IMG/VR virus record: IMGVR_UViG_3300024308_000188
Coordinates: 150,527 to 214,526 of that record
From: a virus
Length of the DNA stretch: 64,000 bases
Reading direction: 5' to 3' (one strand)
In this document: positions 1 through 64,000 of the stretch, piece after piece
How the letters are laid out: each line of letters starts with the position of its first letter
How positions within the stretch are numbered: position 1 is the stretch's first letter
Notes under the pieces: generated by a model
Seen by the model: only the letters and a program-made list of their open reading frames with translations
The model's database searches: none
Told to the model about the DNA's origin: nothing
Translations under genes and position numbers: made by a program

Positions 1-357
1 AAAGAAAAGTTGGTTGATCTGAAAGGTTCTGGTACTGCCAAAACTGTAAATAAAACAGTGACTGGCAAAGCAAGTAAAAAGCAAGCGGTAGCGCAGTTCG
101 TTGCTCCATCCACAGAGTTACGAAAGGTTTATCGTGAAGCAGGTTTGAGCGAAACTAAAGATTCGTTCAAGGCGAATTTAGCCAAAGCTAAAGAATTCGG
201 CGTTGCATTATCAATGTTCAACAAGTCGATATTCGTAGATGATCAGGAACTTCTGGTTTACGGTGTTTCAGTGCGTGGTGGCGTTTGCCGCTTAATCTGT
301 AAAAATGCCAAAGGCAAGGATGTTCGCGTTGAGTCAGATACTGTAATCAGTTTCTAA
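1..357 (+). CDS. C-terminal part of an unknown protein (5' end outside window)
   Basis: The frame is open from the first base (Lys-Glu-Lys before the first possible TTG at 10), so the gene very likely begins to the left of the window. The visible 118 residues have a Lys/Ala/Thr-rich start (GTAKTVNKTVTGKASKKQ) and then a compact mixed alpha/beta part ending DVRVESDTVISF. The lysine-rich start resembles the low-complexity stretches in the next genes, which suggests it belongs to the same cluster. No family recognised. Confidence 0.7.
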   Translation, partial: KEKLVDLKGSGTAKTVNKTVTGKASKKQAVAQFVAPSTELRKVYREAGLSETKDSFKANLAKAKEFGVALSMFNKSIFVDDQELLVYGVSVRGGVCRLICKNAKGKDVRVESDTVISF

Positions 358-382
358 CAAAAAGTTTGTTTGATTAATGTGT

Positions 383-398
383 GGGGCAATCCTGCCCC
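383..398 (+). terminator. GC hairpin between genes
   Basis: GGGGCA (383-388) pairs with TGCCCC (393-398) around an ATCC loop, just after the stop of the first gene. There is no good T-run, so it may be a weak terminator or an mRNA end stabiliser. A CTGTAAATA motif follows 8 bases later. Confidence 0.5.
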
Positions 399-405
399 GA
401 CCGTT

Positions 406-414
406 CTGTAAATA
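406..414 (+). promoter_or_regulatory. CTGTAAATA motif, candidate phage late promoter
   Basis: CTGTAAATA lies 40 bases upstream of the ATG at 446, in the intergenic gap. The same octamer CTGTAAAT occurs in four other intergenic gaps (5457, 6126, 23707, 27850), always shortly before a gene start. It resembles the T4 late promoter TATAAATA. The function is inferred. Confidence 0.45.
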
Positions 415-445
415 TTTATTTGAATCCAATGTAAGGAAAGTTGAA

Positions 446-1909
446 ATGAAAGTAACTCCTAATGAAGCTTTAGTCGGTAAAAAAATTACTCTGTTAGATG
501 GTTCGCGTGACACTATCACAGAGACAACTAAAACTGGTTACAAACTGCAAGGTCGTCGTAAAGGCGTTGCCGCAAATTGTGTTGTACGTGATGGTCAAAA
601 GTTTGAAGAAATCGATCAGCCTGTTGACGGTGCAAAAGTTGGTTCTGGTTATGTGACTTTGCCAAAAGTTAAAAAAGCTCCGGCCAAAGCCGACAAAAAA
701 GCTCCAGCAAAAGCTCCGGCCAAAGCCGACAAAAAACCAGCTGGCAAAAAAGTTGCTGAAACAAAACCTGCACGTAAGTCTGCCGCCAAAGTTGTGGAAG
801 AACTGGAAGAAGTTGACGCCATTACTATCGAAAATGTTACTGAACAGTCAGGTGAAATTCGTTCAGCGGTTGAAGAAATTCTGCGCGAACATTTGCCAAA
901 ACGCTTTGACAATTTCGTTAGCGTAAACACTGGCGCACAGATCGAAGAAGAAGGTGGCGATCCGACCGTTATTCTTTGCATGTCAGATTTAACTTTTGAC
1001 ATTCCTGAAGAAGAGGAAGAGTTAGAAGAAGAACTAGAAGAACTGGAAGAAGAGGAAGAAGCTGTAGAATTTAACTTCAGCGAAGAAACTTTATCTCTGG
1101 TTGAAGAAGGTCTGTGGGAAAGTCAGGTTGCCGCGAATTCAAAAGTTGCTCAACGTGTGTTTGCCGCACTGCAACTGGACGAAGAAGAAATGGAAGAGTT
1201 TGTCATCGGTTCACGCTTAGTTGACGAAGATGGTAAAACTTACTACTTTGCTGGTATGCAACGTGATCCAGTTCGTTTGATTCTGGAAGATGAAAACGGT
1301 GAACCAAAAGATGTTGGTTCAAAAGACTTTGAAAGTTTAGACTTTGTTCCTTTCTCTGAAGAAGAGGAAACAGAAGTTGATGAACTGGAGGAAGAAGAAG
1401 TTGATGAACTGGACGAGCTGGACGAAGCCGAAGAAGAGGAAGAAGAATCTGAAGATGATTCAAATCTTTTAGAAGGCTGTGAATCTGCTGAAGAAGCCGC
1501 TGACGCACTGGCCGATTACTCTGAATCAGAAATCCGCACTTTCATCTTTGGTGCTGTTGATTTAGGTGAAGAAGGTAGCGAAGATTACGAAGCTACTGTT
1601 GATTACATCGAAGGTTTGGATAAAGAAGAACTGATCGAATACGTGGTCAGCCTGTTCTTTGAAGAAACTGACGAAGAGGAAGAGGAAGAAGAAGTTGAGG
1701 AAGGCATTACTGCCGAGGAAATCAACGAAATCCGCGACTTCGATTCTTTACTGGAAATTGCAAAACAATACAGCGATAAAGTTGGTAAAGTTTCGCAGAA
1801 CATCCGTCACTTCCGTAAAATCAAAGCGTTGAAAGCTTTACTGATTGAAAAGTTGGTTGACGCTGAAGAAACTACTGGCGAAGAGGACTTCGAGTTCGAG
1901 AGCGAGTAA
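446..1909 (+). CDS. Acidic low-complexity protein with a Lys/Ala/Pro-rich segment
   Basis: This 487-residue protein has an unusual charge layout. A globular N-terminus of about 75 residues is followed by an H1-tail-like basic segment with APAKADKK repeats (about residues 75-115), then by long Glu/Asp-rich stretches alternating with short helical blocks to the C-terminus (ending EEDFEFESE). The start at 446 is preferred over an upstream ATG at 377 because AAGGAAAG sits just before it, and the longer form would run through a hairpin and a promoter-like motif. It heads a cluster of charged low-complexity genes. No enzyme motif is visible; binding or shielding of nucleic acid or basic proteins is only a guess. 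Confidence 0.8.
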   Translation: MKVTPNEALVGKKITLLDGSRDTITETTKTGYKLQGRRKGVAANCVVRDGQKFEEIDQPVDGAKVGSGYVTLPKVKKAPAKADKKAPAKAPAKADKKPAGKKVAETKPARKSAAKVVEELEEVDAITIENVTEQSGEIRSAVEEILREHLPKRFDNFVSVNTGAQIEEEGGDPTVILCMSDLTFDIPEEEEELEEELEELEEEEEAVEFNFSEETLSLVEEGLWESQVAANSKVAQRVFAALQLDEEEMEEFVIGSRLVDEDGKTYYFAGMQRDPVRLILEDENGEPKDVGSKDFESLDFVPFSEEEETEVDELEEEEVDELDELDEAEEEEEESEDDSNLLEGCESAEEAADALADYSESEIRTFIFGAVDLGEEGSEDYEATVDYIEGLDKEELIEYVVSLFFEETDEEEEEEEVEEGITAEEINEIRDFDSLLEIAKQYSDKVGKVSQNIRHFRKIKALKALLIEKLVDAEETTGEEDFEFESE

Positions 1910-1964
1910 TTCTCTAGCTTAAGAGGAAGATGAAGAAGAGGAAGAATCTTTAACCAAGTAAATT

Positions 1965-1986
1965 GGCGGTAGGAATTCCTACCGCC
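1965..1986 (+). terminator. Perfect 22-bp palindrome
   Basis: GGCGGTAGG (1965-1973), AATT, CCTACCGCC (1978-1986) form a perfect inverted repeat, giving a 9-bp stem with an AATT loop. It lies 16 bases before the next ATG and lacks a T-run. It could be a terminator, an RNA-processing or stability element, or a dimeric protein site. Confidence 0.5.
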
Positions 1987-2001
1987 TAATCTGGAAAATT
2001 T

Positions 2002-3279
2002 ATGAATCAGCACACAAAGTTGATCTATTCAAGCATTTTGCATGAACAAGCGCCAAACGCTTTAACAAATTGTTTGATTACTACTGCTGTGCCTTTGTCT
2101 GGTGATCGTTGGGTAGCGCGAGGTAGCGCAAGCAGCGAACATCATTTCATGTTGCGTATATCACGTTCGCACCTTATTAATTTGTACAATCAAATTTGTC
2201 GTGGTAGTTATGTTGCTTGTGAAAAAGTTGCATTACTTTACGAATGCGGTTTAGCTTTGCCCCAAAGCAATATAAATAAAATGCTTTGGAATGAAGTCGC
2301 TGGTTATGATGCGGTTCAGTTGCCTGATTCCGTATTAACGAAAAAAGATCTAAGATCAGTTTTAAAAGAACACATGCGCTCCGCTTTAGATTGCAGTGTG
2401 ACTTATGTTCCTTCTGATCACTATTTAAAATTGATGAAGAGCATTTCTCAGTTCAAAATAGTAGATGGGCCAGCAAAATCTTGTTTAGGTAAAAGTTTTG
2501 TTCGTGTTCAAACTGACGCTTATGATATGTACTGCGTTTATAAAAAAGTTGCTGGTCAGACTAAGTTAGTTTCTGCTTTTCTGAATTACGTAGACTCCAA
2601 ACAAAAAGAAAAGTTTGTTGATTTTACGTATCAAGCTTCAAACATTGTTCCACCGAATTTACCTGACGGTGCTTTTGGTAAAAGTGAGCAGTATTATGTT
2701 GTTTACGGCAAACTTGAGCGCAACGAATACGATCCTGAAATGGATTATGCTTCGGTGATTCATGAATGGATTATTCACGATGTTGATCGTTTAGCTGAGA
2801 TATATCGTGAACGTGCGGATCGAAAAAGTCCATATATTGGATTCTTAGATAAGTATCGTGAAAAGAAAGCAAAGGCAGTGCTTTATCTTTCAGAGTTCAA
2901 TCAAATAAAACGGCCAACAAGACGCCAGATTAATTTGGCTGAAGCCGCTAAAAAGTTGATTGATGCTTTTGAAGAAAAGCGAGAAGCCAATCGTGAATTG
3001 CGTAAAAAAGCTCGTGAAGTTGCGAAAGCAAATGACCCAGTGAATTTATTTTGTTTTAAAGCATTAGATTTATTTCTTTGCTCAAATTCAAATGAGATCA
3101 CATGCACTCCACCGAGCGTTAAACACCCTCAGATTATGAGCAAACTAAAAAGTTTGGGTTTTGTTTGTTGTGATTCAAAAACAGCTCAGAGTTCCAGCCT
3201 CGAAAGCAGAAAGGGCAAAAATGGAACTCAGCCAGTTGTGAGAATTTCAAAACCTAAAATGTACTGGCAAAAAGCCTAG
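2002..3279 (+). CDS. Unknown protein, 425 aa
   Basis: Start at ATG 2002 with GGAAAA eight bases upstream. The middle (about residues 50-300) looks globular. Residues about 300-345 are strongly charged and helical (EEKREANRELRKKAREVAKAN) and could form a coiled coil. The C-terminus is basic and serine-rich (SSLESRKGKNG). It sits between two acidic low-complexity genes and ends 8 bases before the next ATG, so they are probably co-transcribed. No known family recognised. Confidence 0.75.
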   Translation: MNQHTKLIYSSILHEQAPNALTNCLITTAVPLSGDRWVARGSASSEHHFMLRISRSHLINLYNQICRGSYVACEKVALLYECGLALPQSNINKMLWNEVAGYDAVQLPDSVLTKKDLRSVLKEHMRSALDCSVTYVPSDHYLKLMKSISQFKIVDGPAKSCLGKSFVRVQTDAYDMYCVYKKVAGQTKLVSAFLNYVDSKQKEKFVDFTYQASNIVPPNLPDGAFGKSEQYYVVYGKLERNEYDPEMDYASVIHEWIIHDVDRLAEIYRERADRKSPYIGFLDKYREKKAKAVLYLSEFNQIKRPTRRQINLAEAAKKLIDAFEEKREANRELRKKAREVAKANDPVNLFCFKALDLFLCSNSNEITCTPPSVKHPQIMSKLKSLGFVCCDSKTAQSSSLESRKGKNGTQPVVRISKPKMYWQKA

Positions 3280-3287
3280 AGGACATT

Positions 3288-5438
3288 ATGCTAAAACCAA
3301 AACATAAGTTGTTGCCTAAAGTTAGTGCAGCTGCCGCTGCTTCTATGCAACAATCTAAAGTAGTGCCGAACTCAGCGCCTGTTGTGGCTGAACCAAAAAC
3401 AAATGTTGGAGAAACCGCAATGTACGTTAACGAAGTTAAAATTCCTGCTCCAGAGAAAAAGCAATTCAATCCATCTGTTGATTACACTAATCCGGTGAAT
3501 CTTGAAGAGTTAAGTTTGAAAGGCCACAAAGATCTGTTGAACCATTTAGGTGGTAATGCGGAAGCTTTGTTGAAAGGTATTAAAAACGGTGCTGAATCTC
3601 GCAACAAACTTCGTGCCGAAATTGATCCGTTATTGGCCGCTTTATCTGGCGGAAATCCAGCAAACTCTACTTTTGATGAAGCTGATTTTGCCGAATTCGA
3701 TCCGATGGTCGATTACTCAGACGCTTCAAAAGTTGAACAACTTTCTGATGACGGTCTGGCCGATCTGCTTATTCACTTAGGCGGTTATGCCGATGAAGCT
3801 ACAGAAAACGCTGAAACTTCAGACGAAGCTCGTCAAATGTTGATTGCAGCAATCAACAAAATTTATGCTGAAGATTCAGATGAAAGCACAACTGTAGTTG
3901 TTGATGCTGTGCCGACTGCCAGCGATTTTGAAGCCGAAGAGTCGAGCGAATTTGATTTTGCAGAAAACGAAACTGTTTCAACAGCGCAGGTTATGCAGGA
4001 AATCACCGGAACTGAAAAAGTTGATGATTCAGATTTTGATGAACTTCTGGAACATGCTACCAACGGTGACGAAGATAAATTTCTGGAAGTTTTGGACTCT
4101 ATGGATCGCAAAGCCTTGCTTTCTCATTTTGAACAGCACATTAGCTTAACAGCTGATCAGCTTTCAGAAATTTCTGACTTAGGTACTTCAGAAATTCGTG
4201 AAGAATTACGCGGTCAGTATTCTGACGTTCTGGCCGTTGCTGAAAACAAAGCTTTGGCTGAAGTAGAAGCCGAAGATGATTCAGAAACTTCTGACGAAAC
4301 TGACGACTTTGAAACTCATGAAGAAGAAGTCGAAGAAGTTGAACGCGACGATCCTGAAAACTATGTTTCTGATGAAGATGAAGAAGATGGTGTTCAGATT
4401 GAATTCACCGAAGAACAATTGGCTGAAATGGATGCCGAAATCGAAGCAGAAATGCAAGCTGAGGCTGAAGCTGAAGCTTTGAATGCCGAAGTGATTCGTC
4501 ACTTAGAAGAAGTAGATTATTTAGGTTCAGAAGTTCCGCACTTTGAACTTACAACTTCTTCTCGCATTATTCTGGTTTTATCGGCTGGCACACAGCAAAC
4601 TCGTGAAATCGATCAGGAAGAACTGGCCGCAATTTACATTGGCGAAAATGCAATGTGTGCCAATCATCCGTTACGCCGTCGTGAAACCGATGACAAAAAC
4701 ATGGGCTGGTTTGTAGATCCAATGCAATCATTATCGCAAATGGTTGCAGAGTTTAACATGAAGCAGCGCGTTTACTGCGGCCCAACAATTGCTGTTCATC
4801 AAACCGTTTATGGTATTTGTGAGAACCTGCAAAAAGTTGCAAAAGCTTTGGTCTACGGTTTAACCGATGACAACGTATTACCAGAAGGTATCGATTTAAG
4901 CGACTTAGCTTCTATCAATGTTCAACCTTCAGTCGGTGATACTGAAAATGAAATCGTGTACAACTTTTTCGTATCTCTGAACGTCCCAATGTTGGGCCGT
5001 AGCCGTGATTCAGAAAAGTTGCGCGGAAATCTGACGGCACTAAAAAAATCTGCTCAAGCAATTGCTGATGAAGCGACAGAAGAGTCGATTGAAATCATGG
5101 TTACTTTTGCAGCCGATTTAGATCTGCTGTTAAAATCTCGTGCTGTTGTTGATCTGTTTAACAAAACAGGCTACTATAGCCGCGAACAGTTAGTTGAATA
5201 TGTTCGTGAAAAAGCAGAACAGGCCGCTGAAATGCAGGACTCTGAATTTGAATTCGATGGTGAATTGGATGAAGAGTACGAAAGCGAAGAAGTTGAAGAA
5301 ACAGAAGAAGAAATTGATTCAGAAGAAGAAACTGAGTCAGAAGTCGAAACCGACATTGTTCACACTCTGTTATCTGATTTTGATTCAATTTCTTACCTGT
5401 TGCCGTGGTCTGCAAACTCAATGATTGTCATTGAGTAA
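3288..5438 (+). CDS. Large acidic protein with a duplicated N-terminal module
   Basis: 716 residues. Two copies of a roughly 75-residue module stand near the N-terminus: FNPSVDYTNPVNLEELS then DLLNHLGG (from about residue 60), and FDPMVDYSDASKVEQLS then DLLIHLGG (from about 136). Long Glu/Asp-rich linkers follow (about 195-410), then a globular part (about 410-650, with HFELTTSSRIILVLSAG and VYCGPTIAVHQTVYG), another acidic stretch, and a hydrophobic C-terminus (ISYLLPWSANSMIVIE). It belongs to the polyacidic cluster. A virion-interior or scaffold role is possible but unproven. Confidence 0.8.
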   Translation: MLKPKHKLLPKVSAAAAASMQQSKVVPNSAPVVAEPKTNVGETAMYVNEVKIPAPEKKQFNPSVDYTNPVNLEELSLKGHKDLLNHLGGNAEALLKGIKNGAESRNKLRAEIDPLLAALSGGNPANSTFDEADFAEFDPMVDYSDASKVEQLSDDGLADLLIHLGGYADEATENAETSDEARQMLIAAINKIYAEDSDESTTVVVDAVPTASDFEAEESSEFDFAENETVSTAQVMQEITGTEKVDDSDFDELLEHATNGDEDKFLEVLDSMDRKALLSHFEQHISLTADQLSEISDLGTSEIREELRGQYSDVLAVAENKALAEVEAEDDSETSDETDDFETHEEEVEEVERDDPENYVSDEDEEDGVQIEFTEEQLAEMDAEIEAEMQAEAEAEALNAEVIRHLEEVDYLGSEVPHFELTTSSRIILVLSAGTQQTREIDQEELAAIYIGENAMCANHPLRRRETDDKNMGWFVDPMQSLSQMVAEFNMKQRVYCGPTIAVHQTVYGICENLQKVAKALVYGLTDDNVLPEGIDLSDLASINVQPSVGDTENEIVYNFFVSLNVPMLGRSRDSEKLRGNLTALKKSAQAIADEATEESIEIMVTFAADLDLLLKSRAVVDLFNKTGYYSREQLVEYVREKAEQAAEMQDSEFEFDGELDEEYESEEVEETEEEIDSEEETESEVETDIVHTLLSDFDSISYLLPWSANSMIVIE

Positions 5439-5456
5439 GCTGCTGGTCTGCTAAAA

Positions 5457-5465
5457 CTGTAAATA
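5457..5465 (+). promoter_or_regulatory. CTGTAAATA motif, candidate phage late promoter
   Basis: CTGTAAATA follows the end of the 3288-5438 gene and precedes the 5562 start by about 100 bases, with a hairpin between them. Same motif as at 406 and 23707. Confidence 0.45.
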
Positions 5466-5468
5466 CAT

Positions 5469-5505
5469 AGGCAGGTCGGGAGGAATTTTAGAATTCTGAC
5501 CTGCC
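5469..5505 (+). terminator. Long nested hairpin
   Basis: GGCAGGTC pairs with GACCTGCC, and inside it GAATT pairs with AATTC around TTAG. There is no T-run. Because it follows the promoter-like motif, it would lie in the 5' leader of the next transcript if that motif is used. Confidence 0.45.
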
Positions 5506-5561
5506 GATGATAATGTAATAACTGTCGCTTTTGACTAAAATCGCAAAGGAAATTTATAGCT

Positions 5562-6083
5562 ATGTCAAACCAAAAGAAACTGCCTTTAACCAAAGGCAAA
5601 GCCCCTGTAAAAGCTGCCGGTAAAGTACCTGCCAAAGCTCCTGCTACAAAAGTTAAGAAAGCTGGCCAGCCTTCAATGCTTGATAAGTTTGAAAGCAAAC
5701 TTTCCAAAATTTCTTTACGCAAGCACAACCCTAAAATGGAATTACGTGTTCGTATTGTTGCGAAACGCACTGCCCAACACCTGCAAGGTTATTTGCTGAA
5801 AATCGAAGGTGAATCTTTTGTTTTCTCACACACAAAACCTCGTTCTTCCAAGCAAACAGTTTCAATCTTTCCAGCGAAAGATGTAATCATGTACACTGGT
5901 GCTGTAGGTGAACGCGCTCAAATCACCGTGATGTCACAAGAAGTTGTTCGTGAAATCAAACGTGCCAATGTTGAAACTCGCGGTTCTGCCAATGTTATCA
6001 CAAATCTGGACACTGGTGACGTTACTGTTTTTAATACGTCAAATACTGACGGCTTTGAAATGCAGACCGAACTGGCCGAGTAA
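5562..6083 (+). CDS. Small basic-tailed protein, unknown
   Basis: 173 residues. The first 40 or so are Lys/Ala/Pro-rich (KAPVKAAGKVPAKAPATK), like an H1 tail. The rest looks like a small beta-rich domain (KMELRVRIVAKRTAQHLQG, ESFVFSHTKP, TVSIFPAKDVIMYTG), followed by NVITNLDTGDVTVFNTSN. AAAGGAAA precedes the ATG. Two CTGTAAAT motifs flank the gene, so it may be transcribed alone. No family recognised; nucleic-acid binding is suggested only by the basic tail. Confidence 0.75.
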   Translation: MSNQKKLPLTKGKAPVKAAGKVPAKAPATKVKKAGQPSMLDKFESKLSKISLRKHNPKMELRVRIVAKRTAQHLQGYLLKIEGESFVFSHTKPRSSKQTVSIFPAKDVIMYTGAVGERAQITVMSQEVVREIKRANVETRGSANVITNLDTGDVTVFNTSNTDGFEMQTELAE

Positions 6084-6092
6084 TTCTTTTCA

Positions 6093-6127
6093 AGTATTCC
6101 CTTAGTTTAGTCTGCTTTGGGAATACT
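6093..6127 (+). terminator. Hairpin after 5562-6083 gene
   Basis: AGTATTCCC (6093-6101) pairs with GGGAATACT (6119-6127) across a 17-base loop. Its right arm overlaps the start of the CTGTAAAT motif at 6126. No strong T-run. Confidence 0.4.
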
Positions 6128-6133
6128 GTAAAT
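6126..6133 (+). promoter_or_regulatory. CTGTAAAT motif, candidate phage promoter
   Basis: CTGTAAAT followed by TC, 70 bases before the ATG at 6196. It is one of five intergenic copies and sits directly on the right arm of a hairpin. Confidence 0.4.
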
Positions 6134-6140
6134 TCTTTAG

Positions 6141-6157
6141 TATACCTAAATGGTATA
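6141..6157 (+). promoter_or_regulatory. Inverted repeat TATACC-N5-GGTATA
   Basis: TATACC, TAAAT, GGTATA form a perfect inverted repeat 39 bases before the 6196 start. A close relative (ATACC, 7 bases, GGTAT) lies before the topoisomerase A gene at 11222-11238. GGTATAA could also serve as a -10 element, so the site could be a promoter with an overlapping operator. The function is inferred. Confidence 0.4.
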
Positions 6158-6195
6158 AACAATTTTTTATAACAGTAGAACATTGGGAAAATATC

Positions 6196-6921
6196 ATGTC
6201 AAAGAAAAAGACCGCCGGAAAAACAGTTGCTTCTGCGTTACTGGAATTGCTGACAGTTTGTGTTGAAGAAGGTGTTATCGAAGCTGATGACGTTGTTGCC
6301 GCTGTAGGCGCTCCTGCCGGTAAATCCTCCAAAGGCAAAAAATCCAAAAAGGATGAAGAAGTCGAAGAGGAAGAAGAGGAAGAAGAGTCTGATGAACCAG
6401 ACTTTGAAGAAATGAATCTGAAGCAGCTGAAAAAGTTTGCTAAAGACAACGAAATCGAGATCCCTAAAAAGATCAAAGATGAAGATGACCTGCGCGAGTT
6501 TTTAGCTGAGCAGTATTCCGAAGAGGAAGAGGAAGAAGAGGAAGAAGAGGAAGAAGAATCTGATTCTCCTGACTTCGAGGACATGGATCACAAAGCACTG
6601 AAAAAGTTTGTGAAAGAAAATGATCTGGAAGTTCCTGCCAAAGTTCTGAAAGACGAAGATGACCTGCGCGAGTGGTTGGAAGAAAACTATTCCTCTGACG
6701 AAGAAGAGGAAGAAGAGGAAGAAGAGTCTGAAGAACCAGACTTTGAAGAAATGGATTTAAAAGAAATGAAGGCTTTCGCAAAAGAAAACGATCTTGAGCC
6801 GCCTAAGAAGGCGCTGAAGAACGAAGATACTCTGCGTGAGTGGCTGGAAGAAAACTATTCCTCTGACGAAGAAGAGGAAGAGGAAGAAGAGGAAGAAGAG
6901 GAAGAGTGGGAAGAAGATTAA
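6196..6921 (+). CDS. Polyglutamate protein with three SAP-like repeats
   Basis: 241 residues. A short basic N-terminus is followed by three near-identical units starting at about residues 69, 126 and 182. Each reads D-F-E-x-M-x-x-K-x-x-K-x-F-x-K-x-N-x-x-x-x-P-x-K, then DEDDLREWLEENY or similar, and units are separated by runs of glutamate. The helix-turn-helix pattern resembles SAP/HeH DNA-binding motifs, here embedded in polyanion. A single related copy ends the protein at 14836-15921. The Glu runs mix GAA and GAG codons. Whether it binds DNA or a basic partner is open. Confidence 0.8.
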   Translation: MSKKKTAGKTVASALLELLTVCVEEGVIEADDVVAAVGAPAGKSSKGKKSKKDEEVEEEEEEEESDEPDFEEMNLKQLKKFAKDNEIEIPKKIKDEDDLREFLAEQYSEEEEEEEEEEEEESDSPDFEDMDHKALKKFVKENDLEVPAKVLKDEDDLREWLEENYSSDEEEEEEEEESEEPDFEEMDLKEMKAFAKENDLEPPKKALKNEDTLREWLEENYSSDEEEEEEEEEEEEEWEED

Positions 6922-6954
6922 TCCCTGACCTCTAACTAACCTTCTTTAAAATTT

Positions 6955-6979
6955 AAAGCGATGTGTATTGCATCGCTTT
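6955..6979 (+). terminator. Hairpin after 6196-6921 gene
   Basis: AAAGCGATG (6955-6963) pairs with CATCGCTTT (6971-6979) around a 7-base loop, followed by CCTTTAATT. This is a probable intrinsic terminator of moderate strength. Confidence 0.55.
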
Positions 6980-7009
6980 CCTTTAATTCGCAATAAGAGA
7001 AATTGAAAA

Positions 7010-7477
7010 ATGAGTAAACAAGCTATTTCCGCACTGAACAAAAGTGCAACTGCTTCTACAAAGCAAGCCGCTGCTTTACGCAAACAAGCAGAAGCTTTAG
7101 TTAAAGCCGCTGAACAAGCAGAAGCAGTTGCTGCCGCTACAAAACAGCAAGCCGAAGCTTTAGCAGGTAATCCAGCTCCTGCCGCAAAAGCTCCTGCCAA
7201 AGCTGACAAAAAAGCTCCGGTAGCCGATAAGAAAGCTCCGGCCAAAGCGGATAAGAAAGCTGACAAAAAAGCTGACAAAAAAGCTCCGGCCAAAGCGGAT
7301 AAGAAAGCTGATAAAAAGTCTGCTGACAAAAAAGCTCCGGCCAAGTCAGACAAGAAAGCTGACAAAAAGCCAGCTGATAAAAAGTCTGCTGACAAAAAAG
7401 CTCCGGCCAAGTCAGACAAGAAAGCTGACAAAAAGCCTTCTACAAAAAAGAAAAATAACGACTTCGATTTTGAATAA
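7010..7477 (+). CDS. Lys/Ala/Pro-rich histone H1-like protein
   Basis: 155 residues. Residues 1-55 form an Ala/Lys/Gln-rich helix (KQAAALRKQAEALVKAAEQA). From about 57 to 150 it is almost wholly ADKK, APAK and SDKK repeats, then ends KKKNNDFDFE. This is the composition of H1-like nucleoid proteins and of basic phage tails; it is also seen in short form in the 446 and 5562 products. GAGAAATTGAAA precedes the ATG. A strong terminator follows, closing the low-complexity cluster. DNA or RNA binding is likely from composition but not shown. Confidence 0.8.
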   Translation: MSKQAISALNKSATASTKQAAALRKQAEALVKAAEQAEAVAAATKQQAEALAGNPAPAAKAPAKADKKAPVADKKAPAKADKKADKKADKKAPAKADKKADKKSADKKAPAKSDKKADKKPADKKSADKKAPAKSDKKADKKPSTKKKNNDFDFE

Positions 7478-7500
7478 TAAATTTTAGTCGTTATAAAACA

Positions 7501-7525
7501 AAAGCCGCTTCTTGCGGCTTTTTTC
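7501..7525 (+). terminator. Rho-independent terminator
   Basis: AAGCCGC (7502-7508) and GCGGCTT (7514-7520) form a 7-bp stem with a TTCTT loop followed by a run of six T. It ends the charged-protein cluster. Confidence 0.9.
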
Positions 7526-7556
7526 GTAAAAGTTCTCTAGCGAATGGAATTGAGAA

Positions 7557-7985
7557 ATGAACACGAGTTTGGCTCATGTAACCAATAATCTGCTTCACAT
7601 AAAAGATCCTGTTGAGCTTTATGCTTACATGGTTTCTTACCGCACTTCGCTTCGCCTCAACTTACTTGAGCTAGAGCAACAAAAAACTGAACAAACAAAC
7701 TTAGTTGCAAAGGGAAATAGAATCCTTACTAAAAACAAGGACAATCTAGATCCAGAAGATATTGCAATTTGGGAAGGTTCAGTATCTTGCGCCAAAGCCT
7801 CTTTGGAAATTCTAAAAGTTAGTCTGATGGAAACCTCTATGGTTCTTGATGCTGTTAATGCAAATATTTCCTTGCTAGGGAAACATTATAATCTCAGCGA
7901 AGAAAAGATTTTATCTACTCAGATTGATAGCATTAACGAATATTTCCGAAAATGTTTGGGGATAACTTTAAATGCCGAGCATTAA
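7557..7985 (+). CDS. Unknown helical protein, 142 aa
   Basis: Mostly helical, with a heptad-like stretch RLNLLELEQQKTEQTNLVAK around residues 33-55 and a second helix LMETSMVLDAVNANISLL. It overlaps the next gene by 14 bases in another frame, which suggests coupled translation. It lies just upstream of the topoisomerase B-like gene. No family recognised. Confidence 0.7.
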   Translation: MNTSLAHVTNNLLHIKDPVELYAYMVSYRTSLRLNLLELEQQKTEQTNLVAKGNRILTKNKDNLDPEDIAIWEGSVSCAKASLEILKVSLMETSMVLDAVNANISLLGKHYNLSEEKILSTQIDSINEYFRKCLGITLNAEH

Positions 7986-8349
7986 AAAGCGCTTGACTTC
8001 TTTGCAGAATCAAGGAACTTCGTGGTTTGAAAAGTTTGAGGCTAAGGTTGATGTTTTCCGGCAAGATGTTTTCCGAGCTTTTATTTTGGATGGTTATATT
8101 TTCCTGATAACAGCTACAGGTAACTCAATCACAGCACCTATTGAAATTGTCGCCACCGTTCTTGACGAAAATTTTTCTCAGATACCAGTCAAGTTGGATT
8201 CTTCTGATCTGAAATTGGTTAATGCTTATGTAAAAGTTCTTAACCTTATTTCTTCTGGAAGATTACCAGATGCTGATCCAGATCTGACTTCAAAAATAAT
8301 TCAAGTGTTGGAGTCTCGTTATTTCAATACAAATAACAATACGCCTTAA
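7972..8349 (+). CDS. Unknown protein, 125 aa
   Basis: Starts inside the end of the previous gene and stops 12 bases before the topoisomerase B-like gene. It begins basic (MPSIKKRLTSLQNQGTSWFEKF), then has a beta-rich part (FLITATGNSITAPIEIVATVLD). No family recognised; operon position is the only clue. Confidence 0.7.
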   Translation: MPSIKKRLTSLQNQGTSWFEKFEAKVDVFRQDVFRAFILDGYIFLITATGNSITAPIEIVATVLDENFSQIPVKLDSSDLKLVNAYVKVLNLISSGRLPDADPDLTSKIIQVLESRYFNTNNNTP

Positions 8350-8361
8350 GGAAAGATCCCA

Positions 8362-10344
8362 ATGGCTAAAGCAAAAGCAAAATCTGCAAATACTTATGAT
8401 GAAGATAGTATTCAGGTTCACAAAGGTTTAGCTGGTGTTAGATTAAACGCTGGCATGTACATGGGTGAGCTTGGCGATTCAATGATGTATCGCATGGGCA
8501 AAGAAGCTGTTGAAAACAGCCGCGATGAATACGAAGCTGGACGCAACAACGCAATCTATGTAGCCTTTAATAACAAAACAAGTGAATACGTTTTTGCCGA
8601 CTGCGCTCAAGGTATTCCTGTTGGAATGAAAACAGTTGAAGGTAAAAAAGTAAGCGCATTAACAGTAATTCTTACTGAACTTCATGCTGGCGGAAAATTT
8701 GATGTAAAAGCTTATCAGACTTCAGGTGGTACGCACGGTGTTGGTATTTCTGCGGTCAATGCTTTATCAAAAGAACTTGAGGTCTGGACTTGTCGTGAAG
8801 ATCAGTGGTACTACCAAAGTTTTTCATGCGGAAAAGAAACCAGTCCTGTTAAAAAGGTTCCAGACACTTTCCTCAAGAAAAAGTTTGGTTATCTTTTGCC
8901 GCTCAAGAAAAAGTTTAAGCGACTTGGCACTATCATTCGCTTGGTTCCAGATCAAAGCGTGATAAGCGTTGATGCTAGTCGTACCTCAAAACTTAAAACA
9001 TATACCCAAGCTGTTTTGGAAGAACAAAAGTTTGCTGATTATTTAAAGTTCATGAGTACCATGAATAGCAAGCTTTATATCGGTTTCCTAAACCTTGAAA
9101 CAAACAAAGAACAGGTTTTCTACAATGATAAAGGTTTGGGTGCTGTAGTCAGTTCAATAATTTCTGATCATGATTTAGAGCCTTTGGGTAAGCCATTCGA
9201 GTTCGATGGCTCAAGCCTGAAAGTTGCTATTCAATGGTCTAATCACTATGACAGTGATCTGTTCAGAAGTTATGTAAATAGTAGTCCAACAATAGATCAT
9301 GGTACGCATGTAAATGGTTTCCGTGCGGCCATGTCAAAAGCTTTGAAAAACTATCTGCCCAAAAAAGCAGGTAAGTTTAAGCCAGAAGATCTTTATGTTG
9401 GCGCAGTTGCTATTATCAACTGGAAAATGAACAGCGCTCAATTTAGTGGTCAGGTAAAAGATAAACTGGTATCTAAAATCGATAACGAAGTTTGTGATTT
9501 ACTGACTCAACCATTAACCGATTTTTTTGCAAAGAACAAAACATTAGCCAAGCAGATTATAAAACGCGCAAGTGATGTTGCGGCTTCCCGTGAAGATCTT
9601 GCTAAAACAATGAAAGGCATGAGCGAAGTTAAAAAAGGTGGAAGTAAGCTGCCGATAAAACTTTATGAAGCTCCAGATTGTAAACCGCATGAGCGTGAGC
9701 TGTATTTTGTCGAAGGCGATTCGGCTGGCGGTACTGCCAAAAATGCTCGTGGCTTTAATCAGGAAGTTTTAAAACTTGGCGGTAAAATTCCAAACGCATT
9801 GAATGTTAGTCTAAGTGCCTTACTTTCAAATGACCGCATTCAAGATATGCTGAACAGTTTGGGAGTTGACATAAAAAGTTTGGATGTTAAAGCTGATAAT
9901 CCTACATTCAGTACAAAGAATCTGCGAGTTGCTGTTGCAATGTTGCTTGCTGATGCTGATGCTGATGGATCTCACATTAACGTACTTATCACCGCATTTT
10001 TCTATAAACTTATGCCCGACTTTATTAAAGAAGGTCGTTTGTTTGTTGTTGACGCTCAATTGTACAACGCACTCGTTAATGGTGTGCATTACAGCGGAAA
10101 CACAATGGAAGAGTGTTTAGCTAAGTTACCAAAAAATGCTCCGAAGGGAAGTGTGTTCCGTGCAAAAGGTTGGGGAGAGACAGATGCAGATTTACTTGAA
10201 GCCATAGCATTTGATATTAACAACAGAAAGTTGATTCAAATTGAATATGGCAAAGTTCAAGAAGATCTTGCGTTTTACAGATCAGTTGTAGGTGAAGATG
10301 CCTCTGCCAGACGGCAATTGTTGGGGTTAAGTTCCAACGATTAA
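8362..10344 (+). CDS. Type II DNA topoisomerase, ATPase/TOPRIM subunit (GyrB/ParE-like)
   Basis: 660 residues with the whole GHKL ATPase, transducer and TOPRIM plan. ATP-binding motifs are EAVENSRDEYEAG (N-box), ADCAQGIPVG (in place of DNGRGIPV) and GGTHGVGISAVNALS. TOPRIM motifs are ELYFVEGDSAGGTAKNARG (catalytic Glu) and LLADADADGSHINVL (metal-binding Asp residues). With the A-like subunit at 11280-12923 it should form a heterotetramer that passes one duplex through another using ATP, relieving supercoils during phage replication. In T4 this half is split into gp39 and gp60; here it is one chain. AAGGAAAG precedes the ATG. Confidence 0.95.
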   Translation: MAKAKAKSANTYDEDSIQVHKGLAGVRLNAGMYMGELGDSMMYRMGKEAVENSRDEYEAGRNNAIYVAFNNKTSEYVFADCAQGIPVGMKTVEGKKVSALTVILTELHAGGKFDVKAYQTSGGTHGVGISAVNALSKELEVWTCREDQWYYQSFSCGKETSPVKKVPDTFLKKKFGYLLPLKKKFKRLGTIIRLVPDQSVISVDASRTSKLKTYTQAVLEEQKFADYLKFMSTMNSKLYIGFLNLETNKEQVFYNDKGLGAVVSSIISDHDLEPLGKPFEFDGSSLKVAIQWSNHYDSDLFRSYVNSSPTIDHGTHVNGFRAAMSKALKNYLPKKAGKFKPEDLYVGAVAIINWKMNSAQFSGQVKDKLVSKIDNEVCDLLTQPLTDFFAKNKTLAKQIIKRASDVAASREDLAKTMKGMSEVKKGGSKLPIKLYEAPDCKPHERELYFVEGDSAGGTAKNARGFNQEVLKLGGKIPNALNVSLSALLSNDRIQDMLNSLGVDIKSLDVKADNPTFSTKNLRVAVAMLLADADADGSHINVLITAFFYKLMPDFIKEGRLFVVDAQLYNALVNGVHYSGNTMEECLAKLPKNAPKGSVFRAKGWGETDADLLEAIAFDINNRKLIQIEYGKVQEDLAFYRSVVGEDASARRQLLGLSSND

Positions 10345-10356
10345 GAGGATCGTGAA

Positions 10357-10746
10357 ATGGGACAACGCTACTATGCTCTAATGGACTTAAGCTTTATTCC
10401 AATAAAGATGAATCCAGATCACATGCGAAATAATAGTTTGACTGTGTTTTGGGTTCGACTTTCATTTATCAACACAAAGATTAAACGGGCCGCTTTGATT
10501 GTACTTAGTAATGATGGTACAATCGTAAAAAGTGTTTGGCCCACAAAATCGAAAACAATATCTTCAGTTATATTGAATGTGTTTGAGAGAACTTCTCTTG
10601 ATGGTGACGATTGGAATTGGGACGAGCTTTTAAAAATAAGTCTGGCGCGAAAGCGTATGATTCAGTATTATGGATCAAGAGAGTCTTATCGCAGACGTAT
10701 TGCTTTGCTTCCAGTTACGCAAAATAGTTTGCATAATATTTGTTGA
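10357..10746 (+). CDS. Unknown protein, 129 aa
   Basis: Begins 12 bases after the topoisomerase B-like stop. It contains a beta stretch (AALIVLSNDGTIVKSVWP) that loosely matches LAIVDANGFFIKRPPQ in the next gene, so the two may be distant paralogues. The C-terminus is Arg-rich (SRESYRRRIALL). No family recognised. Confidence 0.65.
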   Translation: MGQRYYALMDLSFIPIKMNPDHMRNNSLTVFWVRLSFINTKIKRAALIVLSNDGTIVKSVWPTKSKTISSVILNVFERTSLDGDDWNWDELLKISLARKRMIQYYGSRESYRRRIALLPVTQNSLHNIC

Positions 10747-10755
10747 GGAAATTGC

Positions 10756-11181
10756 ATGATTAAAAAACAAATTGTATTCATGTATATGGCTCAAGGTGTA
10801 GTCGAAGAAAGTTGTCGATGGATAAAAGCTGAACTTGAAGTCAACGACAATCCTAAAAAATTGTTGGAAACTCGATTGCAGTGTATGGCCTTAGCTATTG
10901 TGGATGCGAACGGATTTTTCATAAAACGCCCTCCACAAAATATTATTGGTAGCGTTTCCCGTGTTTACACTACAGGTCTTTATTGGTTGGGTAAGAATAG
11001 TAAATTCCTGACAGACACGTTGCTTAATGAATTGAGTGAAAAGAAAACTCTTTCAACATTAGGACTGGACTCTGTGAGAGCATATGTTTCTTATTTGAGT
11101 TCAAATAATCCGTATGATCAAGTTCAATTCACTTCATTCCTGAAAGAAGTGTTACCTAAAGGAACACCATCTTTAGTATGA
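10756..11181 (+). CDS. Unknown protein, 141 aa
   Basis: Follows the previous small gene with GAGGAAATTGC as its ribosome site. N-terminus MIKKQIVFMYMAQGVVEESC. It lies between the two topoisomerase genes in the same direction. No family recognised. Confidence 0.65.
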   Translation: MIKKQIVFMYMAQGVVEESCRWIKAELEVNDNPKKLLETRLQCMALAIVDANGFFIKRPPQNIIGSVSRVYTTGLYWLGKNSKFLTDTLLNELSEKKTLSTLGLDSVRAYVSYLSSNNPYDQVQFTSFLKEVLPKGTPSLV

Positions 11182-11218
11182 ACTGATCCAAGTGTGTCAA
11201 AAATCAGGGGTTTATTTC

Positions 11219-11240
11219 AATACCTTATTTTGGTATAATC
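11219..11240 (+). promoter_or_regulatory. Promoter/operator candidate before topoisomerase A gene
   Basis: ATACC, TTATTTT, GGTAT form an inverted repeat and the sequence runs on as TATAAT (11234-11239), a consensus -10 box. The best -35 (TTTATT at 11211) is poor. The GGTATAA part matches 6152-6158 and 23434-23440. It probably gives the topoisomerase A gene its own promoter. Confidence 0.5.
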
Positions 11241-11279
11241 CGGCCTGTTCGCTTACACAAAAAGTTGGTAAACTAAACA

Positions 11280-12923
11280 ATGAAATCAAAAAAGCCGCCA
11301 GCAAAAACAAAGAAAGTTTCTAAGACTGAGTTGGGAGATATTAAACAACATAAAAAGTCGAAGAAAAATTTACCCGCAGTTGTTGAACCTAATCAATTCA
11401 AACTGCCTTCCACTGTACTGATGAAAACTATTGTCAAAGAAGATTTGGCAAACTTTGCAAAAAGAAATTTAACTCATTACGGTGAATACGTTGTACAAGA
11501 TCGTGCTGTTCCAGAATTCCGTGATGGATTAAAGCCAGTTCACCGCCACATTATTTATGCAATGTCTCAGCTGAATTTATTCGGTTCTGACTTTAAAAAG
11601 TGTGCGCGTATTGTTGGTGATACAATTGGTAAGTATCATCCTCACGGTGACTCTGCAACGTATGGTGCATTAGTTACGTTAGCCAATACAATTCCAAAAC
11701 TTATTCAAGGTCGAGGAAATTTTGGCAGTCCACTCGATATGGCGGCAGCTCAGCGTTATACTGAAGCGCGTTTGAGTGATTACAGCAAACTTTTTCTTTT
11801 GGATAAAGGTTATCTTGAAGTTGTTCCGCGTATAAACAACTTTGATGACAGCGAAAAAATTCCGTTGTATTTGCCTTCGCTTCTTCCAACAATGCTGTTG
11901 ATTGGAAATGCTGGTGGTATTGCCTACGGTGTTCGTGCTTGTAATCCTGCTTTTGAAATTGAAGGCGTTACAAAACTTATTCAAATTGTATTGGAAAAAG
12001 GCGATTTGAAATCTTCTGATTGTGTAAAGCATTTAAAAATTCAAGCTCCTTTTGGATCTGATTGCGTTAGCACACCAGAAGAACTTGCAAGCTTTATTGA
12101 AACAGGTAGAGCAAAGGCAATAAAATATTGTCCGAAAGTTCAAGTTGATTACAAAAATAAAATCGTTGAAATTGTTTCTTATTCTCCCGGTTTCGCATCT
12201 GAAGATGGCGTTGCTAAAAAACGTGATAAGATTTTAGAATTACCCGAAGTTAGTCGTTGGGTAAGTGACTGTGGTGATAAACGTCCGAACGCTGGCCCTT
12301 ATGGTGCATATTATTATGTTGTACCAAAACGTGGAATGTCAGATGACGGCCTTTTTGATTTAGCTGAAAAAATTCGTAAGATGTTGACTGGCAGTGAGTT
12401 CTATAACTTAGGACTTACAATAAACAACGTCGATGGAACTGCTAAATTCCTTTACTGTAACTTTGCGACCTATATTAAAAACTGGGTTCGCTATCGTGTG
12501 GAATTGGAAAAGCGTTATCTGGAAAACATTATTGCAAAACGCGAACGCGATTTGTGGGAATACAACGTATTGTCCTACGCTGTTATCAACAAGAATAAAA
12601 TCTTGGAAGTAATGAAAAAAGCTTTGGACAAAGATGATCCAGATACTTACACTGCAAAAACATTGAAGATTCCTCAAGATGAAGCTACTTTCATTTTGGA
12701 ATTGAAAATGCGTAGGCTGGCAAAACTTGAACTGAAAGCGCTACAGGACAAGATTAAAATTGCTACTGCCGACATTAAAGGATGGAAACGCGATCACAAA
12801 GATCCTAATCCTCGTATCGCTTCTTCCTTGACCGAATCTGTAAATAAGTATGTACGGATGGTAAATGCTTCAATCGCAGACACTAAAAAGTCTGAGAAGA
12901 AGCGCAAGAAAAAAGCAGACTGA
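11280..12923 (+). CDS. Type II DNA topoisomerase, breakage-reunion subunit (GyrA/ParC-like)
   Basis: 547 residues. A basic N-terminal tail of about 45 residues ([14 protein letters not shown]) precedes the winged-helix cleavage domain. Recognised motifs are [37 protein letters not shown] and [11 protein letters not shown], in which Tyr160 is the expected DNA-linking tyrosine. The tower and a coiled-coil part follow, ending in a Lys-rich tail ([12 protein letters not shown]). There is no GyrA-type beta-pinwheel domain, so relaxing or decatenating activity like T4 gp52 is more likely than gyrase activity. Partner: the 8362-10344 product. Confidence 0.94.
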
Positions 12924-12945
12924 CGCTGCTTTAGGATAAAGGCAA

Positions 12946-12968
12946 GAGGATTATAATTTATAATCCTC
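12946..12968 (+). terminator. AT-rich hairpin after topoisomerase A gene
   Basis: GAGGATTATAA and TTATAATCCTC form an 11-bp perfect stem around a single central T (in practice a small loop). A second short hairpin follows near 12977. There is no T-run on the plus strand; the TATAAT core could also act as a -10 box for the next gene. Confidence 0.45.
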
Positions 12969-13024
12969 AACACCTTTCGGGCCTAGCCCATTATAACAAA
13001 CAGAAAATTAGGGAAATTAACACA

Positions 13025-14410
13025 ATGTCAGAAGTCCTTTACGCGACGGTACTTCAATCATTGATGTCGAGCATTAGCTCAACAGACAATTTGATTAAAA
13101 AGGCTGCAACACCTAAAAAGTTTGCTAAAGCTAGTGAAACACTGGCTGACCTATCATCTACTATAGATGCTTTAGCTGACTTCGATTCTAGCTCAAAGCG
13201 GGATCGTAAATTTACCGCACAGCGAAAACCTGCTCGGTATTTAGCTAACACTATACGTTCTTTAAAGGATGCGTTGGAAAATCGTGAGATTAATCTCACT
13301 AGATTTTGTGAATTGATCAGAACAGAAATGTCTGACAGATTGCAAGATCTAAAAGATTCTTCGCAGACCCATATAAAAAGGATCGAGCAAAATCCAGATC
13401 TTTTAATGGAAGTAAGTGACGACGAAGTTGGCCATGCCATTTTTGTTGAATCCTACAAAAAAGTTTCTGGTGCTTCAAAATCCAAGGCAGAACCTGTCGA
13501 GGAGTACGAAGAGATTGCCGATTTTTCTCAAGCTCAATATGAATTTGTGACAAACAGATTGGCTGTTCATAGTCAAGCTGTACACAAAGCATTAGTCAGC
13601 AAAATAAAATCTGATAAATTAAATTTCTCCAGAAGTGCTGTAATACCAACGCAGTGCCCTGTTACAGTTAACTTTGAAAATGTTGCTTTACGCAGCACAA
13701 AACTTTTACGTCACATATTTACTGGTGTCGATGCGCTTGGCTTTGCTGGCCCTGATAGCAGTGATGTTGCTTTAATTTTACCTAATCAAATTCTTTTGCA
13801 GTTTAGCAAAAGTCAAAGCGAATTGTTGATTGCTACAAAACACGACGATTCAAAGTTTGCCGATGCCGTAACAAAAAACAAGTCTGCAATGAAAGCGGAA
13901 AAAAGTTTGTTACGTAAACTTCTGACCGAACGTGAAAAACTAAATAACAGAAAAGAAGGGGCAAAGCGTACTGGAACTCTGGACTCTGAATTACGTAAAA
14001 AACTTGAAGCCGAACTGAAATCGGTTCAAGTTAAAATAGATACTTCTGAAAAGATGATCTCTATTTTGAAACGTCATGGAGTAGAAGCTAAAAGTATCTA
14101 TGATTCCAAGGCTCGATTCCTTGACAAGAAAACCTCAAATGTTTATTTTGAGCGCGTTAATCAATTTCTTGATGACGCTAGATCTCGCGGCCATGAATAT
14201 AGTTTAATGTCAAATGATTTTGCTACCAGTCCTACTAATAGCGATATTTCCTTGGCATGGATCGTACCAACAGCCGTCTATAAAAAGTTGTATGCTCAAA
14301 CAAAAGGCAATATCAAAGTTTTGTCATGGGGACTTCCACTTTCAAATAAAAGTTTAGGAGTTTCAAATGGAAAACAAACTGCCAGTGGTAAAAAGAGCCG
14401 ACGGCTGTGA
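13025..14410 (+). CDS. Unknown helical protein, 461 aa
   Basis: AGGGAAATTAACACA precedes the ATG. The N-terminal 150 residues are helical and charged. Residues about 285-350 are a Lys/Glu-rich coiled coil (AEKSLLRKLLTEREKLNN, ELRKKLEAELKSVQVKID). The C-terminus is basic (ASGKKSRRL). The HNH gene starts inside its last 44 bases in another frame. It opens the replication block. No family recognised. Confidence 0.7.
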   Translation: MSEVLYATVLQSLMSSISSTDNLIKKAATPKKFAKASETLADLSSTIDALADFDSSSKRDRKFTAQRKPARYLANTIRSLKDALENREINLTRFCELIRTEMSDRLQDLKDSSQTHIKRIEQNPDLLMEVSDDEVGHAIFVESYKKVSGASKSKAEPVEEYEEIADFSQAQYEFVTNRLAVHSQAVHKALVSKIKSDKLNFSRSAVIPTQCPVTVNFENVALRSTKLLRHIFTGVDALGFAGPDSSDVALILPNQILLQFSKSQSELLIATKHDDSKFADAVTKNKSAMKAEKSLLRKLLTEREKLNNRKEGAKRTGTLDSELRKKLEAELKSVQVKIDTSEKMISILKRHGVEAKSIYDSKARFLDKKTSNVYFERVNQFLDDARSRGHEYSLMSNDFATSPTNSDISLAWIVPTAVYKKLYAQTKGNIKVLSWGLPLSNKSLGVSNGKQTASGKKSRRL

Positions 14411-14918
14411 GTTATGTTGTATTTGTATGAATTGGTTTGCCAATATACATTGGCACCACACTATTCCAAGATCGTTAGGTGGTAGTGATAGTTTGCAAAT
14501 TCCTATCGATGGAGCTTGCCATACAACACTTCATGCTCATGCAGATGCTATAGTTGCACGTATTGGTGCTAAAAACCCAAAACCCTTAAGGAAATTTTGG
14601 GCTGACCCTGAGACAGAACTTAGAGCTAAAACTTGGTTAGAAATTTTGGTCAAGGCATTATTGAGTCCTCCAGTTTCTTCCAATGCTAAAATGACTTTAC
14701 TTCCTATGGTACATGCCGATCCAGCAACTCGGCAAGGATTAGAGTTACTCAAAAAAGATCTTCCGGGGATAACCAATATGGAGCAGACGATCTTATATTG
14801 TATCAATCACACGTTGAGATCCAAAGGATTAAAAAATGACAACAAAAAGACAGACATCAGTAAACAAAGCGCAGATAAAGATAAAAGTCATAACAGAAGA
14901 AAAACTAACTTGTGGTGA
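14367..14918 (+). CDS. HNH endonuclease
   Basis: 183 residues. Near the N-terminus are cysteines C-E-L-C-C-I-C and the HNH core HWHHTIPRSLGGSDSLQIP followed by GACHTTLH, the usual arrangement of a metal-dependent ββα nuclease. It overlaps the genes on both sides (44 bases upstream, 83 bases downstream) in different frames, so it is built into the operon rather than loosely inserted. It could be a homing-type nuclease or a DNA-processing enzyme. The C-terminal half is helical and ends Lys-rich. GGAG (14357-14360) serves as ribosome site. Confidence 0.85.
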   Translation: MENKLPVVKRADGCELCCICMNWFANIHWHHTIPRSLGGSDSLQIPIDGACHTTLHAHADAIVARIGAKNPKPLRKFWADPETELRAKTWLEILVKALLSPPVSSNAKMTLLPMVHADPATRQGLELLKKDLPGITNMEQTILYCINHTLRSKGLKNDNKKTDISKQSADKDKSHNRRKTNLW

Positions 14919-15921
14919 GTGCATTGGACTCACACGAGAACGGTTGATTGCTGGTGACGATACGCCTTGCATTAAACAAGGTCGCTTTGAATACTCTTCG
15001 AGCTGTGAAAATTTTAAACCCAACAGTGTGGCTCTGGCCGAGAGCATCGAGAAAAATGGCAGTTCACTTTATGAGCTTGCCGATATTATGCGTGAATTTG
15101 ATAATGGACAGCTAAGACTTTTTGGTGCAGCTATTTTAAACGAACATATTACTCGCAAACAAGGATATACATTCTTACAAAAAGTTTATGTTCGTTTCCG
15201 TGGAACTTTGGCTTCGGATTATTTATCAAATTTCATGACAGCACGTATTCTTTCAGCTGATAAAGATTATGTGCGTGTGTGCAGTGATGATGGAAAGATT
15301 GTACTGACTTTCCAAAATCTAGGAAAAGAGAAGAATATATTTACGGTTTCTCAGTTTTCTATTTTCCGCCGTCAGATGGAATTCAAAGGTCGAGTTGTAG
15401 ATCCTAAGTTGGACAGACCGACCGCTAAAAATGTAAAAGCTCTTGAACTTCCATTTGAATTAAAATTGAATACCAATGGAGTCATGGGTTACATTGATGA
15501 CATAGGATCTTTGGCTAAACGCAACAAAATTAAACGTGAAAGCTCTGATCAGCAAGTTTACAGCCTTGTTGATATTGCTCGTGATATTGACCGTGGTTAT
15601 GCAAAAGCTCATAAAGAAACGGATGAAGATCATTACGAACTGGATGAACTTGACTACAAGCGTGAAACCACGATTGAAGATATTCAGGAAATGGAAGAAG
15701 CGCAACTTCTGAAGTTTGCCAAAAAGAACAAAATTCGTATACCTCGTGATATTAAAGAAAGCGATGACGTCGATGACTTAAGACAACATTTGTCAACAGC
15801 TTATCTTGAAAAATTGGAACTGGAATTGGCAGAGGCTCAGGCCGAAACGAAAAACTCTGGTAAGAAACGAAGTCTTAAAGGCGGTAAGATCAAAACTGAA
15901 CTTGGCGATATGGCAGACTAA
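14836..15921 (+). CDS. Cys-motif protein with C-terminal SAP-like module
   Basis: 361 residues. The N-terminus carries C-G-E-C, then a Cys 17 residues on and another 11 later (CENF), a possible zinc site. The middle is beta-rich (KVYVRFRGTLASDYLSN, DDGKIVLTFQNLGKEKNI). The C-terminus has EMEEAQLLKFAKKNKIRIPR then DDLRQHLSTAY, clearly related to the three repeats of the 6196-6921 product. It ends in a charged tail. It lies between the HNH gene and the sigma-like gene in the replication block. A role in nucleic-acid binding is an inference. Confidence 0.7.
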   Translation: MTTKRQTSVNKAQIKIKVITEEKLTCGECIGLTRERLIAGDDTPCIKQGRFEYSSSCENFKPNSVALAESIEKNGSSLYELADIMREFDNGQLRLFGAAILNEHITRKQGYTFLQKVYVRFRGTLASDYLSNFMTARILSADKDYVRVCSDDGKIVLTFQNLGKEKNIFTVSQFSIFRRQMEFKGRVVDPKLDRPTAKNVKALELPFELKLNTNGVMGYIDDIGSLAKRNKIKRESSDQQVYSLVDIARDIDRGYAKAHKETDEDHYELDELDYKRETTIEDIQEMEEAQLLKFAKKNKIRIPRDIKESDDVDDLRQHLSTAYLEKLELELAEAQAETKNSGKKRSLKGGKIKTELGDMAD

Positions 15922-15944
15922 CCTTCTTATTCAGGGATTTAAAA

Positions 15945-17075
15945 ATGCAAATAGAGTCCAGATCTATAGTAAGCGTTTTTCAAAAAGTTTTGGGTGTTGA
16001 ATATGATACTCAGCAATGCAAAGATTTGTTTAATTATGTTGTTGAACACTTTTGTATGCAAACAAACATCGCGGATTTCCATAAAAAGATTTCCTCTGTT
16101 GTAAATTTTAATGATACGGAACTTTCTGCCAGCCAGTTTAGATTACTGCTTTCTGAAACAGGTTATGTTGTTTTGAATTTGCGTTACTATGCAACATTCT
16201 TGTCTGGTTATCGTGGTTTGAACAGTATGGTGGCCGAAGAAAACTATGCGCGATTTGATTTATGCCGTTGTGATGCTGTGCGAGTATTTCACGCAGTTAA
16301 AATACACAGAACGGCAATAAACAAATTTTTGGTTAAACGTAAGCAAACAAGCAAACTTTTTTGCCCAAGTGAATTTGAGCAGGTTCGTAATGGCTTTGCT
16401 CAGTATGCCGAGCCGATTCAACGCTTTATACGTTATAAGACTAAAAGCAAACTGAAATTTGTTTATCAGTCTAACAATATTGATAAGAAGGATTTTCACT
16501 CTGAACTTACTATAGCTGCTTTAAGAGCATACTATAAAAGACAGCCGTGCAATTTAAGTTATGACCACATGCTGAATTATTTAAGAGCCAGTGTTCGTAA
16601 TACAACTTGCAATCTTATCGATAAGTACACAACTGAAAAACGTCAAACACTTATTGGTGATGGTGAAGGAGCAGATCGTCGTTATCGGTTGAACGTAGAA
16701 GCTATGAGTCAAATAACTCCACGTTACAATGGTGACGGTGAAGAAATTTCAATCGAAGATCGTTTCGATGAATCTGCTCACACTAAATCTGGAAGTGATT
16801 TTGATTTCAGCGTAGATCGTATGCTTGATCGTTTACGCAACACCAAAAAAGGATTCATCCTTGCTGTTTATGTTGGACGGGAAGTAGCCAAGTTTACACA
16901 GTGGCTCCGTGAGAAAAGATACATTCGTACAGAAGATAAAAGTTGTCAAGATTTTTTAGCTGAGCGCGGTTTTGATGAAACTGCAAGTGTTGTAGCTAAA
17001 TTTATGGGATCTGATGTCGATTACGTTCATAAAAAACTACGGGAAGTTGCGTTAGAACTTGGCGTCATGAATTAG
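15945..17075 (+). CDS. Probable RNA polymerase sigma-like factor
   Basis: 376 residues. The segment ELTIAALRAYYKRQP, then YDHMLNYLRASVRNTTCNLI and DKYTTEKRQTL resembles sigma region 2 (helix, YLR-S-x-RN, basic helix). A C-terminal helix pair (FMGSDVDYVHKKLREVALEL) could be a short region 4. The N-terminal 180 residues are not recognised. If correct, it would be the counterpart of T4 gp55 and a candidate for reading the CTGTAAATA motif. Evidence is motif-level only. AGGGATTTAAAA precedes the start. Confidence 0.5.
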   Translation: MQIESRSIVSVFQKVLGVEYDTQQCKDLFNYVVEHFCMQTNIADFHKKISSVVNFNDTELSASQFRLLLSETGYVVLNLRYYATFLSGYRGLNSMVAEENYARFDLCRCDAVRVFHAVKIHRTAINKFLVKRKQTSKLFCPSEFEQVRNGFAQYAEPIQRFIRYKTKSKLKFVYQSNNIDKKDFHSELTIAALRAYYKRQPCNLSYDHMLNYLRASVRNTTCNLIDKYTTEKRQTLIGDGEGADRRYRLNVEAMSQITPRYNGDGEEISIEDRFDESAHTKSGSDFDFSVDRMLDRLRNTKKGFILAVYVGREVAKFTQWLREKRYIRTEDKSCQDFLAERGFDETASVVAKFMGSDVDYVHKKLREVALELGVMN

Positions 17076-17084
17076 GTAAGTAAA

Positions 17085-17531
17085 ATGACAACTACATCAA
17101 ATTTGTTATTAAAAAGTAGTAAAGTGGACGGTGACTTATTGATAAAAAGGTCACTATTGTTTGGGTTGGTTTCTGAGGGCTTGTTCGAGGAAAAGAACAA
17201 TCTGCTTTATGTTGTACTCAAAACGCTTAAGCGCTATCCGAGTATATCTAATAGCATGTTGTCCTACAATCTGTCTAAGCGTTTTCCATTTTCAGAAAAA
17301 GTTATTATGCAAATGGTAGATGCTTTAACAACGGATGCAGCTGGCACACCTCCTTTAGTGTGGAGTCGCAAGAATACTCAGGATGCTAAACGCCCTGAAA
17401 AAGTTTTTTACTCTATCCAAAATGCAGAACTTGCTGACCAGTGGTTATCTGCTTTAGAGTTGGAAAATTCGGCTTTGAAATTGGTTAACGTAGTAATCGG
17501 TGCGCTTGAACAAAAAAGCAAAGGGAGTTAA
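17085..17531 (+). CDS. Unknown protein, possible winged helix, 148 aa
   Basis: Sits directly between the sigma-like gene and the helicase, 9 bases and 3 bases from its neighbours. The stretch LLYVVLKTLKRYPSISNSML then FSEKVIMQMVDALTTDAAG, followed by PPLVWSRK, has the helix-helix-strand run of a winged-helix fold. Position suggests a helicase partner or loader, but there is no motif to prove it. Confidence 0.6.
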   Translation: MTTTSNLLLKSSKVDGDLLIKRSLLFGLVSEGLFEEKNNLLYVVLKTLKRYPSISNSMLSYNLSKRFPFSEKVIMQMVDALTTDAAGTPPLVWSRKNTQDAKRPEKVFYSIQNAELADQWLSALELENSALKLVNVVIGALEQKSKGS

Positions 17532-17534
17532 CCA

Positions 17535-18902
17535 GTGTCTAAGAAATTGTTTTCGCCACTAGCGGAAATGACTTTGTTAAAGACGATAACCGACACTGAC
17601 GTTCCAGAAAAACAAAGAACAATGTTGCTTGCAAAAACTGATGCAAGTCTTTTTCATACACCTGCAACAAAGAAAGCTTTCTTGCGTGTGAAAAAATTGA
17701 CTGAAGCAAAGCAACGTGTTCCTGTTTGGGATGATATAGTTGATGATCCTACGTTCGATGCAAAAGTCCGAGAATTTTTAGCGGACTCAGATGCTAAGCC
17801 TGTAAAAAGTAAAATAAAGGCAAGGACTCTAATTGAGCGTTTAGATCGTTACCGCAAATTACGCGGTCTATTTGATATGGGAAAGGATATTATTTCCTAT
17901 TTCGATTTACAGGATTCTTTAGATCCTGAAGAACTTGCAGATAAGTTAGCGCTTCAACTAGCCAATAACCGTAAAGAGTTTGGAAAGCAACAAGAAATAC
18001 ACACGTTTGGTGTTGGTGGATCTATTCGTGCTTTGGTACGCAGAACTTTGCATAAACCAACAGAACGAATGTACAAAACTGGTTACGCAGATTACGATAG
18101 GCGTAATGGTGGATTGCCGACAACTGGAGTTATGTTACTTGCTGGTACAACGAGCGGTGGTAAATCCGTTCTCGCATCAAACTTGGAACATAATCTAACT
18201 TCTTTAAATTCTGGACTTTCAGCTATCAAGATAACTCTTGAAATGACGGCAGAGCAAGAAACCAACAGGGTTCTTTCAATGCTTACTGGAATTCCATTAT
18301 GGAAGTTCAAACAAAATAAGCTTACTAAACAGGAGAAGAAAAGAATAGAACGTGCTGCCTTAAAGCACGATAAGAAACTGAAAAAACTTGGCAGCAAATT
18401 TAGTTATTCGAGTCCTGATGGTTCAATGACGATAGATGATGTCATTAACATGGTCAAACCTTTTGGTTACAATGTTGTTATTCTCGACTACATTAGTTTG
18501 CTTGAAGGTGTTGACGATGATAACCAGTGGCGTATGCTAAGCGCTATTTGTCGTAAAGCAAAAGTTTATGCAACAGAATTCAAAGTGTTGTTTATAATTC
18601 TTGCTCAGTTAGATAGCGATAGTAACAATCTGAGATATTCTCGTGGTATGAAAGAACACGCTGACATTGTGTGGACTTGGAACTATAGTAAACCTGAAGT
18701 TCGTGCTACGAAGATATTACCAATCGATGTTGTTAAAGCGCGTGACGGTGAATTATTCCGTCTTGAGTTGCAAGAGACATTTGAAACAATGCGTGTTTCA
18801 AACTTACCCGGAGTTGCAGGTTCTCAATTTGGAGCAAGCGCTGCTGGCGGGTCTGACGTTGATGAAGATGATGAAGATGCTGGTCTTAATGCTTTATCGT
18901 AA
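17535..18902 (+). CDS. dnaB: DnaB-type replicative DNA helicase
   Basis: 455 residues, GTG start at 17535. A helical N-terminal part of about 140 residues precedes a RecA-like motor. Walker A is AGTTSGGKSVLASN (about residues 201-214), followed by KITLEMTAEQETNRVLSM (DnaB motif with Glu), Walker B NVVILDYISLLEG and the motif-3/4 region LAQLDSDSNNLRYSRGMKEH-ADIVW. It is expected to act as a hexamer unwinding DNA 5'-3' at the phage fork. The C-terminal 40 residues are Gly/Asp-rich. A terminator follows directly. Confidence 0.93.
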   Translation: MSKKLFSPLAEMTLLKTITDTDVPEKQRTMLLAKTDASLFHTPATKKAFLRVKKLTEAKQRVPVWDDIVDDPTFDAKVREFLADSDAKPVKSKIKARTLIERLDRYRKLRGLFDMGKDIISYFDLQDSLDPEELADKLALQLANNRKEFGKQQEIHTFGVGGSIRALVRRTLHKPTERMYKTGYADYDRRNGGLPTTGVMLLAGTTSGGKSVLASNLEHNLTSLNSGLSAIKITLEMTAEQETNRVLSMLTGIPLWKFKQNKLTKQEKKRIERAALKHDKKLKKLGSKFSYSSPDGSMTIDDVINMVKPFGYNVVILDYISLLEGVDDDNQWRMLSAICRKAKVYATEFKVLFIILAQLDSDSNNLRYSRGMKEHADIVWTWNYSKPEVRATKILPIDVVKARDGELFRLELQETFETMRVSNLPGVAGSQFGASAAGGSDVDEDDEDAGLNALS

Positions 18903-18911
18903 ACTTAGATA

Positions 18912-18938
18912 AGAGGCACATTTTGTGCCTCTATTCTT
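18912..18938 (+). terminator. Terminator after helicase
   Basis: AGAGGCACA (18912-18920), TTT, TGTGCCTCT (18924-18932), then ATTCTTT. A 9-bp stem with a short T-rich tail. Confidence 0.75.
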
Positions 18939-18954
18939 TGGGGAAATAAAAAAT

Positions 18955-19764
18955 ATGTTTAGTTCACCAGAAAATAGTCCTTATGGAGTGTTGCCAGAAC
19001 ATACAATACCTTTGGTTGAAATAGAAGAATCTTTGTGTGAACCTTATATTCATGGTCAAACAGTAAAAGTCAAAAAGCTTCCAAGGTTTCAACCAGTATG
19101 TCACATTATAATTCGCCCACCTGAAGCCAAACAAGTTGTTGTAGAAGAAAGTTTCGAGCAAGATTTTATTCAACAAAAATACACAACTGTAGATCTCAGC
19201 AAACTTTCTCGCTACAAAAGAACAGCCGAACAAAAAGAAGTCATGCAGGAAGTTGACATCGAAGTTGATATTTCTCCACCTGACAATCTGATACGTTTAA
19301 AAACTGCCCATATAAAAAACTTTCCTAAAATACTTCAAACTAAATCAGGTTTGATAAAAGATGTTTTTATAAAAGAATATCTTCCTCAAATTTTAGGTAT
19401 TGATGAAGCTTCTGCTTATGTAGAGGCATTCGCAAAAGACGGACTCGGCTTATCTGAATTTGAGATAAGCGTTGATATGATTCCATATATTCATAACGCG
19501 ATCAAGACTGATTTCGTTAGCCTTATCCTAAAACAATTGACTAACCTAAGTGAAGAAACCCGACAAGCTTATATTATAGGTTATGTAACTGATGCTCTTG
19601 CATCTGCGCGTTATCTAGCTAAAAATAATCTTGCGGCTCAACAGCACAGACGTTACCAAGAAAGACTGGACAATCCTGCCGGATATGTTGCTGGCGTTGG
19701 AATGAAAAAATCTAAGGTAATTCGTGATGGTAAAGCAGATAAAGAAAAAGAAGCCAATAGGTAA
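18955..19764 (+). CDS. Unknown protein upstream of terminase, 269 aa
   Basis: Start at ATG 18955 (GGGGAAAT before it) rather than an in-frame GTG at 18925 that lies inside the terminator. The N-terminal 130 residues are Pro-rich and extended (CHIIIRPPEAKQVVV); the rest is helical (EIDEASAYVEAF-like stretch, KTDFVSLILKQLTNLSEETR). It overlaps the terminase start by 38 bases. Position makes a small-terminase role worth testing, but no helix-turn-helix or other proof is visible. Confidence 0.65.
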   Translation: MFSSPENSPYGVLPEHTIPLVEIEESLCEPYIHGQTVKVKKLPRFQPVCHIIIRPPEAKQVVVEESFEQDFIQQKYTTVDLSKLSRYKRTAEQKEVMQEVDIEVDISPPDNLIRLKTAHIKNFPKILQTKSGLIKDVFIKEYLPQILGIDEASAYVEAFAKDGLGLSEFEISVDMIPYIHNAIKTDFVSLILKQLTNLSEETRQAYIIGYVTDALASARYLAKNNLAAQQHRRYQERLDNPAGYVAGVGMKKSKVIRDGKADKEKEANR

Positions 19765-22675
19765 AGCCAAAAAACCTAGTGCAATTAAACCATTAGATGA
19801 TTTATTCAATTTGTTGGGTGAAGATGACGATGAAAGCGTCACAATAGTACATGACGACGATGACGACGATGATGGCCATCATTTTAAGCATGATTTAGAA
19901 GATGGCCATGAAGTCTTAGATCTCGAACAACTTATATATGATGAACTGGATAATGCTAGGCCGATCTCTAAAGATTTGCGTATAGACGACAGTTCTATGC
20001 CGATAGCAAAAAACTTCTTACAGTTTGCTAATGATGAAAGTTTTCTTAGTTCCACGCCTTATCTCGAACAGGCCATAATAGGTATCAAACTTTTTGCTGA
20101 GTATTGTCCAAGACCTGAATGTTCTGATTTAAAATGGTTTTCTGATGATGGACATTCGGCAGATGAACCATTAGCAACACTTTCCAGAAAAGTGTCTCTT
20201 TTACATCATGGTGTTTGTCCAAAGTGTGGCGCACGTAAATCCGAACTTATTGCAAGTGGTGAACTAAATTTCTATAACGAACTTGTAGTTGTTGCTGGAC
20301 AGCGTTGTGTTACTGGCGATACTCATATTTTCACTGGAAAAGGTATTGAAAGAATTGGAGATCTTGTTCCGCGCAATGCTAAACAAGGTTACAATGATTT
20401 TAAATATCCTGTATTCAACGGTGAAAAGCTTGAGACAACAAAAGAATTTTATATAACGAAAGCCGAACACGTTTACACACTACAGCTGGATAATGGATCT
20501 ACTTTAAGTGGAACTCTTGACCATCCTGTTCGTGTTGAAAAGTTTGGTTATCGTGCTTTGCACCAAATAAAAGCTGGTGAGCAAGTTGTTGTACAAACCG
20601 GACAAAATTGTTGGGGAAATTTAAACTGCCCTTATACAGTTGATGAATTACGCTCTATAGGATCTGATATTACAAATCGACTAGACTTGTTGGTTGATAC
20701 AGTAGCTGGTAAAGGCTTACATCCAGATCTTTTAAAATACAGTATGAAAAATTGTCGAGAATTTCTACGTGGAGTATTCGACAACAACACAACGCAATAT
20801 CCTGTTGCTTACCACCAATTAGTAAAAGATGTTTATGCCTTGCTGCTAAACATTGGCATTCTGCCTACAATTCAAAATACCTCAGAAACAATCTCCATTT
20901 CTATCTCAAACGAAAACCGAAATATATTATTTGATGATCACAGATCCGTCAAAAGAAATCGGCATCTTTTATCCGTTGTTAGCTGCGGAGTTACAGATAG
21001 AACTGAAGTCATGTACGATGTTACAATGCCTATCACACAACATTTTATTACCAATGGCATTGATTCACATAACAGCGGCAAGTCTGCGGTTGTTACCATG
21101 ATAAGTGCTTATATAGTGCATTTGTTTTTGATGTGTGGTAAGCCCACTGAACTTTTCAATATTCGTAATAACGAAATATTGCATGGAACTTTCCTTGCGC
21201 TTACACTTGGACAAGCAACACAAAACTTATGGGAACCTTTTCTCGGTTACATAAATAATAGTCCTTGGTTTAAAGCTTATCACTTAATGCTTCGTCGTTA
21301 TGAAAAGAAATACGGAGAAGTTCTACTAAAGCTAAAAGATACCTTTATTGATTATCGTCATAGAAACCTTAAACTTTATCCGGCAACTCCAGACAAACGT
21401 GTACTTCGTGGTCGTACTCGTATACTCGGAGCCCTGGATGAACTTGGGTGGTTTGATTCTAATCGTGATAGTAAAAAAGTTAAGGATAACGCGCACGAAG
21501 TTTATAAAGCAATGTCAAACAGTTTGGCTACTGCCAGACAAAGTGAAAAGCGTTTAGTCGAACAAGGCTTTGATCAATTCATGTTAACCGGATATATGTT
21601 GAACGTAAGTTCTCCAAATAATATCCGTGACAAAATCATGGAACTTTATAAACAAAGTTTGGGCAGTCGTAAGATGCTTGGCCTTCATCGTCCAACATGG
21701 AAAATGAATCCACATATTCCATTTGATGGTGAATTGATACGTGAAGAATATCGTAAAGATCCTATTGGAGCTGCACGAGACTTTGGAGCCGAGCCAAGTT
21801 TATCAAGTAATCCGTTTATGAGTAATCACAGATTACTTGAAGAGACTGTTAGAACTAGCGGTAAAAATTGGGTTAAATATGCGCTCAAAACTATTCGTAT
21901 CAGTCGAGACGAAAAGCACAGAACCGTTGAGTTACTTAACGTCAAACAAAATGGCTCTAGGAGTGTTATGGCTATTGATGCTGGATTCTCTAACAACTGT
22001 TTTGCCATAGTCTGTGGATCTTTGCATGATGGTATTCCTCACATGGATTGCCTTTTAGAAATAAATGCTCTTCCTGGTATTCCAATAAGTTTCACTTCTG
22101 TTTTTGCAGATGCTGTACTTCCACTTATTGAACAGCGCAATTGCAGTATTCTTTTGGCAGACCGTTGGAATAGTATCAAGTTATTGCAAGATGCTCAAGC
22201 CACCTATGATAGTTTAAAAGTGTCAGGTCAATATAGCTTACGCTACAACGATATGTACGAAGTTAAAACAGCTATTGAAATGGGTCAATTCAAAATACCA
22301 AACATTGAAGATCCTAGCATTAAAAATATCCTTGCTAGTAACCTCGATGATTATCCAGCGTGTTTTGAAGGTAGACCTGTACATCATTTGCTGCTGCAAC
22401 TTGCAACCGTTGTTGATGTTGGTAAGAAATCTGTTGAAAAAGGAAATGGATTCACCGATGATCTTTGGAGAGCAGCCGCGCTTTGTTATTTTGGTTTAAC
22501 TAATCCAGATTATCAAGAGCATTTGGTTGGTGAGGTTGAAAGTAAAAAAGTTCAACCACCGTTAGCCCTGTTGAAGAAACTCACGGGCGGAATGAATGCG
22601 CTTACTGTTACAACCGGAAACAAAACGTATTCGGGTTCGACAAAATTCATCGGTGTAAAACGAACAGGAAAATAA
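19727..22675 (+). CDS. terL: Terminase large subunit containing an intein
   Basis: 982 residues including a 256-residue intein (about residues 194-449). Once spliced, the P-loop reads VVVAGQR-SGKSAVV. Walker B with its catalytic Glu is RILGALDELGWF. The coupling region is GYMLNVSSPNN, followed by RPTWKMNPHIPFDGELIREE and KDPIGAARDFG. The C-terminal RNase H-like nuclease carries AIDAGFSNN, LLADRWNS and FTDDLWRAA, supplying three Asp residues. An Asp-rich run (DDDDDDDGHH) marks the N-terminus. The enzyme cuts concatemers and pumps DNA through the portal. ATG 19727 and GTG 19724 are both possible starts. Splicing is required to rebuild the ATP site. Confidence 0.95.
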   Translation: MVKQIKKKKPIGKAKKPSAIKPLDDLFNLLGEDDDESVTIVHDDDDDDDGHHFKHDLEDGHEVLDLEQLIYDELDNARPISKDLRIDDSSMPIAKNFLQFANDESFLSSTPYLEQAIIGIKLFAEYCPRPECSDLKWFSDDGHSADEPLATLSRKVSLLHHGVCPKCGARKSELIASGELNFYNELVVVAGQRCVTGDTHIFTGKGIERIGDLVPRNAKQGYNDFKYPVFNGEKLETTKEFYITKAEHVYTLQLDNGSTLSGTLDHPVRVEKFGYRALHQIKAGEQVVVQTGQNCWGNLNCPYTVDELRSIGSDITNRLDLLVDTVAGKGLHPDLLKYSMKNCREFLRGVFDNNTTQYPVAYHQLVKDVYALLLNIGILPTIQNTSETISISISNENRNILFDDHRSVKRNRHLLSVVSCGVTDRTEVMYDVTMPITQHFITNGIDSHNSGKSAVVTMISAYIVHLFLMCGKPTELFNIRNNEILHGTFLALTLGQATQNLWEPFLGYINNSPWFKAYHLMLRRYEKKYGEVLLKLKDTFIDYRHRNLKLYPATPDKRVLRGRTRILGALDELGWFDSNRDSKKVKDNAHEVYKAMSNSLATARQSEKRLVEQGFDQFMLTGYMLNVSSPNNIRDKIMELYKQSLGSRKMLGLHRPTWKMNPHIPFDGELIREEYRKDPIGAARDFGAEPSLSSNPFMSNHRLLEETVRTSGKNWVKYALKTIRISRDEKHRTVELLNVKQNGSRSVMAIDAGFSNNCFAIVCGSLHDGIPHMDCLLEINALPGIPISFTSVFADAVLPLIEQRNCSILLADRWNSIKLLQDAQATYDSLKVSGQYSLRYNDMYEVKTAIEMGQFKIPNIEDPSIKNILASNLDDYPACFEGRPVHHLLLQLATVVDVGKKSVEKGNGFTDDLWRAAALCYFGLTNPDYQEHLVGEVESKKVQPPLALLKKLTGGMNALTVTTGNKTYSGSTKFIGVKRTGK
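20306..21073 (+). other. Intein within terminase P-loop
   Basis: Begins with Cys (CVTGDTHIFTGKGIERIGDL, block A), has block B GTLDHPVRV with the conserved His, and ends YDVTMPITQHFITNGIDSHN before Ser (blocks F and G, His-Asn then +1 Ser). The middle KNCREFLRGVFDNNTTQ and VYALLLNIGILPTI look like a worn-down LAGLIDADG-type domain whose acidic active-site positions are replaced by Asn, so homing activity is probably lost. All splicing residues are present, so it should still splice. Confidence 0.93.
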
Positions 22676-22681
22676 ATTGAT

Positions 22682-22704
22682 TAGGGGATAAACTTTATCC
22701 CCTA
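22682..22704 (+). terminator. Hairpin after terminase
   Basis: TAGGGGATAAA (22682-22692) and TTTATCCCCTA (22694-22704) form an 11-bp inverted repeat. There is no T-run; it directly precedes the CAGGAG ribosome site of the next gene, so it could also influence translation. Confidence 0.5.
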
Positions 22705-22717
22705 TCAGGAGAAACCT

Positions 22718-23401
22718 ATGTCAAATCAATATGTCTATAGTGCTAAGCAGCACTCAGACTTTCTGCAAAAACATAATGTACTTAAAGCCGCAAATTTTCT
22801 TGAGTTTGTCTCTGCCCCTCAGTTTTTAGGGCAATCTGTTATTTGGGAAAAGATGTCTACTGCAAGTGTAATGGACTACGCACACAAAATTACATTTTTT
22901 CAAAATAGTGTAATGGGTGATGTTAACTATTATGAAGCATTATTTTTATATGCGATACATACTCAAATAACAACACTCAATTTTCACGAACACAACGCAC
23001 AACCTAAACACCTTTATTTGTGTCGTACTGAACGTGCATATATGTTCAATCGATTCAAAGATATTTTCCGAGATAGTCCTTGGTTCTCAAATTTACTTAA
23101 ATCATTGGCTGAATACAATAGCAATTCTTTTAAAGCCCTAACAATTAAAGACTGTGACATGGAATTCTCTTTGTGTGGGAATTTAGTTATTCGATTTGTT
23201 GGAGCTATTAACACAGATAATGATCTAAGATTGATGCGCGGTAAATTCATTGTAGGTATTCTGAACTTCCAAAGTTCGCTATTTCCTAGTGTGAAATTGC
23301 CTTATGAAAAACCTCGCCTTATCTATGATAAGTTTTTGTCCGAAAATGTAGATCCTGCTGATTTGCCGTATTTGCCATACATAAACGCTTGTTTAGAATA
23401 A
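22718..23401 (+). CDS. Degenerate terminase-like paralogue without P-loop
   Basis: 227 residues. By eye it follows the terminase ATPase domain next door: AANFLEFVSAPQFL matches AKNFLQFANDESFL, then FKDIFRDSPWF matches FLGYINNSPWF, and DLRLMRGKFIVGILNF matches KRVLRGRTRILGALDE. The Walker A segment is absent and the Walker B acidic pair is lost (NF in place of DE), and there is no nuclease domain. It is therefore probably catalytically dead, perhaps a regulatory or structural packaging subunit. The homology is my reading, not a search result. CAGGAG precedes the ATG. Confidence 0.65.
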   Translation: MSNQYVYSAKQHSDFLQKHNVLKAANFLEFVSAPQFLGQSVIWEKMSTASVMDYAHKITFFQNSVMGDVNYYEALFLYAIHTQITTLNFHEHNAQPKHLYLCRTERAYMFNRFKDIFRDSPWFSNLLKSLAEYNSNSFKALTIKDCDMEFSLCGNLVIRFVGAINTDNDLRLMRGKFIVGILNFQSSLFPSVKLPYEKPRLIYDKFLSENVDPADLPYLPYINACLE

Positions 23402-23433
23402 GTAGGGTACATGCTCTAATTCGATAATTTAAG

Positions 23434-23442
23434 GGTATAAAC
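23434..23442 (+). promoter_or_regulatory. GGTATAAAC element
   Basis: GGTATAAAC, identical to 6152-6160, lies 16 bases before the small gene at 23458; GATAATTT precedes it. The left arm of the inverted repeat seen elsewhere is missing here. Weak promoter candidate. Confidence 0.3.
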
Positions 23443-23457
23443 ACAAGGAAACTGATC

Positions 23458-23694
23458 ATGAACCAAACTCAAAGAAAAAAGCCTTTAGATCCATTCGCAC
23501 TTGTTAAACAGCAAAAGCTTTCAAGTGAAAGTAGTGCGATTAAGAGTGAAAGTAGTGTAGATAACACTCGTGCTGGTGTGTGTCCAAAGTGTGGTGTTCC
23601 TATGGATATAGTTAAAGCTAACACACATAGCATGAGCACAGTGGATGCTTATATGTGCGCTCCATGTTGCGTGGTTACACCTATTCCTGCGTAA
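23458..23694 (+). CDS. Small zinc-finger-like protein, 78 aa
   Basis: Contains C-P-K-C-G and, 20-odd residues on, C-A-P-C-C, the pattern of a small zinc ribbon. The N-terminus is Lys/Ser-rich (SSESSAIKSESSVD region). The CPKCG part resembles the CPKCGARKSEL segment of the terminase N-terminus upstream. Role unknown; its place between the terminase and portal genes suggests a packaging or virion link. Confidence 0.6.
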   Translation: MNQTQRKKPLDPFALVKQQKLSSESSAIKSESSVDNTRAGVCPKCGVPMDIVKANTHSMSTVDAYMCAPCCVVTPIPA

Positions 23695-23706
23695 CATCCA
23701 CTAAAT

Positions 23707-23724
23707 CTGTAAATACAATTACAG
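23707..23724 (+). promoter_or_regulatory. CTGTAAATA motif with inverted repeat before portal gene
   Basis: CTGTAAATACAATTACAG: the motif CTGTAAATA is followed by TTACAG, forming a 6-bp inverted repeat. It lies 34 bases before the portal ATG. Together with the copies at 406, 5457, 6126 and 27850 it supports a phage late-promoter family. Confidence 0.5.
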
Positions 23725-23740
23725 ATATGGAGAATACATA

Positions 23741-25675
23741 ATGTTCAGTTTTAAGAAAACAATTCCTTCCACTTCTCGAAGTCGAGATCAAGAAGGGTTA
23801 GGTACGTCATCTAAAGATCGTGTTAGTGTTCGCAAAGCTGCTGAGGCAGAACAAAAGAAAACACGATCCGAACAACAAGGCTTCAGATCTGAAAGTAACG
23901 CTTCAGCTGGCGCACGTATGAGTAGTTTAGACGTAAACTTAGATACCTCTTTATTGTTAGAAGGTATGGACAGTGATTTAAAAGATCAGCAACTGTTCAG
24001 AGTTTATCGTGATATGTACTGGCACGATCCTGTTTGTGGATCTTGTGCAGATTTATACTCAACACTTCCTTTTTCTGAATTTAGTTTGGCCGGAGCTTCG
24101 GACAAATATTTAGATCAATACAGAGAAGTAGTTGAACTCTTGAATCTGCGTACAGCAATGCCTCGTATTAGTATTGACCATCAAGTTACTGGCGCATTCA
24201 CTGCAACTATTTTGTACAACAGCCAGAAAAAGCAATTCATTGATTTGATGTGTCACAAATATGAAAACCTTACCGTACACTCTTTGCCATTATTTGGTCA
24301 AGATCCAATAATGTACTTGCAGCTTGATGCTGATATGAAACGTACTTTGGGTTTGCCTTCAAAACGCATAGAGCAAATACGTCAAAGTCTTGGTATAGAA
24401 TTTTTTAACAAACTACTCAACGATCAAATTGAATTAGATCCAGTAGGTACTTTGTATGTTCCACGTAAAACTTTCTCTTATGGTGAAGGTGTTAGTTACT
24501 TTAAACGAGTGCTTCCACTTTGGTTGATTGAGAAAAATTTATATCGCGGAACACTGATTGAAAGTGGACGTAGACAACGAGCCATACTTCACTTAATGTT
24601 AGGTGAAGAAGGTTGGGAACCTACACCACAAGATTACGAACAAGCAACTGATTTATTTCTTGATGCTGATGCTGATCCTATAGGTGCTGTTGTCGCAACA
24701 CGTTTAGGTATTAGCGTTAGCGAGTTAAGACCAGGTGGTGACTTTTGGAAAGTTACTGACATTTGGGATCAAACAACTCCAGCAAAAATGAGAGCGCTTG
24801 GAATAAGTGAAGCTTTCTTGAGTGGTGACGCAAGTTATCAAACAATGGAAGGCTCAATGACTGTTTTCACTGAAACAATGAGAGCATATCGTGATATGCA
24901 AACTCGTTGCATTTTCTACGATAAAGTATTTCCGTTAGTTTCTATGATGCACGGTAATACAATTCGTAAAGGTAAGATTGTTAAACGTGAAGGCTTGATG
25001 TCTGGAACTACAGAAGAACGCTTACGTTTAATGCAAGATGGTTCAAAACTTTTAATTCCAAATGTACATTGGGCAAAAAGTTTAAAGCCTGAGCAAGATC
25101 AATCTTATATGGAAATTCTTGATCGTATGACTGCTGCTGGAATTCCAGTTCCAATACGAATGATGGCTGCTGCTGGTGGATTTAACTTGGATCAGCTGTT
25201 ATTAAATCAAGATGAAGATTTTGCTATTCAACGTCAACTTCTTGATTACAAAAAACGTGTTGCCGATATGACCGCTAAATATGCTGCTGCCGAAGGCGGT
25301 GGCGCTGAAGGCGGTGGCGGAGGAATGGGATCTTTCAGTTCTTCAAGTTCTGATCGTTATTTCAATCCAGATCGTTATCTCGATAAAGTAACTGCACAGC
25401 CACGGGGATTCAGTAATATTCTTGGAGGTGCTTCGCAAAATCTTTTACGTCACGATTTTGGTGAAGGAAGCGAGTTATATACTCACGATCATAGCGGTAA
25501 GAAAAAGCATGTATTTAATCAGACTGCGAAAAACAAGATGATCAATGCCAAAATTACAAAAGCCTTAGTTGCTATGAGTAAGAGTGGTAATGCACCATTG
25601 TTAACGCACGAAACAACGACAAATTTAAAGCCAACGCAAAGAGAAATGCAACGGCTTCTTGGAGTAGTTAAATGA
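23741..25675 (+). CDS. Portal protein
   Basis: 644 residues, the right size for a large myovirus portal. A charged N-terminus (residues 1-70) precedes the portal core, with YRDMYWHDPVCGSCADLYSTL, YVPRKTFSYGEGVSYFKRVLP, WLIEKNLYRGTLIESGRRQR and the long stem-like helices. The C-terminal region has a Gly-rich linker (GGGAEGGGGG, about residues 515-525) and ends in a Lys-rich tail. It should form the dodecameric DNA channel at the capsid vertex and dock the terminase encoded upstream. Identification rests on pattern and gene order, as no single invariant motif exists. Confidence 0.8.
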   Translation: MFSFKKTIPSTSRSRDQEGLGTSSKDRVSVRKAAEAEQKKTRSEQQGFRSESNASAGARMSSLDVNLDTSLLLEGMDSDLKDQQLFRVYRDMYWHDPVCGSCADLYSTLPFSEFSLAGASDKYLDQYREVVELLNLRTAMPRISIDHQVTGAFTATILYNSQKKQFIDLMCHKYENLTVHSLPLFGQDPIMYLQLDADMKRTLGLPSKRIEQIRQSLGIEFFNKLLNDQIELDPVGTLYVPRKTFSYGEGVSYFKRVLPLWLIEKNLYRGTLIESGRRQRAILHLMLGEEGWEPTPQDYEQATDLFLDADADPIGAVVATRLGISVSELRPGGDFWKVTDIWDQTTPAKMRALGISEAFLSGDASYQTMEGSMTVFTETMRAYRDMQTRCIFYDKVFPLVSMMHGNTIRKGKIVKREGLMSGTTEERLRLMQDGSKLLIPNVHWAKSLKPEQDQSYMEILDRMTAAGIPVPIRMMAAAGGFNLDQLLLNQDEDFAIQRQLLDYKKRVADMTAKYAAAEGGGAEGGGGGMGSFSSSSSDRYFNPDRYLDKVTAQPRGFSNILGGASQNLLRHDFGEGSELYTHDHSGKKKHVFNQTAKNKMINAKITKALVAMSKSGNAPLLTHETTTNLKPTQREMQRLLGVVK

Positions 25676-26457
25676 AGTTAGTCCGTGACCTTTTTTATAA
25701 AGGAACTGCGGCAATATCTGACTGGCTTGTATTCCACCGATTCATTCGTCAGCCATTATCTTTCTTTGAGGATAATCTGAGGAAAGGAATTTTGTCTGAA
25801 GTAAAAGCAATTGAAGATATTCTCTTTGCTTTTACTTCAGAACATTCCGCTTGGTTTACAGACAGACACTTCAATCAATACGGTGCATTTATGTGCCGTG
25901 ATTTGATAAACAAAGAACTTTTCGATATAAATGATTATGTAGCTACGGATCTATATGATGCTGTGGCGCGGTCATCCATCAAAAGTAATTTTTCAGTTGA
26001 AGTGCAAAAGATGGTTGCTGAGCTTTCTAAGAAATTTTCAGAAGATCCTCGTTTCCAAAACACAACAACTGAAACTTATTTGAATTTATTTCACAGAACG
26101 CTACCTTTATTGTTTTTGAGATTTTTTGCACCAAAAGATTTGGTGAATTTCTCTAACAATTTCTTATATGCTATCGCAGCATTAGTAGCGTTTGATCGTA
26201 AAGGCTACTCAGAGTTTACCTCACCTGAAGCCATAAAAACAAAAACCTTTCTTGAGGATTTTTTGTTTGAAGTTGTCAACGATAGCTTTCACATATACAG
26301 CTACAATTTTTATATGGTTGTGCGTCGTATGTTTCCTGAAAGAATGTCTAACAGAATGGCAACCGTGCAATTCAAATTCAAATCCCTTCAAAGTGATAAT
26401 TACATATATGCGCCAAAACGCATGGTTAGTGATGTTGCCCTGTTCAGGAGAAAATGA
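25672..26457 (+). CDS. Unknown protein after portal, 261 aa
   Basis: Its ATG overlaps the portal stop (ATGA), so translation is coupled. Helical and rich in Phe (FHRFIRQPLSFFEDNL, LNLFHRTLPLLFLRFFA). No clear membrane segment or catalytic motif. The tight link to the portal suggests a head or neck role, unproven. Confidence 0.7.
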   Translation: MKLVRDLFYKGTAAISDWLVFHRFIRQPLSFFEDNLRKGILSEVKAIEDILFAFTSEHSAWFTDRHFNQYGAFMCRDLINKELFDINDYVATDLYDAVARSSIKSNFSVEVQKMVAELSKKFSEDPRFQNTTTETYLNLFHRTLPLLFLRFFAPKDLVNFSNNFLYAIAALVAFDRKGYSEFTSPEAIKTKTFLEDFLFEVVNDSFHIYSYNFYMVVRRMFPERMSNRMATVQFKFKSLQSDNYIYAPKRMVSDVALFRRK

Positions 26458-26837
26458 TGGAACTTTCTTGGTCAGAATTTCTGAAGAAATTTGAGGAAAA
26501 AGAATCTGGATCGAACATACGCTTGCTTATTCAAGATGTGAATTTACCTGCGTTTTGTGTTGGGATTATTTTTAGAAGCAATCAAGGAGTGCTAGAACCT
26601 ATTGTTAGATTCTTCACTACAAAAGACGCGACTGATGCACTACAAGCAAATGCCGAGAATCTCGTTTCTTTAAATTCGTGCTATGTAATTCCACACGTTC
26701 TTTACTATCCGGCTGGTTTGCTGGTTAATCGTGTAATGGCTTGGATGTCAGGATCTACAACTCTTGCTGGTGTTCCGTTTAATTCAATGCAATACAAAAC
26801 AACATTGACATACAGGGATCATAAACAAGATGAATAA
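26454..26837 (+). CDS. Unknown protein, 127 aa
   Basis: Starts with ATGA overlap on the preceding gene. Mixed alpha/beta (GSNIRLLIQDVNLPAFCVG, EPIVRFFTTKDATDAL). Overlaps the next gene by 8 bases. No family recognised. Confidence 0.7.
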   Translation: MMELSWSEFLKKFEEKESGSNIRLLIQDVNLPAFCVGIIFRSNQGVLEPIVRFFTTKDATDALQANAENLVSLNSCYVIPHVLYYPAGLLVNRVMAWMSGSTTLAGVPFNSMQYKTTLTYRDHKQDE

Positions 26838-27099
26838 TGAAGAGTTAAATGCCGCTTGGTCAGAACTTACAAAACAGCCTGTTAAAGCTTGGGCAGAAGA
26901 TCAGGTTAAACTTGATTTAAGCTTTATAACCGATCTTGAGTTGCAAGTTAAGATTGCAACAAGCTTTAGCGGATCTGTTTCTGAACAATTTTATAAGTTG
27001 CCTTCTAGTCAACAAGATGCTTACTTGTTTTATTTTATGATGGCAACCATACCGAACAAACTGCTTATGCAAGCAGTTTTATCTCAACTTAAAAAGTAA
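26830..27099 (+). CDS. Unknown small helical protein, 89 aa
   Basis: Begins inside the end of the previous gene. Predicted mainly helical (FSGSVSEQFYKLPSSQQDAY, NKLLMQAVLSQLKK). No family recognised. Confidence 0.65.
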   Translation: MNNEELNAAWSELTKQPVKAWAEDQVKLDLSFITDLELQVKIATSFSGSVSEQFYKLPSSQQDAYLFYFMMATIPNKLLMQAVLSQLKK

Positions 27100-27107
27100 A
27101 GGAAGTA

Positions 27108-27485
27108 ATGATGGAAACTTTGTTTGATTTTTCTCAGGTTGATTTGAGTTCTGCCCCTGCACTGGTTATATTACCTGTTGGAAATTTCAATGGGGAAGAT
27201 CTGGAAACCTTAAAACGCTTTGAACAAGAGTACGATAAATACGTAAATCTTGGTGAGATCGTTAACTACGAAACAGCTGAAATTTTAGTGGATGCTTTTG
27301 GTGAATTTCAGGAAGAAAACGAATTGTATGTTGGTGACGAATCTTCAGCTGAAGAAGATGGTGTTGAAAACATTGCAATGATTTCAGGCGTTACGTTATT
27401 AGCGCTTGGTACTCGTCAAACCATTTTGATTACAATCATACCGTCCTTTGAAGATGCTGAATCTGAAGAAGATGACTTTGAATAA
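27108..27485 (+). CDS. Unknown acidic protein, 125 aa
   Basis: AAAGGAAGTA precedes the start. Acidic throughout, with an ESEEDDFE end that echoes the Phe/acidic ends of the 446 and 7010 products. A beta stretch (MISGVTLLALGTRQTILITI) lies near the C-terminus. Followed by a clear terminator. No family recognised. Confidence 0.7.
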   Translation: MMETLFDFSQVDLSSAPALVILPVGNFNGEDLETLKRFEQEYDKYVNLGEIVNYETAEILVDAFGEFQEENELYVGDESSAEEDGVENIAMISGVTLLALGTRQTILITIIPSFEDAESEEDDFE

Positions 27486-27499
27486 CAGTTAACCCAAGG

Positions 27500-27527
27500 A
27501 AGGGCGGCCCAGTGTCGCCCTTTTTTA
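27500..27527 (+). terminator. Rho-independent terminator
   Basis: AAGGGCG (27500-27506) pairs with CGCCCTT (27516-27522) around a 9-base loop and is followed by a T-run. Confidence 0.9.
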
Positions 27528-27541
27528 TTAGGAATTTCATT

Positions 27542-27844
27542 ATGAATATTCAACTTGTACATTCCTCAGTTTTAACCGTTAATCATTTTGTACGCAATCA
27601 AATGGCAGGAGAACTTACTGTTGTTTTATGTGATACAAGCGATACACTAGAAGCCCAGCGCTATATGGAAACCTTCAAAAAGAAAGTCCAACAGGTAATG
27701 CCGCTTATGGTTCCAGATAAGTTAAGTTGCTACTGCTATACAAATGGCCGCCTTAATTGCAGAAAGCTACACAGGAATCTTTCTACCTTTATTCAAAATC
27801 ATCCAGACCAGAAATTAATTAATCAACGAGCCGAGTGGCATTAG
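27542..27844 (+). CDS. Unknown protein, 100 aa
   Basis: ATG 27542 preferred (AGGAATTTC before it) over an in-frame TTG inside the terminator. N-terminus MNIQLVHSSVLTVNHFVRNQ, C-terminus basic with Cys residues (CYCYTNGRLNCRKLHRN). No family recognised. Confidence 0.65.
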   Translation: MNIQLVHSSVLTVNHFVRNQMAGELTVVLCDTSDTLEAQRYMETFKKKVQQVMPLMVPDKLSCYCYTNGRLNCRKLHRNLSTFIQNHPDQKLINQRAEWH

Positions 27845-27849
27845 TAAAA

Positions 27850-27857
27850 CTGTAAAT
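27850..27857 (+). promoter_or_regulatory. CTGTAAAT motif, candidate phage promoter
   Basis: CTGTAAAT, 33 bases before the ATG at 27883, in a 38-base gap. Fifth intergenic copy. Confidence 0.4.
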
Positions 27858-27882
27858 CTTTCTTTAGTAACAGGAGAGATTT

Positions 27883-28584
27883 ATGATATGCACTTTATAT
27901 TCGTGTGGTTGCAGTAACACAGCTAAAAAGCAAGGGCCAGATTTCTGTGACATACATGGAAGGCAGTATATAATCAGAGGCAGCTGGCCGAATCCTTTAA
28001 AGAAAAGAAAGTTTGTGCGCGATAAGTATTCTGTTTATTTATGTGCTAATCCAGAAGATGTGCCGTTCAAACCTGTGATAACAGATCTTGTTGTCATAAA
28101 CAATATGTATGACTTAACAGTCGAAAACATAAAGCATTTCTTTGGTGGAAATAAAGTTCTTTGTTTGCTCTTAGAAAACATGAAAGCAGAATCTGACATA
28201 AGATCTTTTATTTTTGCTGGCGTCCCTATGAACATGGGTACTGTAGGAAAAAGTTTCCAGTTTGTGGACATACATACAGTAGAAAATGGATCTATTATTT
28301 CAGAATACAAAACGCTTTCTGGAATACTCGCTCCGAAAAAGCTTGAAGAATTTGCTGAGTGTCATCGCAGCGTTGGTTGCTTTTTTGAAAAGTGGCTTAT
28401 TACACAAGTTAAGCCAAAACGAGTTGTTCACGTAAATGCTAAATCTTTACGTTGGTTAAAAGCAGCTAAAGAAACTGAAACTCCTTACACAGCGCAAACT
28501 GTAAATCCATTAGTATACAATCTAATGGTCGATTCGGATAAATTGGAAAGAATTCAATTATCCGAACATGGGATAATCAAATGA
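27883..28584 (+). CDS. Unknown protein with N-terminal Cys/His motif, 233 aa
   Basis: The N-terminus C-x5-C-G-C and then FCDIHG looks like a small metal site. The rest is mixed alpha/beta. It overlaps the start of the exonuclease gene (ATGA), implying coupled expression and perhaps a shared pathway. CAGGAGAGA precedes its ATG. No family recognised. Confidence 0.65.
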   Translation: MICTLYSCGCSNTAKKQGPDFCDIHGRQYIIRGSWPNPLKKRKFVRDKYSVYLCANPEDVPFKPVITDLVVINNMYDLTVENIKHFFGGNKVLCLLLENMKAESDIRSFIFAGVPMNMGTVGKSFQFVDIHTVENGSIISEYKTLSGILAPKKLEEFAECHRSVGCFFEKWLITQVKPKRVVHVNAKSLRWLKAAKETETPYTAQTVNPLVYNLMVDSDKLERIQLSEHGIIK

Positions 28585-29549
28585 ATAAAATCAAACCTAA
28601 TCCGGTTATAGATATTATTGACGGCCACAACTGGCTTAATCGAGCATATTACTCCAGTTTAAAGAACAAGGGAATGACGTTAAAGGACGGAACACCTACC
28701 GGAGCAGCTAAAACTTTTTGCGTTATGCTAAATGCTCTTATTCGCAGAAGATTAGCGTCACGAGGTCAAGTTATTTTAGCTGTTGTATTTGACCACAAAA
28801 AAGGTTCGGACAAGCGCAAGAAAATAATGCGCGATTTCATGGAAAAGCGTTTACGCGGAGAAGATGCTGCTAAATTTCCAGAAAAATATTTAAGTGGTTA
28901 TAAAGGTAATCGTTTTTCTGACGGTGACGATGCTAAAAGTATTGCACTTCGCCCACAATTAAAAATGATTATTGATATTTTGACTGCGCGTGGAATTCAC
29001 CCTATAACTTCTGTTCACGGTGAGGCCGACGATATTATAGGAAGCTTGTGTTTCCAACTAAAATGTCGTAAATATATTTGGAGTCGTGACGGTGATTTCG
29101 CTCAGTTATTAAAACCTGATACAAGGTTACGTTTACCAAAACAAGACAACAGTGAAGAACAAGATATTACATATCAAAGTTGTCTTGAAAAGTATGGCGT
29201 TATTCCTCCAATGTTTGTGGATCTTTTGGCACTGACAGGAGATCAGAGCGATAACATTCCAGGCATTCCAGGCGTCGGAGATAAAACAGCTATCGAATTG
29301 TTGATGCAGTATGAAGATCTTGATTCTATATTCCAAGCAGAACATAAAGGCGCTTTGGGAAAAAAACTCAAAGATCCATTTTATCAAGATCTTTGTTTTA
29401 TGTGCAGAGATTTAGTTGAGATCAAGAAAGACTTAAAGGTAGATACACGATTATCGACCTATCTGTTGGAACCTTGGTCTAAAAAAGTCGAACGAAAAGT
29501 TCGTTCTGTAGAAAAACAGTTTGAGTTCAAAGAAACATTCAACTGTTAG
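28581..29549 (+). CDS. 5'-3' exonuclease (FEN / T4 RNase H family)
   Basis: 322 residues. Metal-binding motifs in the expected order: IDGHNWLNRAYYSS near the N-terminus, VVFDHKKGSDKRKK, VHGEADDIIGSL, WSRDGDFAQLL and LTGDQSDNIPGIPGVGDKTA (the last includes the helix-hairpin-helix). The family removes RNA primers and 5' flaps on the lagging strand, which fits a phage with its own helicase and topoisomerase. Confidence 0.93.
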   Translation: MNKIKPNPVIDIIDGHNWLNRAYYSSLKNKGMTLKDGTPTGAAKTFCVMLNALIRRRLASRGQVILAVVFDHKKGSDKRKKIMRDFMEKRLRGEDAAKFPEKYLSGYKGNRFSDGDDAKSIALRPQLKMIIDILTARGIHPITSVHGEADDIIGSLCFQLKCRKYIWSRDGDFAQLLKPDTRLRLPKQDNSEEQDITYQSCLEKYGVIPPMFVDLLALTGDQSDNIPGIPGVGDKTAIELLMQYEDLDSIFQAEHKGALGKKLKDPFYQDLCFMCRDLVEIKKDLKVDTRLSTYLLEPWSKKVERKVRSVEKQFEFKETFNC

Positions 29550-29563
29550 CGAGGGGAAATATT

Positions 29564-30238
29564 ATGACAACATTAGAACAAAGACTTCAACAGCTGGTTA
29601 AAGGTGGCTTGGGCTGCAAAACAAATTCAGTTAACTATATGATAACCGATCATTTCTTGGACGCTATAGTACACAGCGTAAGAAATAATTTTTCTGATTT
29701 GGTTGTTGCCTCAAATACGTCCCATGTTCCTAAAGGTCTTGTGGGTTCTTTGCATAAGTTTATACCTGAACTTATTAAAGCAGAAGCTGCTTGCAAATTC
29801 ACCGGACGTACTGCACTAGGAAAGCATTTTAAATATTCTTGCTATCCGGCTTCAGAGTTACCTAACATAGTTGACCAGAGAAATGCCGGACGCAAACTCG
29901 ATATTACTACAATATTCGTGCAAAATACTTTTGGACACAAAGTTCCAGATAATAAAGTTCACCACGTTGATCTGGATTCTGTAGAATCTGGCTTTAATCA
30001 ATTGTTGGAAGATTTTGATAAACCGACCAACATCGGACTTTATTTTTTCGGTAACGATTCTTCTTATGGTACACCTTGGGAAGAAATAGAAGATGCTTTA
30101 AATCGGTCTTTTGATGGTACTCGCCACAACTTAACAGTTTTCCTTCCTGCATCTGTTGTTCGAGATCATAATTTTTTCAAAAGACTGAGTTTGACTTCAG
30201 TTCCTAAGTATTACAGCAAAGTCAAAAACAAAAACTAA
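29564..30238 (+). CDS. Unknown protein, 224 aa
   Basis: GAGGGGAAATATT precedes the ATG. Mixed alpha/beta with FIPELIKAEAACKFTGRTAL and IGLYFFGNDSSYGTPWEEIE. Basic C-terminus (YYSKVKNKN). No family recognised. Followed by two stacked hairpins. Confidence 0.65.
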   Translation: MTTLEQRLQQLVKGGLGCKTNSVNYMITDHFLDAIVHSVRNNFSDLVVASNTSHVPKGLVGSLHKFIPELIKAEAACKFTGRTALGKHFKYSCYPASELPNIVDQRNAGRKLDITTIFVQNTFGHKVPDNKVHHVDLDSVESGFNQLLEDFDKPTNIGLYFFGNDSSYGTPWEEIEDALNRSFDGTRHNLTVFLPASVVRDHNFFKRLSLTSVPKYYSKVKNKN

Positions 30239-30243
30239 AAAGT

Positions 30244-30263
30244 TTGGGGGCTTAGGCTCCCAA
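30244..30263 (+). terminator. GC hairpin
   Basis: TTGGGGGC (30244-30251), TTAG, GCTCCCAA (30256-30263), 8 bp with one G-T pair. No T-run; directly followed by a second hairpin. Confidence 0.5.
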
Positions 30264-30284
30264 CCTGTTAGTTCTGATAACAGG
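30264..30284 (+). promoter_or_regulatory. Hairpin overlapping the ribosome site of the 30291 gene
   Basis: CCTGTTA (30264-30270) pairs with TAACAGG (30278-30284). The AGG of the ribosome site AGGTG lies in the right arm, 6 bases before the ATG at 30291, so the fold could lower initiation. Confidence 0.45.
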
Positions 30285-30290
30285 TGAATC

Positions 30291-31124
30291 ATGATCACTC
30301 AATTTTCAGCTAATGAAGCTGTTCGTTGTTTTATAAGTCAAGAGTCCTCAGACTTGTCTTTGTTAGAAGATAATTCGGAGGCTTTAGAGAGACTCACAAC
30401 AAAATACAATCGTACTTATATCTTCAAGGTAACTAAAGATCGTATTGATTGCTTTAGTACAAGCATGACACGAGTTATGAATGCCGTGCTTTATCATGGA
30501 TATGATATTCCTTGCTATTTGGTTCCTGCTTCCTCAAATTCTTTAACTGACAGGCTGGCTAGACTTATCGAGCATAGTGAATTAATAAATACATTGAGAA
30601 GCAATTTTACAGAAAGCTTTGTTACCGTTACAAAAATAGAAGATACTTGGTATTTCAAATATGGCCATAAAGATTCTATTTCTGATAAAGCGTTAACATC
30701 TTTTGGATTTCCAATTTGTTCAAAGTTAAATCGCTTAATTGATTCTCAGCTTGATGTGTCGGGCATAGGTAAAATTTTTCTGATAAAAGATCAGACTCTT
30801 ATGTTGAACGTACAGTCTTTGCTTGAAATGAAATATTCATTTGATTTAATTGAAAGCAGAGCCGAAAACAAATCCACCTCTGACGAAATGGATATTTGGC
30901 GTTTGACATCTTGGATGAATGAATATGCTCTTTTCATATACAGAACTTACGACCTTGATATTTGCACTAGCTTGAGCGGTAAATATTTTGGATTAAATCA
31001 CGACAGAGTTTGCATTAAGTCTATTGACGGGCATTTACGCATTGTAAGTAATTCAAGCCCAAGACATCACGACTTGCATTATCTTCATATTTTAAATCAA
31101 GTAGAAGCCATAATGGAGGCTTAG
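30291..31124 (+). CDS. Unknown protein, 277 aa
   Basis: N-terminus MITQFSANEAVRCFISQES. Mixed alpha/beta, with a Trp/Met stretch (EMDIWRLTSWMNEYALFIYR) near residues 200-220. The next gene starts 2 bases after its stop. No family recognised. Confidence 0.65.
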   Translation: MITQFSANEAVRCFISQESSDLSLLEDNSEALERLTTKYNRTYIFKVTKDRIDCFSTSMTRVMNAVLYHGYDIPCYLVPASSNSLTDRLARLIEHSELINTLRSNFTESFVTVTKIEDTWYFKYGHKDSISDKALTSFGFPICSKLNRLIDSQLDVSGIGKIFLIKDQTLMLNVQSLLEMKYSFDLIESRAENKSTSDEMDIWRLTSWMNEYALFIYRTYDLDICTSLSGKYFGLNHDRVCIKSIDGHLRIVSNSSPRHHDLHYLHILNQVEAIMEA

Positions 31125-31126
31125 TT

Positions 31127-31582
31127 TTGCAGATACAACCTTATTCAAGTACAACTTGGTGGCGTGATATTTTAAATCAATCGCTGCCTTCCCATCTTTT
31201 GCTTGTCGATGTTCAGTTGACAGAGTTTCCTGTAAGTACATCCAAGCATTGGGGTAAGCTTGAGTTGATTCAAGATCCTGAAGATCAAGAGTCGCAGAGT
31301 TACAATGAGTATCTTCAATCTTTTATAGATGAAGGAAATATTTTTAATTATGGTGCAGAACGTCTTGAAGATTGCACTTTGTTTATGACAGTAGCTACTG
31401 TGATAATGGAAAAACAAGACGGCGAATTATTTGCTCAAATTGAAATTCCTCTTGTTATTGATCAGACTACAGTAAGTCCTGATGTAGTTGGTATAAGAAA
31501 AACTGTTCTTACCACTGTCAAAACGCAGTTAGATGAATTGTTATCTGATATTCCAGAATTTATTCCTCACAGGCTAAACTAA
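31127..31582 (+). CDS. Unknown protein, 151 aa, TTG start
   Basis: The TTG at 31127 has GGAGG seven bases upstream, inside the end of the previous gene, and no better ATG exists near, so an unusual TTG start is likely. Acidic, beta-rich (DCTLFMTVATVIMEKQDG, AQIEIPLVIDQTTVSPDVVG). It ends 1 base before the next ATG. No family recognised. Confidence 0.65.
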   Translation: MQIQPYSSTTWWRDILNQSLPSHLLLVDVQLTEFPVSTSKHWGKLELIQDPEDQESQSYNEYLQSFIDEGNIFNYGAERLEDCTLFMTVATVIMEKQDGELFAQIEIPLVIDQTTVSPDVVGIRKTVLTTVKTQLDELLSDIPEFIPHRLN

Positions 31583-31583
31583 G

Positions 31584-32264
31584 ATGAAAGCAAAACAACT
31601 ATTAGCTGAGTACGGAAAGTGTTACAGCATTGTTCACCGCACAGCAAACTCAAAATTCAATACAACGATGGGTGTTGTTTGTGAGTGCGAAAAACGACTT
31701 GAATCTATTACAAATGAATTGATTAAGTTACCTGAAAAATCTCAGTACGCAAGTCCTTATGTTCGTATTCGTTATGGAAATCGGTTATGCACTATTGATG
31801 AACTTGCTTCTGCTTTTGATTGTTCACCAGTTTATATAGCTGCATATTATGGAATTTATGGTGCTGATATTAAAGGTATGTTACGCGATCTTGGTCGTGA
31901 CTACATTGAATACCACGGCCACCACTATGATCTTTTAGAGATAGGGAATAGAATAAATGTTCCTTGGTCGCTAATGAAAGACATTGAAGATCCAGAAGTT
32001 TTGTACAAGCTGCATGATCACTATCTGAGAATTTTATTCATAGATAAAAATGTTTCTCACGGCAAACCAAATAAAGAACCTTCTGAGAAAATTAAAAAGG
32101 AATACGATATTATACTGAAGAAAATTCTTCAGGCATTTAATACACTTCCTAAGCTTGAAAGTTACTTGGCGGATAAAGCAAAATGTAATTCTGCCGCGCA
32201 AGCACGTAGCGTTAAACGTAGGGCAAAACCTGCCGATATTTTTGATAACATTGATAGAGGATAA
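31584..32264 (+). CDS. Unknown protein with HTH-like segment, 226 aa
   Basis: CTIDELASAFDCSPVYIAAY has the helix-turn-helix look of a small DNA-binding unit (about residues 71-90). The C-terminus is basic (SAAQARSVKRRAKPADIF). It ends 3 bases before the endolysin start. Function unknown. Confidence 0.6.
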   Translation: MKAKQLLAEYGKCYSIVHRTANSKFNTTMGVVCECEKRLESITNELIKLPEKSQYASPYVRIRYGNRLCTIDELASAFDCSPVYIAAYYGIYGADIKGMLRDLGRDYIEYHGHHYDLLEIGNRINVPWSLMKDIEDPEVLYKLHDHYLRILFIDKNVSHGKPNKEPSEKIKKEYDIILKKILQAFNTLPKLESYLADKAKCNSAAQARSVKRRAKPADIFDNIDRG

Positions 32265-32267
32265 TTC

Positions 32268-33074
32268 ATGTTTTTCACAAACTCAAATCCGTATATGACC
32301 GCTACTGAAGCCAAAGTGAACTTGAATCCAAAGGGATTTATTTTGGTTGAACAGCAGGTAAGTGCCGAAGAAGTACATCAAACTCTTTTAGATCGTTACC
32401 GTGATAAAGATGGTGATGGTTACTTAGATATTAATCCTGACGAACTTTTAAGCGACAACTTTAAATATAAAGAGTTGATTCGTAGTGATAACGCCACTAA
32501 GTATGGCCTTGAAAATCGTGTACCTGCCAACATGATTCACATTGTTGAAAATGCACGTTACACAGCTAAAACTTGTTTGGAAGTTATTCGTAATAAGTTT
32601 GGCGGCTTCACACCTAACAGTTGGTATCGCGGCCCTGAAGTTGAGTACATGGCTACCTATAAAGACGGCTTTAGTAAATACGTTACAAAGTCTTATCGTC
32701 GCAGCAACAACAGTGAGCCTACAGCCGCTGAATTAGTTACCATAATTAATTCAACTATGTATCATCGTGATTTAGTTCGGAATGCACTGAATTCAAAAAC
32801 TCACACGTATGCGATTATTTTAGAACTTTGGGATCGCTATTACGCTGGCAAGCAGCATCCGTTAGGTGAAGCTGTTGATCTTGAAGTTACTAAGAGTGGA
32901 AGTAATGGCTCATTGTTTAACTGGATCAAAAACGACAGTAAGATTCAGTACGATCAGTTGATTCTGGAATTTCACAAACCAAATATGGGTGCATTTACTG
33001 GTTGGGTTCATATTAGCACAACGGAAACCGCACGTACTGGTAAAAAGAATCGGTTGAGCGCATTCAGCATTTAA
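32268..33074 (+). CDS. Peptidase M15-type endolysin with Ca-binding loop
   Basis: 268 residues. The M15_3 pattern is clear: FKYKELIRSDNATKYGLENR, then a helix with ARYTAKTCLEVIRNKFGGFT, SWYRGPEVEY, and the zinc motif KQHPLGEAVDLEV (His197, Asp204) with GWVHIST (His248). Such enzymes cut the peptide of peptidoglycan. Residues 46-59 (DKDGDGYLDINPDE) are a textbook EF-hand/dockerin calcium loop, an unusual addition. There is no signal peptide, so release would need a holin. A terminator follows. Confidence 0.88.
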   Translation: MFFTNSNPYMTATEAKVNLNPKGFILVEQQVSAEEVHQTLLDRYRDKDGDGYLDINPDELLSDNFKYKELIRSDNATKYGLENRVPANMIHIVENARYTAKTCLEVIRNKFGGFTPNSWYRGPEVEYMATYKDGFSKYVTKSYRRSNNSEPTAAELVTIINSTMYHRDLVRNALNSKTHTYAIILELWDRYYAGKQHPLGEAVDLEVTKSGSNGSLFNWIKNDSKIQYDQLILEFHKPNMGAFTGWVHISTTETARTGKKNRLSAFSI

Positions 33075-33078
33075 TATA

Positions 33079-33098
33079 CGAGGCCGCAGCCTCGTTTC
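33079..33098 (+). terminator. Terminator after endolysin
   Basis: CGAGGC (33079-33084), CGCA, GCCTCG (33089-33094), then TTTCC. Short T-run. Confidence 0.65.
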
Positions 33099-33113
33099 CT
33101 ATTGGAGATTCTT

Positions 33114-33332
33114 ATGTTTGAGTATCAAACTCCTCAATTGTTTCAAGCCGATGATATTCGGGACTCTGAAACGCAAACACAAATTACTCGTCAGGGTGCA
33201 AGTTGTTGGACTGCTTCTCGTCCATTATCGCTTCCAAGTTTACGTACTCGTTTAAGTTTAGCTTGGAAAGTATTTACTGGACAAGCTGATGCTTTAGTGT
33301 GGCGTGGAGATCAGGGAAAACAAACAAAATGA
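33114..33332 (+). CDS. Unknown small protein, 72 aa
   Basis: ATG 33114 with GGAG nine bases upstream (an in-frame TTG at 33102 overlaps that site). Basic and Ser/Arg-rich (SRPLSLPSLRTRLSLAWKVF). Its stop overlaps the start of the next tiny gene. No family recognised. Confidence 0.55.
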   Translation: MFEYQTPQLFQADDIRDSETQTQITRQGASCWTASRPLSLPSLRTRLSLAWKVFTGQADALVWRGDQGKQTK

Positions 33333-33457
33333 TGTATATGAAAAAGATGAATCCTTTTATTCGTGCTGTACTTATTTACATTGCAAGTACAATTGTAGTA
33401 TCTACTTTACTCGTGGCAAGCAACGCACTCAGTTATGTAGCAAAAGAACTAGATTAA
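33329..33457 (+). CDS. 42-residue single-pass membrane protein
   Basis: The ATG at 33329 overlaps the stop of the preceding gene. A basic N-terminus (MMYMKKMNPFIR) is followed by a 20-residue hydrophobic segment (AVLIYIASTIVVSTLLVASN) and a short charged tail (YVAKELD). It lies just past the endolysin, so a small holin, antiholin or other membrane factor is possible. Too short for a family call. Confidence 0.55.
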   Translation: MMYMKKMNPFIRAVLIYIASTIVVSTLLVASNALSYVAKELD

Positions 33458-33472
33458 AGGTTACGGCACTCT

Positions 33473-33988
33473 ATGACTTCAGATCAATTTTGGACAATTT
33501 ACAACATGATCAAGGCCAAGCCTGTAATAAGTAAAAGTGTACATGCTGTGCATGACGTCTTGTGTGGTAGCCTGTCTGTTAGTGAATCCGCTGCTAAATA
33601 TGGTGTGAGTATTCCAGTTGTTTTTGATGGTGTAAAGCGCTACACTAAATATCACGCTGATTTATGTATAGCCTATGGTTATTCGGATCGTGAGATAATT
33701 CAGTTACGTATTGCTTCATCTTCGCGTGATTGGATTTTAATGCAACGTCCGTTTGCTGCACGTAATTATAAATTTGTTGCTGAGCTTGCGTTAAAATCTG
33801 ATCCAAACGCGAAAACGGCAATGATAGACAACTTTATTGCAAGCGTGATTAAACTTGTTAAACAAAACAAGTGCATTCAACCTGATGTGAAGTTAAGGGC
33901 TTTAGTTTACAGTTGGCACAGCATTCCAGCAATGGATGCGTTAAACTCTTTGGAATTGAAACCTCAACCGCAGCAATTAGTCTGTTAA
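33473..33988 (+). CDS. Unknown protein with N-terminal HTH-like segment, 171 aa
   Basis: VLCGSLSVSESAAKYGVSIP followed by a helix resembles the helix-turn-helix of TrfB/KorA-type DNA-binding proteins (about residues 28-55). The rest is helical. It could be a regulator. AAAGG lies 12 bases before the ATG, a loose spacing. Confidence 0.55.
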   Translation: MTSDQFWTIYNMIKAKPVISKSVHAVHDVLCGSLSVSESAAKYGVSIPVVFDGVKRYTKYHADLCIAYGYSDREIIQLRIASSSRDWILMQRPFAARNYKFVAELALKSDPNAKTAMIDNFIASVIKLVKQNKCIQPDVKLRALVYSWHSIPAMDALNSLELKPQPQQLVC

Positions 33989-34001
33989 AGGAATTAATTT
34001 A

Positions 34002-34208
34002 ATGTCAACAAGCTCTAATGTTCCACCGCATCCAGAAATTAAATATTTCCCCACTGGAAATTCACGATTGCGCCCTCACACTTTAGAAGATGGCACTGTT
34101 TTGCTTGTATATCAAATTGAGTTGGCTTCAAATATGAATCAAGTTAAAATATATCGTGACGCCACTGTGCAAGATTTATCTCTTAATATTCCTCTTGTAA
34201 AAAACTAG
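34002..34208 (+). CDS. Unknown small protein, 68 aa
   Basis: AAAGGAATTAATTT precedes the ATG. A short beta-rich chain (GTVLLVYQIELASNMNQVKI). No family recognised. Confidence 0.6.
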   Translation: MSTSSNVPPHPEIKYFPTGNSRLRPHTLEDGTVLLVYQIELASNMNQVKIYRDATVQDLSLNIPLVKN

Positions 34209-34223
34209 AAAAGGAAATCAATT

Positions 34224-34745
34224 ATGAAAATTTTGGTATCTTTAAATAAAAATAAACCTAAGTCTTTTCCTCAGAAAAGTGCTCAAGTAATTTGCGGCTT
34301 TCCTGGAATTGGTAAAACTCATTTCTTCAATCGCCAGCAAGAGTTGGGATTTACTGTTATGGACAGCGATAGTTCAAAATTCCCTAAAGATGATTTTCCG
34401 GCAAATTACATTAAACACATTGAAGAAGCTCGTTACCAGTGCGATTATTTACTCGTTAGTTCGCATGATGCTGTACGCCAAGCTTTGGTAGATGCTGGAA
34501 TTGAATTCACTTTGATTTATCCAGAAAAGAATTTAAAAGTAGAGTACATGCAGCGTTATGCTAAGCGTGGATCTCCAAAAGAATTCTTAACCATGATGAA
34601 CAAGAACTGGGCAAATTTTTTAACCAGTTGTGTTGATCAACAAGGTTGCACTCATGTTGTGTTAAAAGCAAAACAATTTATGTCGGATGTGATTGGCACA
34701 CAGGAGAAAGTTGATGAATTTACAACAGATGAAAGTCAGGGTTAG
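34224..34745 (+). CDS. P-loop nucleotide or polynucleotide kinase-like protein
   Basis: 173 residues. Walker A is CGFPGIGKTHF (from residue 24), followed by TVMDSDSSKFP where a base-acidic motif of small kinases is expected, and FTLIYPEKNLKVEYMQRYAKRG as a lid-like Arg/Lys segment. The pattern is that of small nucleoside, nucleotide or polynucleotide kinases. The substrate cannot be told. It overlaps the following MazG-like gene by 32 bases. Confidence 0.7.
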   Translation: MKILVSLNKNKPKSFPQKSAQVICGFPGIGKTHFFNRQQELGFTVMDSDSSKFPKDDFPANYIKHIEEARYQCDYLLVSSHDAVRQALVDAGIEFTLIYPEKNLKVEYMQRYAKRGSPKEFLTMMNKNWANFLTSCVDQQGCTHVVLKAKQFMSDVIGTQEKVDEFTTDESQG

Positions 34746-35586
34746 AAACTGGCTTACTAATTGTTTTGGTGTTGAACACACAAATGACAAAAGTGAACGC
34801 AGTTTTCGTTTTGCAGAAGAATGTGTAGAATTGTGTCAGGCTATAGGTTTATCGCGTGACCAAATGAATAGTATTTTAGATCACGTTTATAGCCGACCAA
34901 AAGGTGAAGTAGATCAGGAAGCAGCAGGTACACTGATCACATTATTATCAGTGTGTGATTTGCATAGCGTTTCACTTGAATCAATTTTTAAAAGTGAAAT
35001 GAATCGCGCTGAAAATAATATTGAGGCTATTCGTGCTAAGCATAATACAAAACCTGCACATTTGGCCAAACATATTTCTTATTCACAAAATCAAGAAATT
35101 TTAAATCGATCAAAGATAAAGCACGTTACTAAGAAATTGTGTGATTTCTTTAACGCACCTATTTCCTTTGCTTTTCACATGGGAACCGCATCTTCGGAAT
35201 ATTTCGCAATAAGTGTTAAATCTATTTCAGCAGTTATTCAGGCAGATCCTACATTGCTGGACATAAGGGTATATAAAGAGTGGCGCGAAAAACAACCAAA
35301 ACTGTTTTTCTTGGATTCTTATACCACTATAGAAAGAATCACCGGCATCTTTGAAGGCATTAAACTTGATAAGAAACAGACTAAATTTTGGGTAACTCGC
35401 ATTGCACCAAACTCAAAAGATTTGAATAATATAGTAGAGCTTACGGAAGCTCTGGACTTGGACTCAATTGGTTTTTGCTTACAAGGAATTGCATTTCCAA
35501 AGGTTGTTCAGTGTGAGTTCGGTAGCCCTGTTCCATCAGACAATGAATACTTATTTATATTCAATAAACAAATATTGAATGACTGA
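34714..35586 (+). CDS. MazG-like pyrophosphohydrolase with extra C-terminal domain
   Basis: 290 residues. Start at ATG 34714 (CAGGAGAAAG before it). The N-terminal 105 residues have FAEECVELCQAIGL (Glu35, Glu36, Glu39) and RPKGEVDQEAAGTLITLL, the acidic metal sites of the all-alpha NTP-PPase family, which hydrolyses NTPs to NMP and PPi. The second half (about 110-290) is unrecognised (ISFAFHMGTASSEYFAISVK, TIERITGIFEGIKLDKK). A possible role in nucleotide pool control during infection. The last acidic position of the motif is Gly rather than Asp. Confidence 0.75.
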   Translation: MNLQQMKVRVRNWLTNCFGVEHTNDKSERSFRFAEECVELCQAIGLSRDQMNSILDHVYSRPKGEVDQEAAGTLITLLSVCDLHSVSLESIFKSEMNRAENNIEAIRAKHNTKPAHLAKHISYSQNQEILNRSKIKHVTKKLCDFFNAPISFAFHMGTASSEYFAISVKSISAVIQADPTLLDIRVYKEWREKQPKLFFLDSYTTIERITGIFEGIKLDKKQTKFWVTRIAPNSKDLNNIVELTEALDLDSIGFCLQGIAFPKVVQCEFGSPVPSDNEYLFIFNKQILND

Positions 35587-35595
35587 GGGTAAATT

Positions 35596-36429
35596 ATGCA
35601 ATCTTTTTTCCAATTTTGTACAAAATACCATGATGGAATGTGGCCTGATTTAATTTTGATCGGAAGTCAGATATTCGGTCAAGTTAAGCCTGATGAATTC
35701 TTAAAAAGAGACGGTATAAACATTCCGAAACCTTGCACTTATTTAGATGTTGGTAACTTGCAGTTAGATGCTAGTTACTACAGGGAACAGGCTTTGACAT
35801 CTAGCCTTCTTATAGGTCAAAGATCCGGTAAATCTTATTTGTTAAGAGCTTTAGTGAGCTATATATCTAGCTTCTCAGAAGAATTTAATTTAGGTCAGAA
35901 TTCTACACAGTCAAAAGATTATTTTCATATTGATGTGCCGAATGCAAATGTTGAAGATCATGTAAGAAGTATATGTGAAACTTTAACAGCCTTTAAAGCA
36001 GCCTTTACTGTGGAAATGTTTGAATCAGGAAATCAGACAGCTGCACGAATTCTAATGAATTCTGGATTCACCGTGGTTTTGTGTGATGGTATTCCAAATT
36101 CAGGAAACGCTGATTATTTTGAACTTGGAAGATGTATTGGTTATATATCTGAAGAGTTAGCTTGGAGATATAAAGCAGTAAAAAATAAATCAATGAATCC
36201 AATTGACCGACTTAATTCTTTAAAGATGTCGAGCATTGCACATAATGCACCTCTCTTTATTTCGATAAGTTCGGTTTTCGATGATGATACCTTTTTAAAA
36301 TGTCGCGTTAATTTATTCATACGTCGCGCTACTTGGGAAGTCAACCCAAATATAAAAGGATCTTTACTTGGAGAGTTATTCATCGCAGATCCTACAGGAG
36401 CCATGCGTGATTTTGGATCACGAGTTTAA
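35596..36429 (+). CDS. Stand-alone terminase-like ATPase (no intein, no nuclease)
   Basis: 277 residues. Walker A LLIGQRSGKSYLLRALV (Gly74 to Ser80) repeats the terminase P-loop GQRSGKS exactly, without the intein. Near the C-terminus RATWEVNPNI, then ELFIADPTGAMRDFGSRV, matches the terminase segment RPTWKMNPHI, then REEYRKDPIGAARDFG. The chain stops where the nuclease would begin. NAPLFISISSVFDDD could be the coupling motif. It may be an ancestral duplication now serving as an accessory or decoy packaging motor. Last gene of the plus-strand run. Homology is read by eye. Confidence 0.75.
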   Translation: MQSFFQFCTKYHDGMWPDLILIGSQIFGQVKPDEFLKRDGINIPKPCTYLDVGNLQLDASYYREQALTSSLLIGQRSGKSYLLRALVSYISSFSEEFNLGQNSTQSKDYFHIDVPNANVEDHVRSICETLTAFKAAFTVEMFESGNQTAARILMNSGFTVVLCDGIPNSGNADYFELGRCIGYISEELAWRYKAVKNKSMNPIDRLNSLKMSSIAHNAPLFISISSVFDDDTFLKCRVNLFIRRATWEVNPNIKGSLLGELFIADPTGAMRDFGSRV

Positions 36430-36439
36430 ATTTACTTGT

Positions 36440-36472
36440 TGAAAAAAGAAAAGGGAACCGTAATGGCTCCCC
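36440..36472 (-). terminator. Terminator at the convergence of the two strands
   Basis: On the minus strand GGGAGCC, ATTAC, GGTTCCC (one G-T pair) is followed by TTTTCTTTTTT, a strong intrinsic terminator for the leftward operon. On the plus strand the same hairpin has only a short pyrimidine tail, so it may act both ways. Confidence 0.85.
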
Positions 36473-36476
36473 TTTC

Positions 36477-36941
36477 TCATATTGCTACGACTAATGCAAG
36501 TGCAGTAATTATTTTCAGTGTTATGCTTTCAATACTATTCCGCAATTGTTCTTCCCTTCTGCTTTCCCTTTCATCATTCAAAACAACTTCCATTTTCAAT
36601 GCTCTGTATTCTTCCAGCTCAGCAAGTTCACGTATTAAGTTTGCGCGTTGGACAGTTAATTCTAAAATTAAATTGGCCTGTTCCACAAGTGCTGCATTAG
36701 ATTCAGCACTGATATAAGCTTGCTCTACTTTTACTAAGTCGTCAGGATCTACAAGTGCCCATGTTTTTCCATTTGCATCTTTATAACTTCCTACATCATG
36801 CGTGAAGGCTTCTGGAATACTCACAGGAGTTACTTCTTTGTGTACGAATTCTGCAATCTTTTTGGTCTGTATTTCTCTCGGCTCTGGCGCACTAGCACAT
36901 CCAAAAAGAAACATTGATAAAACAATTAGAGCGTATTTCAT
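36477..36941 (-). CDS. Candidate unimolecular spanin (lipoprotein with C-terminal membrane segment)
   Basis: 154 residues. Start at ATG 36941 with AGGGGA before it (longer upstream form rejected). The N-terminus MKYALIVLSMFLFGC is a signal peptide with lipobox LFGC (Cys15). The middle is charged and helical (EQANLILELTVQRANLIREL, RESRREEQLRNS), and the last 18 residues SITLKIITALALVVAI are hydrophobic. Outer-membrane anchor plus inner-membrane anchor is the layout of u-spanins such as T1 gp11, which fuse the two membranes at lysis. A Rz1-type lipoprotein is the alternative. Confidence 0.7.
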   Translation of the reverse strand: MKYALIVLSMFLFGCASAPEPREIQTKKIAEFVHKEVTPVSIPEAFTHDVGSYKDANGKTWALVDPDDLVKVEQAYISAESNAALVEQANLILELTVQRANLIRELAELEEYRALKMEVVLNDERESRREEQLRNSIESITLKIITALALVVAI

Positions 36942-37447
36942 TTCATTCCCCTGTTTTCTTCCCAAGCACGAAATCCAACTAAACGAAGTGCATTGTACAT
37001 TGCCCAAGATTTTCTGTCGGTTACGCCTTCAACAATTAAACCTATTTTAAAAATTAAGTCCGCATCTTTCTGCGTGTAAAATTGCCCTGATGGAGAAGGA
37101 ATATCATTTCTATAAAGTAGATCATGAATAACCGATGCCTTTAGTCCACTACCAAATGGAGGAAACAGCGACCATAGAAATCGAGGACTACTAATAAGAT
37201 CAGATTCAAAACCTTCTCTTGCTGTTAGCGTTACGATCTTAAACTTACGCAACTTATTAGCTGTTGGAAGTATAGGGCAATTATTTTCTATGTCCCAACA
37301 AAAATCCATACTAAAATCTTCAAGTAAATTAAACTTGTAGCCGCCATCATGTGCTTGAATTTTCAAACTATCGTGAAATTTCGCAGAGAAGGCATTGGCT
37401 ACAGAAATTTGCTCTGAATGTTTTACCAAGTAATTTTCTGTAGCCAT
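36938..37447 (-). CDS. DUF1353 family protein
   Basis: 169 residues. VTLTAREGFESDLISSPRFLW, then GSGLKASVIHDLLYR, DADLIFKIGLIVEGV and MYNALRLVGFRAW follow the DUF1353 signature (hydrophobic-GF-x-D-x-x-S-x-PR, HD-x-LY). The family is common in tailed phages near tail or lysis genes; its biochemical role is not settled. Its stop overlaps the spanin start (ATGA). Confidence 0.8.
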   Translation of the reverse strand: MATENYLVKHSEQISVANAFSAKFHDSLKIQAHDGGYKFNLLEDFSMDFCWDIENNCPILPTANKLRKFKIVTLTAREGFESDLISSPRFLWSLFPPFGSGLKASVIHDLLYRNDIPSPSGQFYTQKDADLIFKIGLIVEGVTDRKSWAMYNALRLVGFRAWEENRGMK

Positions 37448-37450
37448 TAA

Positions 37451-37813
37451 CTATCTCCGTTTTTTCATGCTTTCATTAAAATCAGCAATCTTTTGATCGT
37501 CCGTTTTATTAACTGCTTGATCTGCAACAGAATCGAAAGCAGCTTGCCCTTCAACTTTAATTTGTTGCATATCCGTTTGCTCAGCCTCTATTTCTTTCCC
37601 TACTGTGTTCGCATCAACAATTTTATTCTCAATAATATCTCTGTCGATTTCATCAAGTTTATCGGTTGTATCAGTAGGATTTTTTGAACGCGCTGCATAA
37701 GCATACGCGCCCAGTGTAAGTACGGCAAGCAATCCCATAAGAATATACTTGCCCCACTTTTTATACCATACTTCTTTAACTTCAGTAACTTGGTTCGTCT
37801 GGAGTTCTGACAT
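37451..37813 (-). CDS. Single-pass membrane protein with soluble helical tail
   Basis: 120 residues. One membrane segment (YILMGLLAVLTLGAYAYAA, about 22-41), then a charged helical part (DKLDEIDRDIIENKIVD, VEGQAAFDSVADQAVNK). Starts inside the end of the preceding gene (overlap of 32 bases). Could be an inner-membrane spanin-like or holin partner; not certain. Confidence 0.65.
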   Translation of the reverse strand: MSELQTNQVTEVKEVWYKKWGKYILMGLLAVLTLGAYAYAARSKNPTDTTDKLDEIDRDIIENKIVDANTVGKEIEAEQTDMQQIKVEGQAAFDSVADQAVNKTDDQKIADFNESMKKRR

Positions 37814-38129
37814 TTGGATTCACCTTTGGGCCACCATCCCTGTTTAATATGCTATCAGCCATATAACTAATACCGATAAACGTCATTAAATTTGGATTTG
37901 GATCAATAATCAAAGTGGTAAAATAACCAGCTGTTGTAGTTAAGACAACTAAAATACTGCTTTGTTTGTTGCAAGTCCAGTATTTCACAAAATCCAGTTT
38001 ATCCTGCACACATTTTTTAACCCAGTGTATTGCTACACCAAGCAAAGTAAATGCGTAGGCTAAGATAAGATAATCCCATGAATATTTCATCAGTGGGCCG
38101 AGTAGTTGAGTTGCTGTTACTTGCTCCAT
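37782..38129 (-). CDS. Holin candidate, two to three membrane segments
   Basis: 115 residues. Hydrophobic stretches at about residues 14-34 (WDYLILAYAFTLLGVAIHW), 55-72 (SSILVVLTTTAGYFTTLII) and 80-95 (LMTFIGISYMADSIL). The size and number of segments fit a class I or II holin, and it sits with a spanin candidate. No sequence family recognised. Confidence 0.55.
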   Translation of the reverse strand: MEQVTATQLLGPLMKYSWDYLILAYAFTLLGVAIHWVKKCVQDKLDFVKYWTCNKQSSILVVLTTTAGYFTTLIIDPNPNLMTFIGISYMADSILNRDGGPKVNPNVRTPDEPSY

Positions 38130-38143
38130 TTTATTTCCTTATG

Positions 38144-39274
38144 TTATAAATTAAGTTCAAACAATTGTTTGTTTACAATGCAATTTGGTCTGATATAATG
38201 TTCAGATCTTCCATTGAATTCTATATCAGCGCCGCTTGCTGGATCACCTATTGTAACCAAGGCTAAAGGTAATTTTCTTTCGGTTAAGGCCGAAGCAGTT
38301 GGATCTGGTGTTGGCACTAAAATACCCCAAGTAAAAGGATTTCTCGTGTTATCACTTAAGTCAGATTCTAATTCCCAATCTTTAAGACCTGCCGTAAAGT
38401 AAGTTGCATAGAATCTGGCTTGGGTTGAACTAAAAGTTTGATGTGTTGTTGCCAAACGTAAACCCTTTATCAAAGTTTTTGCAAAGTTTAACACGTAACT
38501 TATATTTTGTGTTGCCGTGAATGTAGGCAATTCCACTATCGAATTATTTGGCAAAATTAAAGATACGTTTGAAAAAGTTCTTGTAGCCACGTTATTCTGG
38601 CAAAGCATTCTGAATAAAAGAAAATCCGCTTGAACTGGTTCGTCGAACACGATAGCCATGTGTGCTCTGTGACTATCGTTAGTAACACCTGCTGTTGTAG
38701 ATCCTCTACGACCTAAATAAGTCCCATAGGAATCCAATTGTTCAAATGTACGTATTTTTTGACCAGATTGGCAATTTATTCCAGTCATCTGCAATAATGA
38801 ATTTACTGAATCCAGTGGAGGTAACACCGGAGGAATAACGAGCGCAGGTAAGCCCGTTCCCGCTTGCCAATCTGCCCAAGCATTATTGAATCTATATAAG
38901 ACACAATCACCTAAAGCTCTATTTCCAGAAGTATTAAGATCAAATACTTGTTGTGAAATATCTGGAATATAAGCTCCTTTCTTTGTGCCAATTTTTTCTC
39001 TTATTCCACCAAAATCACCGCTTGCTATATTGGCCTTTATTTTCAAACCATCTGATTTATCCAGAACTATATTTGGAAAACATACACCATCGGCGCTTTG
39101 AAGTAGCGACTTGAGATTTTCTGTCAAGGAACCTACATTCAAATCTAATGATTCAAGACTTGGTGGAACTGAACCGCTAAACATATACAAAACACTTTGA
39201 TGTGTTATGGAATTAATTGTTGCAGTGTTAATTAATGTTCTTACTAAGTTTTCATTTAATCCTGCGGTCAGCAT
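38144..39274 (-). CDS. Virion-type paralogous family member, 376 aa
   Basis: AAGGAAAAATTT precedes the ATG. Shares with its neighbours an N-terminal turn with an FSGSVPPS segment, the phrase FDEPVQADFLLFRML (compare EETVEADFLLLHII in the 44845 gene), then FTWGILVPTPDPTAS and a C-terminal VTIGDPASGADIEFNG beta motif. These recurring pieces mark it as part of a tandem family of late structural proteins, likely fibre, spike or decoration components. No database family recognised. Confidence 0.65.
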   Translation of the reverse strand: MLTAGLNENLVRTLINTATINSITHQSVLYMFSGSVPPSLESLDLNVGSLTENLKSLLQSADGVCFPNIVLDKSDGLKIKANIASGDFGGIREKIGTKKGAYIPDISQQVFDLNTSGNRALGDCVLYRFNNAWADWQAGTGLPALVIPPVLPPLDSVNSLLQMTGINCQSGQKIRTFEQLDSYGTYLGRRGSTTAGVTNDSHRAHMAIVFDEPVQADFLLFRMLCQNNVATRTFSNVSLILPNNSIVELPTFTATQNISYVLNFAKTLIKGLRLATTHQTFSSTQARFYATYFTAGLKDWELESDLSDNTRNPFTWGILVPTPDPTASALTERKLPLALVTIGDPASGADIEFNGRSEHYIRPNCIVNKQLFELNL

Positions 39275-39293
39275 AAATTTTTCCTTAAGTAGA

Positions 39294-39307
39294 GGGGCCG
39301 AAGCCCC
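39294..39307 (-). terminator. cUUCGg hairpin
   Basis: On the minus strand GGGGC, TTCG, GCCCC: a 5-bp stem capped by the extra-stable C(UUCG)G tetraloop. No T-run. An identical 14-base copy is at 60976-60989. Confidence 0.6.
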
Positions 39308-39313
39308 AAATAC

Positions 39314-39805
39314 TTATATAGATTTAATTTCAAAGTCTGTAGTTTTATATAGTTTATCAGATTCAATCATTGAACCTAATAATTCCATATCGACTCCAGT
39401 TTCACCTATGTCACCAACTTTACCGATGAAACATTGATAAATCTTGGCGTCTGTTGTGTAGTTCGGTTCGTTGATGTTAGTTTGCACATACATAAAAACA
39501 AACCAATCGGCAGCACCAGGTGAGTTAACTGTGAAAGTTTCACCGCGTTGACTTAATAACCAACTTACTAGGTTTATTCCGGTACGTAATGGAACAACAG
39601 TGGCTGGATATGTAACACTTAATCTTAAAGTACCTAATGCTTTTAATGCGTTACTACTTATTGAACCATCAGCCTGAACTAATGCAGCAATTTGAGCTTG
39701 AGTTGGCATAGTGCCTCCCATAACCCACATTACTTTTTTAGCCACAGATGCTTGCTCGTACTTTGCACCAAGTAGTGCTTTCATGCTAGTGGATAATCCA
39801 ATCAT
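39314..39805 (-). CDS. Virion-type family member (short form), 163 aa
   Basis: Short member of the tandem family: N-terminal helix, VMWVMGGTMPTQAQIAALV (compare MLTLYDGTMPTKEDLEAAL in the 40719 gene), and C-terminal IGKVGDIGETGVDMELLGSM. Separated by 2 bases from the upstream gene. Function not known; association with the particle is inferred from context. Confidence 0.65.
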   Translation of the reverse strand: MIGLSTSMKALLGAKYEQASVAKKVMWVMGGTMPTQAQIAALVQADGSISSNALKALGTLRLSVTYPATVVPLRTGINLVSWLLSQRGETFTVNSPGAADWFVFMYVQTNINEPNYTTDAKIYQCFIGKVGDIGETGVDMELLGSMIESDKLYKTTDFEIKSI

Positions 39806-39807
39806 AA

Positions 39808-40716
39808 TTAAATCTCCACTACTTGAGGACGAATTTGACAGTGCATTACAACAACATCTTCGCCAGATTGCTTTGTTCCTATGTCTAAACGCATTTCCGT
39901 TGTTGCATTTGTTCCACCAGAAGATATTACCATGAAAGGATAATCTGCACCTACTGGTAATAAACTGCCGGTTACACTTACTGGACGTAACAGAGCAAAA
40001 TTAATTGATACTGCTGAATGTCCATTAATATTATCTGTCATGATCTTAATAGATTTTAGATCAAAAGCTGGTTGTCCGGCTGTAAACTCGATAATAACTT
40101 TAGTTACATCTGTTCTTGTGTTATTGAACATGAAACGATTGTTCGCTACTTTAGTAACAACGTGTTCAAGCTCTACTCCATTAGCCACGGTTTTGATATT
40201 GAAGTTTGGAACAACAGAACCAAAATCCATGTCAATAAAATTTATCTTTTGCGCGGAACAGTCTAATTCTATTTTATGACCTAATGCTGTTTGAGCAAAA
40301 GTCACATAAGTTGATTGTCTACCAAGTAGCGCACATTTCTCAGCAAAAGTAAATTGAGTTCTGTCTCCTGTACTCCAAACATTTAAAATGCGGCCTTGAT
40401 AAAGGGGATCATTGCCGTATCTTGGATTGGAAACATCTGGCCCCATTTTTCTCATAGGAATTAATGAAGATGCGTGATTAAATACCAAGTTTCCATTAAC
40501 AACACTTGAGGTCAGTAATGATACTGCTCGACAGTTATTAATCAACGCATCTACATCGTGCGGATTGAATTTTAAAAACTCTTCCGTCAATTCCTCAAAA
40601 CTAACTGGAAGAGTTAAACCCAAATCCGCTGCCGAAAAGAAAAATGAATGCCATCCAGAAGCACCGAAATAGTCTTGAATACTATTAGGTGCGTTAACTC
40701 CTGAATGGAATATCAT
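39808..40716 (-). CDS. Virion-type family member, 302 aa
   Basis: Contains a beta-rich middle (KINFIDMDFGSVVPNFNI, TDVTKVIIEFTAG) like a galactose-binding jelly roll, and a C-terminal PFMVISSGGTNATTEMRLDI that parallels the family's G-x-P-x-S-G-A motif. GGAG precedes the ATG. Same operon and spacing as the others. Confidence 0.6.
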   Translation of the reverse strand: MIFHSGVNAPNSIQDYFGASGWHSFFFSAADLGLTLPVSFEELTEEFLKFNPHDVDALINNCRAVSLLTSSVVNGNLVFNHASSLIPMRKMGPDVSNPRYGNDPLYQGRILNVWSTGDRTQFTFAEKCALLGRQSTYVTFAQTALGHKIELDCSAQKINFIDMDFGSVVPNFNIKTVANGVELEHVVTKVANNRFMFNNTRTDVTKVIIEFTAGQPAFDLKSIKIMTDNINGHSAVSINFALLRPVSVTGSLLPVGADYPFMVISSGGTNATTEMRLDIGTKQSGEDVVVMHCQIRPQVVEI

Positions 40717-40718
40717 GG

Positions 40719-41255
40719 TTATACTCCGTCAAAAGTGAATATTTGATCATTCATTTTAACTGCGCGTGTGTTATCAATTGCGCCGCCGAACAAAATCATA
40801 TCAGCACCACTTCCAGAAGCACCAACAGTACCGATACCTACCCAGTGAACTGCACCGTTAGTTGTTGGAGCAACAACTGTACTGGCAACAACTGCCAGAA
40901 TAAAATAAGTTACATTACCAATCGCAGATTTAATCAATTCTTCTGGACGTTCGGATAATGGAAAACGCAATTTGTTTGCACCTTGCATCTGAAGTGCAAA
41001 GTTTGTTGGGTAGTTTACATAACCGCGTAATATTCCGCCTTTTGCAAGGGCAAGATTGTGAATAAGATCTTGACGATAAAGACCGCGAGTTGTACTTGCA
41101 ATACCTGATCCTGAAGTAGTGGAATATAAAGCAGCTTCCAAATCTTCTTTTGTTGGCATGGTGCCATCATACAGAGTAAGCATTTTGCGGTTTGTTACAC
41201 CTAAAATTGGTGATTGATTCAACAGTGGAATCATCGCATCAGTTGCTAATAACAT
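40719..41255 (-). CDS. Virion-type family member (short form), 178 aa
   Basis: MLTLYDGTMPTKEDLEAAL near the N-terminus and GTVGASGSGADMILFGGAI near the C-terminus define the short family form. Its ATG shares one base with the stop of the preceding gene (TAATG), so translation is coupled. Confidence 0.65.
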   Translation of the reverse strand: MLLATDAMIPLLNQSPILGVTNRKMLTLYDGTMPTKEDLEAALYSTTSGSGIASTTRGLYRQDLIHNLALAKGGILRGYVNYPTNFALQMQGANKLRFPLSERPEELIKSAIGNVTYFILAVVASTVVAPTTNGAVHWVGIGTVGASGSGADMILFGGAIDNTRAVKMNDQIFTFDGV

Positions 41256-42205
41256 TATGCTACCTCCGTGACTACAGCAGTTTTAAGTTTAAGACTGATA
41301 ACACTAAAAATATCTTCGATTGTTCCGCTACTGCGATTTAATAGGCCCACGCCACCGTCAGCTGGCCCACCTAATGTAAAAATAAATGCGGGTACACGTT
41401 GAGCAAACAAACTTTCATAGATAGAAGCTACTGGAGCTGCCGGAACTAAAATACCCCAAGTTACAGGAATATTTTCTTTTGACATTACATTACTTGGTAC
41501 TGCCGAAGCAAAGAAACGAATGTAGTTATACACTAATGTATTTGCCGCAACAGTTCCTGTGTTATCCAGAAAACGCACTCTCCAACGACGAGCACTGATT
41601 GGAGCAAAAGTTGATTCAATACCGGCAGCATTATAAGTTTTAACAGCGATGCCTGTGGCTGCTACAACCCAAGCACTTCCGTTCCAATATTCAATCGCCA
41701 TTGTGCTTGGATTTCTTGTGGTAGTAACAAAATTTCCGTATACAACACGGTTCACACTAACAGCATCACCAAAATCATATTCAATCCAACCATCAGTTGT
41801 TATGTGAGTTGTGGCTGTTGCTGGAGCCAGTGCCATAGTCTCCAATCCATTCACAAAACCAGCTGGTTTTTCCAGTCCTTGAATGTTTGAATCGATAGAT
41901 TGTGGTAACAGTTGAATGCCAGCCAGACCATTAGTAGATCTTGCACCGTGCATTTTAAGTGTGAACAGTTGAGCTACGTTTTCAAATGCAGCTAATTCTG
42001 TTCCGTATGTTGTACTGTTTACAGACAGTAAACGTAAACCTGCAATGGCATTTGCATAAATGCCTTTCATATCTGACAAGCCGATTTCTGTATGAACTTC
42101 ATTTACTGAAGTTGGAACATCACCAGTCATCAGAAAAAGATTCCATTGTGTGCCAGCTTGCGCTTGCATACTTACCATATTCGCATTTTCTGCTGCAAAA
42201 TACAT
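41255..42205 (-). CDS. Virion-type family member with discoidin-like domain, 316 aa
   Basis: The middle reads GWIEYDFGDAVSVNRVVYGN, AIEYWNGSAWVVAATG and ARRWRVRFLDNTG, the look of an F5/8 type C (discoidin) carbohydrate-binding domain. It continues VTWGILVPAAPVASI and ends with FTLGGPADGGVGLLN, the family C-terminus. Such domains usually bind surface sugars, which fits a host-recognition or capsid-decoration part. Confidence 0.7.
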   Translation of the reverse strand: MYFAAENANMVSMQAQAGTQWNLFLMTGDVPTSVNEVHTEIGLSDMKGIYANAIAGLRLLSVNSTTYGTELAAFENVAQLFTLKMHGARSTNGLAGIQLLPQSIDSNIQGLEKPAGFVNGLETMALAPATATTHITTDGWIEYDFGDAVSVNRVVYGNFVTTTRNPSTMAIEYWNGSAWVVAATGIAVKTYNAAGIESTFAPISARRWRVRFLDNTGTVAANTLVYNYIRFFASAVPSNVMSKENIPVTWGILVPAAPVASIYESLFAQRVPAFIFTLGGPADGGVGLLNRSSGTIEDIFSVISLKLKTAVVTEVA

Positions 42206-42215
42206 AACTGCGCCC

Positions 42216-42677
42216 TTATATCAAAGTTGAGGTTAATGTAGATTCATTCATCAGATTGTACTGCACAAATGCAGTAGCATTAAAATCTAAATCAGGATCT
42301 TGAGGCAATAACACACTAACTGTATGCAGAGAATTCTGTACAAATACTTGTCCAAAATTTGATTTAACCTCCACTACAGTGTATGGTATTTGCAATTCAT
42401 TTATTGAACTACTTAGCAAGTATGAACTTGCTTGTGGAACTAAAGGTCGTTCAACTGTAGTCGCTACTTGATCGAAAAATACTTCTGGCATGTTCAGGTA
42501 AGTTAGACTCAAGAAACTTAAAAAGCTTTGACCTATATTGTACTGACCTCTTTGTGCCAATGAAGGATTTCCGTCTGACAAAAAAACTTGATCGCCATCA
42601 ATCGTGACCGTTTCAGGAAACAATGTATCTGGATCAAATCTGTTTGCGTAGTATGCCGCGACATATACACTAGGCAT
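42216..42677 (-). CDS. Unknown late protein, 153 aa
   Basis: N-terminus MPSVYVAAYYANRFDPDTLF; beta-rich throughout. Does not show the recurrent GTMPT or SGAD motifs of its neighbours. AGGAG precedes its ATG. It lies within the virion-protein run. Confidence 0.6.
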   Translation of the reverse strand: MPSVYVAAYYANRFDPDTLFPETVTIDGDQVFLSDGNPSLAQRGQYNIGQSFLSFLSLTYLNMPEVFFDQVATTVERPLVPQASSYLLSSSINELQIPYTVVEVKSNFGQVFVQNSLHTVSVLLPQDPDLDFNATAFVQYNLMNESTLTSTLI

Positions 42678-42732
42678 CAGATGTCTCCTATTAAATGCAG
42701 AACATACTGCGTTTCATTTTCCCAGTTTTATT

Positions 42733-43062
42733 TTATTCTTCTGTCATTACAGTTTCGCATATTCTGTGAGACTGTGTAGTAGGTTGAGTATCCACAACAG
42801 ATCCTCTTGAAAATCTGGCTCGGATTGCAGAAGCTTCTGGTTCCGCCACTATAACACCATTTAAACGAAGTGGCAAAATGACGGCACCTGTTGCATCGTT
42901 AGTGACCCAATAGTATCCGTCAAAAAACCATTCGTTTTGTCTAGGATTTACCGATGTATAAAAGTTTACGTAACGTCTTGGTGAATTTAGACTATAGTAG
43001 CATGTGGTCACTGGAACTAACGTGGCTTCTTTTGAGTGACTGTGTACGTATATATTTGCCAT
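42733..43062 (-). CDS. Unknown late protein, 109 aa, paralogue of next
   Basis: DGYYWVTNDATGAVILPLRL then NGVIVAEPEASAIRARFS matches GGYEWAYNPDGTQYGSVRL then NGVVVADQAQTFALLQSKYF in the 43072-43734 product. The two are tandem paralogues, this one lacking the C-terminal 100 residues. Likely particle component. Confidence 0.6.
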   Translation of the reverse strand: MANIYVHSHSKEATLVPVTTCYYSLNSPRRYVNFYTSVNPRQNEWFFDGYYWVTNDATGAVILPLRLNGVIVAEPEASAIRARFSRGSVVDTQPTTQSHRICETVMTEE

Positions 43063-43071
43063 TACATTGCC

Positions 43072-43734
43072 TTAATTCGTTGAATATGTTTTAATGCACA
43101 CCGCATGTATAGCAGCACCTGTTCCTGAGATATAAGTTCCCAAAGAAGTCAGATTTAAAATATAGTTACGAAGCTCTACATTAGTTGAAGGTAAACCCGC
43201 TACTGAAAATTCACTTAAATATCCAGAAGCTCCAGGAGTATCTGTCCTACTTCTCCATCTGTACGTTATATTATCTACTTGGATATTGAACAAGGTTGTT
43301 CCGTTTAAGTAAGGTTCTGGTTGGTAGTTTTCGTATTTTACTGCTTGGTGCGTAGTTTGAACATACGAGCAGTAAATGCTTTCTGTATAATCATCATACT
43401 CAACTCTTTCAAATAAAGTGTAGTAAATGGGATTGTTATTTATATTCCTATTCGGCCCTATAAAGTATTTAGATTGTAACAAGGCAAAAGTCTGCGCTTG
43501 ATCCGCAACTACTACACCATTTAATCTAACAGATCCATATTGAGTTCCGTCTGGATTGTATGCCCATTCGTAACCACCAACAAAACCAAATCTTACATTC
43601 GGTGTTCCTGACTGCGGGTACGACATAAAATAACGTAACTCACCGTTATTTACTAAGTTATTAAAAGAAGGCTTGAATAAAATAACTGGTGTAGACTCTA
43701 CGCGATTTGTATTATGTAAATAAGTATTTCCCAT
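43072..43734 (-). CDS. Unknown late protein, 220 aa
   Basis: Shares the N-terminal half with the 42733-43062 product (both begin with a NxYxH segment and hold the RLNGVxVA phrase). The extra C-terminal half (DNITYRWRSRTDTPGASGYL, NYILNLTSLGTYISGTGAAI) is beta-rich. Context suggests a fibre or decoration protein. Confidence 0.6.
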   Translation of the reverse strand: MGNTYLHNTNRVESTPVILFKPSFNNLVNNGELRYFMSYPQSGTPNVRFGFVGGYEWAYNPDGTQYGSVRLNGVVVADQAQTFALLQSKYFIGPNRNINNNPIYYTLFERVEYDDYTESIYCSYVQTTHQAVKYENYQPEPYLNGTTLFNIQVDNITYRWRSRTDTPGASGYLSEFSVAGLPSTNVELRNYILNLTSLGTYISGTGAAIHAVCIKTYSTN

Positions 43735-43738
43735 AATC

Positions 43739-44266
43739 CTAACCTAACAAGTTTTGAATTGTAAACTTGAAGTCGTTTATTTTGTAACGCTGTCCAGTTA
43801 CTATTGGGCCATTGTGTTCAAATTCAGCACCTGAACCTACGTTACCTACTGAACACAACATTAACATTCTGCAAATATTTCCTGCTGTGTAAGCAGCTGC
43901 ACCACCATGCAGAGAAATCATTGCAAGTGTTGGCGATCCATTAGCTAATCCAGTCATTTCTTCTGTGCGTTGTGTGAACATCCAAATGCGTTCATGTACA
44001 CTTCCACCTATTTTCTTTTGAGTAAAAGTAGGTAAAAACAGTTGACCAAGTTCAGTACGTGTTGAAATTAAATTTGTTCTGGCTAAACTGTGACTAATCA
44101 AACCTGTCGCAGCTGCTGTAACAGTAGCACTGTTTATATAATCTTCTTCAGGTTGAGTTAGTGGGCCACCAGTAAACAAACTAACTGAAACAGCCGTAGT
44201 ATTTGCAAGATCGTTTCTGTGCAAAGCGTATGTACTTGCTAATAAAGCACCAGTATTCATTTTCAT
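43739..44266 (-). CDS. Virion-type family member (short form), 175 aa
   Basis: N-terminus MKMNTGALLASTYALHRNDL, then SLFTGGPLTQPEEDYINSA; C-terminus CSVGNVGSGAEFEHNGPIV and YKINDFKFTI. These align with the 40719, 44282 and 47381 products. Confidence 0.65.
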   Translation of the reverse strand: MKMNTGALLASTYALHRNDLANTTAVSVSLFTGGPLTQPEEDYINSATVTAAATGLISHSLARTNLISTRTELGQLFLPTFTQKKIGGSVHERIWMFTQRTEEMTGLANGSPTLAMISLHGGAAAYTAGNICRMLMLCSVGNVGSGAEFEHNGPIVTGQRYKINDFKFTIQNLLG

Positions 44267-44281
44267 TGTGTGACGCCTCTA

Positions 44282-44848
44282 TTACCAGCCCATTTCAAGA
44301 CTTGGGAAATTAAATTGGAAATTAATGTCAGTAGCTTTAACCTTACTTTGCATAGTAATGGATGTTGATTCAATTTTTACATCAGCACTGCTTGCATTAT
44401 TTCCTACTGAACCGTTGAAAATAATTCGACTCGCATTTGCCGCCGCTGAAGTCCAACCTGTCCAACTTGAACCTACAATTGCGAGAGTGAAAGATCCAGC
44501 TGTACCTGCTGACAGTACAGTCATTAAGCTATCGATTTTGGATAAAGCAAATTTCTTGCGTAGACCAGTAGTTCCGCTATTGTCAGATCTTTGTGAAAAA
44601 GCCGGAACATATAATCGAGCTAATTCAACTCTTCCATTTGGCCCCATTAAAGTAGCTGGCCAATTTCCTGCAATAATTCCATTTGCGTCTGTGAATGTGT
44701 CCCTAATGACATTCATTTCAGTCTGAGAAAGTTCTGATCCACTCCACAAACTAAATACTATGCCTGTTCCCAAAGTTAAATTGGAATTTGCGTAGCGTTC
44801 TCCAAATAAAAGTAGCATTTGATCTGCAAAAGATTTATTAATTTTCAT
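44282..44848 (-). CDS. Virion-type family member (short form), 188 aa
   Basis: N-terminus MKINKSFADQMLLLFGERYA, SLWSGSELSQTEMNVIRD, ELARLYVPAFSQRSD (compare ELGQLFLPTFTQKK in the 43739 gene), C-terminus FNGSVGNNASSADVKIEST. Clearly a close paralogue of the 43739 product. ATGA overlap with the preceding gene. Confidence 0.65.
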   Translation of the reverse strand: MKINKSFADQMLLLFGERYANSNLTLGTGIVFSLWSGSELSQTEMNVIRDTFTDANGIIAGNWPATLMGPNGRVELARLYVPAFSQRSDNSGTTGLRKKFALSKIDSLMTVLSAGTAGSFTLAIVGSSWTGWTSAAANASRIIFNGSVGNNASSADVKIESTSITMQSKVKATDINFQFNFPSLEMGW

Positions 44849-45993
44849 GCGTCCACTTCCAAAAGTTTTTGACCATCAACAAAGAAGTTGCTTGGTATGA
44901 AATACTGACTTTGATTATTTATCTTAAGTTCAGCCGCTGATTCTGGAGTACCTACATTACACATGAGGACGGGAACTGTTTTTCCTTGCACACCAAGTAG
45001 TAGGTTACTTTCTACGTTTGGAATAACAACGGCTTTTGTCCACTCCGGTCTGGCTGTGTTTGCGTATGTCGCATTTGCACTCGGATCTTTTAATCCGGCA
45101 GTAAACTGTCTTATATAGAATGAGGACTGTCCTGAAGTTGTGGAGGTAGCATGTGAAATACACGCAACACCTTTTATCATTCGCTTTGTAAAATTAAAGC
45201 GATAAGTAGTGTTCACGTTTATTGAAGTACCTGCCGCTATTCCTATACTCACTAAAGCATTATTTTCATCTACAATATAAAGTGCGCCAATTTGCTGGTT
45301 ATTAAATGCACCAGTATCAGAGCGAATTATATGTAGTAAAAGAAAATCAGCTTCAACAGTTTCCTCAAATAAAAAACAACTAAAATCCCTTCTGCGTAAA
45401 GTACCGTCACCACCAGCTCTACGTCCAAAATCTACAGCAAAGTAAAGTGGGCCACCTAAAGTTTTGGCTGCTATACTATTTAAGTGCCAAGCACCGCCGT
45501 CAGATGCACCACCCAAAGCATAATACTGATCTTCCGTTGTCAGTGCTGGAACAGCTTGAGAAGGTGCGGCATTTGAGCTGCCTCCATTTCTATTTACATA
45601 AGTTCTTGCTGTAAATAAAACACAATTCCCTATGTTTTGGTTTGCGGCTGCTTGCCAATCATAGACCTGATCAGTTATGTTTACTGGCTTAAACCAACAA
45701 CCATCCCGTTCTTTGTACGTAGCATAATTTCCGTTTGAAAGTTGTAAACTTACTTTTCCACTTGCACGGACAACATTCAACTGAGCTGTGGTCATGCCAT
45801 CTGCTGCTAGTGCAACTGAACTTACCCAATTGTTATCTCTTGATTCAATTCCTGTGTTAAGATCTTCTATATTTTCTGCCGTAGACTCTCTGAATAAAAA
45901 TACTTGACAGTTATAACTTATATTTCCAGACGGAGTTATGTAATCAAAATCTAAAGATCTTAGTGCTGTGTCCATCAAACCAGTAGAGCGCAT
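44845..45993 (-). CDS. Virion-type family member (long form), 382 aa
   Basis: Start at ATG 45993, which has AGGAG before it and lies just after the stop of the previous gene; a longer form would overlap by 109 bases. Contains SCFLFEETVEADFLLLHIIR, EWTKAVVIPNVESNLLLG and the C-terminal CNVGTPESAAELKINNQS. It is closest to the 38144-39274 product, with which it shares the order of all three motifs. Confidence 0.65.
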   Translation of the reverse strand: MRSTGLMDTALRSLDFDYITPSGNISYNCQVFLFRESTAENIEDLNTGIESRDNNWVSSVALAADGMTTAQLNVVRASGKVSLQLSNGNYATYKERDGCWFKPVNITDQVYDWQAAANQNIGNCVLFTARTYVNRNGGSSNAAPSQAVPALTTEDQYYALGGASDGGAWHLNSIAAKTLGGPLYFAVDFGRRAGGDGTLRRRDFSCFLFEETVEADFLLLHIIRSDTGAFNNQQIGALYIVDENNALVSIGIAAGTSINVNTTYRFNFTKRMIKGVACISHATSTTSGQSSFYIRQFTAGLKDPSANATYANTARPEWTKAVVIPNVESNLLLGVQGKTVPVLMCNVGTPESAAELKINNQSQYFIPSNFFVDGQKLLEVDA

Positions 45994-46001
45994 AGCAACT
46001 C

Positions 46002-46994
46002 CTAGATAATCTGCCCAACTACTAAATAGTAGTTGTATTTGTTGTATTCGTCTGTTGTAGGTGCGTTCATTTTCATGTAAACGCTTTGGCTTGGCAGACC
46101 TGCACTGCACATTATAAGATGTTCAGTATTTTGATTACGGTTTCCATAAGTGTCGTTTTGTTTTGATAACAAGTTTGTGTAGGTAGCCGCACTAATATGC
46201 TCTGGAACAATAATGGCGTATTGTGGAACAGCTACGTTCTTACGAATGTCACCAGCATTGAATCCAAACTTACCAAAATAAGCGAAAGCTAAATCGATAT
46301 TCGCTGCTGTCCCAGTTGTACTTACTTTACGAATTCTGAAACGAGTAGCTGTTACCTCAGCAAATTTAACTATCCAATAACCAATTTGATTTATTGGACT
46401 TGTATCAATCAATGTCCAAGCAGATCCATTCCAGTATTCAATGTGAAATTGATACATCACTTGCGCGGCTGTTGTACTTTGCTTGATACCAAAACAGTTT
46501 ACTGCTCTTGGTGTATCATATTCGAATTCGATAGTTTCATCATTTTCTGTTGTACGAGCAATGAAAGTATCTAATCCGTCAAAGCCATAATCACCTTGCA
46601 TCTTATACATGACAGACATAAAAGTGTTGTGATCTCTGTAGTCATTTTTGCAGGTGATTTTTCTTGGATAGTAAATCAAATGATCATCAAAAGCTGTTGG
46701 ATTACTTGCTCCGTCTTTAACTGACACAACTTCACCGCGATATACAGCAACCAAATCGCCAGACTTTATTAATGATCCTGCGTTCACAAAATTTACATTG
46801 CGGTTATCTGTGAAATAGCTTGTGATAACACAAGCGTTCTTACAGTTTTCAATTAAACCTGCTGCTGTTTGCGGAAAACCTAATGAATTAAAATCCGCTG
46901 GCATTGTACCATCAAAGAAATACGCAAGATTTCTTGTTGGCATAATGTTCTTAAATGACTCAACTAAAGTTGGATTCATTCCAAAAGTTTTCAT
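46002..46994 (-). CDS. Virion-type family member with discoidin-like domain, 330 aa
   Basis: N-terminus with YFFDGTMPADFNSLGF, middle IEFEYDTPRAVNCFGIKQ, FHIEYWNGSAWTLIDTSP and ATRFRIRKVSTTG (F5/8 type C-like), then PQYAIIVPEHISAATYTNLL and CSAGLPSQSVYMKMN. Same plan as the 41255 product. Confidence 0.65.
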   Translation of the reverse strand: MKTFGMNPTLVESFKNIMPTRNLAYFFDGTMPADFNSLGFPQTAAGLIENCKNACVITSYFTDNRNVNFVNAGSLIKSGDLVAVYRGEVVSVKDGASNPTAFDDHLIYYPRKITCKNDYRDHNTFMSVMYKMQGDYGFDGLDTFIARTTENDETIEFEYDTPRAVNCFGIKQSTTAAQVMYQFHIEYWNGSAWTLIDTSPINQIGYWIVKFAEVTATRFRIRKVSTTGTAANIDLAFAYFGKFGFNAGDIRKNVAVPQYAIIVPEHISAATYTNLLSKQNDTYGNRNQNTEHLIMCSAGLPSQSVYMKMNAPTTDEYNKYNYYLVVGQII

Positions 46995-46995
46995 T

Positions 46996-47388
46996 TCATA
47001 CCCCTATCTGAAGTGTAAAGAAAGCAGCATTCATTACATTTAAAGTTGGCAATGTAGTTGCTTCAAAATTTATGATGGCTGTGTACGTTTGAAATACAAC
47101 ATTCGAGTTAAGCTGCGTAGCCACAAAAGGCATATCAATGAACTGAGGTTGTACAAAAATAGAAATACTTGGCAATCCAGCAGAGTAAATTAATCCAACA
47201 TTTATAACAGGATGAATTAAATTTACTATTTCTGGAGTCGGCACATAATCAACTTGAGGGTTGTTACCTTGAATTACATTAGTGCCGTTTAAAGATAGAT
47301 CCCAAGTGATTTGTTTTGGAAAAAACACAAATTTATTCTGATCGAAATTCTTGTCGAAGTAATTGACGTCTTTGATTAAATTATTCAT
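46996..47388 (-). CDS. Unknown late protein, 130 aa
   Basis: Contains VPTPEIVNLIHPVINVG and LIYSAGLPSISIFVQPQF, which may be a trimmed version of the family C-terminus. Overlaps the preceding gene by 8 bases. Function unknown. Confidence 0.55.
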   Translation of the reverse strand: MNNLIKDVNYFDKNFDQNKFVFFPKQITWDLSLNGTNVIQGNNPQVDYVPTPEIVNLIHPVINVGLIYSAGLPSISIFVQPQFIDMPFVATQLNSNVVFQTYTAIINFEATTLPTLNVMNAAFFTLQIGV

Positions 47389-47887
47389 GACCTACCTGCC
47401 TTATTTTGCAGTTTGTCATTTCATAAATTTCACCAACTGTCATGTTGCGATTTCCAACACGCAAATCACCGTCACCTGAAAAATCTGTTATGCTGCCACG
47501 TATTAAAAAGTTTGACGCACCATTAGCATTGTAAGCTACGTTTGTTGTTCTTGGATAAATCAAAAACCAATCAGGTTGACCTGAAACCATAACAGTTGGA
47601 GCTACTTTACTCCAATCAAAATCTAATAAGCTAGGAAAGTTTGCTTTCATTGCTGGATTTTGCGTTGTTATTAATTCTGCTTGTGCTAACACAGCACCGC
47701 CACGCGAACCTATCTGAGTTATCAAGGTTGCTATATTGGTAAAGATTCCGTTTGTTGCATTGAACAGTGTATCTAACTCTGTCGTCGTGTGTGTATTACC
47801 GCGAACAAAAATCATGTGATACCGTAAAGCAGTAGTACCTAAGTTTCTTTGGTACAATAAACTAGCAGCGGCTTTATTCATTTTCAT
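47381..47887 (-). CDS. Virion-type family member (short form), 168 aa
   Basis: N-terminus MKMNKAAASLLYQRNLGTTA, then FVRGNTHTTTELDTLFNAT; C-terminus RGSITDFSGDGDLRVGN. It follows the plan of the 43739 and 44282 products. ATGA overlap with the upstream gene. Confidence 0.6.
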   Translation of the reverse strand: MKMNKAAASLLYQRNLGTTALRYHMIFVRGNTHTTTELDTLFNATNGIFTNIATLITQIGSRGGAVLAQAELITTQNPAMKANFPSLLDFDWSKVAPTVMVSGQPDWFLIYPRTTNVAYNANGASNFLIRGSITDFSGDGDLRVGNRNMTVGEIYEMTNCKIRQVGHE

Positions 47888-48804
47888 GTTAATGTGGCCC
47901 TTGCTTCCATACGACCTGCAATCAAATTCATTTCAATGAAACGATTTGTTTGAAGTGTATTCAATTTGATTTCACTTAAATCGTAAGAAAATATTCTTAC
48001 GCTACTTGGTTCCCAAGTTGCAGGTGAAGTGTGTCCAGCTATAGGCATAGGGCAAACAATTAAAGATTCAACTGTTTCCTCCAATATATAATCGGAATCT
48101 GTCTCAAATGTTAGATAACTAAATTGCCAACCTATTTTGCTTCCTGAATTTATAGTACCTATTTTAATTGCAGTACATTCAGGAATATCAAAGACTTTAT
48201 TTACTATGTTCGTGTTGGCATCTGTTAAAGTAATGGTATCAGCAGAAAACCATTGATCGCCAACTTTGTATTGAACTGAAAGACCTAAAGGTCTTGAGTT
48301 TGCCGCACTTCCTGCAAAGTGAGCGTAAGCAATGTTCTTTATAGTTGTTGGGTTCTGAAATTCGTAGATAACAAAAGCAGTGATCGGAATACTAACTCGC
48401 TGTAATCGAGAAGTTCCGGCCAGAAGTGTTGGGGTATAAAACGGGGTAAGTGTAGCATTCCATTGCGAATCAGTTACACCTTCAAAATAAATACGAGTTG
48501 GTATTGCGCGTCTTAAGTTTGAACCTGAAATATCCAGCGTACCTCTGTGGTGAAATAATCTTCCGCTATCTGCAAAAATTAAATCAGCGTAAGGATTTAC
48601 CGCTGGATATATATTACGCAAGCTAATTAATCTACTTGCAATACAATTTTGTGACATGAATTCAAAAGAAGAAAGCGAGACAGGATCTTCTAGCAGCAAG
48701 TCCGTCTGCGCTGTATTTAGGTAGCCAAATAGCCAATCAGTATTTCCATTTGTGTTACCCGTCAAATTTGTAAGTGCTGACTTTTCCCACTGTATAAGAT
48801 CCAT
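47884..48804 (-). CDS. Virion-type protein with jelly-roll-like domain, 306 aa
   Basis: Start at ATG 48804 (GAGG before it, after the previous stop at 48812). VIYEFQNPTTIKNIAYAHF, SVQYKVGDQWFSADTITL and DYILEETVESLIVCPMP connect it to the long family members (EETVEADFLLLH). The C-terminus differs and lacks the SGAD motif. Probable particle component. Confidence 0.6.
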   Translation of the reverse strand: MDLIQWEKSALTNLTGNTNGNTDWLFGYLNTAQTDLLLEDPVSLSSFEFMSQNCIASRLISLRNIYPAVNPYADLIFADSGRLFHHRGTLDISGSNLRRAIPTRIYFEGVTDSQWNATLTPFYTPTLLAGTSRLQRVSIPITAFVIYEFQNPTTIKNIAYAHFAGSAANSRPLGLSVQYKVGDQWFSADTITLTDANTNIVNKVFDIPECTAIKIGTINSGSKIGWQFSYLTFETDSDYILEETVESLIVCPMPIAGHTSPATWEPSSVRIFSYDLSEIKLNTLQTNRFIEMNLIAGRMEARATLT

Positions 48805-48811
48805 ACTAACC

Positions 48812-49360
48812 TCAGACGAATAAAAGTCCTGCCATTGTAATAGCAATTGTTGACAGTGTTGTATCACGAGTGGCCGGAGCTACAATCGTTAATTCATCAC
48901 CTACACCAAAGATAATAGAGTTTGCACCAGCTAAACTCGCATAAACACCAACAGTTGCACCAGCTGCAAAAGTTAAGGTTCCTATTTGAGTTGTTACGCC
49001 ACTACGAACAGCATTAATAGTAAATACTGTTTGTGCTGTTGCAGCTACGTTTGCTCTTGCAGAACATCCAGCCAATCCAGCCTTTAGATAAAAAGTTCTT
49101 GCTGCTAAATGTCTGACCACAACATCACTGCTACGTGGACGATCAAAAATGCTCGAACTAATATCATAGCTGTTAAAGGCTACGTTTGTTACCAGAATCC
49201 AAGTTGACAAAAATGCGGAGTACACATAATTGCCTGCACCTGTTCCAGTTTTCTTAAAGCGTTTGCCGTCAGTTGGTGACGCTGGAAAACTTGCACCTTC
49301 TTCAACAGGTGAAATTTCCAGCGTACTTCCATCAAGCAAAGAAGCGCCATCTAATAACAT
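48812..49360 (-). CDS. Unknown late protein with beta-sandwich C-terminus, 182 aa
   Basis: The C-terminal 100 residues (AATAQTVFTINAVRSGVTTQ, IGTLTFAAGATVGVY, GDELTIVAPATRD) look like a small receptor-binding-type beta sandwich seen in many tail fibres. The N-terminus (LLDGSTLEISPVEEG, SPTDGKRFKKTG) may be an attachment segment. Fibre-related by pattern. Confidence 0.6.
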   Translation of the reverse strand: MLLDGASLLDGSTLEISPVEEGASFPASPTDGKRFKKTGTGAGNYVYSAFLSTWILVTNVAFNSYDISSSIFDRPRSSDVVVRHLAARTFYLKAGLAGCSARANVAATAQTVFTINAVRSGVTTQIGTLTFAAGATVGVYASLAGANSIIFGVGDELTIVAPATRDTTLSTIAITMAGLLFV

Positions 49361-49370
49361 TTAATTTCTC

Positions 49371-49601
49371 CTACAATGCGCGAACATTGCCAGTCATCGG
49401 AACAGAGAAATGAATCTTGGTAATATTACCAGATTGTTGCTCTATAGATTTTGGCTGAATTTTTTGCAGAATGCCTTGGTGATTTACAAACACTTCCAAC
49501 AATGGAACACGACCTAAATTGTGCTCAACCAACCACATTGTACTTGGAGTTTGTTGCGTGTGAGTATAGCCACCTTGACCTACCAAACGAACTGATGCCA
49601 T
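49371..49601 (-). CDS. Small protein with HNLG beta module, 76 aa
   Basis: Nearly the whole chain is one module: YTHTQQTPSTMWLVEHNLG, then VPLLEVFVNHQGI. The same module recurs in the 49612, 50296 and 54520 products. Probably a fibre accessory piece. Confidence 0.6.
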   Translation of the reverse strand: MASVRLVGQGGYTHTQQTPSTMWLVEHNLGRVPLLEVFVNHQGILQKIQPKSIEQQSGNITKIHFSVPMTGNVRAL

Positions 49602-49611
49602 AACTTACTCC

Positions 49612-50220
49612 TTATAAACAGTAAACTGTTCCAGTTGAAGAAGTTGTAAACGTCAGCACACTTTGATTCACTGAAGGACTGGATAATTCGTAATTCAAAA
49701 TTTCCATTCCGTAAGCGTTCAGAACGCGAATTGCTGGATCATAACCTAAGTTGTGATTTACCGTAACAGTTGTTTGACTGGTGAACGGTTGCTCATAACG
49801 AATATCTGGTTTAGCTAAACCATCAATGTTACCAACCATAATTGTTGCAACACCAGAAACTGCTACGTTAAATGTAATCTGAACTGTGTCAGCATCTAAT
49901 GTAATAATTTCTTGCGCTGTAGCAACTTCACCATCCGGCCAAGGCTGCACAATTAAACGTGTACTGTTCATATTGTGTTGCACTGTCCAAACTGTCGATG
50001 GAGTTTGTTGTTCGTGCGTATAAGTATTTTTCTCTTGCAGAAGTTGCACCCAACCTAAAGAAGTTGTTTGACCATCAACAATAGTTACACCCATAAGCAG
50101 ACGACCTTGGACACGCACTATTCGACCTTCACCTGCAAATTCGACACCATCGTCGTCAGCACTAAAGGCCAAATTTTTTACGGCGTTTCCCATGAAGTTT
50201 GTTCTACCTAAGACTTTCAT
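49612..50220 (-). CDS. Fibre-type protein with two HNLG modules, 202 aa
   Basis: Start at ATG 50220, which has GAGGAAA upstream; the ATG at 50232 overlaps that site. N-terminus FMGNAVKNLAF and GEGRIVRVQGRLLMGV resembles the start of the 50296 protein. Two modules follow: YTHEQQTPSTVWTVQHNMN and TTVTVNHNLGYDPAIRV. The repeat suggests a modular fibre or its adaptor. Confidence 0.65.
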   Translation of the reverse strand: MKVLGRTNFMGNAVKNLAFSADDDGVEFAGEGRIVRVQGRLLMGVTIVDGQTTSLGWVQLLQEKNTYTHEQQTPSTVWTVQHNMNSTRLIVQPWPDGEVATAQEIITLDADTVQITFNVAVSGVATIMVGNIDGLAKPDIRYEQPFTSQTTVTVNHNLGYDPAIRVLNAYGMEILNYELSSPSVNQSVLTFTTSSTGTVYCL

Positions 50221-50249
50221 AGGTTTCCTCATTAAAGAAAATGATAAAA

Positions 50250-50278
50250 AATTGGGGCAGTCAAATGCCGCCCCAATT
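50250..50278 (-). terminator. Strong rho-independent terminator
   Basis: On the minus strand AATTGGGGC pairs with GCCCCAATT (9 bp) across an 11-base loop, followed by TTTTTATC. It lies 18 bases after the end of the 564-residue fibre gene. Confidence 0.9.
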
Positions 50279-50295
50279 GTTATTAGCCGTAAAAA

Positions 50296-51990
50296 TTAAA
50301 CTAAAGGTGCAGCACCGACAGCGATAACACGGATTTTACTTGCAGGAATTACGTCAACAGTAAAGCTGTTTGCATCAACGAAAGTAATTTCGTCAACACC
50401 AACTACGTTGTCGAATTCATCTACAACAGTTACACCAACATATTTCTGGCCCATACCGTGTGTTACAGTGTGGGTAGAAGCAGCTGTTGCAGTACCATCA
50501 TAAACGAAGTAACCAGCAGAAATGCGCGTGTTCACATCGTTGATTGCGCCACTTAATTCTGTATCTAAGTTATCCAGATCCAGTTTACGAGCAGGGTTTG
50601 CATCAACAGTCGGAGCTTGAACTGTAACAGCACCAGTGAAATCCGCACCATCTAAACGTGCATACAGACCATCTAAGAAAGTTTCGTCAACACTTACACC
50701 AGAACCATCAACAGTGATACCATCACCAGCAGTAACAGAAATCGCAACACCGTTACCACCAGCTAAACCGTTACCAACAACTGCACCTAACATTGCAGCA
50801 GTAACGCCTTGCGAAGCGATTTGTACGCCACCATCGACACCGAAACTTAAACCACCAGCAGACTGTAATAAAACAGCTAAAGCAGCAGAAGTATCAGTAG
50901 AAGCAGTTGAACCATCAACAGTTAAGAATAAACCGCTGTTAGCGCGAACATCAATACCAACTTCATCAGTAGGTAACTGAGAAATACCAGCACCCATGTT
51001 TACGTTGAAAGTATTTCCGCTACGAACTAAACCGATACCCGCAACGATTGAATCGACACCTTCAAAACGTGCCCAAGCGCCGTTGTAACGATAGAATGAA
51101 CCATCATCTAAGTTGGTAGCAAAAGTACCAGCGGCATTTGCACCAGCTGTAGAAATATCGTAGGCAACTACGAAAGATCCATCCATATATTCAACGATGT
51201 CGTTGTCACCAACACCAGCGATAGTTCCGAAACCTGCATTCAGATTCGCGACATCAGTAACGATATAGCGAGCACCTTCAACAGTCTGTGGAACTAATGT
51301 GTTATCAACTTGAATTGCTAACACATCATCTTGCCAGTTCAGATTTGCAATGGCAGTTTCTAAATCGATTTTACGAGCGACATCAGTTGCATTCAACGGC
51401 GCACCAACACCACTAATGCGATTGTCGTTCATTGCTAACTGACCAGTCATGCTGTCGCCAGCACGATTTACTGGAGTGTAGCCTAAATCAGCTTGTTTTC
51501 CATCCAATTGAGTTTGGATTGGGCCAGTAACTCCACCGACATAACCTAATTCAGTAGTCGTTACAGAAGAAACTCCAACTTTACCAAAAGCATCTGCAAC
51601 CAAAACACGATCAGATGTTAAATCGGCGGTAGTGATTGAAGTGGCAGCACCAGTGATAGTGTTTTGTTTGGTAGCTAATTGAGTATCTAAGTGACCTTTA
51701 CTGATTGCAGTTAAATCAGTAGCAGCACTTTGATCATCGCTGTCTAACAGCAAAGCACCTAACATTGCCAGTGAACCGTCACGACGTAAATAATCGTCCA
51801 GTGAACCACCTTCGGCAAATTGTTTTACTTCGCCATCTAAATAAAAGCGAATAACATTGTCAGTTGTGTTTGTCCATACACGACCTTCCCACAAACCTGC
51901 GCCAGCTGGATCAGCTACCAGTTTCTCAGGTGTGAAATTTTTGATTTGGCCTTGGCCCATAAAAGTTAAAGAACCATATTGTTTAGACAT
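50296..51990 (-). CDS. Tail fibre-type protein, 564 aa
   Basis: N-terminal SLTFMGQGQIKNFTPEKLVA and AGLWEGRVWTNTTDN (attachment-like), then repetitive shaft text: DDYLRRDGSLAMLGALLLDS, YTPVNRAGDSMTGQLAMNDN, LDGLYARLDGADFTGAV, and long Gly/Val/Ala/Thr-rich stretches. The GDSMTGQL and ARLDGADFTG phrases are typical of phage fibre or wedge-like proteins. The C-terminus holds an HNLG-type module (THTVTHGMGQKYVGVTVV). It likely makes a trimeric fibre. Strong terminator behind it. Confidence 0.82.
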   Translation of the reverse strand: MSKQYGSLTFMGQGQIKNFTPEKLVADPAGAGLWEGRVWTNTTDNVIRFYLDGEVKQFAEGGSLDDYLRRDGSLAMLGALLLDSDDQSAATDLTAISKGHLDTQLATKQNTITGAATSITTADLTSDRVLVADAFGKVGVSSVTTTELGYVGGVTGPIQTQLDGKQADLGYTPVNRAGDSMTGQLAMNDNRISGVGAPLNATDVARKIDLETAIANLNWQDDVLAIQVDNTLVPQTVEGARYIVTDVANLNAGFGTIAGVGDNDIVEYMDGSFVVAYDISTAGANAAGTFATNLDDGSFYRYNGAWARFEGVDSIVAGIGLVRSGNTFNVNMGAGISQLPTDEVGIDVRANSGLFLTVDGSTASTDTSAALAVLLQSAGGLSFGVDGGVQIASQGVTAAMLGAVVGNGLAGGNGVAISVTAGDGITVDGSGVSVDETFLDGLYARLDGADFTGAVTVQAPTVDANPARKLDLDNLDTELSGAINDVNTRISAGYFVYDGTATAASTHTVTHGMGQKYVGVTVVDEFDNVVGVDEITFVDANSFTVDVIPASKIRVIAVGAAPLV

Positions 51991-52013
51991 GAAAACTTAC
52001 CTCGGTAATGTGA

Positions 52014-52745
52014 TTAAAGAATACAAACAATTTCAAACCCGCACTTCTTTATTTCCTCTAGTGTCAACTCGTAAGTATCGTTGAGCGTTTGATCACTTTC
52101 CAACCGCTCAGCGTTTAAATACGATTTCACACAAAGAAATTTGTCTCTCAAAAGTCCATTGTCCTTATAGAATTTCAATCTTTCTACAACAAATGTTTTA
52201 TCTATATCTCTTGTGAATATGAGATCTAAATAATCAAGTGTGATAAAAGGATCAAAATTTTCTTGAGATTTACAAAAAACCAGATAGTCGATTTCACTTA
52301 AAATAAAACCAACATGGTTTAAAACGCTACACAAAAAGTTTGCGGTTTCTGTGTAGCTTGCTTCTCGGCTAGACTGTATCAAAGAATTGACACGTTCCGC
52401 CACGACCCTTATGTACTTTTGCTTTATGTTCAAGTACACAAGACGCAATTTTGGATCTAACTCAGACCTAGATTTTAAGCTTGCAATTTGATATGTCATT
52501 GCTCTTTGCAGATCATTGATGATATTTACTCTCGCAGCCTCTATGTCTAAATTATTTAGAAATTCGTTTTCCATGCAACGAATTGTTTCACTGAGTAAAT
52601 CTATTTCAGACTCAAGTACAAACAAACTTGTTTCCGAAAATTTATATCTTTGACTGTTTAAAAACATTGTAATCAAATGATGTTTCTTTTGTTCAACATG
52701 GCTATTTGCTAAACTGACAATGGCTTTAAATGCAAGATCTTTCAT
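52014..52745 (-). CDS. Unknown helical protein, 243 aa
   Basis: Almost entirely helical and charged (EIDLLSETIRCMENEFLNNL, VAERVNSLIQSSREASYTET). Starts with ATGA overlap on the membrane coiled-coil gene before it, which hints that the two work together. No family recognised. Confidence 0.65.
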   Translation of the reverse strand: MKDLAFKAIVSLANSHVEQKKHHLITMFLNSQRYKFSETSLFVLESEIDLLSETIRCMENEFLNNLDIEAARVNIINDLQRAMTYQIASLKSRSELDPKLRLVYLNIKQKYIRVVAERVNSLIQSSREASYTETANFLCSVLNHVGFILSEIDYLVFCKSQENFDPFITLDYLDLIFTRDIDKTFVVERLKFYKDNGLLRDKFLCVKSYLNAERLESDQTLNDTYELTLEEIKKCGFEIVCIL

Positions 52746-53275
52746 TTGAGATCCTTTACGTCGTTCCCCATTAAATCAGATAGCGCAGACCTCTGTTGAT
52801 TTCCGATCAACAAACCAGTTATTGTTGCTAATCGGTAACTTACTGCACTGACTTGTTGGGTTATAAGCCTGAGTTCGGCATCTAGTCCTTCTACCCTTCG
52901 CAATAATGTGCTATCACTGCTTGCCGAAACTTCTTTCAATGTACCGATAAGTTTATCCAGTTTACCTGCCAATTCAACAAACTCTTTATCAGTTTCTACT
53001 ACTAAGCTAGATACCATTTCGTGAGTTGCTTGGCATGTTTTTATTAGATCTAACAGAAGTTGTTCTGTCGAATCTTGCGTTACGTGGTTTTTAATAACCT
53101 CATTTAATTCATCTTTTTCTTTCTGCCACTTTTCCCGTTCTTCCTCGAACGTCTTTTGGTTTTGAATAGCAGGTAAGCCGTGGCTATACAAATACCAACC
53201 ACAGGCAACAAGTAATACTGCAAGTATCACTGTGCTTGGGGCTGAACTTGATAAATACTCAAAAAAGCCGCCCAT
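52742..53275 (-). CDS. Membrane-anchored coiled-coil protein, 177 aa
   Basis: One membrane segment near the N-terminus (TVILAVLLVACGWYLY) and a long coiled coil (FEEEREKWQKEKDELNEVI, then more heptads to about residue 150). AAGGG precedes the ATG. The layout resembles i-spanins or membrane-bound phage helpers, but the length is greater. Function open. Confidence 0.6.
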   Translation of the reverse strand: MGGFFEYLSSSAPSTVILAVLLVACGWYLYSHGLPAIQNQKTFEEEREKWQKEKDELNEVIKNHVTQDSTEQLLLDLIKTCQATHEMVSSLVVETDKEFVELAGKLDKLIGTLKEVSASSDSTLLRRVEGLDAELRLITQQVSAVSYRLATITGLLIGNQQRSALSDLMGNDVKDLK

Positions 53276-53290
53276 CCGTCAACCCTTTAT

Positions 53291-53584
53291 CTAGTTGTGT
53301 ACTGAGCATTCATTACCAGTCTCAATGATTAACCTTTTAGCATCACGTTCAACAGAATCTTCAGCCACAACAACACGAGCAATAACAGGAGCCATTTCTA
53401 CACACTGTTGCCCAACTTTTTTATTTAAGCATACAGCGCTGACACAAAGTACGAATTCTTCTCGTATTGCTTTTTGTTTGTCATCTTCTCGGTTTAAATA
53501 AAAATCACCGAACACAACACCGAGAACAAATAAAAGCAATATAAGGAAAATCCACTTAACTTGTTTTTGGCTAAAGTTAGTCAT
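53291..53584 (-). CDS. Small membrane protein with Cys-rich tail, 97 aa
   Basis: One membrane segment (WIFLILLLFVLGVVFGDFYL, about 11-31) followed by an exported-type tail with four Cys (LCVSAVCLNKKVGQQC and a late CSVHN). The Cys pairs suggest disulphides in the periplasm. It starts inside the previous gene (ATGACTAA). Role unknown. Confidence 0.6.
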   Translation of the reverse strand: MTNFSQKQVKWIFLILLLFVLGVVFGDFYLNREDDKQKAIREEFVLCVSAVCLNKKVGQQCVEMAPVIARVVVAEDSVERDAKRLIIETGNECSVHN

Positions 53585-54515
53585 TTGTTAGTGCATCCAC
53601 ATTATGAAGGCCGCGAAGATAGTTATCTTTAAAGCCAAGTTCATTCATGCGCTTTGCATTTAATGTGACTCTAAATTTAACAGTACCACTGAGTTTAGTT
53701 TTGGTTCCTAAAACACTATTCGCAAAATAATCACCAGCCGTTTTTGTGTCAATTGAAAATATTAGCGCTTCGTTTTCTTCAGGGCTTAGATAACCATTTA
53801 CATCAATGTGTTTTCGGTTAATGCGTACAACAATGTTTTTTAGATCGACCGCATAACTAAACTTACTTAGTTCCTGATCCTTTAGAACATACATCGCATT
53901 TATAATAATTCCGTGCGGCTCTGCATTTAAAGATCTTAGCTTCAATTCCAGTTGTTTGACATTCTCAAATTTATGAATCTCAACCAAATTTTCCTTTATG
54001 CCTTGATTTAATAACAGAGTTTTGTAAAGTCTAGCATTGCGCCCACTTTGATTTGTTTGATCTGTTAAGATATGAACCCTGCCGTATTCATAATCAAATT
54101 CAGATAAAACGTGTAGCAATTTAGCTATAGGATTCTCAATAACAATATCTGTGTTGGAAGATACTATAGAAAAATCAGCTACAATAAATTTATTTCCTAG
54201 CTCTCGCTTCAAATCAGCAGCTATTCCAGAATTGTACACAAATACATAAGCTGGCTTAACATTTTGCACATCACGAACTACAATATCCAGTAAATACTTT
54301 GCGTTAGATCTTGAACCTCCAACATCCATTTGCATATAGTATGCAAGAACTTGATGGCTCTTGAATCTGGATGCTAAATAACTGGCTATTGGATCTCCAT
54401 AATGTGTGCTGATTGGATTTTGAGTTACGTAATAAATGATAGGTTTTTCAGTAGACAACAAAGGGTTGGCAAAAGTCTGAAACGCTAAAAATAATGCACC
54501 TATCAAATAACGCAT
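53577..54515 (-). CDS. Secreted protein resembling a periplasmic binding protein, 312 aa
   Basis: N-terminal signal peptide (MRYLIGALFLAFQTFANP). The rest has alternating strands and helices (VQNVKPAYVFVYNSGIAAD, KFIVADFSIVSSNTD, YGRVHILTDQTNQSGRNA, PHGIIINAMYVLKDQELS) like the two-lobed fold of ABC-type substrate-binding proteins (ABC_sub_bind). A phage-encoded exported binding protein among fibre genes is odd. Fold assignment is tentative; ligand unknown. Confidence 0.5.
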   Translation of the reverse strand: MRYLIGALFLAFQTFANPLLSTEKPIIYYVTQNPISTHYGDPIASYLASRFKSHQVLAYYMQMDVGGSRSNAKYLLDIVVRDVQNVKPAYVFVYNSGIAADLKRELGNKFIVADFSIVSSNTDIVIENPIAKLLHVLSEFDYEYGRVHILTDQTNQSGRNARLYKTLLLNQGIKENLVEIHKFENVKQLELKLRSLNAEPHGIIINAMYVLKDQELSKFSYAVDLKNIVVRINRKHIDVNGYLSPEENEALIFSIDTKTAGDYFANSVLGTKTKLSGTVKFRVTLNAKRMNELGFKDNYLRGLHNVDALTND

Positions 54516-54519
54516 GATC

Positions 54520-55434
54520 TTATTCCTCTGGAACTACTTCTAACCCTGCTTCCAACAACACAACTATTCCTGTTGCTGGTATCGTATGATCAATTAAAAC
54601 AAAATTGTCATTTACTATAACAACTTGTTCTGCTCCAGCCAATTCCAATTTTATTCCATCAGGTGTAGTAATATGAACCCAATGTTGTACAATTAAGAAT
54701 TGAGTACCTAGATTGTGATTTATAATCCAAGTAGGCTCTGCTTCTGCTTGCTCATGTACATAAGTACGTGGAACAAGATTTGGATCTATTTGGCCACCAC
54801 CAGTTGTCTCTAAAGCTGTAATTCTTTGAGCTAACTGAGCGTTAGTTGTTTCTACTGCACCTATTCTATTGAACAACTGCATTAGAATAGTGTAAAAGCC
54901 TTGAGTCTGGCTATTAAGGCTATCTGTCATTTTTTGCAGAGGAATAAATTCTTCTGGTTGTAGTGGAACAGATCTCCAATTTGCTCTGGCTCTTAAAACG
55001 CCAAGCATTGTATCGCCATTTATATTAACTGCTCCAATTTGAGTTGGAGTAGCAGCATGAGCATTCCCTACAGAATATCTATGATTTTCTAGTGCAGGGC
55101 GAATAAAACCGTCAACAGCATCATACACAGGAAATGTATTTATTACGTTTGCGTATACCGTTGGATATTCGTAAGTATTTTGGTAAGGAAAGTTTGCAGT
55201 CTTTGAAGTTCTTCTCAGAATCTTCTGATAATCTGCACTGTTAGAATCTGAAACTATCCACATAAAATTTAGTGGAAGTTCTGGCCCAGTGGGTTCAACA
55301 GCACTGACATAAATCAAAGCTGTTTCGTTTTGTGTAGATCCTACAGCTAAAACTATTTTATTGGATGCCGTCAGTCCCAAAGCTACAGCTTTACTCAAAC
55401 ACTCACTAACTAGCCCTATTAATAGTGTGTCCAT
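54520..55434 (-). CDS. Fibre-type protein with HNLG module, 304 aa
   Basis: The middle contains HAATPTQIGAVNINGDTMLG (fibre-like GDTM repeat text), then a short coiled coil (NRIGAVETTNAQLAQRITAL) that could trimerise, and a C-terminal module YVHEQAEAEPTWIINHNLG. The module links it to the 49371-51990 genes. Probable fibre or adaptor. Confidence 0.7.
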   Translation of the reverse strand: MDTLLIGLVSECLSKAVALGLTASNKIVLAVGSTQNETALIYVSAVEPTGPELPLNFMWIVSDSNSADYQKILRRTSKTANFPYQNTYEYPTVYANVINTFPVYDAVDGFIRPALENHRYSVGNAHAATPTQIGAVNINGDTMLGVLRARANWRSVPLQPEEFIPLQKMTDSLNSQTQGFYTILMQLFNRIGAVETTNAQLAQRITALETTGGGQIDPNLVPRTYVHEQAEAEPTWIINHNLGTQFLIVQHWVHITTPDGIKLELAGAEQVVIVNDNFVLIDHTIPATGIVVLLEAGLEVVPEE

Positions 55435-55446
55435 TGATCTACCCTA

Positions 55447-55950
55447 TTACAAAGTTTCGTAAGCACCTGAACTGATAGATTCACGGCGATCATTAATAGC
55501 AGTAGCTAGTCGCACTAAATCTTCGTATGTATGATCTCGGAATATCCAAGTATCTGATTCCACAACTTTACACGGCAAACTTACCGTTTTATTTTTATCA
55601 TGAATACATAAATGTAGACCTAGTGCTGTGTTTAGTTGCAAAGTCATATCTGGAATATATACAAATTTTGCATCACCGTGCTCTATTTCTAAAGGACTTG
55701 TGATTGTTGTTTTTGTTATTTCTTTTTCTGTCTGCATTCTTTGGACAGTTGAAATGTTTGGCTGATTAATCTTTTCCAACTTACCAAGTGTAACTCTGAA
55801 TCCATTTGGGTTTTTTCTAAATTGCTCTACTTCAAGAGCTGTGACAAGAATATGATTTTTTCCAGCCAGTTCTTTTGTTGAATATTGACCGCGAATATTC
55901 GGGCCAGTTTCAACAGTTGGATCGTAACTAAGGTACTTAGATTGTTGCAT
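55447..55950 (-). CDS. Unknown late protein, 167 aa
   Basis: ATG 55950 follows the previous stop directly; an upstream ATG at 55986 would overlap it. Beta-rich (KNHILVTALEVEQFRKNP, GDAKFVYIPDMTLQLN). Between two fibre-type genes, so probably virion-related. No family recognised. Confidence 0.6.
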   Translation of the reverse strand: MQQSKYLSYDPTVETGPNIRGQYSTKELAGKNHILVTALEVEQFRKNPNGFRVTLGKLEKINQPNISTVQRMQTEKEITKTTITSPLEIEHGDAKFVYIPDMTLQLNTALGLHLCIHDKNKTVSLPCKVVESDTWIFRDHTYEDLVRLATAINDRRESISSGAYETL

Positions 55951-55952
55951 GA

Positions 55953-56726
55953 TTAATCGCCCATTACAAACCACCAGAACTGCCAAGGCTCAAGCTGTGC
56001 AGGTGGAGTTCCTTTAAGAGTTATTGTTACACCACCAATTTCTAAATCATCGTAGAAATATTCACCTATTTCATAATTCAGAGCTTGGTAGCTACTTGGA
56101 TTCTTAAAGAACAATACAATACTTACAACACCGTTTATTAAATTTCTCGGAAACAGTAAAGTTATTGTTCTGTCTTGCAGAGCATTTTCGAAGAAGCCAC
56201 TTTGAATTGTTCCACCGCTTCTTTGTAAATAAATAGATGCTCCACGACTTGTCTTTACATATTCTGGTTCAAGGCCGTCAATACCTGCATCACCTTTGTC
56301 ACCTTTGTCACCTTTGTCACCTTTGGGGCCGATTTCTCCTTGCGGCCCTCGTGGGCCTTCTGGCCCAATTGGGCCTCTTAAGCCACGATCACCTTTTACT
56401 CCAGGACAACCTTGTTCTCCAGGACGACCATCACGACCATTTCTTCCTGCTACTCCAGAAATACCTTGTTTACCTTCTGGCCCACGTTGTCCAGTTGGTA
56501 AACTTCTTATTGTTGGAAAGCCAGAAATTAAAACTATCGAATTATCAGCATTGACTATTGTGACTGTTCCACTATCCGCATCATACGTTCCTTGTATAAC
56601 AGCAGGTTGAACAGTTGCCGACGGATCTTGTGCGGCTAATATTCCCGGCTGAACAACCGTAACATTTTGTCCTGCTAAACTTGTTGATCCAGCGTTGATC
56701 ATTGCTAAAGGTAGTCTAGTTATCAT
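55953..56726 (-). CDS. Collagen-like fibre protein, 257 aa
   Basis: A central run of about 25 Gly-X-Y triplets (such as GPEGKQGISG, GPIGPEGPRGPQG, GDKGDKGDKGD) around residues 75-155 should form a collagen triple helix. The N-terminal part is beta-rich, and the C-terminal 100 residues (TRGASIYLQRSGGTIQSGFF, GVVSIVLFFKNPSSYQALN) look like a globular tip. Such triple helices serve as rigid shafts in phage fibres. Confidence 0.85.
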   Translation of the reverse strand: MITRLPLAMINAGSTSLAGQNVTVVQPGILAAQDPSATVQPAVIQGTYDADSGTVTIVNADNSIVLISGFPTIRSLPTGQRGPEGKQGISGVAGRNGRDGRPGEQGCPGVKGDRGLRGPIGPEGPRGPQGEIGPKGDKGDKGDKGDAGIDGLEPEYVKTSRGASIYLQRSGGTIQSGFFENALQDRTITLLFPRNLINGVVSIVLFFKNPSSYQALNYEIGEYFYDDLEIGGVTITLKGTPPAQLEPWQFWWFVMGD

Positions 56727-56944
56727 TCTGATACCACCTGTGTATATAACGGAAATTCAGTATCATCTGGTGCGTGTACAGTTGGATCATGATCTGGATT
56801 TTTAATCAGAGTATTTTCTGGAACCATTCTGATCCATTTATTTTCATGACGAACACGCCAGCCACCTAAATGAAAATTCTTTACGTGAAAAGGATCAAGG
56901 ACGTTTTTAACGTCCCTGACTCTCAAAACAACTGCCTTTGGCAT
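56723..56944 (-). CDS. Unknown small late protein, 73 aa
   Basis: ATG 56944 with GGGAG upstream (an in-frame ATG at 56962 overlaps that site). VVLRVRDVKNVLDPFHVKNF; acidic end. ATGA overlap with the collagen-like gene. No family recognised. Confidence 0.6.
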   Translation of the reverse strand: MPKAVVLRVRDVKNVLDPFHVKNFHLGGWRVRHENKWIRMVPENTLIKNPDHDPTVHAPDDTEFPLYTQVVSE

Positions 56945-56962
56945 TTTAAGCTCCCAGTACAC

Positions 56963-56998
56963 AAACTTCTTCTGAATACAATGAAACAGAAGAAGTTT
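56963..56998 (-). terminator. Long hairpin after the Hint-domain gene
   Basis: AAACTTCTTCTG pairs with CAGAAGAAGTTT (12 bp) around a 12-base loop. Only three T follow on the minus strand. It may end or attenuate transcription after the 1303-residue gene. Confidence 0.55.
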
Positions 56999-57041
56999 TG
57001 TCTATAACTTTAAATTAGCAGGTTTTGCCATTTTAAAAACA

Positions 57042-60000
57042 CTACTGTTGTATTGTAGTATCTTTGTTGTGTACAAGAACTCCACCAGCAAAATAAGTAT
57101 CTAACGATTCAACATCAAGACGTACAGTTTTAATGTTTCCGTATATCAATTGATTCGACAGAACTTTTATTTGACGACCGTTTGAATCTAAAACAGTATC
57201 ACCTGCTTTAAGATAACGAGCGTAATCAAATACCCAATCATTTCTATCAGAAAACTTAACTAAGAATGGATGTTCCGCAGTGACCCTTATAGGATCTATT
57301 TTGCCTTCTATCCAAATCTTATGATGTAGATTAGTTTCGTGATAAGAAACTGATGTTACTATGGCAGTAGATTCTTTTATTTGCAGATCATAAGTTGACC
57401 AAGTTAAATAATCAACAGGATTTTCAGCATTTGCATCAGTTAATCCTTCTATGGAAAAAGTTTTAACTGTTTCTCCAATAACAATATCTTCGATTTCTTT
57501 TTCAAAACCGTCAGACATAGTTATCAAAGTTCCGTATGCAAAACAATCTGCACTTCCGCCACCTACACTTGTTCCACCAATTACAGGATCGCAAGGGAAT
57601 TGTATTGGAACGTAACCAACTGTATCTGCCGCCGGACTAACATAACTTGTTACTGTTTGTGTGCAAATCACATTATCATTTTGATCTAAAAGATCTATGC
57701 TGTATGGAAGTGCTGGAGCGCGAAACACTGGCGCACCGTTACTATTACAGTAATGCCAATCCATCATGTTGAAACCTATTATATCCGTCATTTGAGATAA
57801 ACGAATTAATAAGTACGCATCATTTGTGAATGGGCCATAGTAATCCTTGTGTGAACACTGTATTCCATCTTGATAGCCATTTATCGCCTGTTTTGGCTTA
57901 TAGCTATTTAGATATTGGACAGGTTGGCCTTCTGTATATCCATGCTCAAAAGTACAATTTACGTAATTGTCTTGTATGACATTACCGAAATCATAAATAG
58001 ATCTATCTGATTTTATAAAATCAATATAACCTATTGCAATTGCTCCTGCCCCAGGTGCTGGATCTAAATTTCTGAATTTTATTCCAGCAATTGTCACGGC
58101 TGGTGGAGGTGGTGCTTCTGCTGGAACAGGACAATCTAAATTGTAATTCCATGCAGTTCCGTTTGGCCCAGTCATTCGGATCATTATTGTTGAAGGTTTA
58201 TTTGGCGGCCCTTCATAGTAAAATGAAAGAGTACCAGAACCACTTACTTCTGTTGGCAAATCTTTATTACCATTAGGTAGATTGTAATAGCGACCAGATC
58301 CATCATACGGATTACTTAAATCTTTACTTGTGGCCGCAACACGTACACCATCATAAAAGATTTCCATCATATCTGGAACACCAAACATATCAAAACCAAC
58401 TGTCACTTGGCCTGATTCAGATCCCATATTGTGAACTGTTTCTGTAACACCAGTACCACCAGATCCTGTCGTAACACCGCAAGGTTGAGCGTCATCATCT
58501 TGAAGTGTGACACGACCAACATTTTTTACTATTTGACCTCGACTATTGTTAGAGATCATTATTTCAAAATATTCGTCGTTTTCAATTGTAGTGTCCCCAA
58601 CAATAGTAACTTCAATTATTTTGTGTTGTTCACCTACACCAAAAACTAAAGTTCCTCTACCACTTATATAATCAGGTTCACTATCAATAGCATCAACGTA
58701 AGATTCAGAGTCACCTGCGTCAATGGCTCCACTCAAGCCAGCCCACAATGGATGATTACCTAAAGTAGATTTTGCGTTTTCTACTGTAAGTACCATAGAG
58801 CTTCGATCAATATTTCCTTTTAAGCCTATTCCAAAAGCATCAATTAAAACTTCGTTCACACCTTTAAAGTAACCAAATCCATTTATATCTTCAACGCCAT
58901 GATCTGATATGAATGCTGCACCTATTCCACTTAAATGGCTATCAACTAAAGCATTGATAAACTCTGGTGTGTTAACTTGAGATCCTGATTCAAAACTTCC
59001 AACATAAATAATGCAATCGAATTGATCGAAATATGCTTTAGTGGCCGGAACCTGAGAAGTGTAACCAGTAACCAAAGTTCTTCCAGATGCAATTGCAGCC
59101 GCATTAAACATATTAAAGAAGTCTGCATCATGACTTCCAGCTACATTGTAAGGTGAATCCAATTTGTCACCTAACAACAAAACTTGACCGCCAGTTTTAG
59201 ATTTAGATAACCAGTTTATTATGTTTATTGTAAATAAGTAAGAAGTTTGGTATTTTGCTACAGTATCTTTTGCAGCAAAACTCATGTTATACCATTTTGG
59301 AAAACAGCCATCTATATAAGTTCTGACTTTACTGTCTAAACTTTCTATGACGGTTATAAATGGATTACCTAAATCATCTTTAGCAAGTGTTTTAACACTA
59401 AGATCGCCTTTTGCCGTACCGTCACGAGTTTGCCAATCGACTGTTAATGCTTCGGCTGTTGCAGGTTCAGATAATGAAACTGTAACTTGTATTACATGAT
59501 TAACGTCTTGCTCAAGTACAGTAATATCTTCAATGCTTATGTCTGGTTGGTTAGCCACAACAATACAAGGTAATTCAAATTCGATAATTGCTGTATCGCT
59601 ATCTTGTACACCAGCTGAAGCATAATCCATATCATATACTGTAACAGCTACATTGATAGGGAACATTATTCCATCGTCAGTTGGTTCCAACATTTTTACA
59701 AAGCGAATTTTTGCAATTCGCCCTTTAGCCTCGGTTCCAACTAATTCAACAGAACCATTTCCAATATCGCCGCCCCATTCGTAACGATAGTTTCGTAATT
59801 GCCAATCATCAGGCTTAACAAAACGAACTTCAATACTCGCTGTTTGTTCCCACAAAACTCCTGCTGGTACGCAAGCGCGACAATCAATTACAGGATCGAC
59901 TGGCGGTGGAGGTTCTGGCGGTGGAACATCCAATGTAGGTAATTTCTCCCACGCTGCATAAATTCTGCCATCACTTGAACGAATATGTTTTGTTCCGCGA

Positions 60001-60953
60001 TTTTGCCAAATAGGTTTCAACAACTCTATATAATGATCATAACCCGCATCATACAATAAACCGCGTTCACGCCAATTTATTTGAGTTGTATTCTGAATGT
60101 TTGAATCTGTGAAATAATAAGAAGTAGCCATTTCTGTGCTACCTTTAGGATCTTGTGATACTACCATTATTTCAGTATCATCAGGCCAAGCATAAGGTTT
60201 AGCATCACGCCAATTTCCACCAGCTTGTATGCCATTAGGAAGTGCAAACGTGTGTTGCTTCCAACTATTAAATTCAGTTGTTGCTTTGGTATCAGTTCTA
60301 AATTTTCTGCGAAGTATATACGCTATTAAACCATCACCTTTGTCGAATCTACGAATATGTCTGCCAGTTGGACTAGAAAACCGACCACGATACATCATTA
60401 CACCTGACGCACCTTCAATCGGTTTTAAATAACCACCGCCATTTATATCACTCGCATTCATTGCTGCCGGACAAAAGAAGTGAGCGCATATAGACCACTT
60501 AAGATCTGGATAGCGACCAGGAGGCTCTGTTGCGTGAACAAAGATAACGTATTCATAATCATCAGGCCAGTCAATATTTAATTGTACAACTCCAGGGCCT
60601 GAATAATAAACTTCCCAATTTTCTGAAGTAAAGTCCGATACGCCAACTGTAATCGGGCGCTCTAAAACTTTTAAAATTGGACAAGCATCACCTTTACGTG
60701 ATTCGCTTTTAATCTGCATTGTTTGACGATCAAGAACAATCCATGCGTCAACCGTTACAGCTAAAAATCCACGATCAATAGCTCGAAGAGAAGCCGCATG
60801 TGTATTTATATAAACAACACCTACTTCATCATCTGCGTTTCTTTCAATCGTGTAGATAATGTATTCATGGTCAAACTTCCACGAAATTCCAGGAACAGTT
60901 GTCGCATTAGATCCTAAATTTTCGTAAACAGTTGTGAATGGAGTTCCTGCCAT
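57042..60953 (-). CDS. Giant adhesin-like virion protein with split Calx-beta and C-terminal Hint domain
   Basis: 1303 residues. After about 360 residues of unknown beta-rich text and a Pro-rich linker (PPPEPPPPVDP), a Calx-beta domain starts at about 467 (SIEDITVLEQDVNHVIQVTV, WQTRDGTAKGD), is interrupted at about 515-755 by an alpha/beta insert (GGQVLLLGDKLDSP, CIIYVGSFESG, AAFISDHG), and resumes (DYISGRGTLVFGVGEQHKI) to about 820. A GVTETVHNMG domain follows. The end (1137-1296) is a Hint domain. Probably a host-binding tail protein that cleaves itself near its C-terminus. Confidence 0.75.
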   Translation of the reverse strand: MAGTPFTTVYENLGSNATTVPGISWKFDHEYIIYTIERNADDEVGVVYINTHAASLRAIDRGFLAVTVDAWIVLDRQTMQIKSESRKGDACPILKVLERPITVGVSDFTSENWEVYYSGPGVVQLNIDWPDDYEYVIFVHATEPPGRYPDLKWSICAHFFCPAAMNASDINGGGYLKPIEGASGVMMYRGRFSSPTGRHIRRFDKGDGLIAYILRRKFRTDTKATTEFNSWKQHTFALPNGIQAGGNWRDAKPYAWPDDTEIMVVSQDPKGSTEMATSYYFTDSNIQNTTQINWRERGLLYDAGYDHYIELLKPIWQNRGTKHIRSSDGRIYAAWEKLPTLDVPPPEPPPPVDPVIDCRACVPAGVLWEQTASIEVRFVKPDDWQLRNYRYEWGGDIGNGSVELVGTEAKGRIAKIRFVKMLEPTDDGIMFPINVAVTVYDMDYASAGVQDSDTAIIEFELPCIVVANQPDISIEDITVLEQDVNHVIQVTVSLSEPATAEALTVDWQTRDGTAKGDLSVKTLAKDDLGNPFITVIESLDSKVRTYIDGCFPKWYNMSFAAKDTVAKYQTSYLFTINIINWLSKSKTGGQVLLLGDKLDSPYNVAGSHDADFFNMFNAAAIASGRTLVTGYTSQVPATKAYFDQFDCIIYVGSFESGSQVNTPEFINALVDSHLSGIGAAFISDHGVEDINGFGYFKGVNEVLIDAFGIGLKGNIDRSSMVLTVENAKSTLGNHPLWAGLSGAIDAGDSESYVDAIDSEPDYISGRGTLVFGVGEQHKIIEVTIVGDTTIENDEYFEIMISNNSRGQIVKNVGRVTLQDDDAQPCGVTTGSGGTGVTETVHNMGSESGQVTVGFDMFGVPDMMEIFYDGVRVAATSKDLSNPYDGSGRYYNLPNGNKDLPTEVSGSGTLSFYYEGPPNKPSTIMIRMTGPNGTAWNYNLDCPVPAEAPPPPAVTIAGIKFRNLDPAPGAGAIAIGYIDFIKSDRSIYDFGNVIQDNYVNCTFEHGYTEGQPVQYLNSYKPKQAINGYQDGIQCSHKDYYGPFTNDAYLLIRLSQMTDIIGFNMMDWHYCNSNGAPVFRAPALPYSIDLLDQNDNVICTQTVTSYVSPAADTVGYVPIQFPCDPVIGGTSVGGGSADCFAYGTLITMSDGFEKEIEDIVIGETVKTFSIEGLTDANAENPVDYLTWSTYDLQIKESTAIVTSVSYHETNLHHKIWIEGKIDPIRVTAEHPFLVKFSDRNDWVFDYARYLKAGDTVLDSNGRQIKVLSNQLIYGNIKTVRLDVESLDTYFAGGVLVHNKDTTIQQ
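57066..57545 (-). other. C-terminal Hint domain (intein-like self-processing element)
   Basis: Begins DCFAYGTLITMSDGFEKEIE with Cys1137, has the block-B-like VTAEHPFLVKF (His) and ends TYFAGGVLVHNKD with His-Asn at 1295-1296. The next residue is Lys, not Cys, Ser or Thr, and only seven residues follow, so it cannot splice normally. It resembles bacterial intein-like or hedgehog-type Hint modules and should cleave at Cys1137 or after Asn1296. Confidence 0.88.
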
Positions 60954-60975
60954 AAAATTCTTCTTCTTGGTGAAA

Positions 60976-60989
60976 GGGGCCGAAGCCCC
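60976..60989 (-). terminator. cUUCGg hairpin (second copy)
   Basis: Identical to 39294-39307. On the minus strand GGGGC, TTCG, GCCCC, followed by TTTC. It sits between the two giant genes and may end or stabilise the upstream message. Confidence 0.65.
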
Positions 60990-60995
60990 ATTTGA

Positions 60996-63900
60996 TTACG
61001 GAATGTTTCCACCTGCAAAAATTGGATCACTAACAATATTGATTGTAACCAAGTTACTTTTCATTTCAACACCATTACTTGCTTTGATCCATAATATTGC
61101 CTCTACAACAAGCGAGTAACCTGATCCGCTATGTTCTTCGTTCGATTGATTCACAGCAAACGATGTTATTCTGTTCATTACATCGTAAGTAGTTGCTATC
61201 GACGGAACAGTAAGCTTTCTATTTCCATCATTAAATTTAACTGAGTATTCCCACTTATAAACATAAGTAAGTGCAGGATCATACGGATAATCACCAGCAG
61301 TATAGTATTTATTAAGTTGAGCTTGCGTACCCATACCACCATTTGCTTCAACAACAGCAATTTTTCCAGGCTGTTCTATGCCACCTGGATTTGTTTGGGT
61401 AGGAAAGCCGGAATAATCTATTGCAAACGCAACTGCACTTCCGTAAACTCTGACACCAGAGTTGTCCCAAGTATTTTTACTGTGTGAAGTAAAATAAGAT
61501 GGAGCAAAGTTCAAATCACCTACGGGTGTAGGTGAAGTGTTGGAGTTAGCAAAAGTTGCAATACCTTGAGCATCTACAATTGTACCGCTGTCAGTTCCAG
61601 TTAAGTTCAAATAGAAATTTTTTCCAATCGGACTTGCTTTTGGATCTAAAGTTGTTACCTTAACTTGAGCTGAAGTTGCCCCAGTTGGTATAGTAACTAT
61701 TTCAGATTTCGCAACGTAATCAGGATCAACTGTTGTCGGTGCTGGAATATAAAGAACATCCAATACAGTAAAATCTGAATCAGCTTTTGCTTCAGAAATA
61801 CCTGTCAACAATGGAGTATCAGGATATTGAGCAAGATGACGACCAAGCGTAACATCAGCATTAGTCGGATTTTTTGTCAGCTGCTCGTTCCAGTAAAACT
61901 TTACACCAACAAAACAATTCATTACATCACGAATTAAAATGTTTTGGGCAAGACGTTGGTTTGTCGCTCTAAAATAACAATGAAGCACTCGATTTTGTTT
62001 AACTTGATCTGCAATGGCAATACCAACAGGACTTTTATATCCTTGAAGTACCCGCGCCATATAATGCACACCAGCCGCACTGAATTGACCAACTTCACCC
62101 CAACGTCTACTATTCGCAATCGTAATAATATCATATGGTGTAAAATTTTGAGTTGTATAATCATCACGCACAACATGAACATTCATGCCATAAATGTTTA
62201 TCATGCTTTGAATAAAGTTGGAACATATTTCAGAAAAATCACCAGCAGGATCTGCACTATCCGTTAAGATAATCCAACTTTTGCCATTTAAGTTCCCTAA
62301 ACGATGTTTCCAAGCATTCACAACTAATTTTGCATCAGGCGAAAGATTAGCGAATGAACTTGTTTCCAAGTTTTGCCAGTAGTTGGTGTTTCTTCCCATT
62401 ATATGAGAAGGATCATTTGTAGCCGCAGCATTTTTATGTTCAGGGTTTGCCAAATTTCCCCAACCATTATCAAATACAACACTAGCATTCGGCCAATTCT
62501 GTACACCAAAACGCAATGTCTTGCTGTCGAAATTTGCGGTTTCTGTAGGTGAATCATTATCCTGAAAAATACCATAAATGTCCGGTAATCCAGCATAATC
62601 AGATCCTGCACCGCCAGAACTTTTCGCAGTTCCGTCTTGCGTTGAAACACTTACATGCACATCATTTGGAACCGGTAAACTTGATGTGACTGTGAATGTA
62701 GCAAAATCACTTTTCACACACTGAACATCATTAACAGTGATCTCAAATTCATCGTTACAAACTGGAATTGTTTTATCATCCAACTCAATATCAAGTAATT
62801 CTACTGGACATCCTACAAAGTAAGTCCAAGAACTTCCGATTGGCGCATCAATACGTACAGCAATGCGTTTACGAGTATCACCATGTTCAGCCGCTTTAAT
62901 AAAAAATTGAGTAAATGTAGTTCTCTTACCTTCAGTGTACGCAACAAGTTTTCCGTCAATATCAAAAACAGTTACAGTATAAGTAAAATCTCCGTAACCT
63001 GTTGCTTTAATACTGACTACTCCGTTTTCAACACCATTATCCATGTCATAGTTATCTTCGGTGCTACCGTGACCCATGCTACTTAAACCAGCAACAGGAG
63101 TTTCACAGTCCCAAGGATTTTCTCTGTATCCAGGAGTGTTTTGACAGAATAATGTGTAGTACCAACTCATAATATCTTCGCCGTATTGACGAACATCAGC
63201 ACTCACACGAATCATTAAATCTGGAACGGGAATACTAAAACGATTTGGTTCCCATAAAAATTGAATCATTCCCAACAAACTTTTTGGATCCATTGTGCTA
63301 CCGATACGCAAGCCTCCGTGATAAACTTCAAATTTATCAAGGTTCATCCAACTTGTGTAATCAATAACCATTAAGGCAAGTTCGTTTGGATCTGCATTTT
63401 CACCTACATAGTGGTGAAATTCGTAAAACCATTTGCCATCATTTGTTTTGTAGTCACGAGGAAAAACTGTTGCGTGGCACGGTGCAGGAAATAAAGGAGT
63501 TCCACTATATTCATCAGTTCTTATTAAAACCTGATGCAGTGGATCTTCTAAATCTAAATCATAAACACTGAGCATTTGTTTTGGCCCAGTTACCATGTAT
63601 GTCCAACGTGTACTTTCTTGACCACGAACACGAATCATTACACGACTTTCACCTTCGCCAGCAAGTGCATCAAAAAAGAATTCAATTTTGTAACGATCTT
63701 TAATGCGACCACACGTTGTTGCAATACGTTGACCTAAATAATAAACGTCAACACTAATACCTACATCGTCGTATGAAGCAAATATTACTTCGTACCATCC
63801 AGCAACTTGACCAAGATCATAAATTGTTTCAGTGATTTGAGCGCCACCACTAAAAGTAGTTGCCCACAAATAGTTTGGGTTCGCATAATTGCCACGACCT

Positions 63901-64000
63901 AGATTACTTGTAACACCTTCTGGATCGTAATATTCAAGAGCATAGTTTAATGCAGGTCTTTTAAGTGCAAAACCGCGAGGACTTCCTATCGCACGTTCTA
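60996..64000 (-). CDS. Giant adhesin-like virion protein (5' end outside window)
   Basis: The frame stays open to the right edge (upstream of the first TTG at 63869 it reads on through ERAIGSPRGFALKRP), so the N-terminus is missing. Two copies of a domain ending G-x-x-W-T-Y (ITETIYDLGQVAGWYEVIF and DMDNGVENGVVSIK) are followed by a Calx-beta half (ATFTVTSSLPVPNDVHVSVS, QDGTAKSSG near 62630), an alpha/beta insert to about 61735 (KSWIILTDSADPAGDF, YDIITIANSRRWGEVG), and the second Calx-beta half (DYVAKSEIVTIPTGATSAQV). Same build as the 57042 product but without Hint. Confidence 0.75.
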   Translation of the reverse strand, partial: ERAIGSPRGFALKRPALNYALEYYDPEGVTSNLGRGNYANPNYLWATTFSGGAQITETIYDLGQVAGWYEVIFASYDDVGISVDVYYLGQRIATTCGRIKDRYKIEFFFDALAGEGESRVMIRVRGQESTRWTYMVTGPKQMLSVYDLDLEDPLHQVLIRTDEYSGTPLFPAPCHATVFPRDYKTNDGKWFYEFHHYVGENADPNELALMVIDYTSWMNLDKFEVYHGGLRIGSTMDPKSLLGMIQFLWEPNRFSIPVPDLMIRVSADVRQYGEDIMSWYYTLFCQNTPGYRENPWDCETPVAGLSSMGHGSTEDNYDMDNGVENGVVSIKATGYGDFTYTVTVFDIDGKLVAYTEGKRTTFTQFFIKAAEHGDTRKRIAVRIDAPIGSSWTYFVGCPVELLDIELDDKTIPVCNDEFEITVNDVQCVKSDFATFTVTSSLPVPNDVHVSVSTQDGTAKSSGGAGSDYAGLPDIYGIFQDNDSPTETANFDSKTLRFGVQNWPNASVVFDNGWGNLANPEHKNAAATNDPSHIMGRNTNYWQNLETSSFANLSPDAKLVVNAWKHRLGNLNGKSWIILTDSADPAGDFSEICSNFIQSMINIYGMNVHVVRDDYTTQNFTPYDIITIANSRRWGEVGQFSAAGVHYMARVLQGYKSPVGIAIADQVKQNRVLHCYFRATNQRLAQNILIRDVMNCFVGVKFYWNEQLTKNPTNADVTLGRHLAQYPDTPLLTGISEAKADSDFTVLDVLYIPAPTTVDPDYVAKSEIVTIPTGATSAQVKVTTLDPKASPIGKNFYLNLTGTDSGTIVDAQGIATFANSNTSPTPVGDLNFAPSYFTSHSKNTWDNSGVRVYGSAVAFAIDYSGFPTQTNPGGIEQPGKIAVVEANGGMGTQAQLNKYYTAGDYPYDPALTYVYKWEYSVKFNDGNRKLTVPSIATTYDVMNRITSFAVNQSNEEHSGSGYSLVVEAILWIKASNGVEMKSNLVTINIVSDPIFAGGNIP

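Follow-up and report, generated by a model that had tools for sequence, protein, structure and literature searches.

Tailed-phage packaging motors are, to our knowledge, taken to be rings of a single type of TerL. Among the described systems, the TerL of Lu11/RSL1-like and Erwinia jumbo phages (PHROG 17415) compares most directly with the protein considered here, P0001: both have the P-loop GQRSGKS, a lid of the form TWxxNP...A.RDFG, the motif III pair SS and, likely, N-terminal helices. Unlike this TerL, P0001 is encoded at a separate locus, lacks the nuclease, the zinc cysteines and the LRGxTR motif, and has probably lost the Walker B glutamate. That an ATPase-plus-lid module can stand alone is evident from the isolated TerL ATPase domains of P74-26 and D6E, which are laboratory constructs in contrast to P0001, and from the phi29-type ATPases; all of these proteins hydrolyse ATP, unlike P0001 as interpreted below. 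The phi29-type packaging ATPase is the only motor of the phage, and the role of P0001 would differ from that of such a sole motor because the virus has a full TerL. Phrase searches of an open-access library did not retrieve any account of a terminase resembling P0001, whether termed second, duplicated, paralogous, truncated or pseudo.

The window analyzed here comprises 64,000 nucleotides and is the final 64 kb of a virus record of 214,526 bases (IMGVR_UViG_3300024308_000188). The TerL of this virus (983 aa including an intein, 19724-22675, plus strand; PHROG 17415, 940.6 bits) has a P-loop that is split by 256 residues between GQR and SGKS (20306-21073, plus strand; Pfam Intein_splicing, E 1.4e-7, with 31.9 bits, which is under the curated cut-off of 35.8). 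This insertion site is common to Lu11, Y3 and many relatives. Among 80 TerL relatives collected with no motif filter, GQRSGKS is whole in 39 and split by an intein in 37, other residues are present in three and one is unresolved; TWxxNP is found in 74. The TerL of G034 (L061:2302-4695) has GQRLAKT in place of GQRSGKS, so that alanine replaces the usual second glycine of the P-loop, and other TerLs may hold inserts elsewhere, as suggested by an intein-like sequence seen by eye after SPWF in L055.

Several other genes contain TerL-like segments. Directly after TerL, the window encodes a 227-aa protein (P0007, 22718-23401) that resembles the TerL core without the P-loop, with NFLEF, DSPWF and (by eye) LMRG in the TerL order. 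This protein scores 13.8 bits with the TerL ATPase HMM described below (E 2.5e-4 among 262 ORFs; reached by none of 1000 shuffles); a profile-profile comparison is weak (E 0.03, and nothing in the global mode), and there is no match in INPHARED. A 164-aa counterpart follows TerL in G003 (L003:12797-13291), and P0007 may be a degenerate tandem copy. In G037, an 86-aa ORF (L118:5292-5552) contains LRGETRYFAHIDELAFF, a stretch of the TerL Walker B type (22.5 bits), and after it a short portion similar to the portal gene of the window (E 9e-4); the preceding ORF, too, matches the portal weakly (E 0.003). Another 227-aa ORF, in G016 (L119:4461-5144), contains RVMRGRTQHFATLEDIGY, which resembles the LRG/Walker B stretch of TerL (15.3 bits).

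The gene for P0001 (35596-36429, plus strand) is located outside the packaging cluster, with terL approximately 13 kb and the portal gene 10 kb away. Its frame of 277 codons plus a stop is intact and translatable: the ATG lies 6 nt 3' of a ribosome-binding-like GAGGG (35585-35589, plus strand, as read directly from the sequence) which overlaps the stop of the upstream gene, and the codon usage resembles that of 13 other window genes. P0001 appears to be the last gene of a rightward cluster. A hairpin 3' of the gene (36447-36477, plus strand; fold -12.2 kcal/mol) is a possible transcript end and is absent from the list produced by a simple terminator scan; the next gene downstream runs leftward and has weak matches only, one of them Rz1-like at E 0.09. 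The upstream genes show MazG-like and weak kinase-like matches, and none of the neighbours is a recognised nuclease. The immediate upstream neighbour (P0003, 34714-35586, plus strand, in a frame that is open from 34693) matches PHROG 8593 (E 7e-34) and has a MazG-like N-terminal part (weak match, E 0.024). Further upstream, a small gene with a weak AAA_33 match (P0004, 34224-34745) has a homologue at the same place in G003 and shows 8% DNA difference, mostly synonymous, between the near-twin records. In the near-twin record (G001, 319,518 bases), P0001 is intact and differs by one synonymous change in 834 bases. This is weak evidence, since the difference is 0 to 8% in the genes around it; given that three nearby genes have no differences and others up to 8%, purifying selection was rejected as a conclusion from this comparison.

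Sequence comparison provides good support for homology of the P-loop and the lid of P0001 with those of the Lu11/RSL1-like TerL superfamily. The P-loop (GQRSGKS, aa 74-80; 35815-35835, plus strand) consists of the same seven residues as in TerL relatives and in the virus's own TerL, here uninterrupted. The lid segment (IRRATWEVNPNI...DPTGAMRDFGS, aa 242-275; 36319-36420, plus strand) was delineated by identity to the virus's own TerL and to the L002 TerL, with 51% identity to the latter over 35 residues and an HMM domain of 21.0 bits. The pairwise alignment with the spliced terminase that the initial annotation suggested matches aa 234-275 to TerL 390-433 with 45% identity over 44 residues (BLASTP E 3e-8; Smith-Waterman score 88, compared to a maximum of 61 in 500 shuffles). 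The frame ends two residues past this match, where TerL continues into its nuclease, so that the C-terminal RNase H-like nuclease domain is missing. The initial annotation had described an intein-free terminase P-loop and a stop at the point where the nuclease should begin, and both descriptions are borne out; its 'near copy' of a terminase segment is indeed the TerL lid, but with the limited identity given above.

To place these matches in the context of the whole protein, we used an HMM for which 58 TerL ATPase domains, with the inteins removed, were thinned to 36 at a threshold of 90% identity; the TerLs had been chosen by the presence of the GQRSGKS P-loop and W-x-x-NP. P0001 scores 31.7 bits with this HMM, whereas the best of 1000 shuffles reaches 8.3. 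Among the 262 non-nested ORFs (at least 50 aa) of the virus record, it is the second-best match (E 8.9e-10), between TerL (506.7 bits) and P0007. The score drops to 9.6 without the lid and to -2.4 without both the lid and the P-loop. The N-terminal part (aa 1-70) is marginal, with 47 of 1000 shuffles as good, and whole-length TerL homology is rejected for the middle of the protein (aa 81-238), for which 346 of 1000 shuffles are as good. By its sequence features, P0001 is classified as a stand-alone terminase-type domain that consists of a Walker A P-loop and a C-terminal lid, with no nuclease.

Two further small nuclease-less proteins, each combining a P-loop with a WExNP lid, were identified in runs of the TerL profile over 33 records and of the lid profile over 46 records. 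P0006 (210 aa, G034, IMGVR_UViG_3300037313_000284, L122:3653-4285; motifs AGRQAGKT, VVFIDN and TWEMNP) is outside the lid profile and was matched at E 3.6e-4, whereas P0005 (176 aa, G048, IMGVR_UViG_3300044719_000048, L117:4586-5116; motifs GQRSGKG, IIDEA and WELNP) is itself a row of that profile. P0006 shares with P0001 the small size, the lack of a nuclease, a P-loop, motif III, the WExNP lid and, in the alignment favoured below, VV-x-x-D without the glutamate, but differs in the residues of the P-loop, has a shorter middle and is encoded near a RuvC-like resolvase. P0005 is likewise small and nuclease-less, with similar P-loop and lid, but keeps the Walker B glutamate, which P0001 has probably lost, and its gene overlaps that of an SbcD-like nuclease.

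The Smith-Waterman score of P0001 with P0006 is 56 with standard gaps (1 of 300 shuffles as good), 110 with permissive gaps and 85 with permissive gaps when the lid is removed (0 of 500 shuffles in each case). When P0006 was compared with the 209 ORFs of the P0001 record, the best z-score under both gap settings was that of P0001 (5.5 standard, 6.2 permissive), ahead of the next ORF (3.2 and 4.2) and of TerL (2.8 and 3.2), with raw permissive scores that are close (P0001 110, TerL 109 and one other ORF 109). A plain P0006 search of the near-twin record did not pick up P0001 at E <= 10, and the P0006 query over 46 records retrieved itself and one TerL-sized frame (E 0.004). P0005 and P0006 align nearly end to end (Smith-Waterman 62, 0 of 300 shuffles), with 14 of 500 shuffles as good when the lid is removed and permissive gaps are used; P0001 and P0005 match only weakly once the lid is removed, 17 of 500 shuffles scoring as high. 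From the pairwise scores, the 209-ORF control and the weak P0001/P0005 match, we group P0001 and P0006 as a tentative family, with P0005 as a looser third member. Less firmly, the sequences suggest that P0001 and P0006 form a distinct small family in which the aspartate of Walker B is no longer followed by the catalytic glutamate. No further copy of P0006 was found in IMG/VR by exact peptides, and P0005 has a single match in INPHARED, at E 3. A match of P0006 in Colwellia phage 9A (E 0.003) was set aside as it lies inside an annotated DNA primase; a lid-like match in a 136-aa frame of G029 (E 0.009) and two weaker ones in frames of 36 and 93 aa (E 0.07 and 0.11) were discounted as probable chance matches.

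Among the 36 TerLs, 38 columns show at least 97% conservation. P0001 keeps 17 of them in every one of three MAFFT alignments, including the seven P-loop residues, the tyrosine after them, the motif III SS and the lid T-W-N-P; the P-loop and W-x-x-NP columns are conserved by construction because the 36 TerLs were chosen by those motifs. The motif III-like strand (LFISISS, aa 220-226; 36253-36273, plus strand) has its SS aligned with the invariant TerL SS in all three MAFFT runs and lies opposite HIVAMTS of P0006. None of the four zinc cysteines is present, and LRGxTR, whose R235, G236, T238 and R239 all belong to the columns with at least 97% conservation, retains at most the G; the last alanine of the lid, A362 of TerL, corresponds to S275 in P0001. 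Such selective retention at approximately 20% overall identity argues for selection on nucleotide binding and the lid.

At most one residue of the Walker B DE is kept in each alignment of P0001 with the 36 TerLs, and the site shifts with the alignment. Against TerL, it falls at R179-C180 (L-INS-i and G-INS-i) or at E186-E187 (E-INS-i); against P0006, standard gaps place ID-R opposite ID-N, MAFFT places FTVEMFE opposite VVFIDN, and permissive gaps place TVVLCDG (aa 159-165; 36070-36090, plus strand) opposite TVVFIDN, with the aspartate retained and a glycine where the catalytic glutamate is expected (D164-G165). The glutamate is missing in most of these alignments, and two of them (E-INS-i and MAFFT with P0006) place one. 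We favour D164-G165, as a matter of judgement, because TVVLCDG, SEEL and IAH..P follow the order of TVVFIDN, AEEL and IAH..P in P0006, and regard TVVLCDG as the probable Walker B strand. Given the shifting site, the loss of the Walker B catalytic glutamate from P0001 is no more than probable.

The structure models of P0001, weak as they are, are compatible with a terminase-type ATPase domain. AlphaFold2 (AF2) with the single P0001 sequence yields a mean pLDDT of 37.1. When 34 TerL rows are supplied, the overall pLDDT is 51; both ends of the protein and the P-loop region are modelled well, as judged by block means (aa 1-30, 77-86; aa 71-90, 81-84; aa 241-277, 83-91), whereas aa 97-231 stay below 50. 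VIA ranks the isolated ATPase domain of P74-26 TerL first for the latter model (Z 6.0, 126 residues, rmsd 3.6; the next chain has 3.9), in a range (Z below 8) that, according to the warning of the tool, may reflect merely a common arrangement; Foldseek found nothing for the model at E <= 0.001. As TerL rows were used, the TerL likeness of the model is partly circular, and we count it as compatible evidence and not as proof.

P0001 itself is seen in one virus and its near twin. In INPHARED, tblastn with P0001 retrieved only the Lu11 TerL lid (E 0.7, two records of Lu11); a search of PDB sequences and an exact-peptide search of genome contigs gave no new relative, and in IMG/VR exact peptides recovered the near-twin record and one TerL. 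Of 50 TerL-bearing records searched with P0001, 32 match at E <= 10, and the matches listed cover the lid (query 237-276) and fall in frames whose length, 725 to 1184 aa, is that expected of TerL. The one exception (G021:12734-13048; query 47-155, 23% identity, E 0.013) contains two internal stop codons and was taken as chance. In the nearest distinct relative found (G003, with TerL 63% identical), both genes that flank P0001 are present and adjacent, and P0001 is missing; between them, directly after the homologue of P0003, which represents the conserved flank of the insertion, there is a hairpin and no ORF resembling P0001. The absence at this syntenic site indicates that P0001 is an accessory gene, either inserted here or lost there. 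In a tree of 107 confident columns, P0001 is placed beside the L002 TerL (support 0.66) and not beside the TerL of its own virus; this support is too weak to name a donor, but the tree gives no sign of a recent duplication of the virus's own TerL.

We tentatively favour the interpretation of P0001 as a terminase-derived, ATP-binding and possibly hydrolysis-impaired subunit that acts as an accessory or modulator of packaging. In terminases, Walker A binds the phosphates, the second acid of Walker B activates water and a P-loop arginine moves the lid (PMC7617512, PMC5727402); P0001 retains this arginine. P0001 would bind ATP and switch its lid but hydrolyse ATP poorly or not at all; it could, for instance, replace a TerL subunit at the portal or within the ring, or keep TerL away, and would be no second motor. 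Against this reading stand the location of the gene away from the packaging cluster, the poorly modelled middle region with its shifting Walker B site, the narrow lead of P0001 over TerL in the raw permissive score, the failure of the plain P0006 search to retrieve P0001, the DE that P0005 retains and the S275 of the lid. Because the residue required for ATP hydrolysis may be lost, P0001 is likelier to be a helper or a mimic than a second motor, and because it has no nuclease, an accessory or competing packaging subunit is its likeliest use, although this role is one that we infer. A broader generalization is more doubtful, namely that large phages sporadically carry nuclease-less, hydrolysis-dead terminase relatives whose task is to regulate or antagonize the packaging motor or, by mimicry, to blind immune systems that sense terminase.

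The genomic contexts of the two relatives bring up a different, rather unlikely role, in which P0001 is a terminase-derived small ATPase involved in DNA processing (recombination, or debranching prior to packaging) with the nuclease encoded elsewhere. A RuvC-like Holliday junction resolvase (PHROG 18317, E 1.5e-23) is encoded one gene after P0006, and the start of P0005 overlaps the stop of the SbcD-like nuclease gene. However, these are two contexts only, and they differ from each other, and P0001 has no recognised nuclease in its neighbourhood.

It is less probable still that P0001 is a TerL mimic that occupies bacterial TerL sensors (Avs/AVAST) without activating them and so blinds them. 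A solitary ATPase domain with a free P-loop and a lid would be a plausible decoy, the sporadic, accessory distribution fits such a function, and Avs1-4 are described as recognising TerL, the portal or another phage protein (PMC12931631). Nevertheless, the sequence ties P0001 to no Avs, and PADLOC gave nothing for P0001 at E <= 0.01. An open-library search for a phage-encoded terminase decoy against Avs led to no such protein; in the paper it retrieved, 'decoy' is used as a statistical term.

We assign a similarly low probability to P0001 being a decaying, functionless duplicate of a terminase. The losses of LRGxTR, the zinc cysteines, the nuclease and, probably, the Walker B glutamate would fit decay, as would the finding of P0001 in only one virus and its near twin, but the intact frame with a ribosome-binding site and normal codon use, the retention of the P-loop and lid despite the low overall identity, and the probable full-length stand-alone relative in another virus all speak against it. 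Convergent or chance TerL likeness of an unrelated P-loop protein is highly unlikely: the middle of P0001 shows no detectable likeness to TerL, there is no match to Pfam and the PHROG match comes through the lid alone (E 0.007), but the P-loop and the lid jointly score far above shuffles and occur in the TerL order.

The initial annotation had proposed that P0001 is a paralogous motor module, active ahead of the splicing of the intein-bearing TerL. We do find a terminase-type ATPase module that lacks a nuclease and is separate from TerL, but its derivation from the virus's own TerL is not upheld, P0006 being the closest full-length relative found and the tree being weak. When the TerL P-loops of 46 relatives were sorted by pattern, 22 were intein-bearing, 19 uninterrupted and five not classed, three of which then proved uninterrupted. 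In the 22 other intein-bearing relatives, a count that does not represent independent cases because several records are fragments or closely alike, no stand-alone lid was detected at better than E 0.1, and there was one 15-residue lid match at E 0.11. The TerL P-loops in the viruses that encode P0005 and P0006 are uninterrupted (GQRSGKS and GQRLAKT, respectively). Because the TerLs of the other carriers are uninterrupted and no carrier was found among the 22, the notion that the free P-loop of P0001 matters as a bypass of the intein is unsupported. An active second motor is the least probable of these readings, and very improbable in itself: the uninterrupted GQRSGKS, the two alignments that leave a glutamate near Walker B, and the increase in ATP hydrolysis of D6E without its nuclease domain (kcat from 7.8 to 458 per min; PMC5727402) would agree with it, but LRGxTR is gone, the glutamate is missing in the favoured alignment, and the intein comparison points the other way.

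A separate relative of TerL that naturally lacks the nuclease, keeps the nucleotide pocket and the lid and is perhaps devoid of the catalytic glutamate would represent a pseudo-motor subunit occurring in nature. With P0001, the ideas of mixed rings, inhibition of the motor or mimicry towards immunity would become open to direct tests, and it shows how TerL modules may be reused in large phage genomes.
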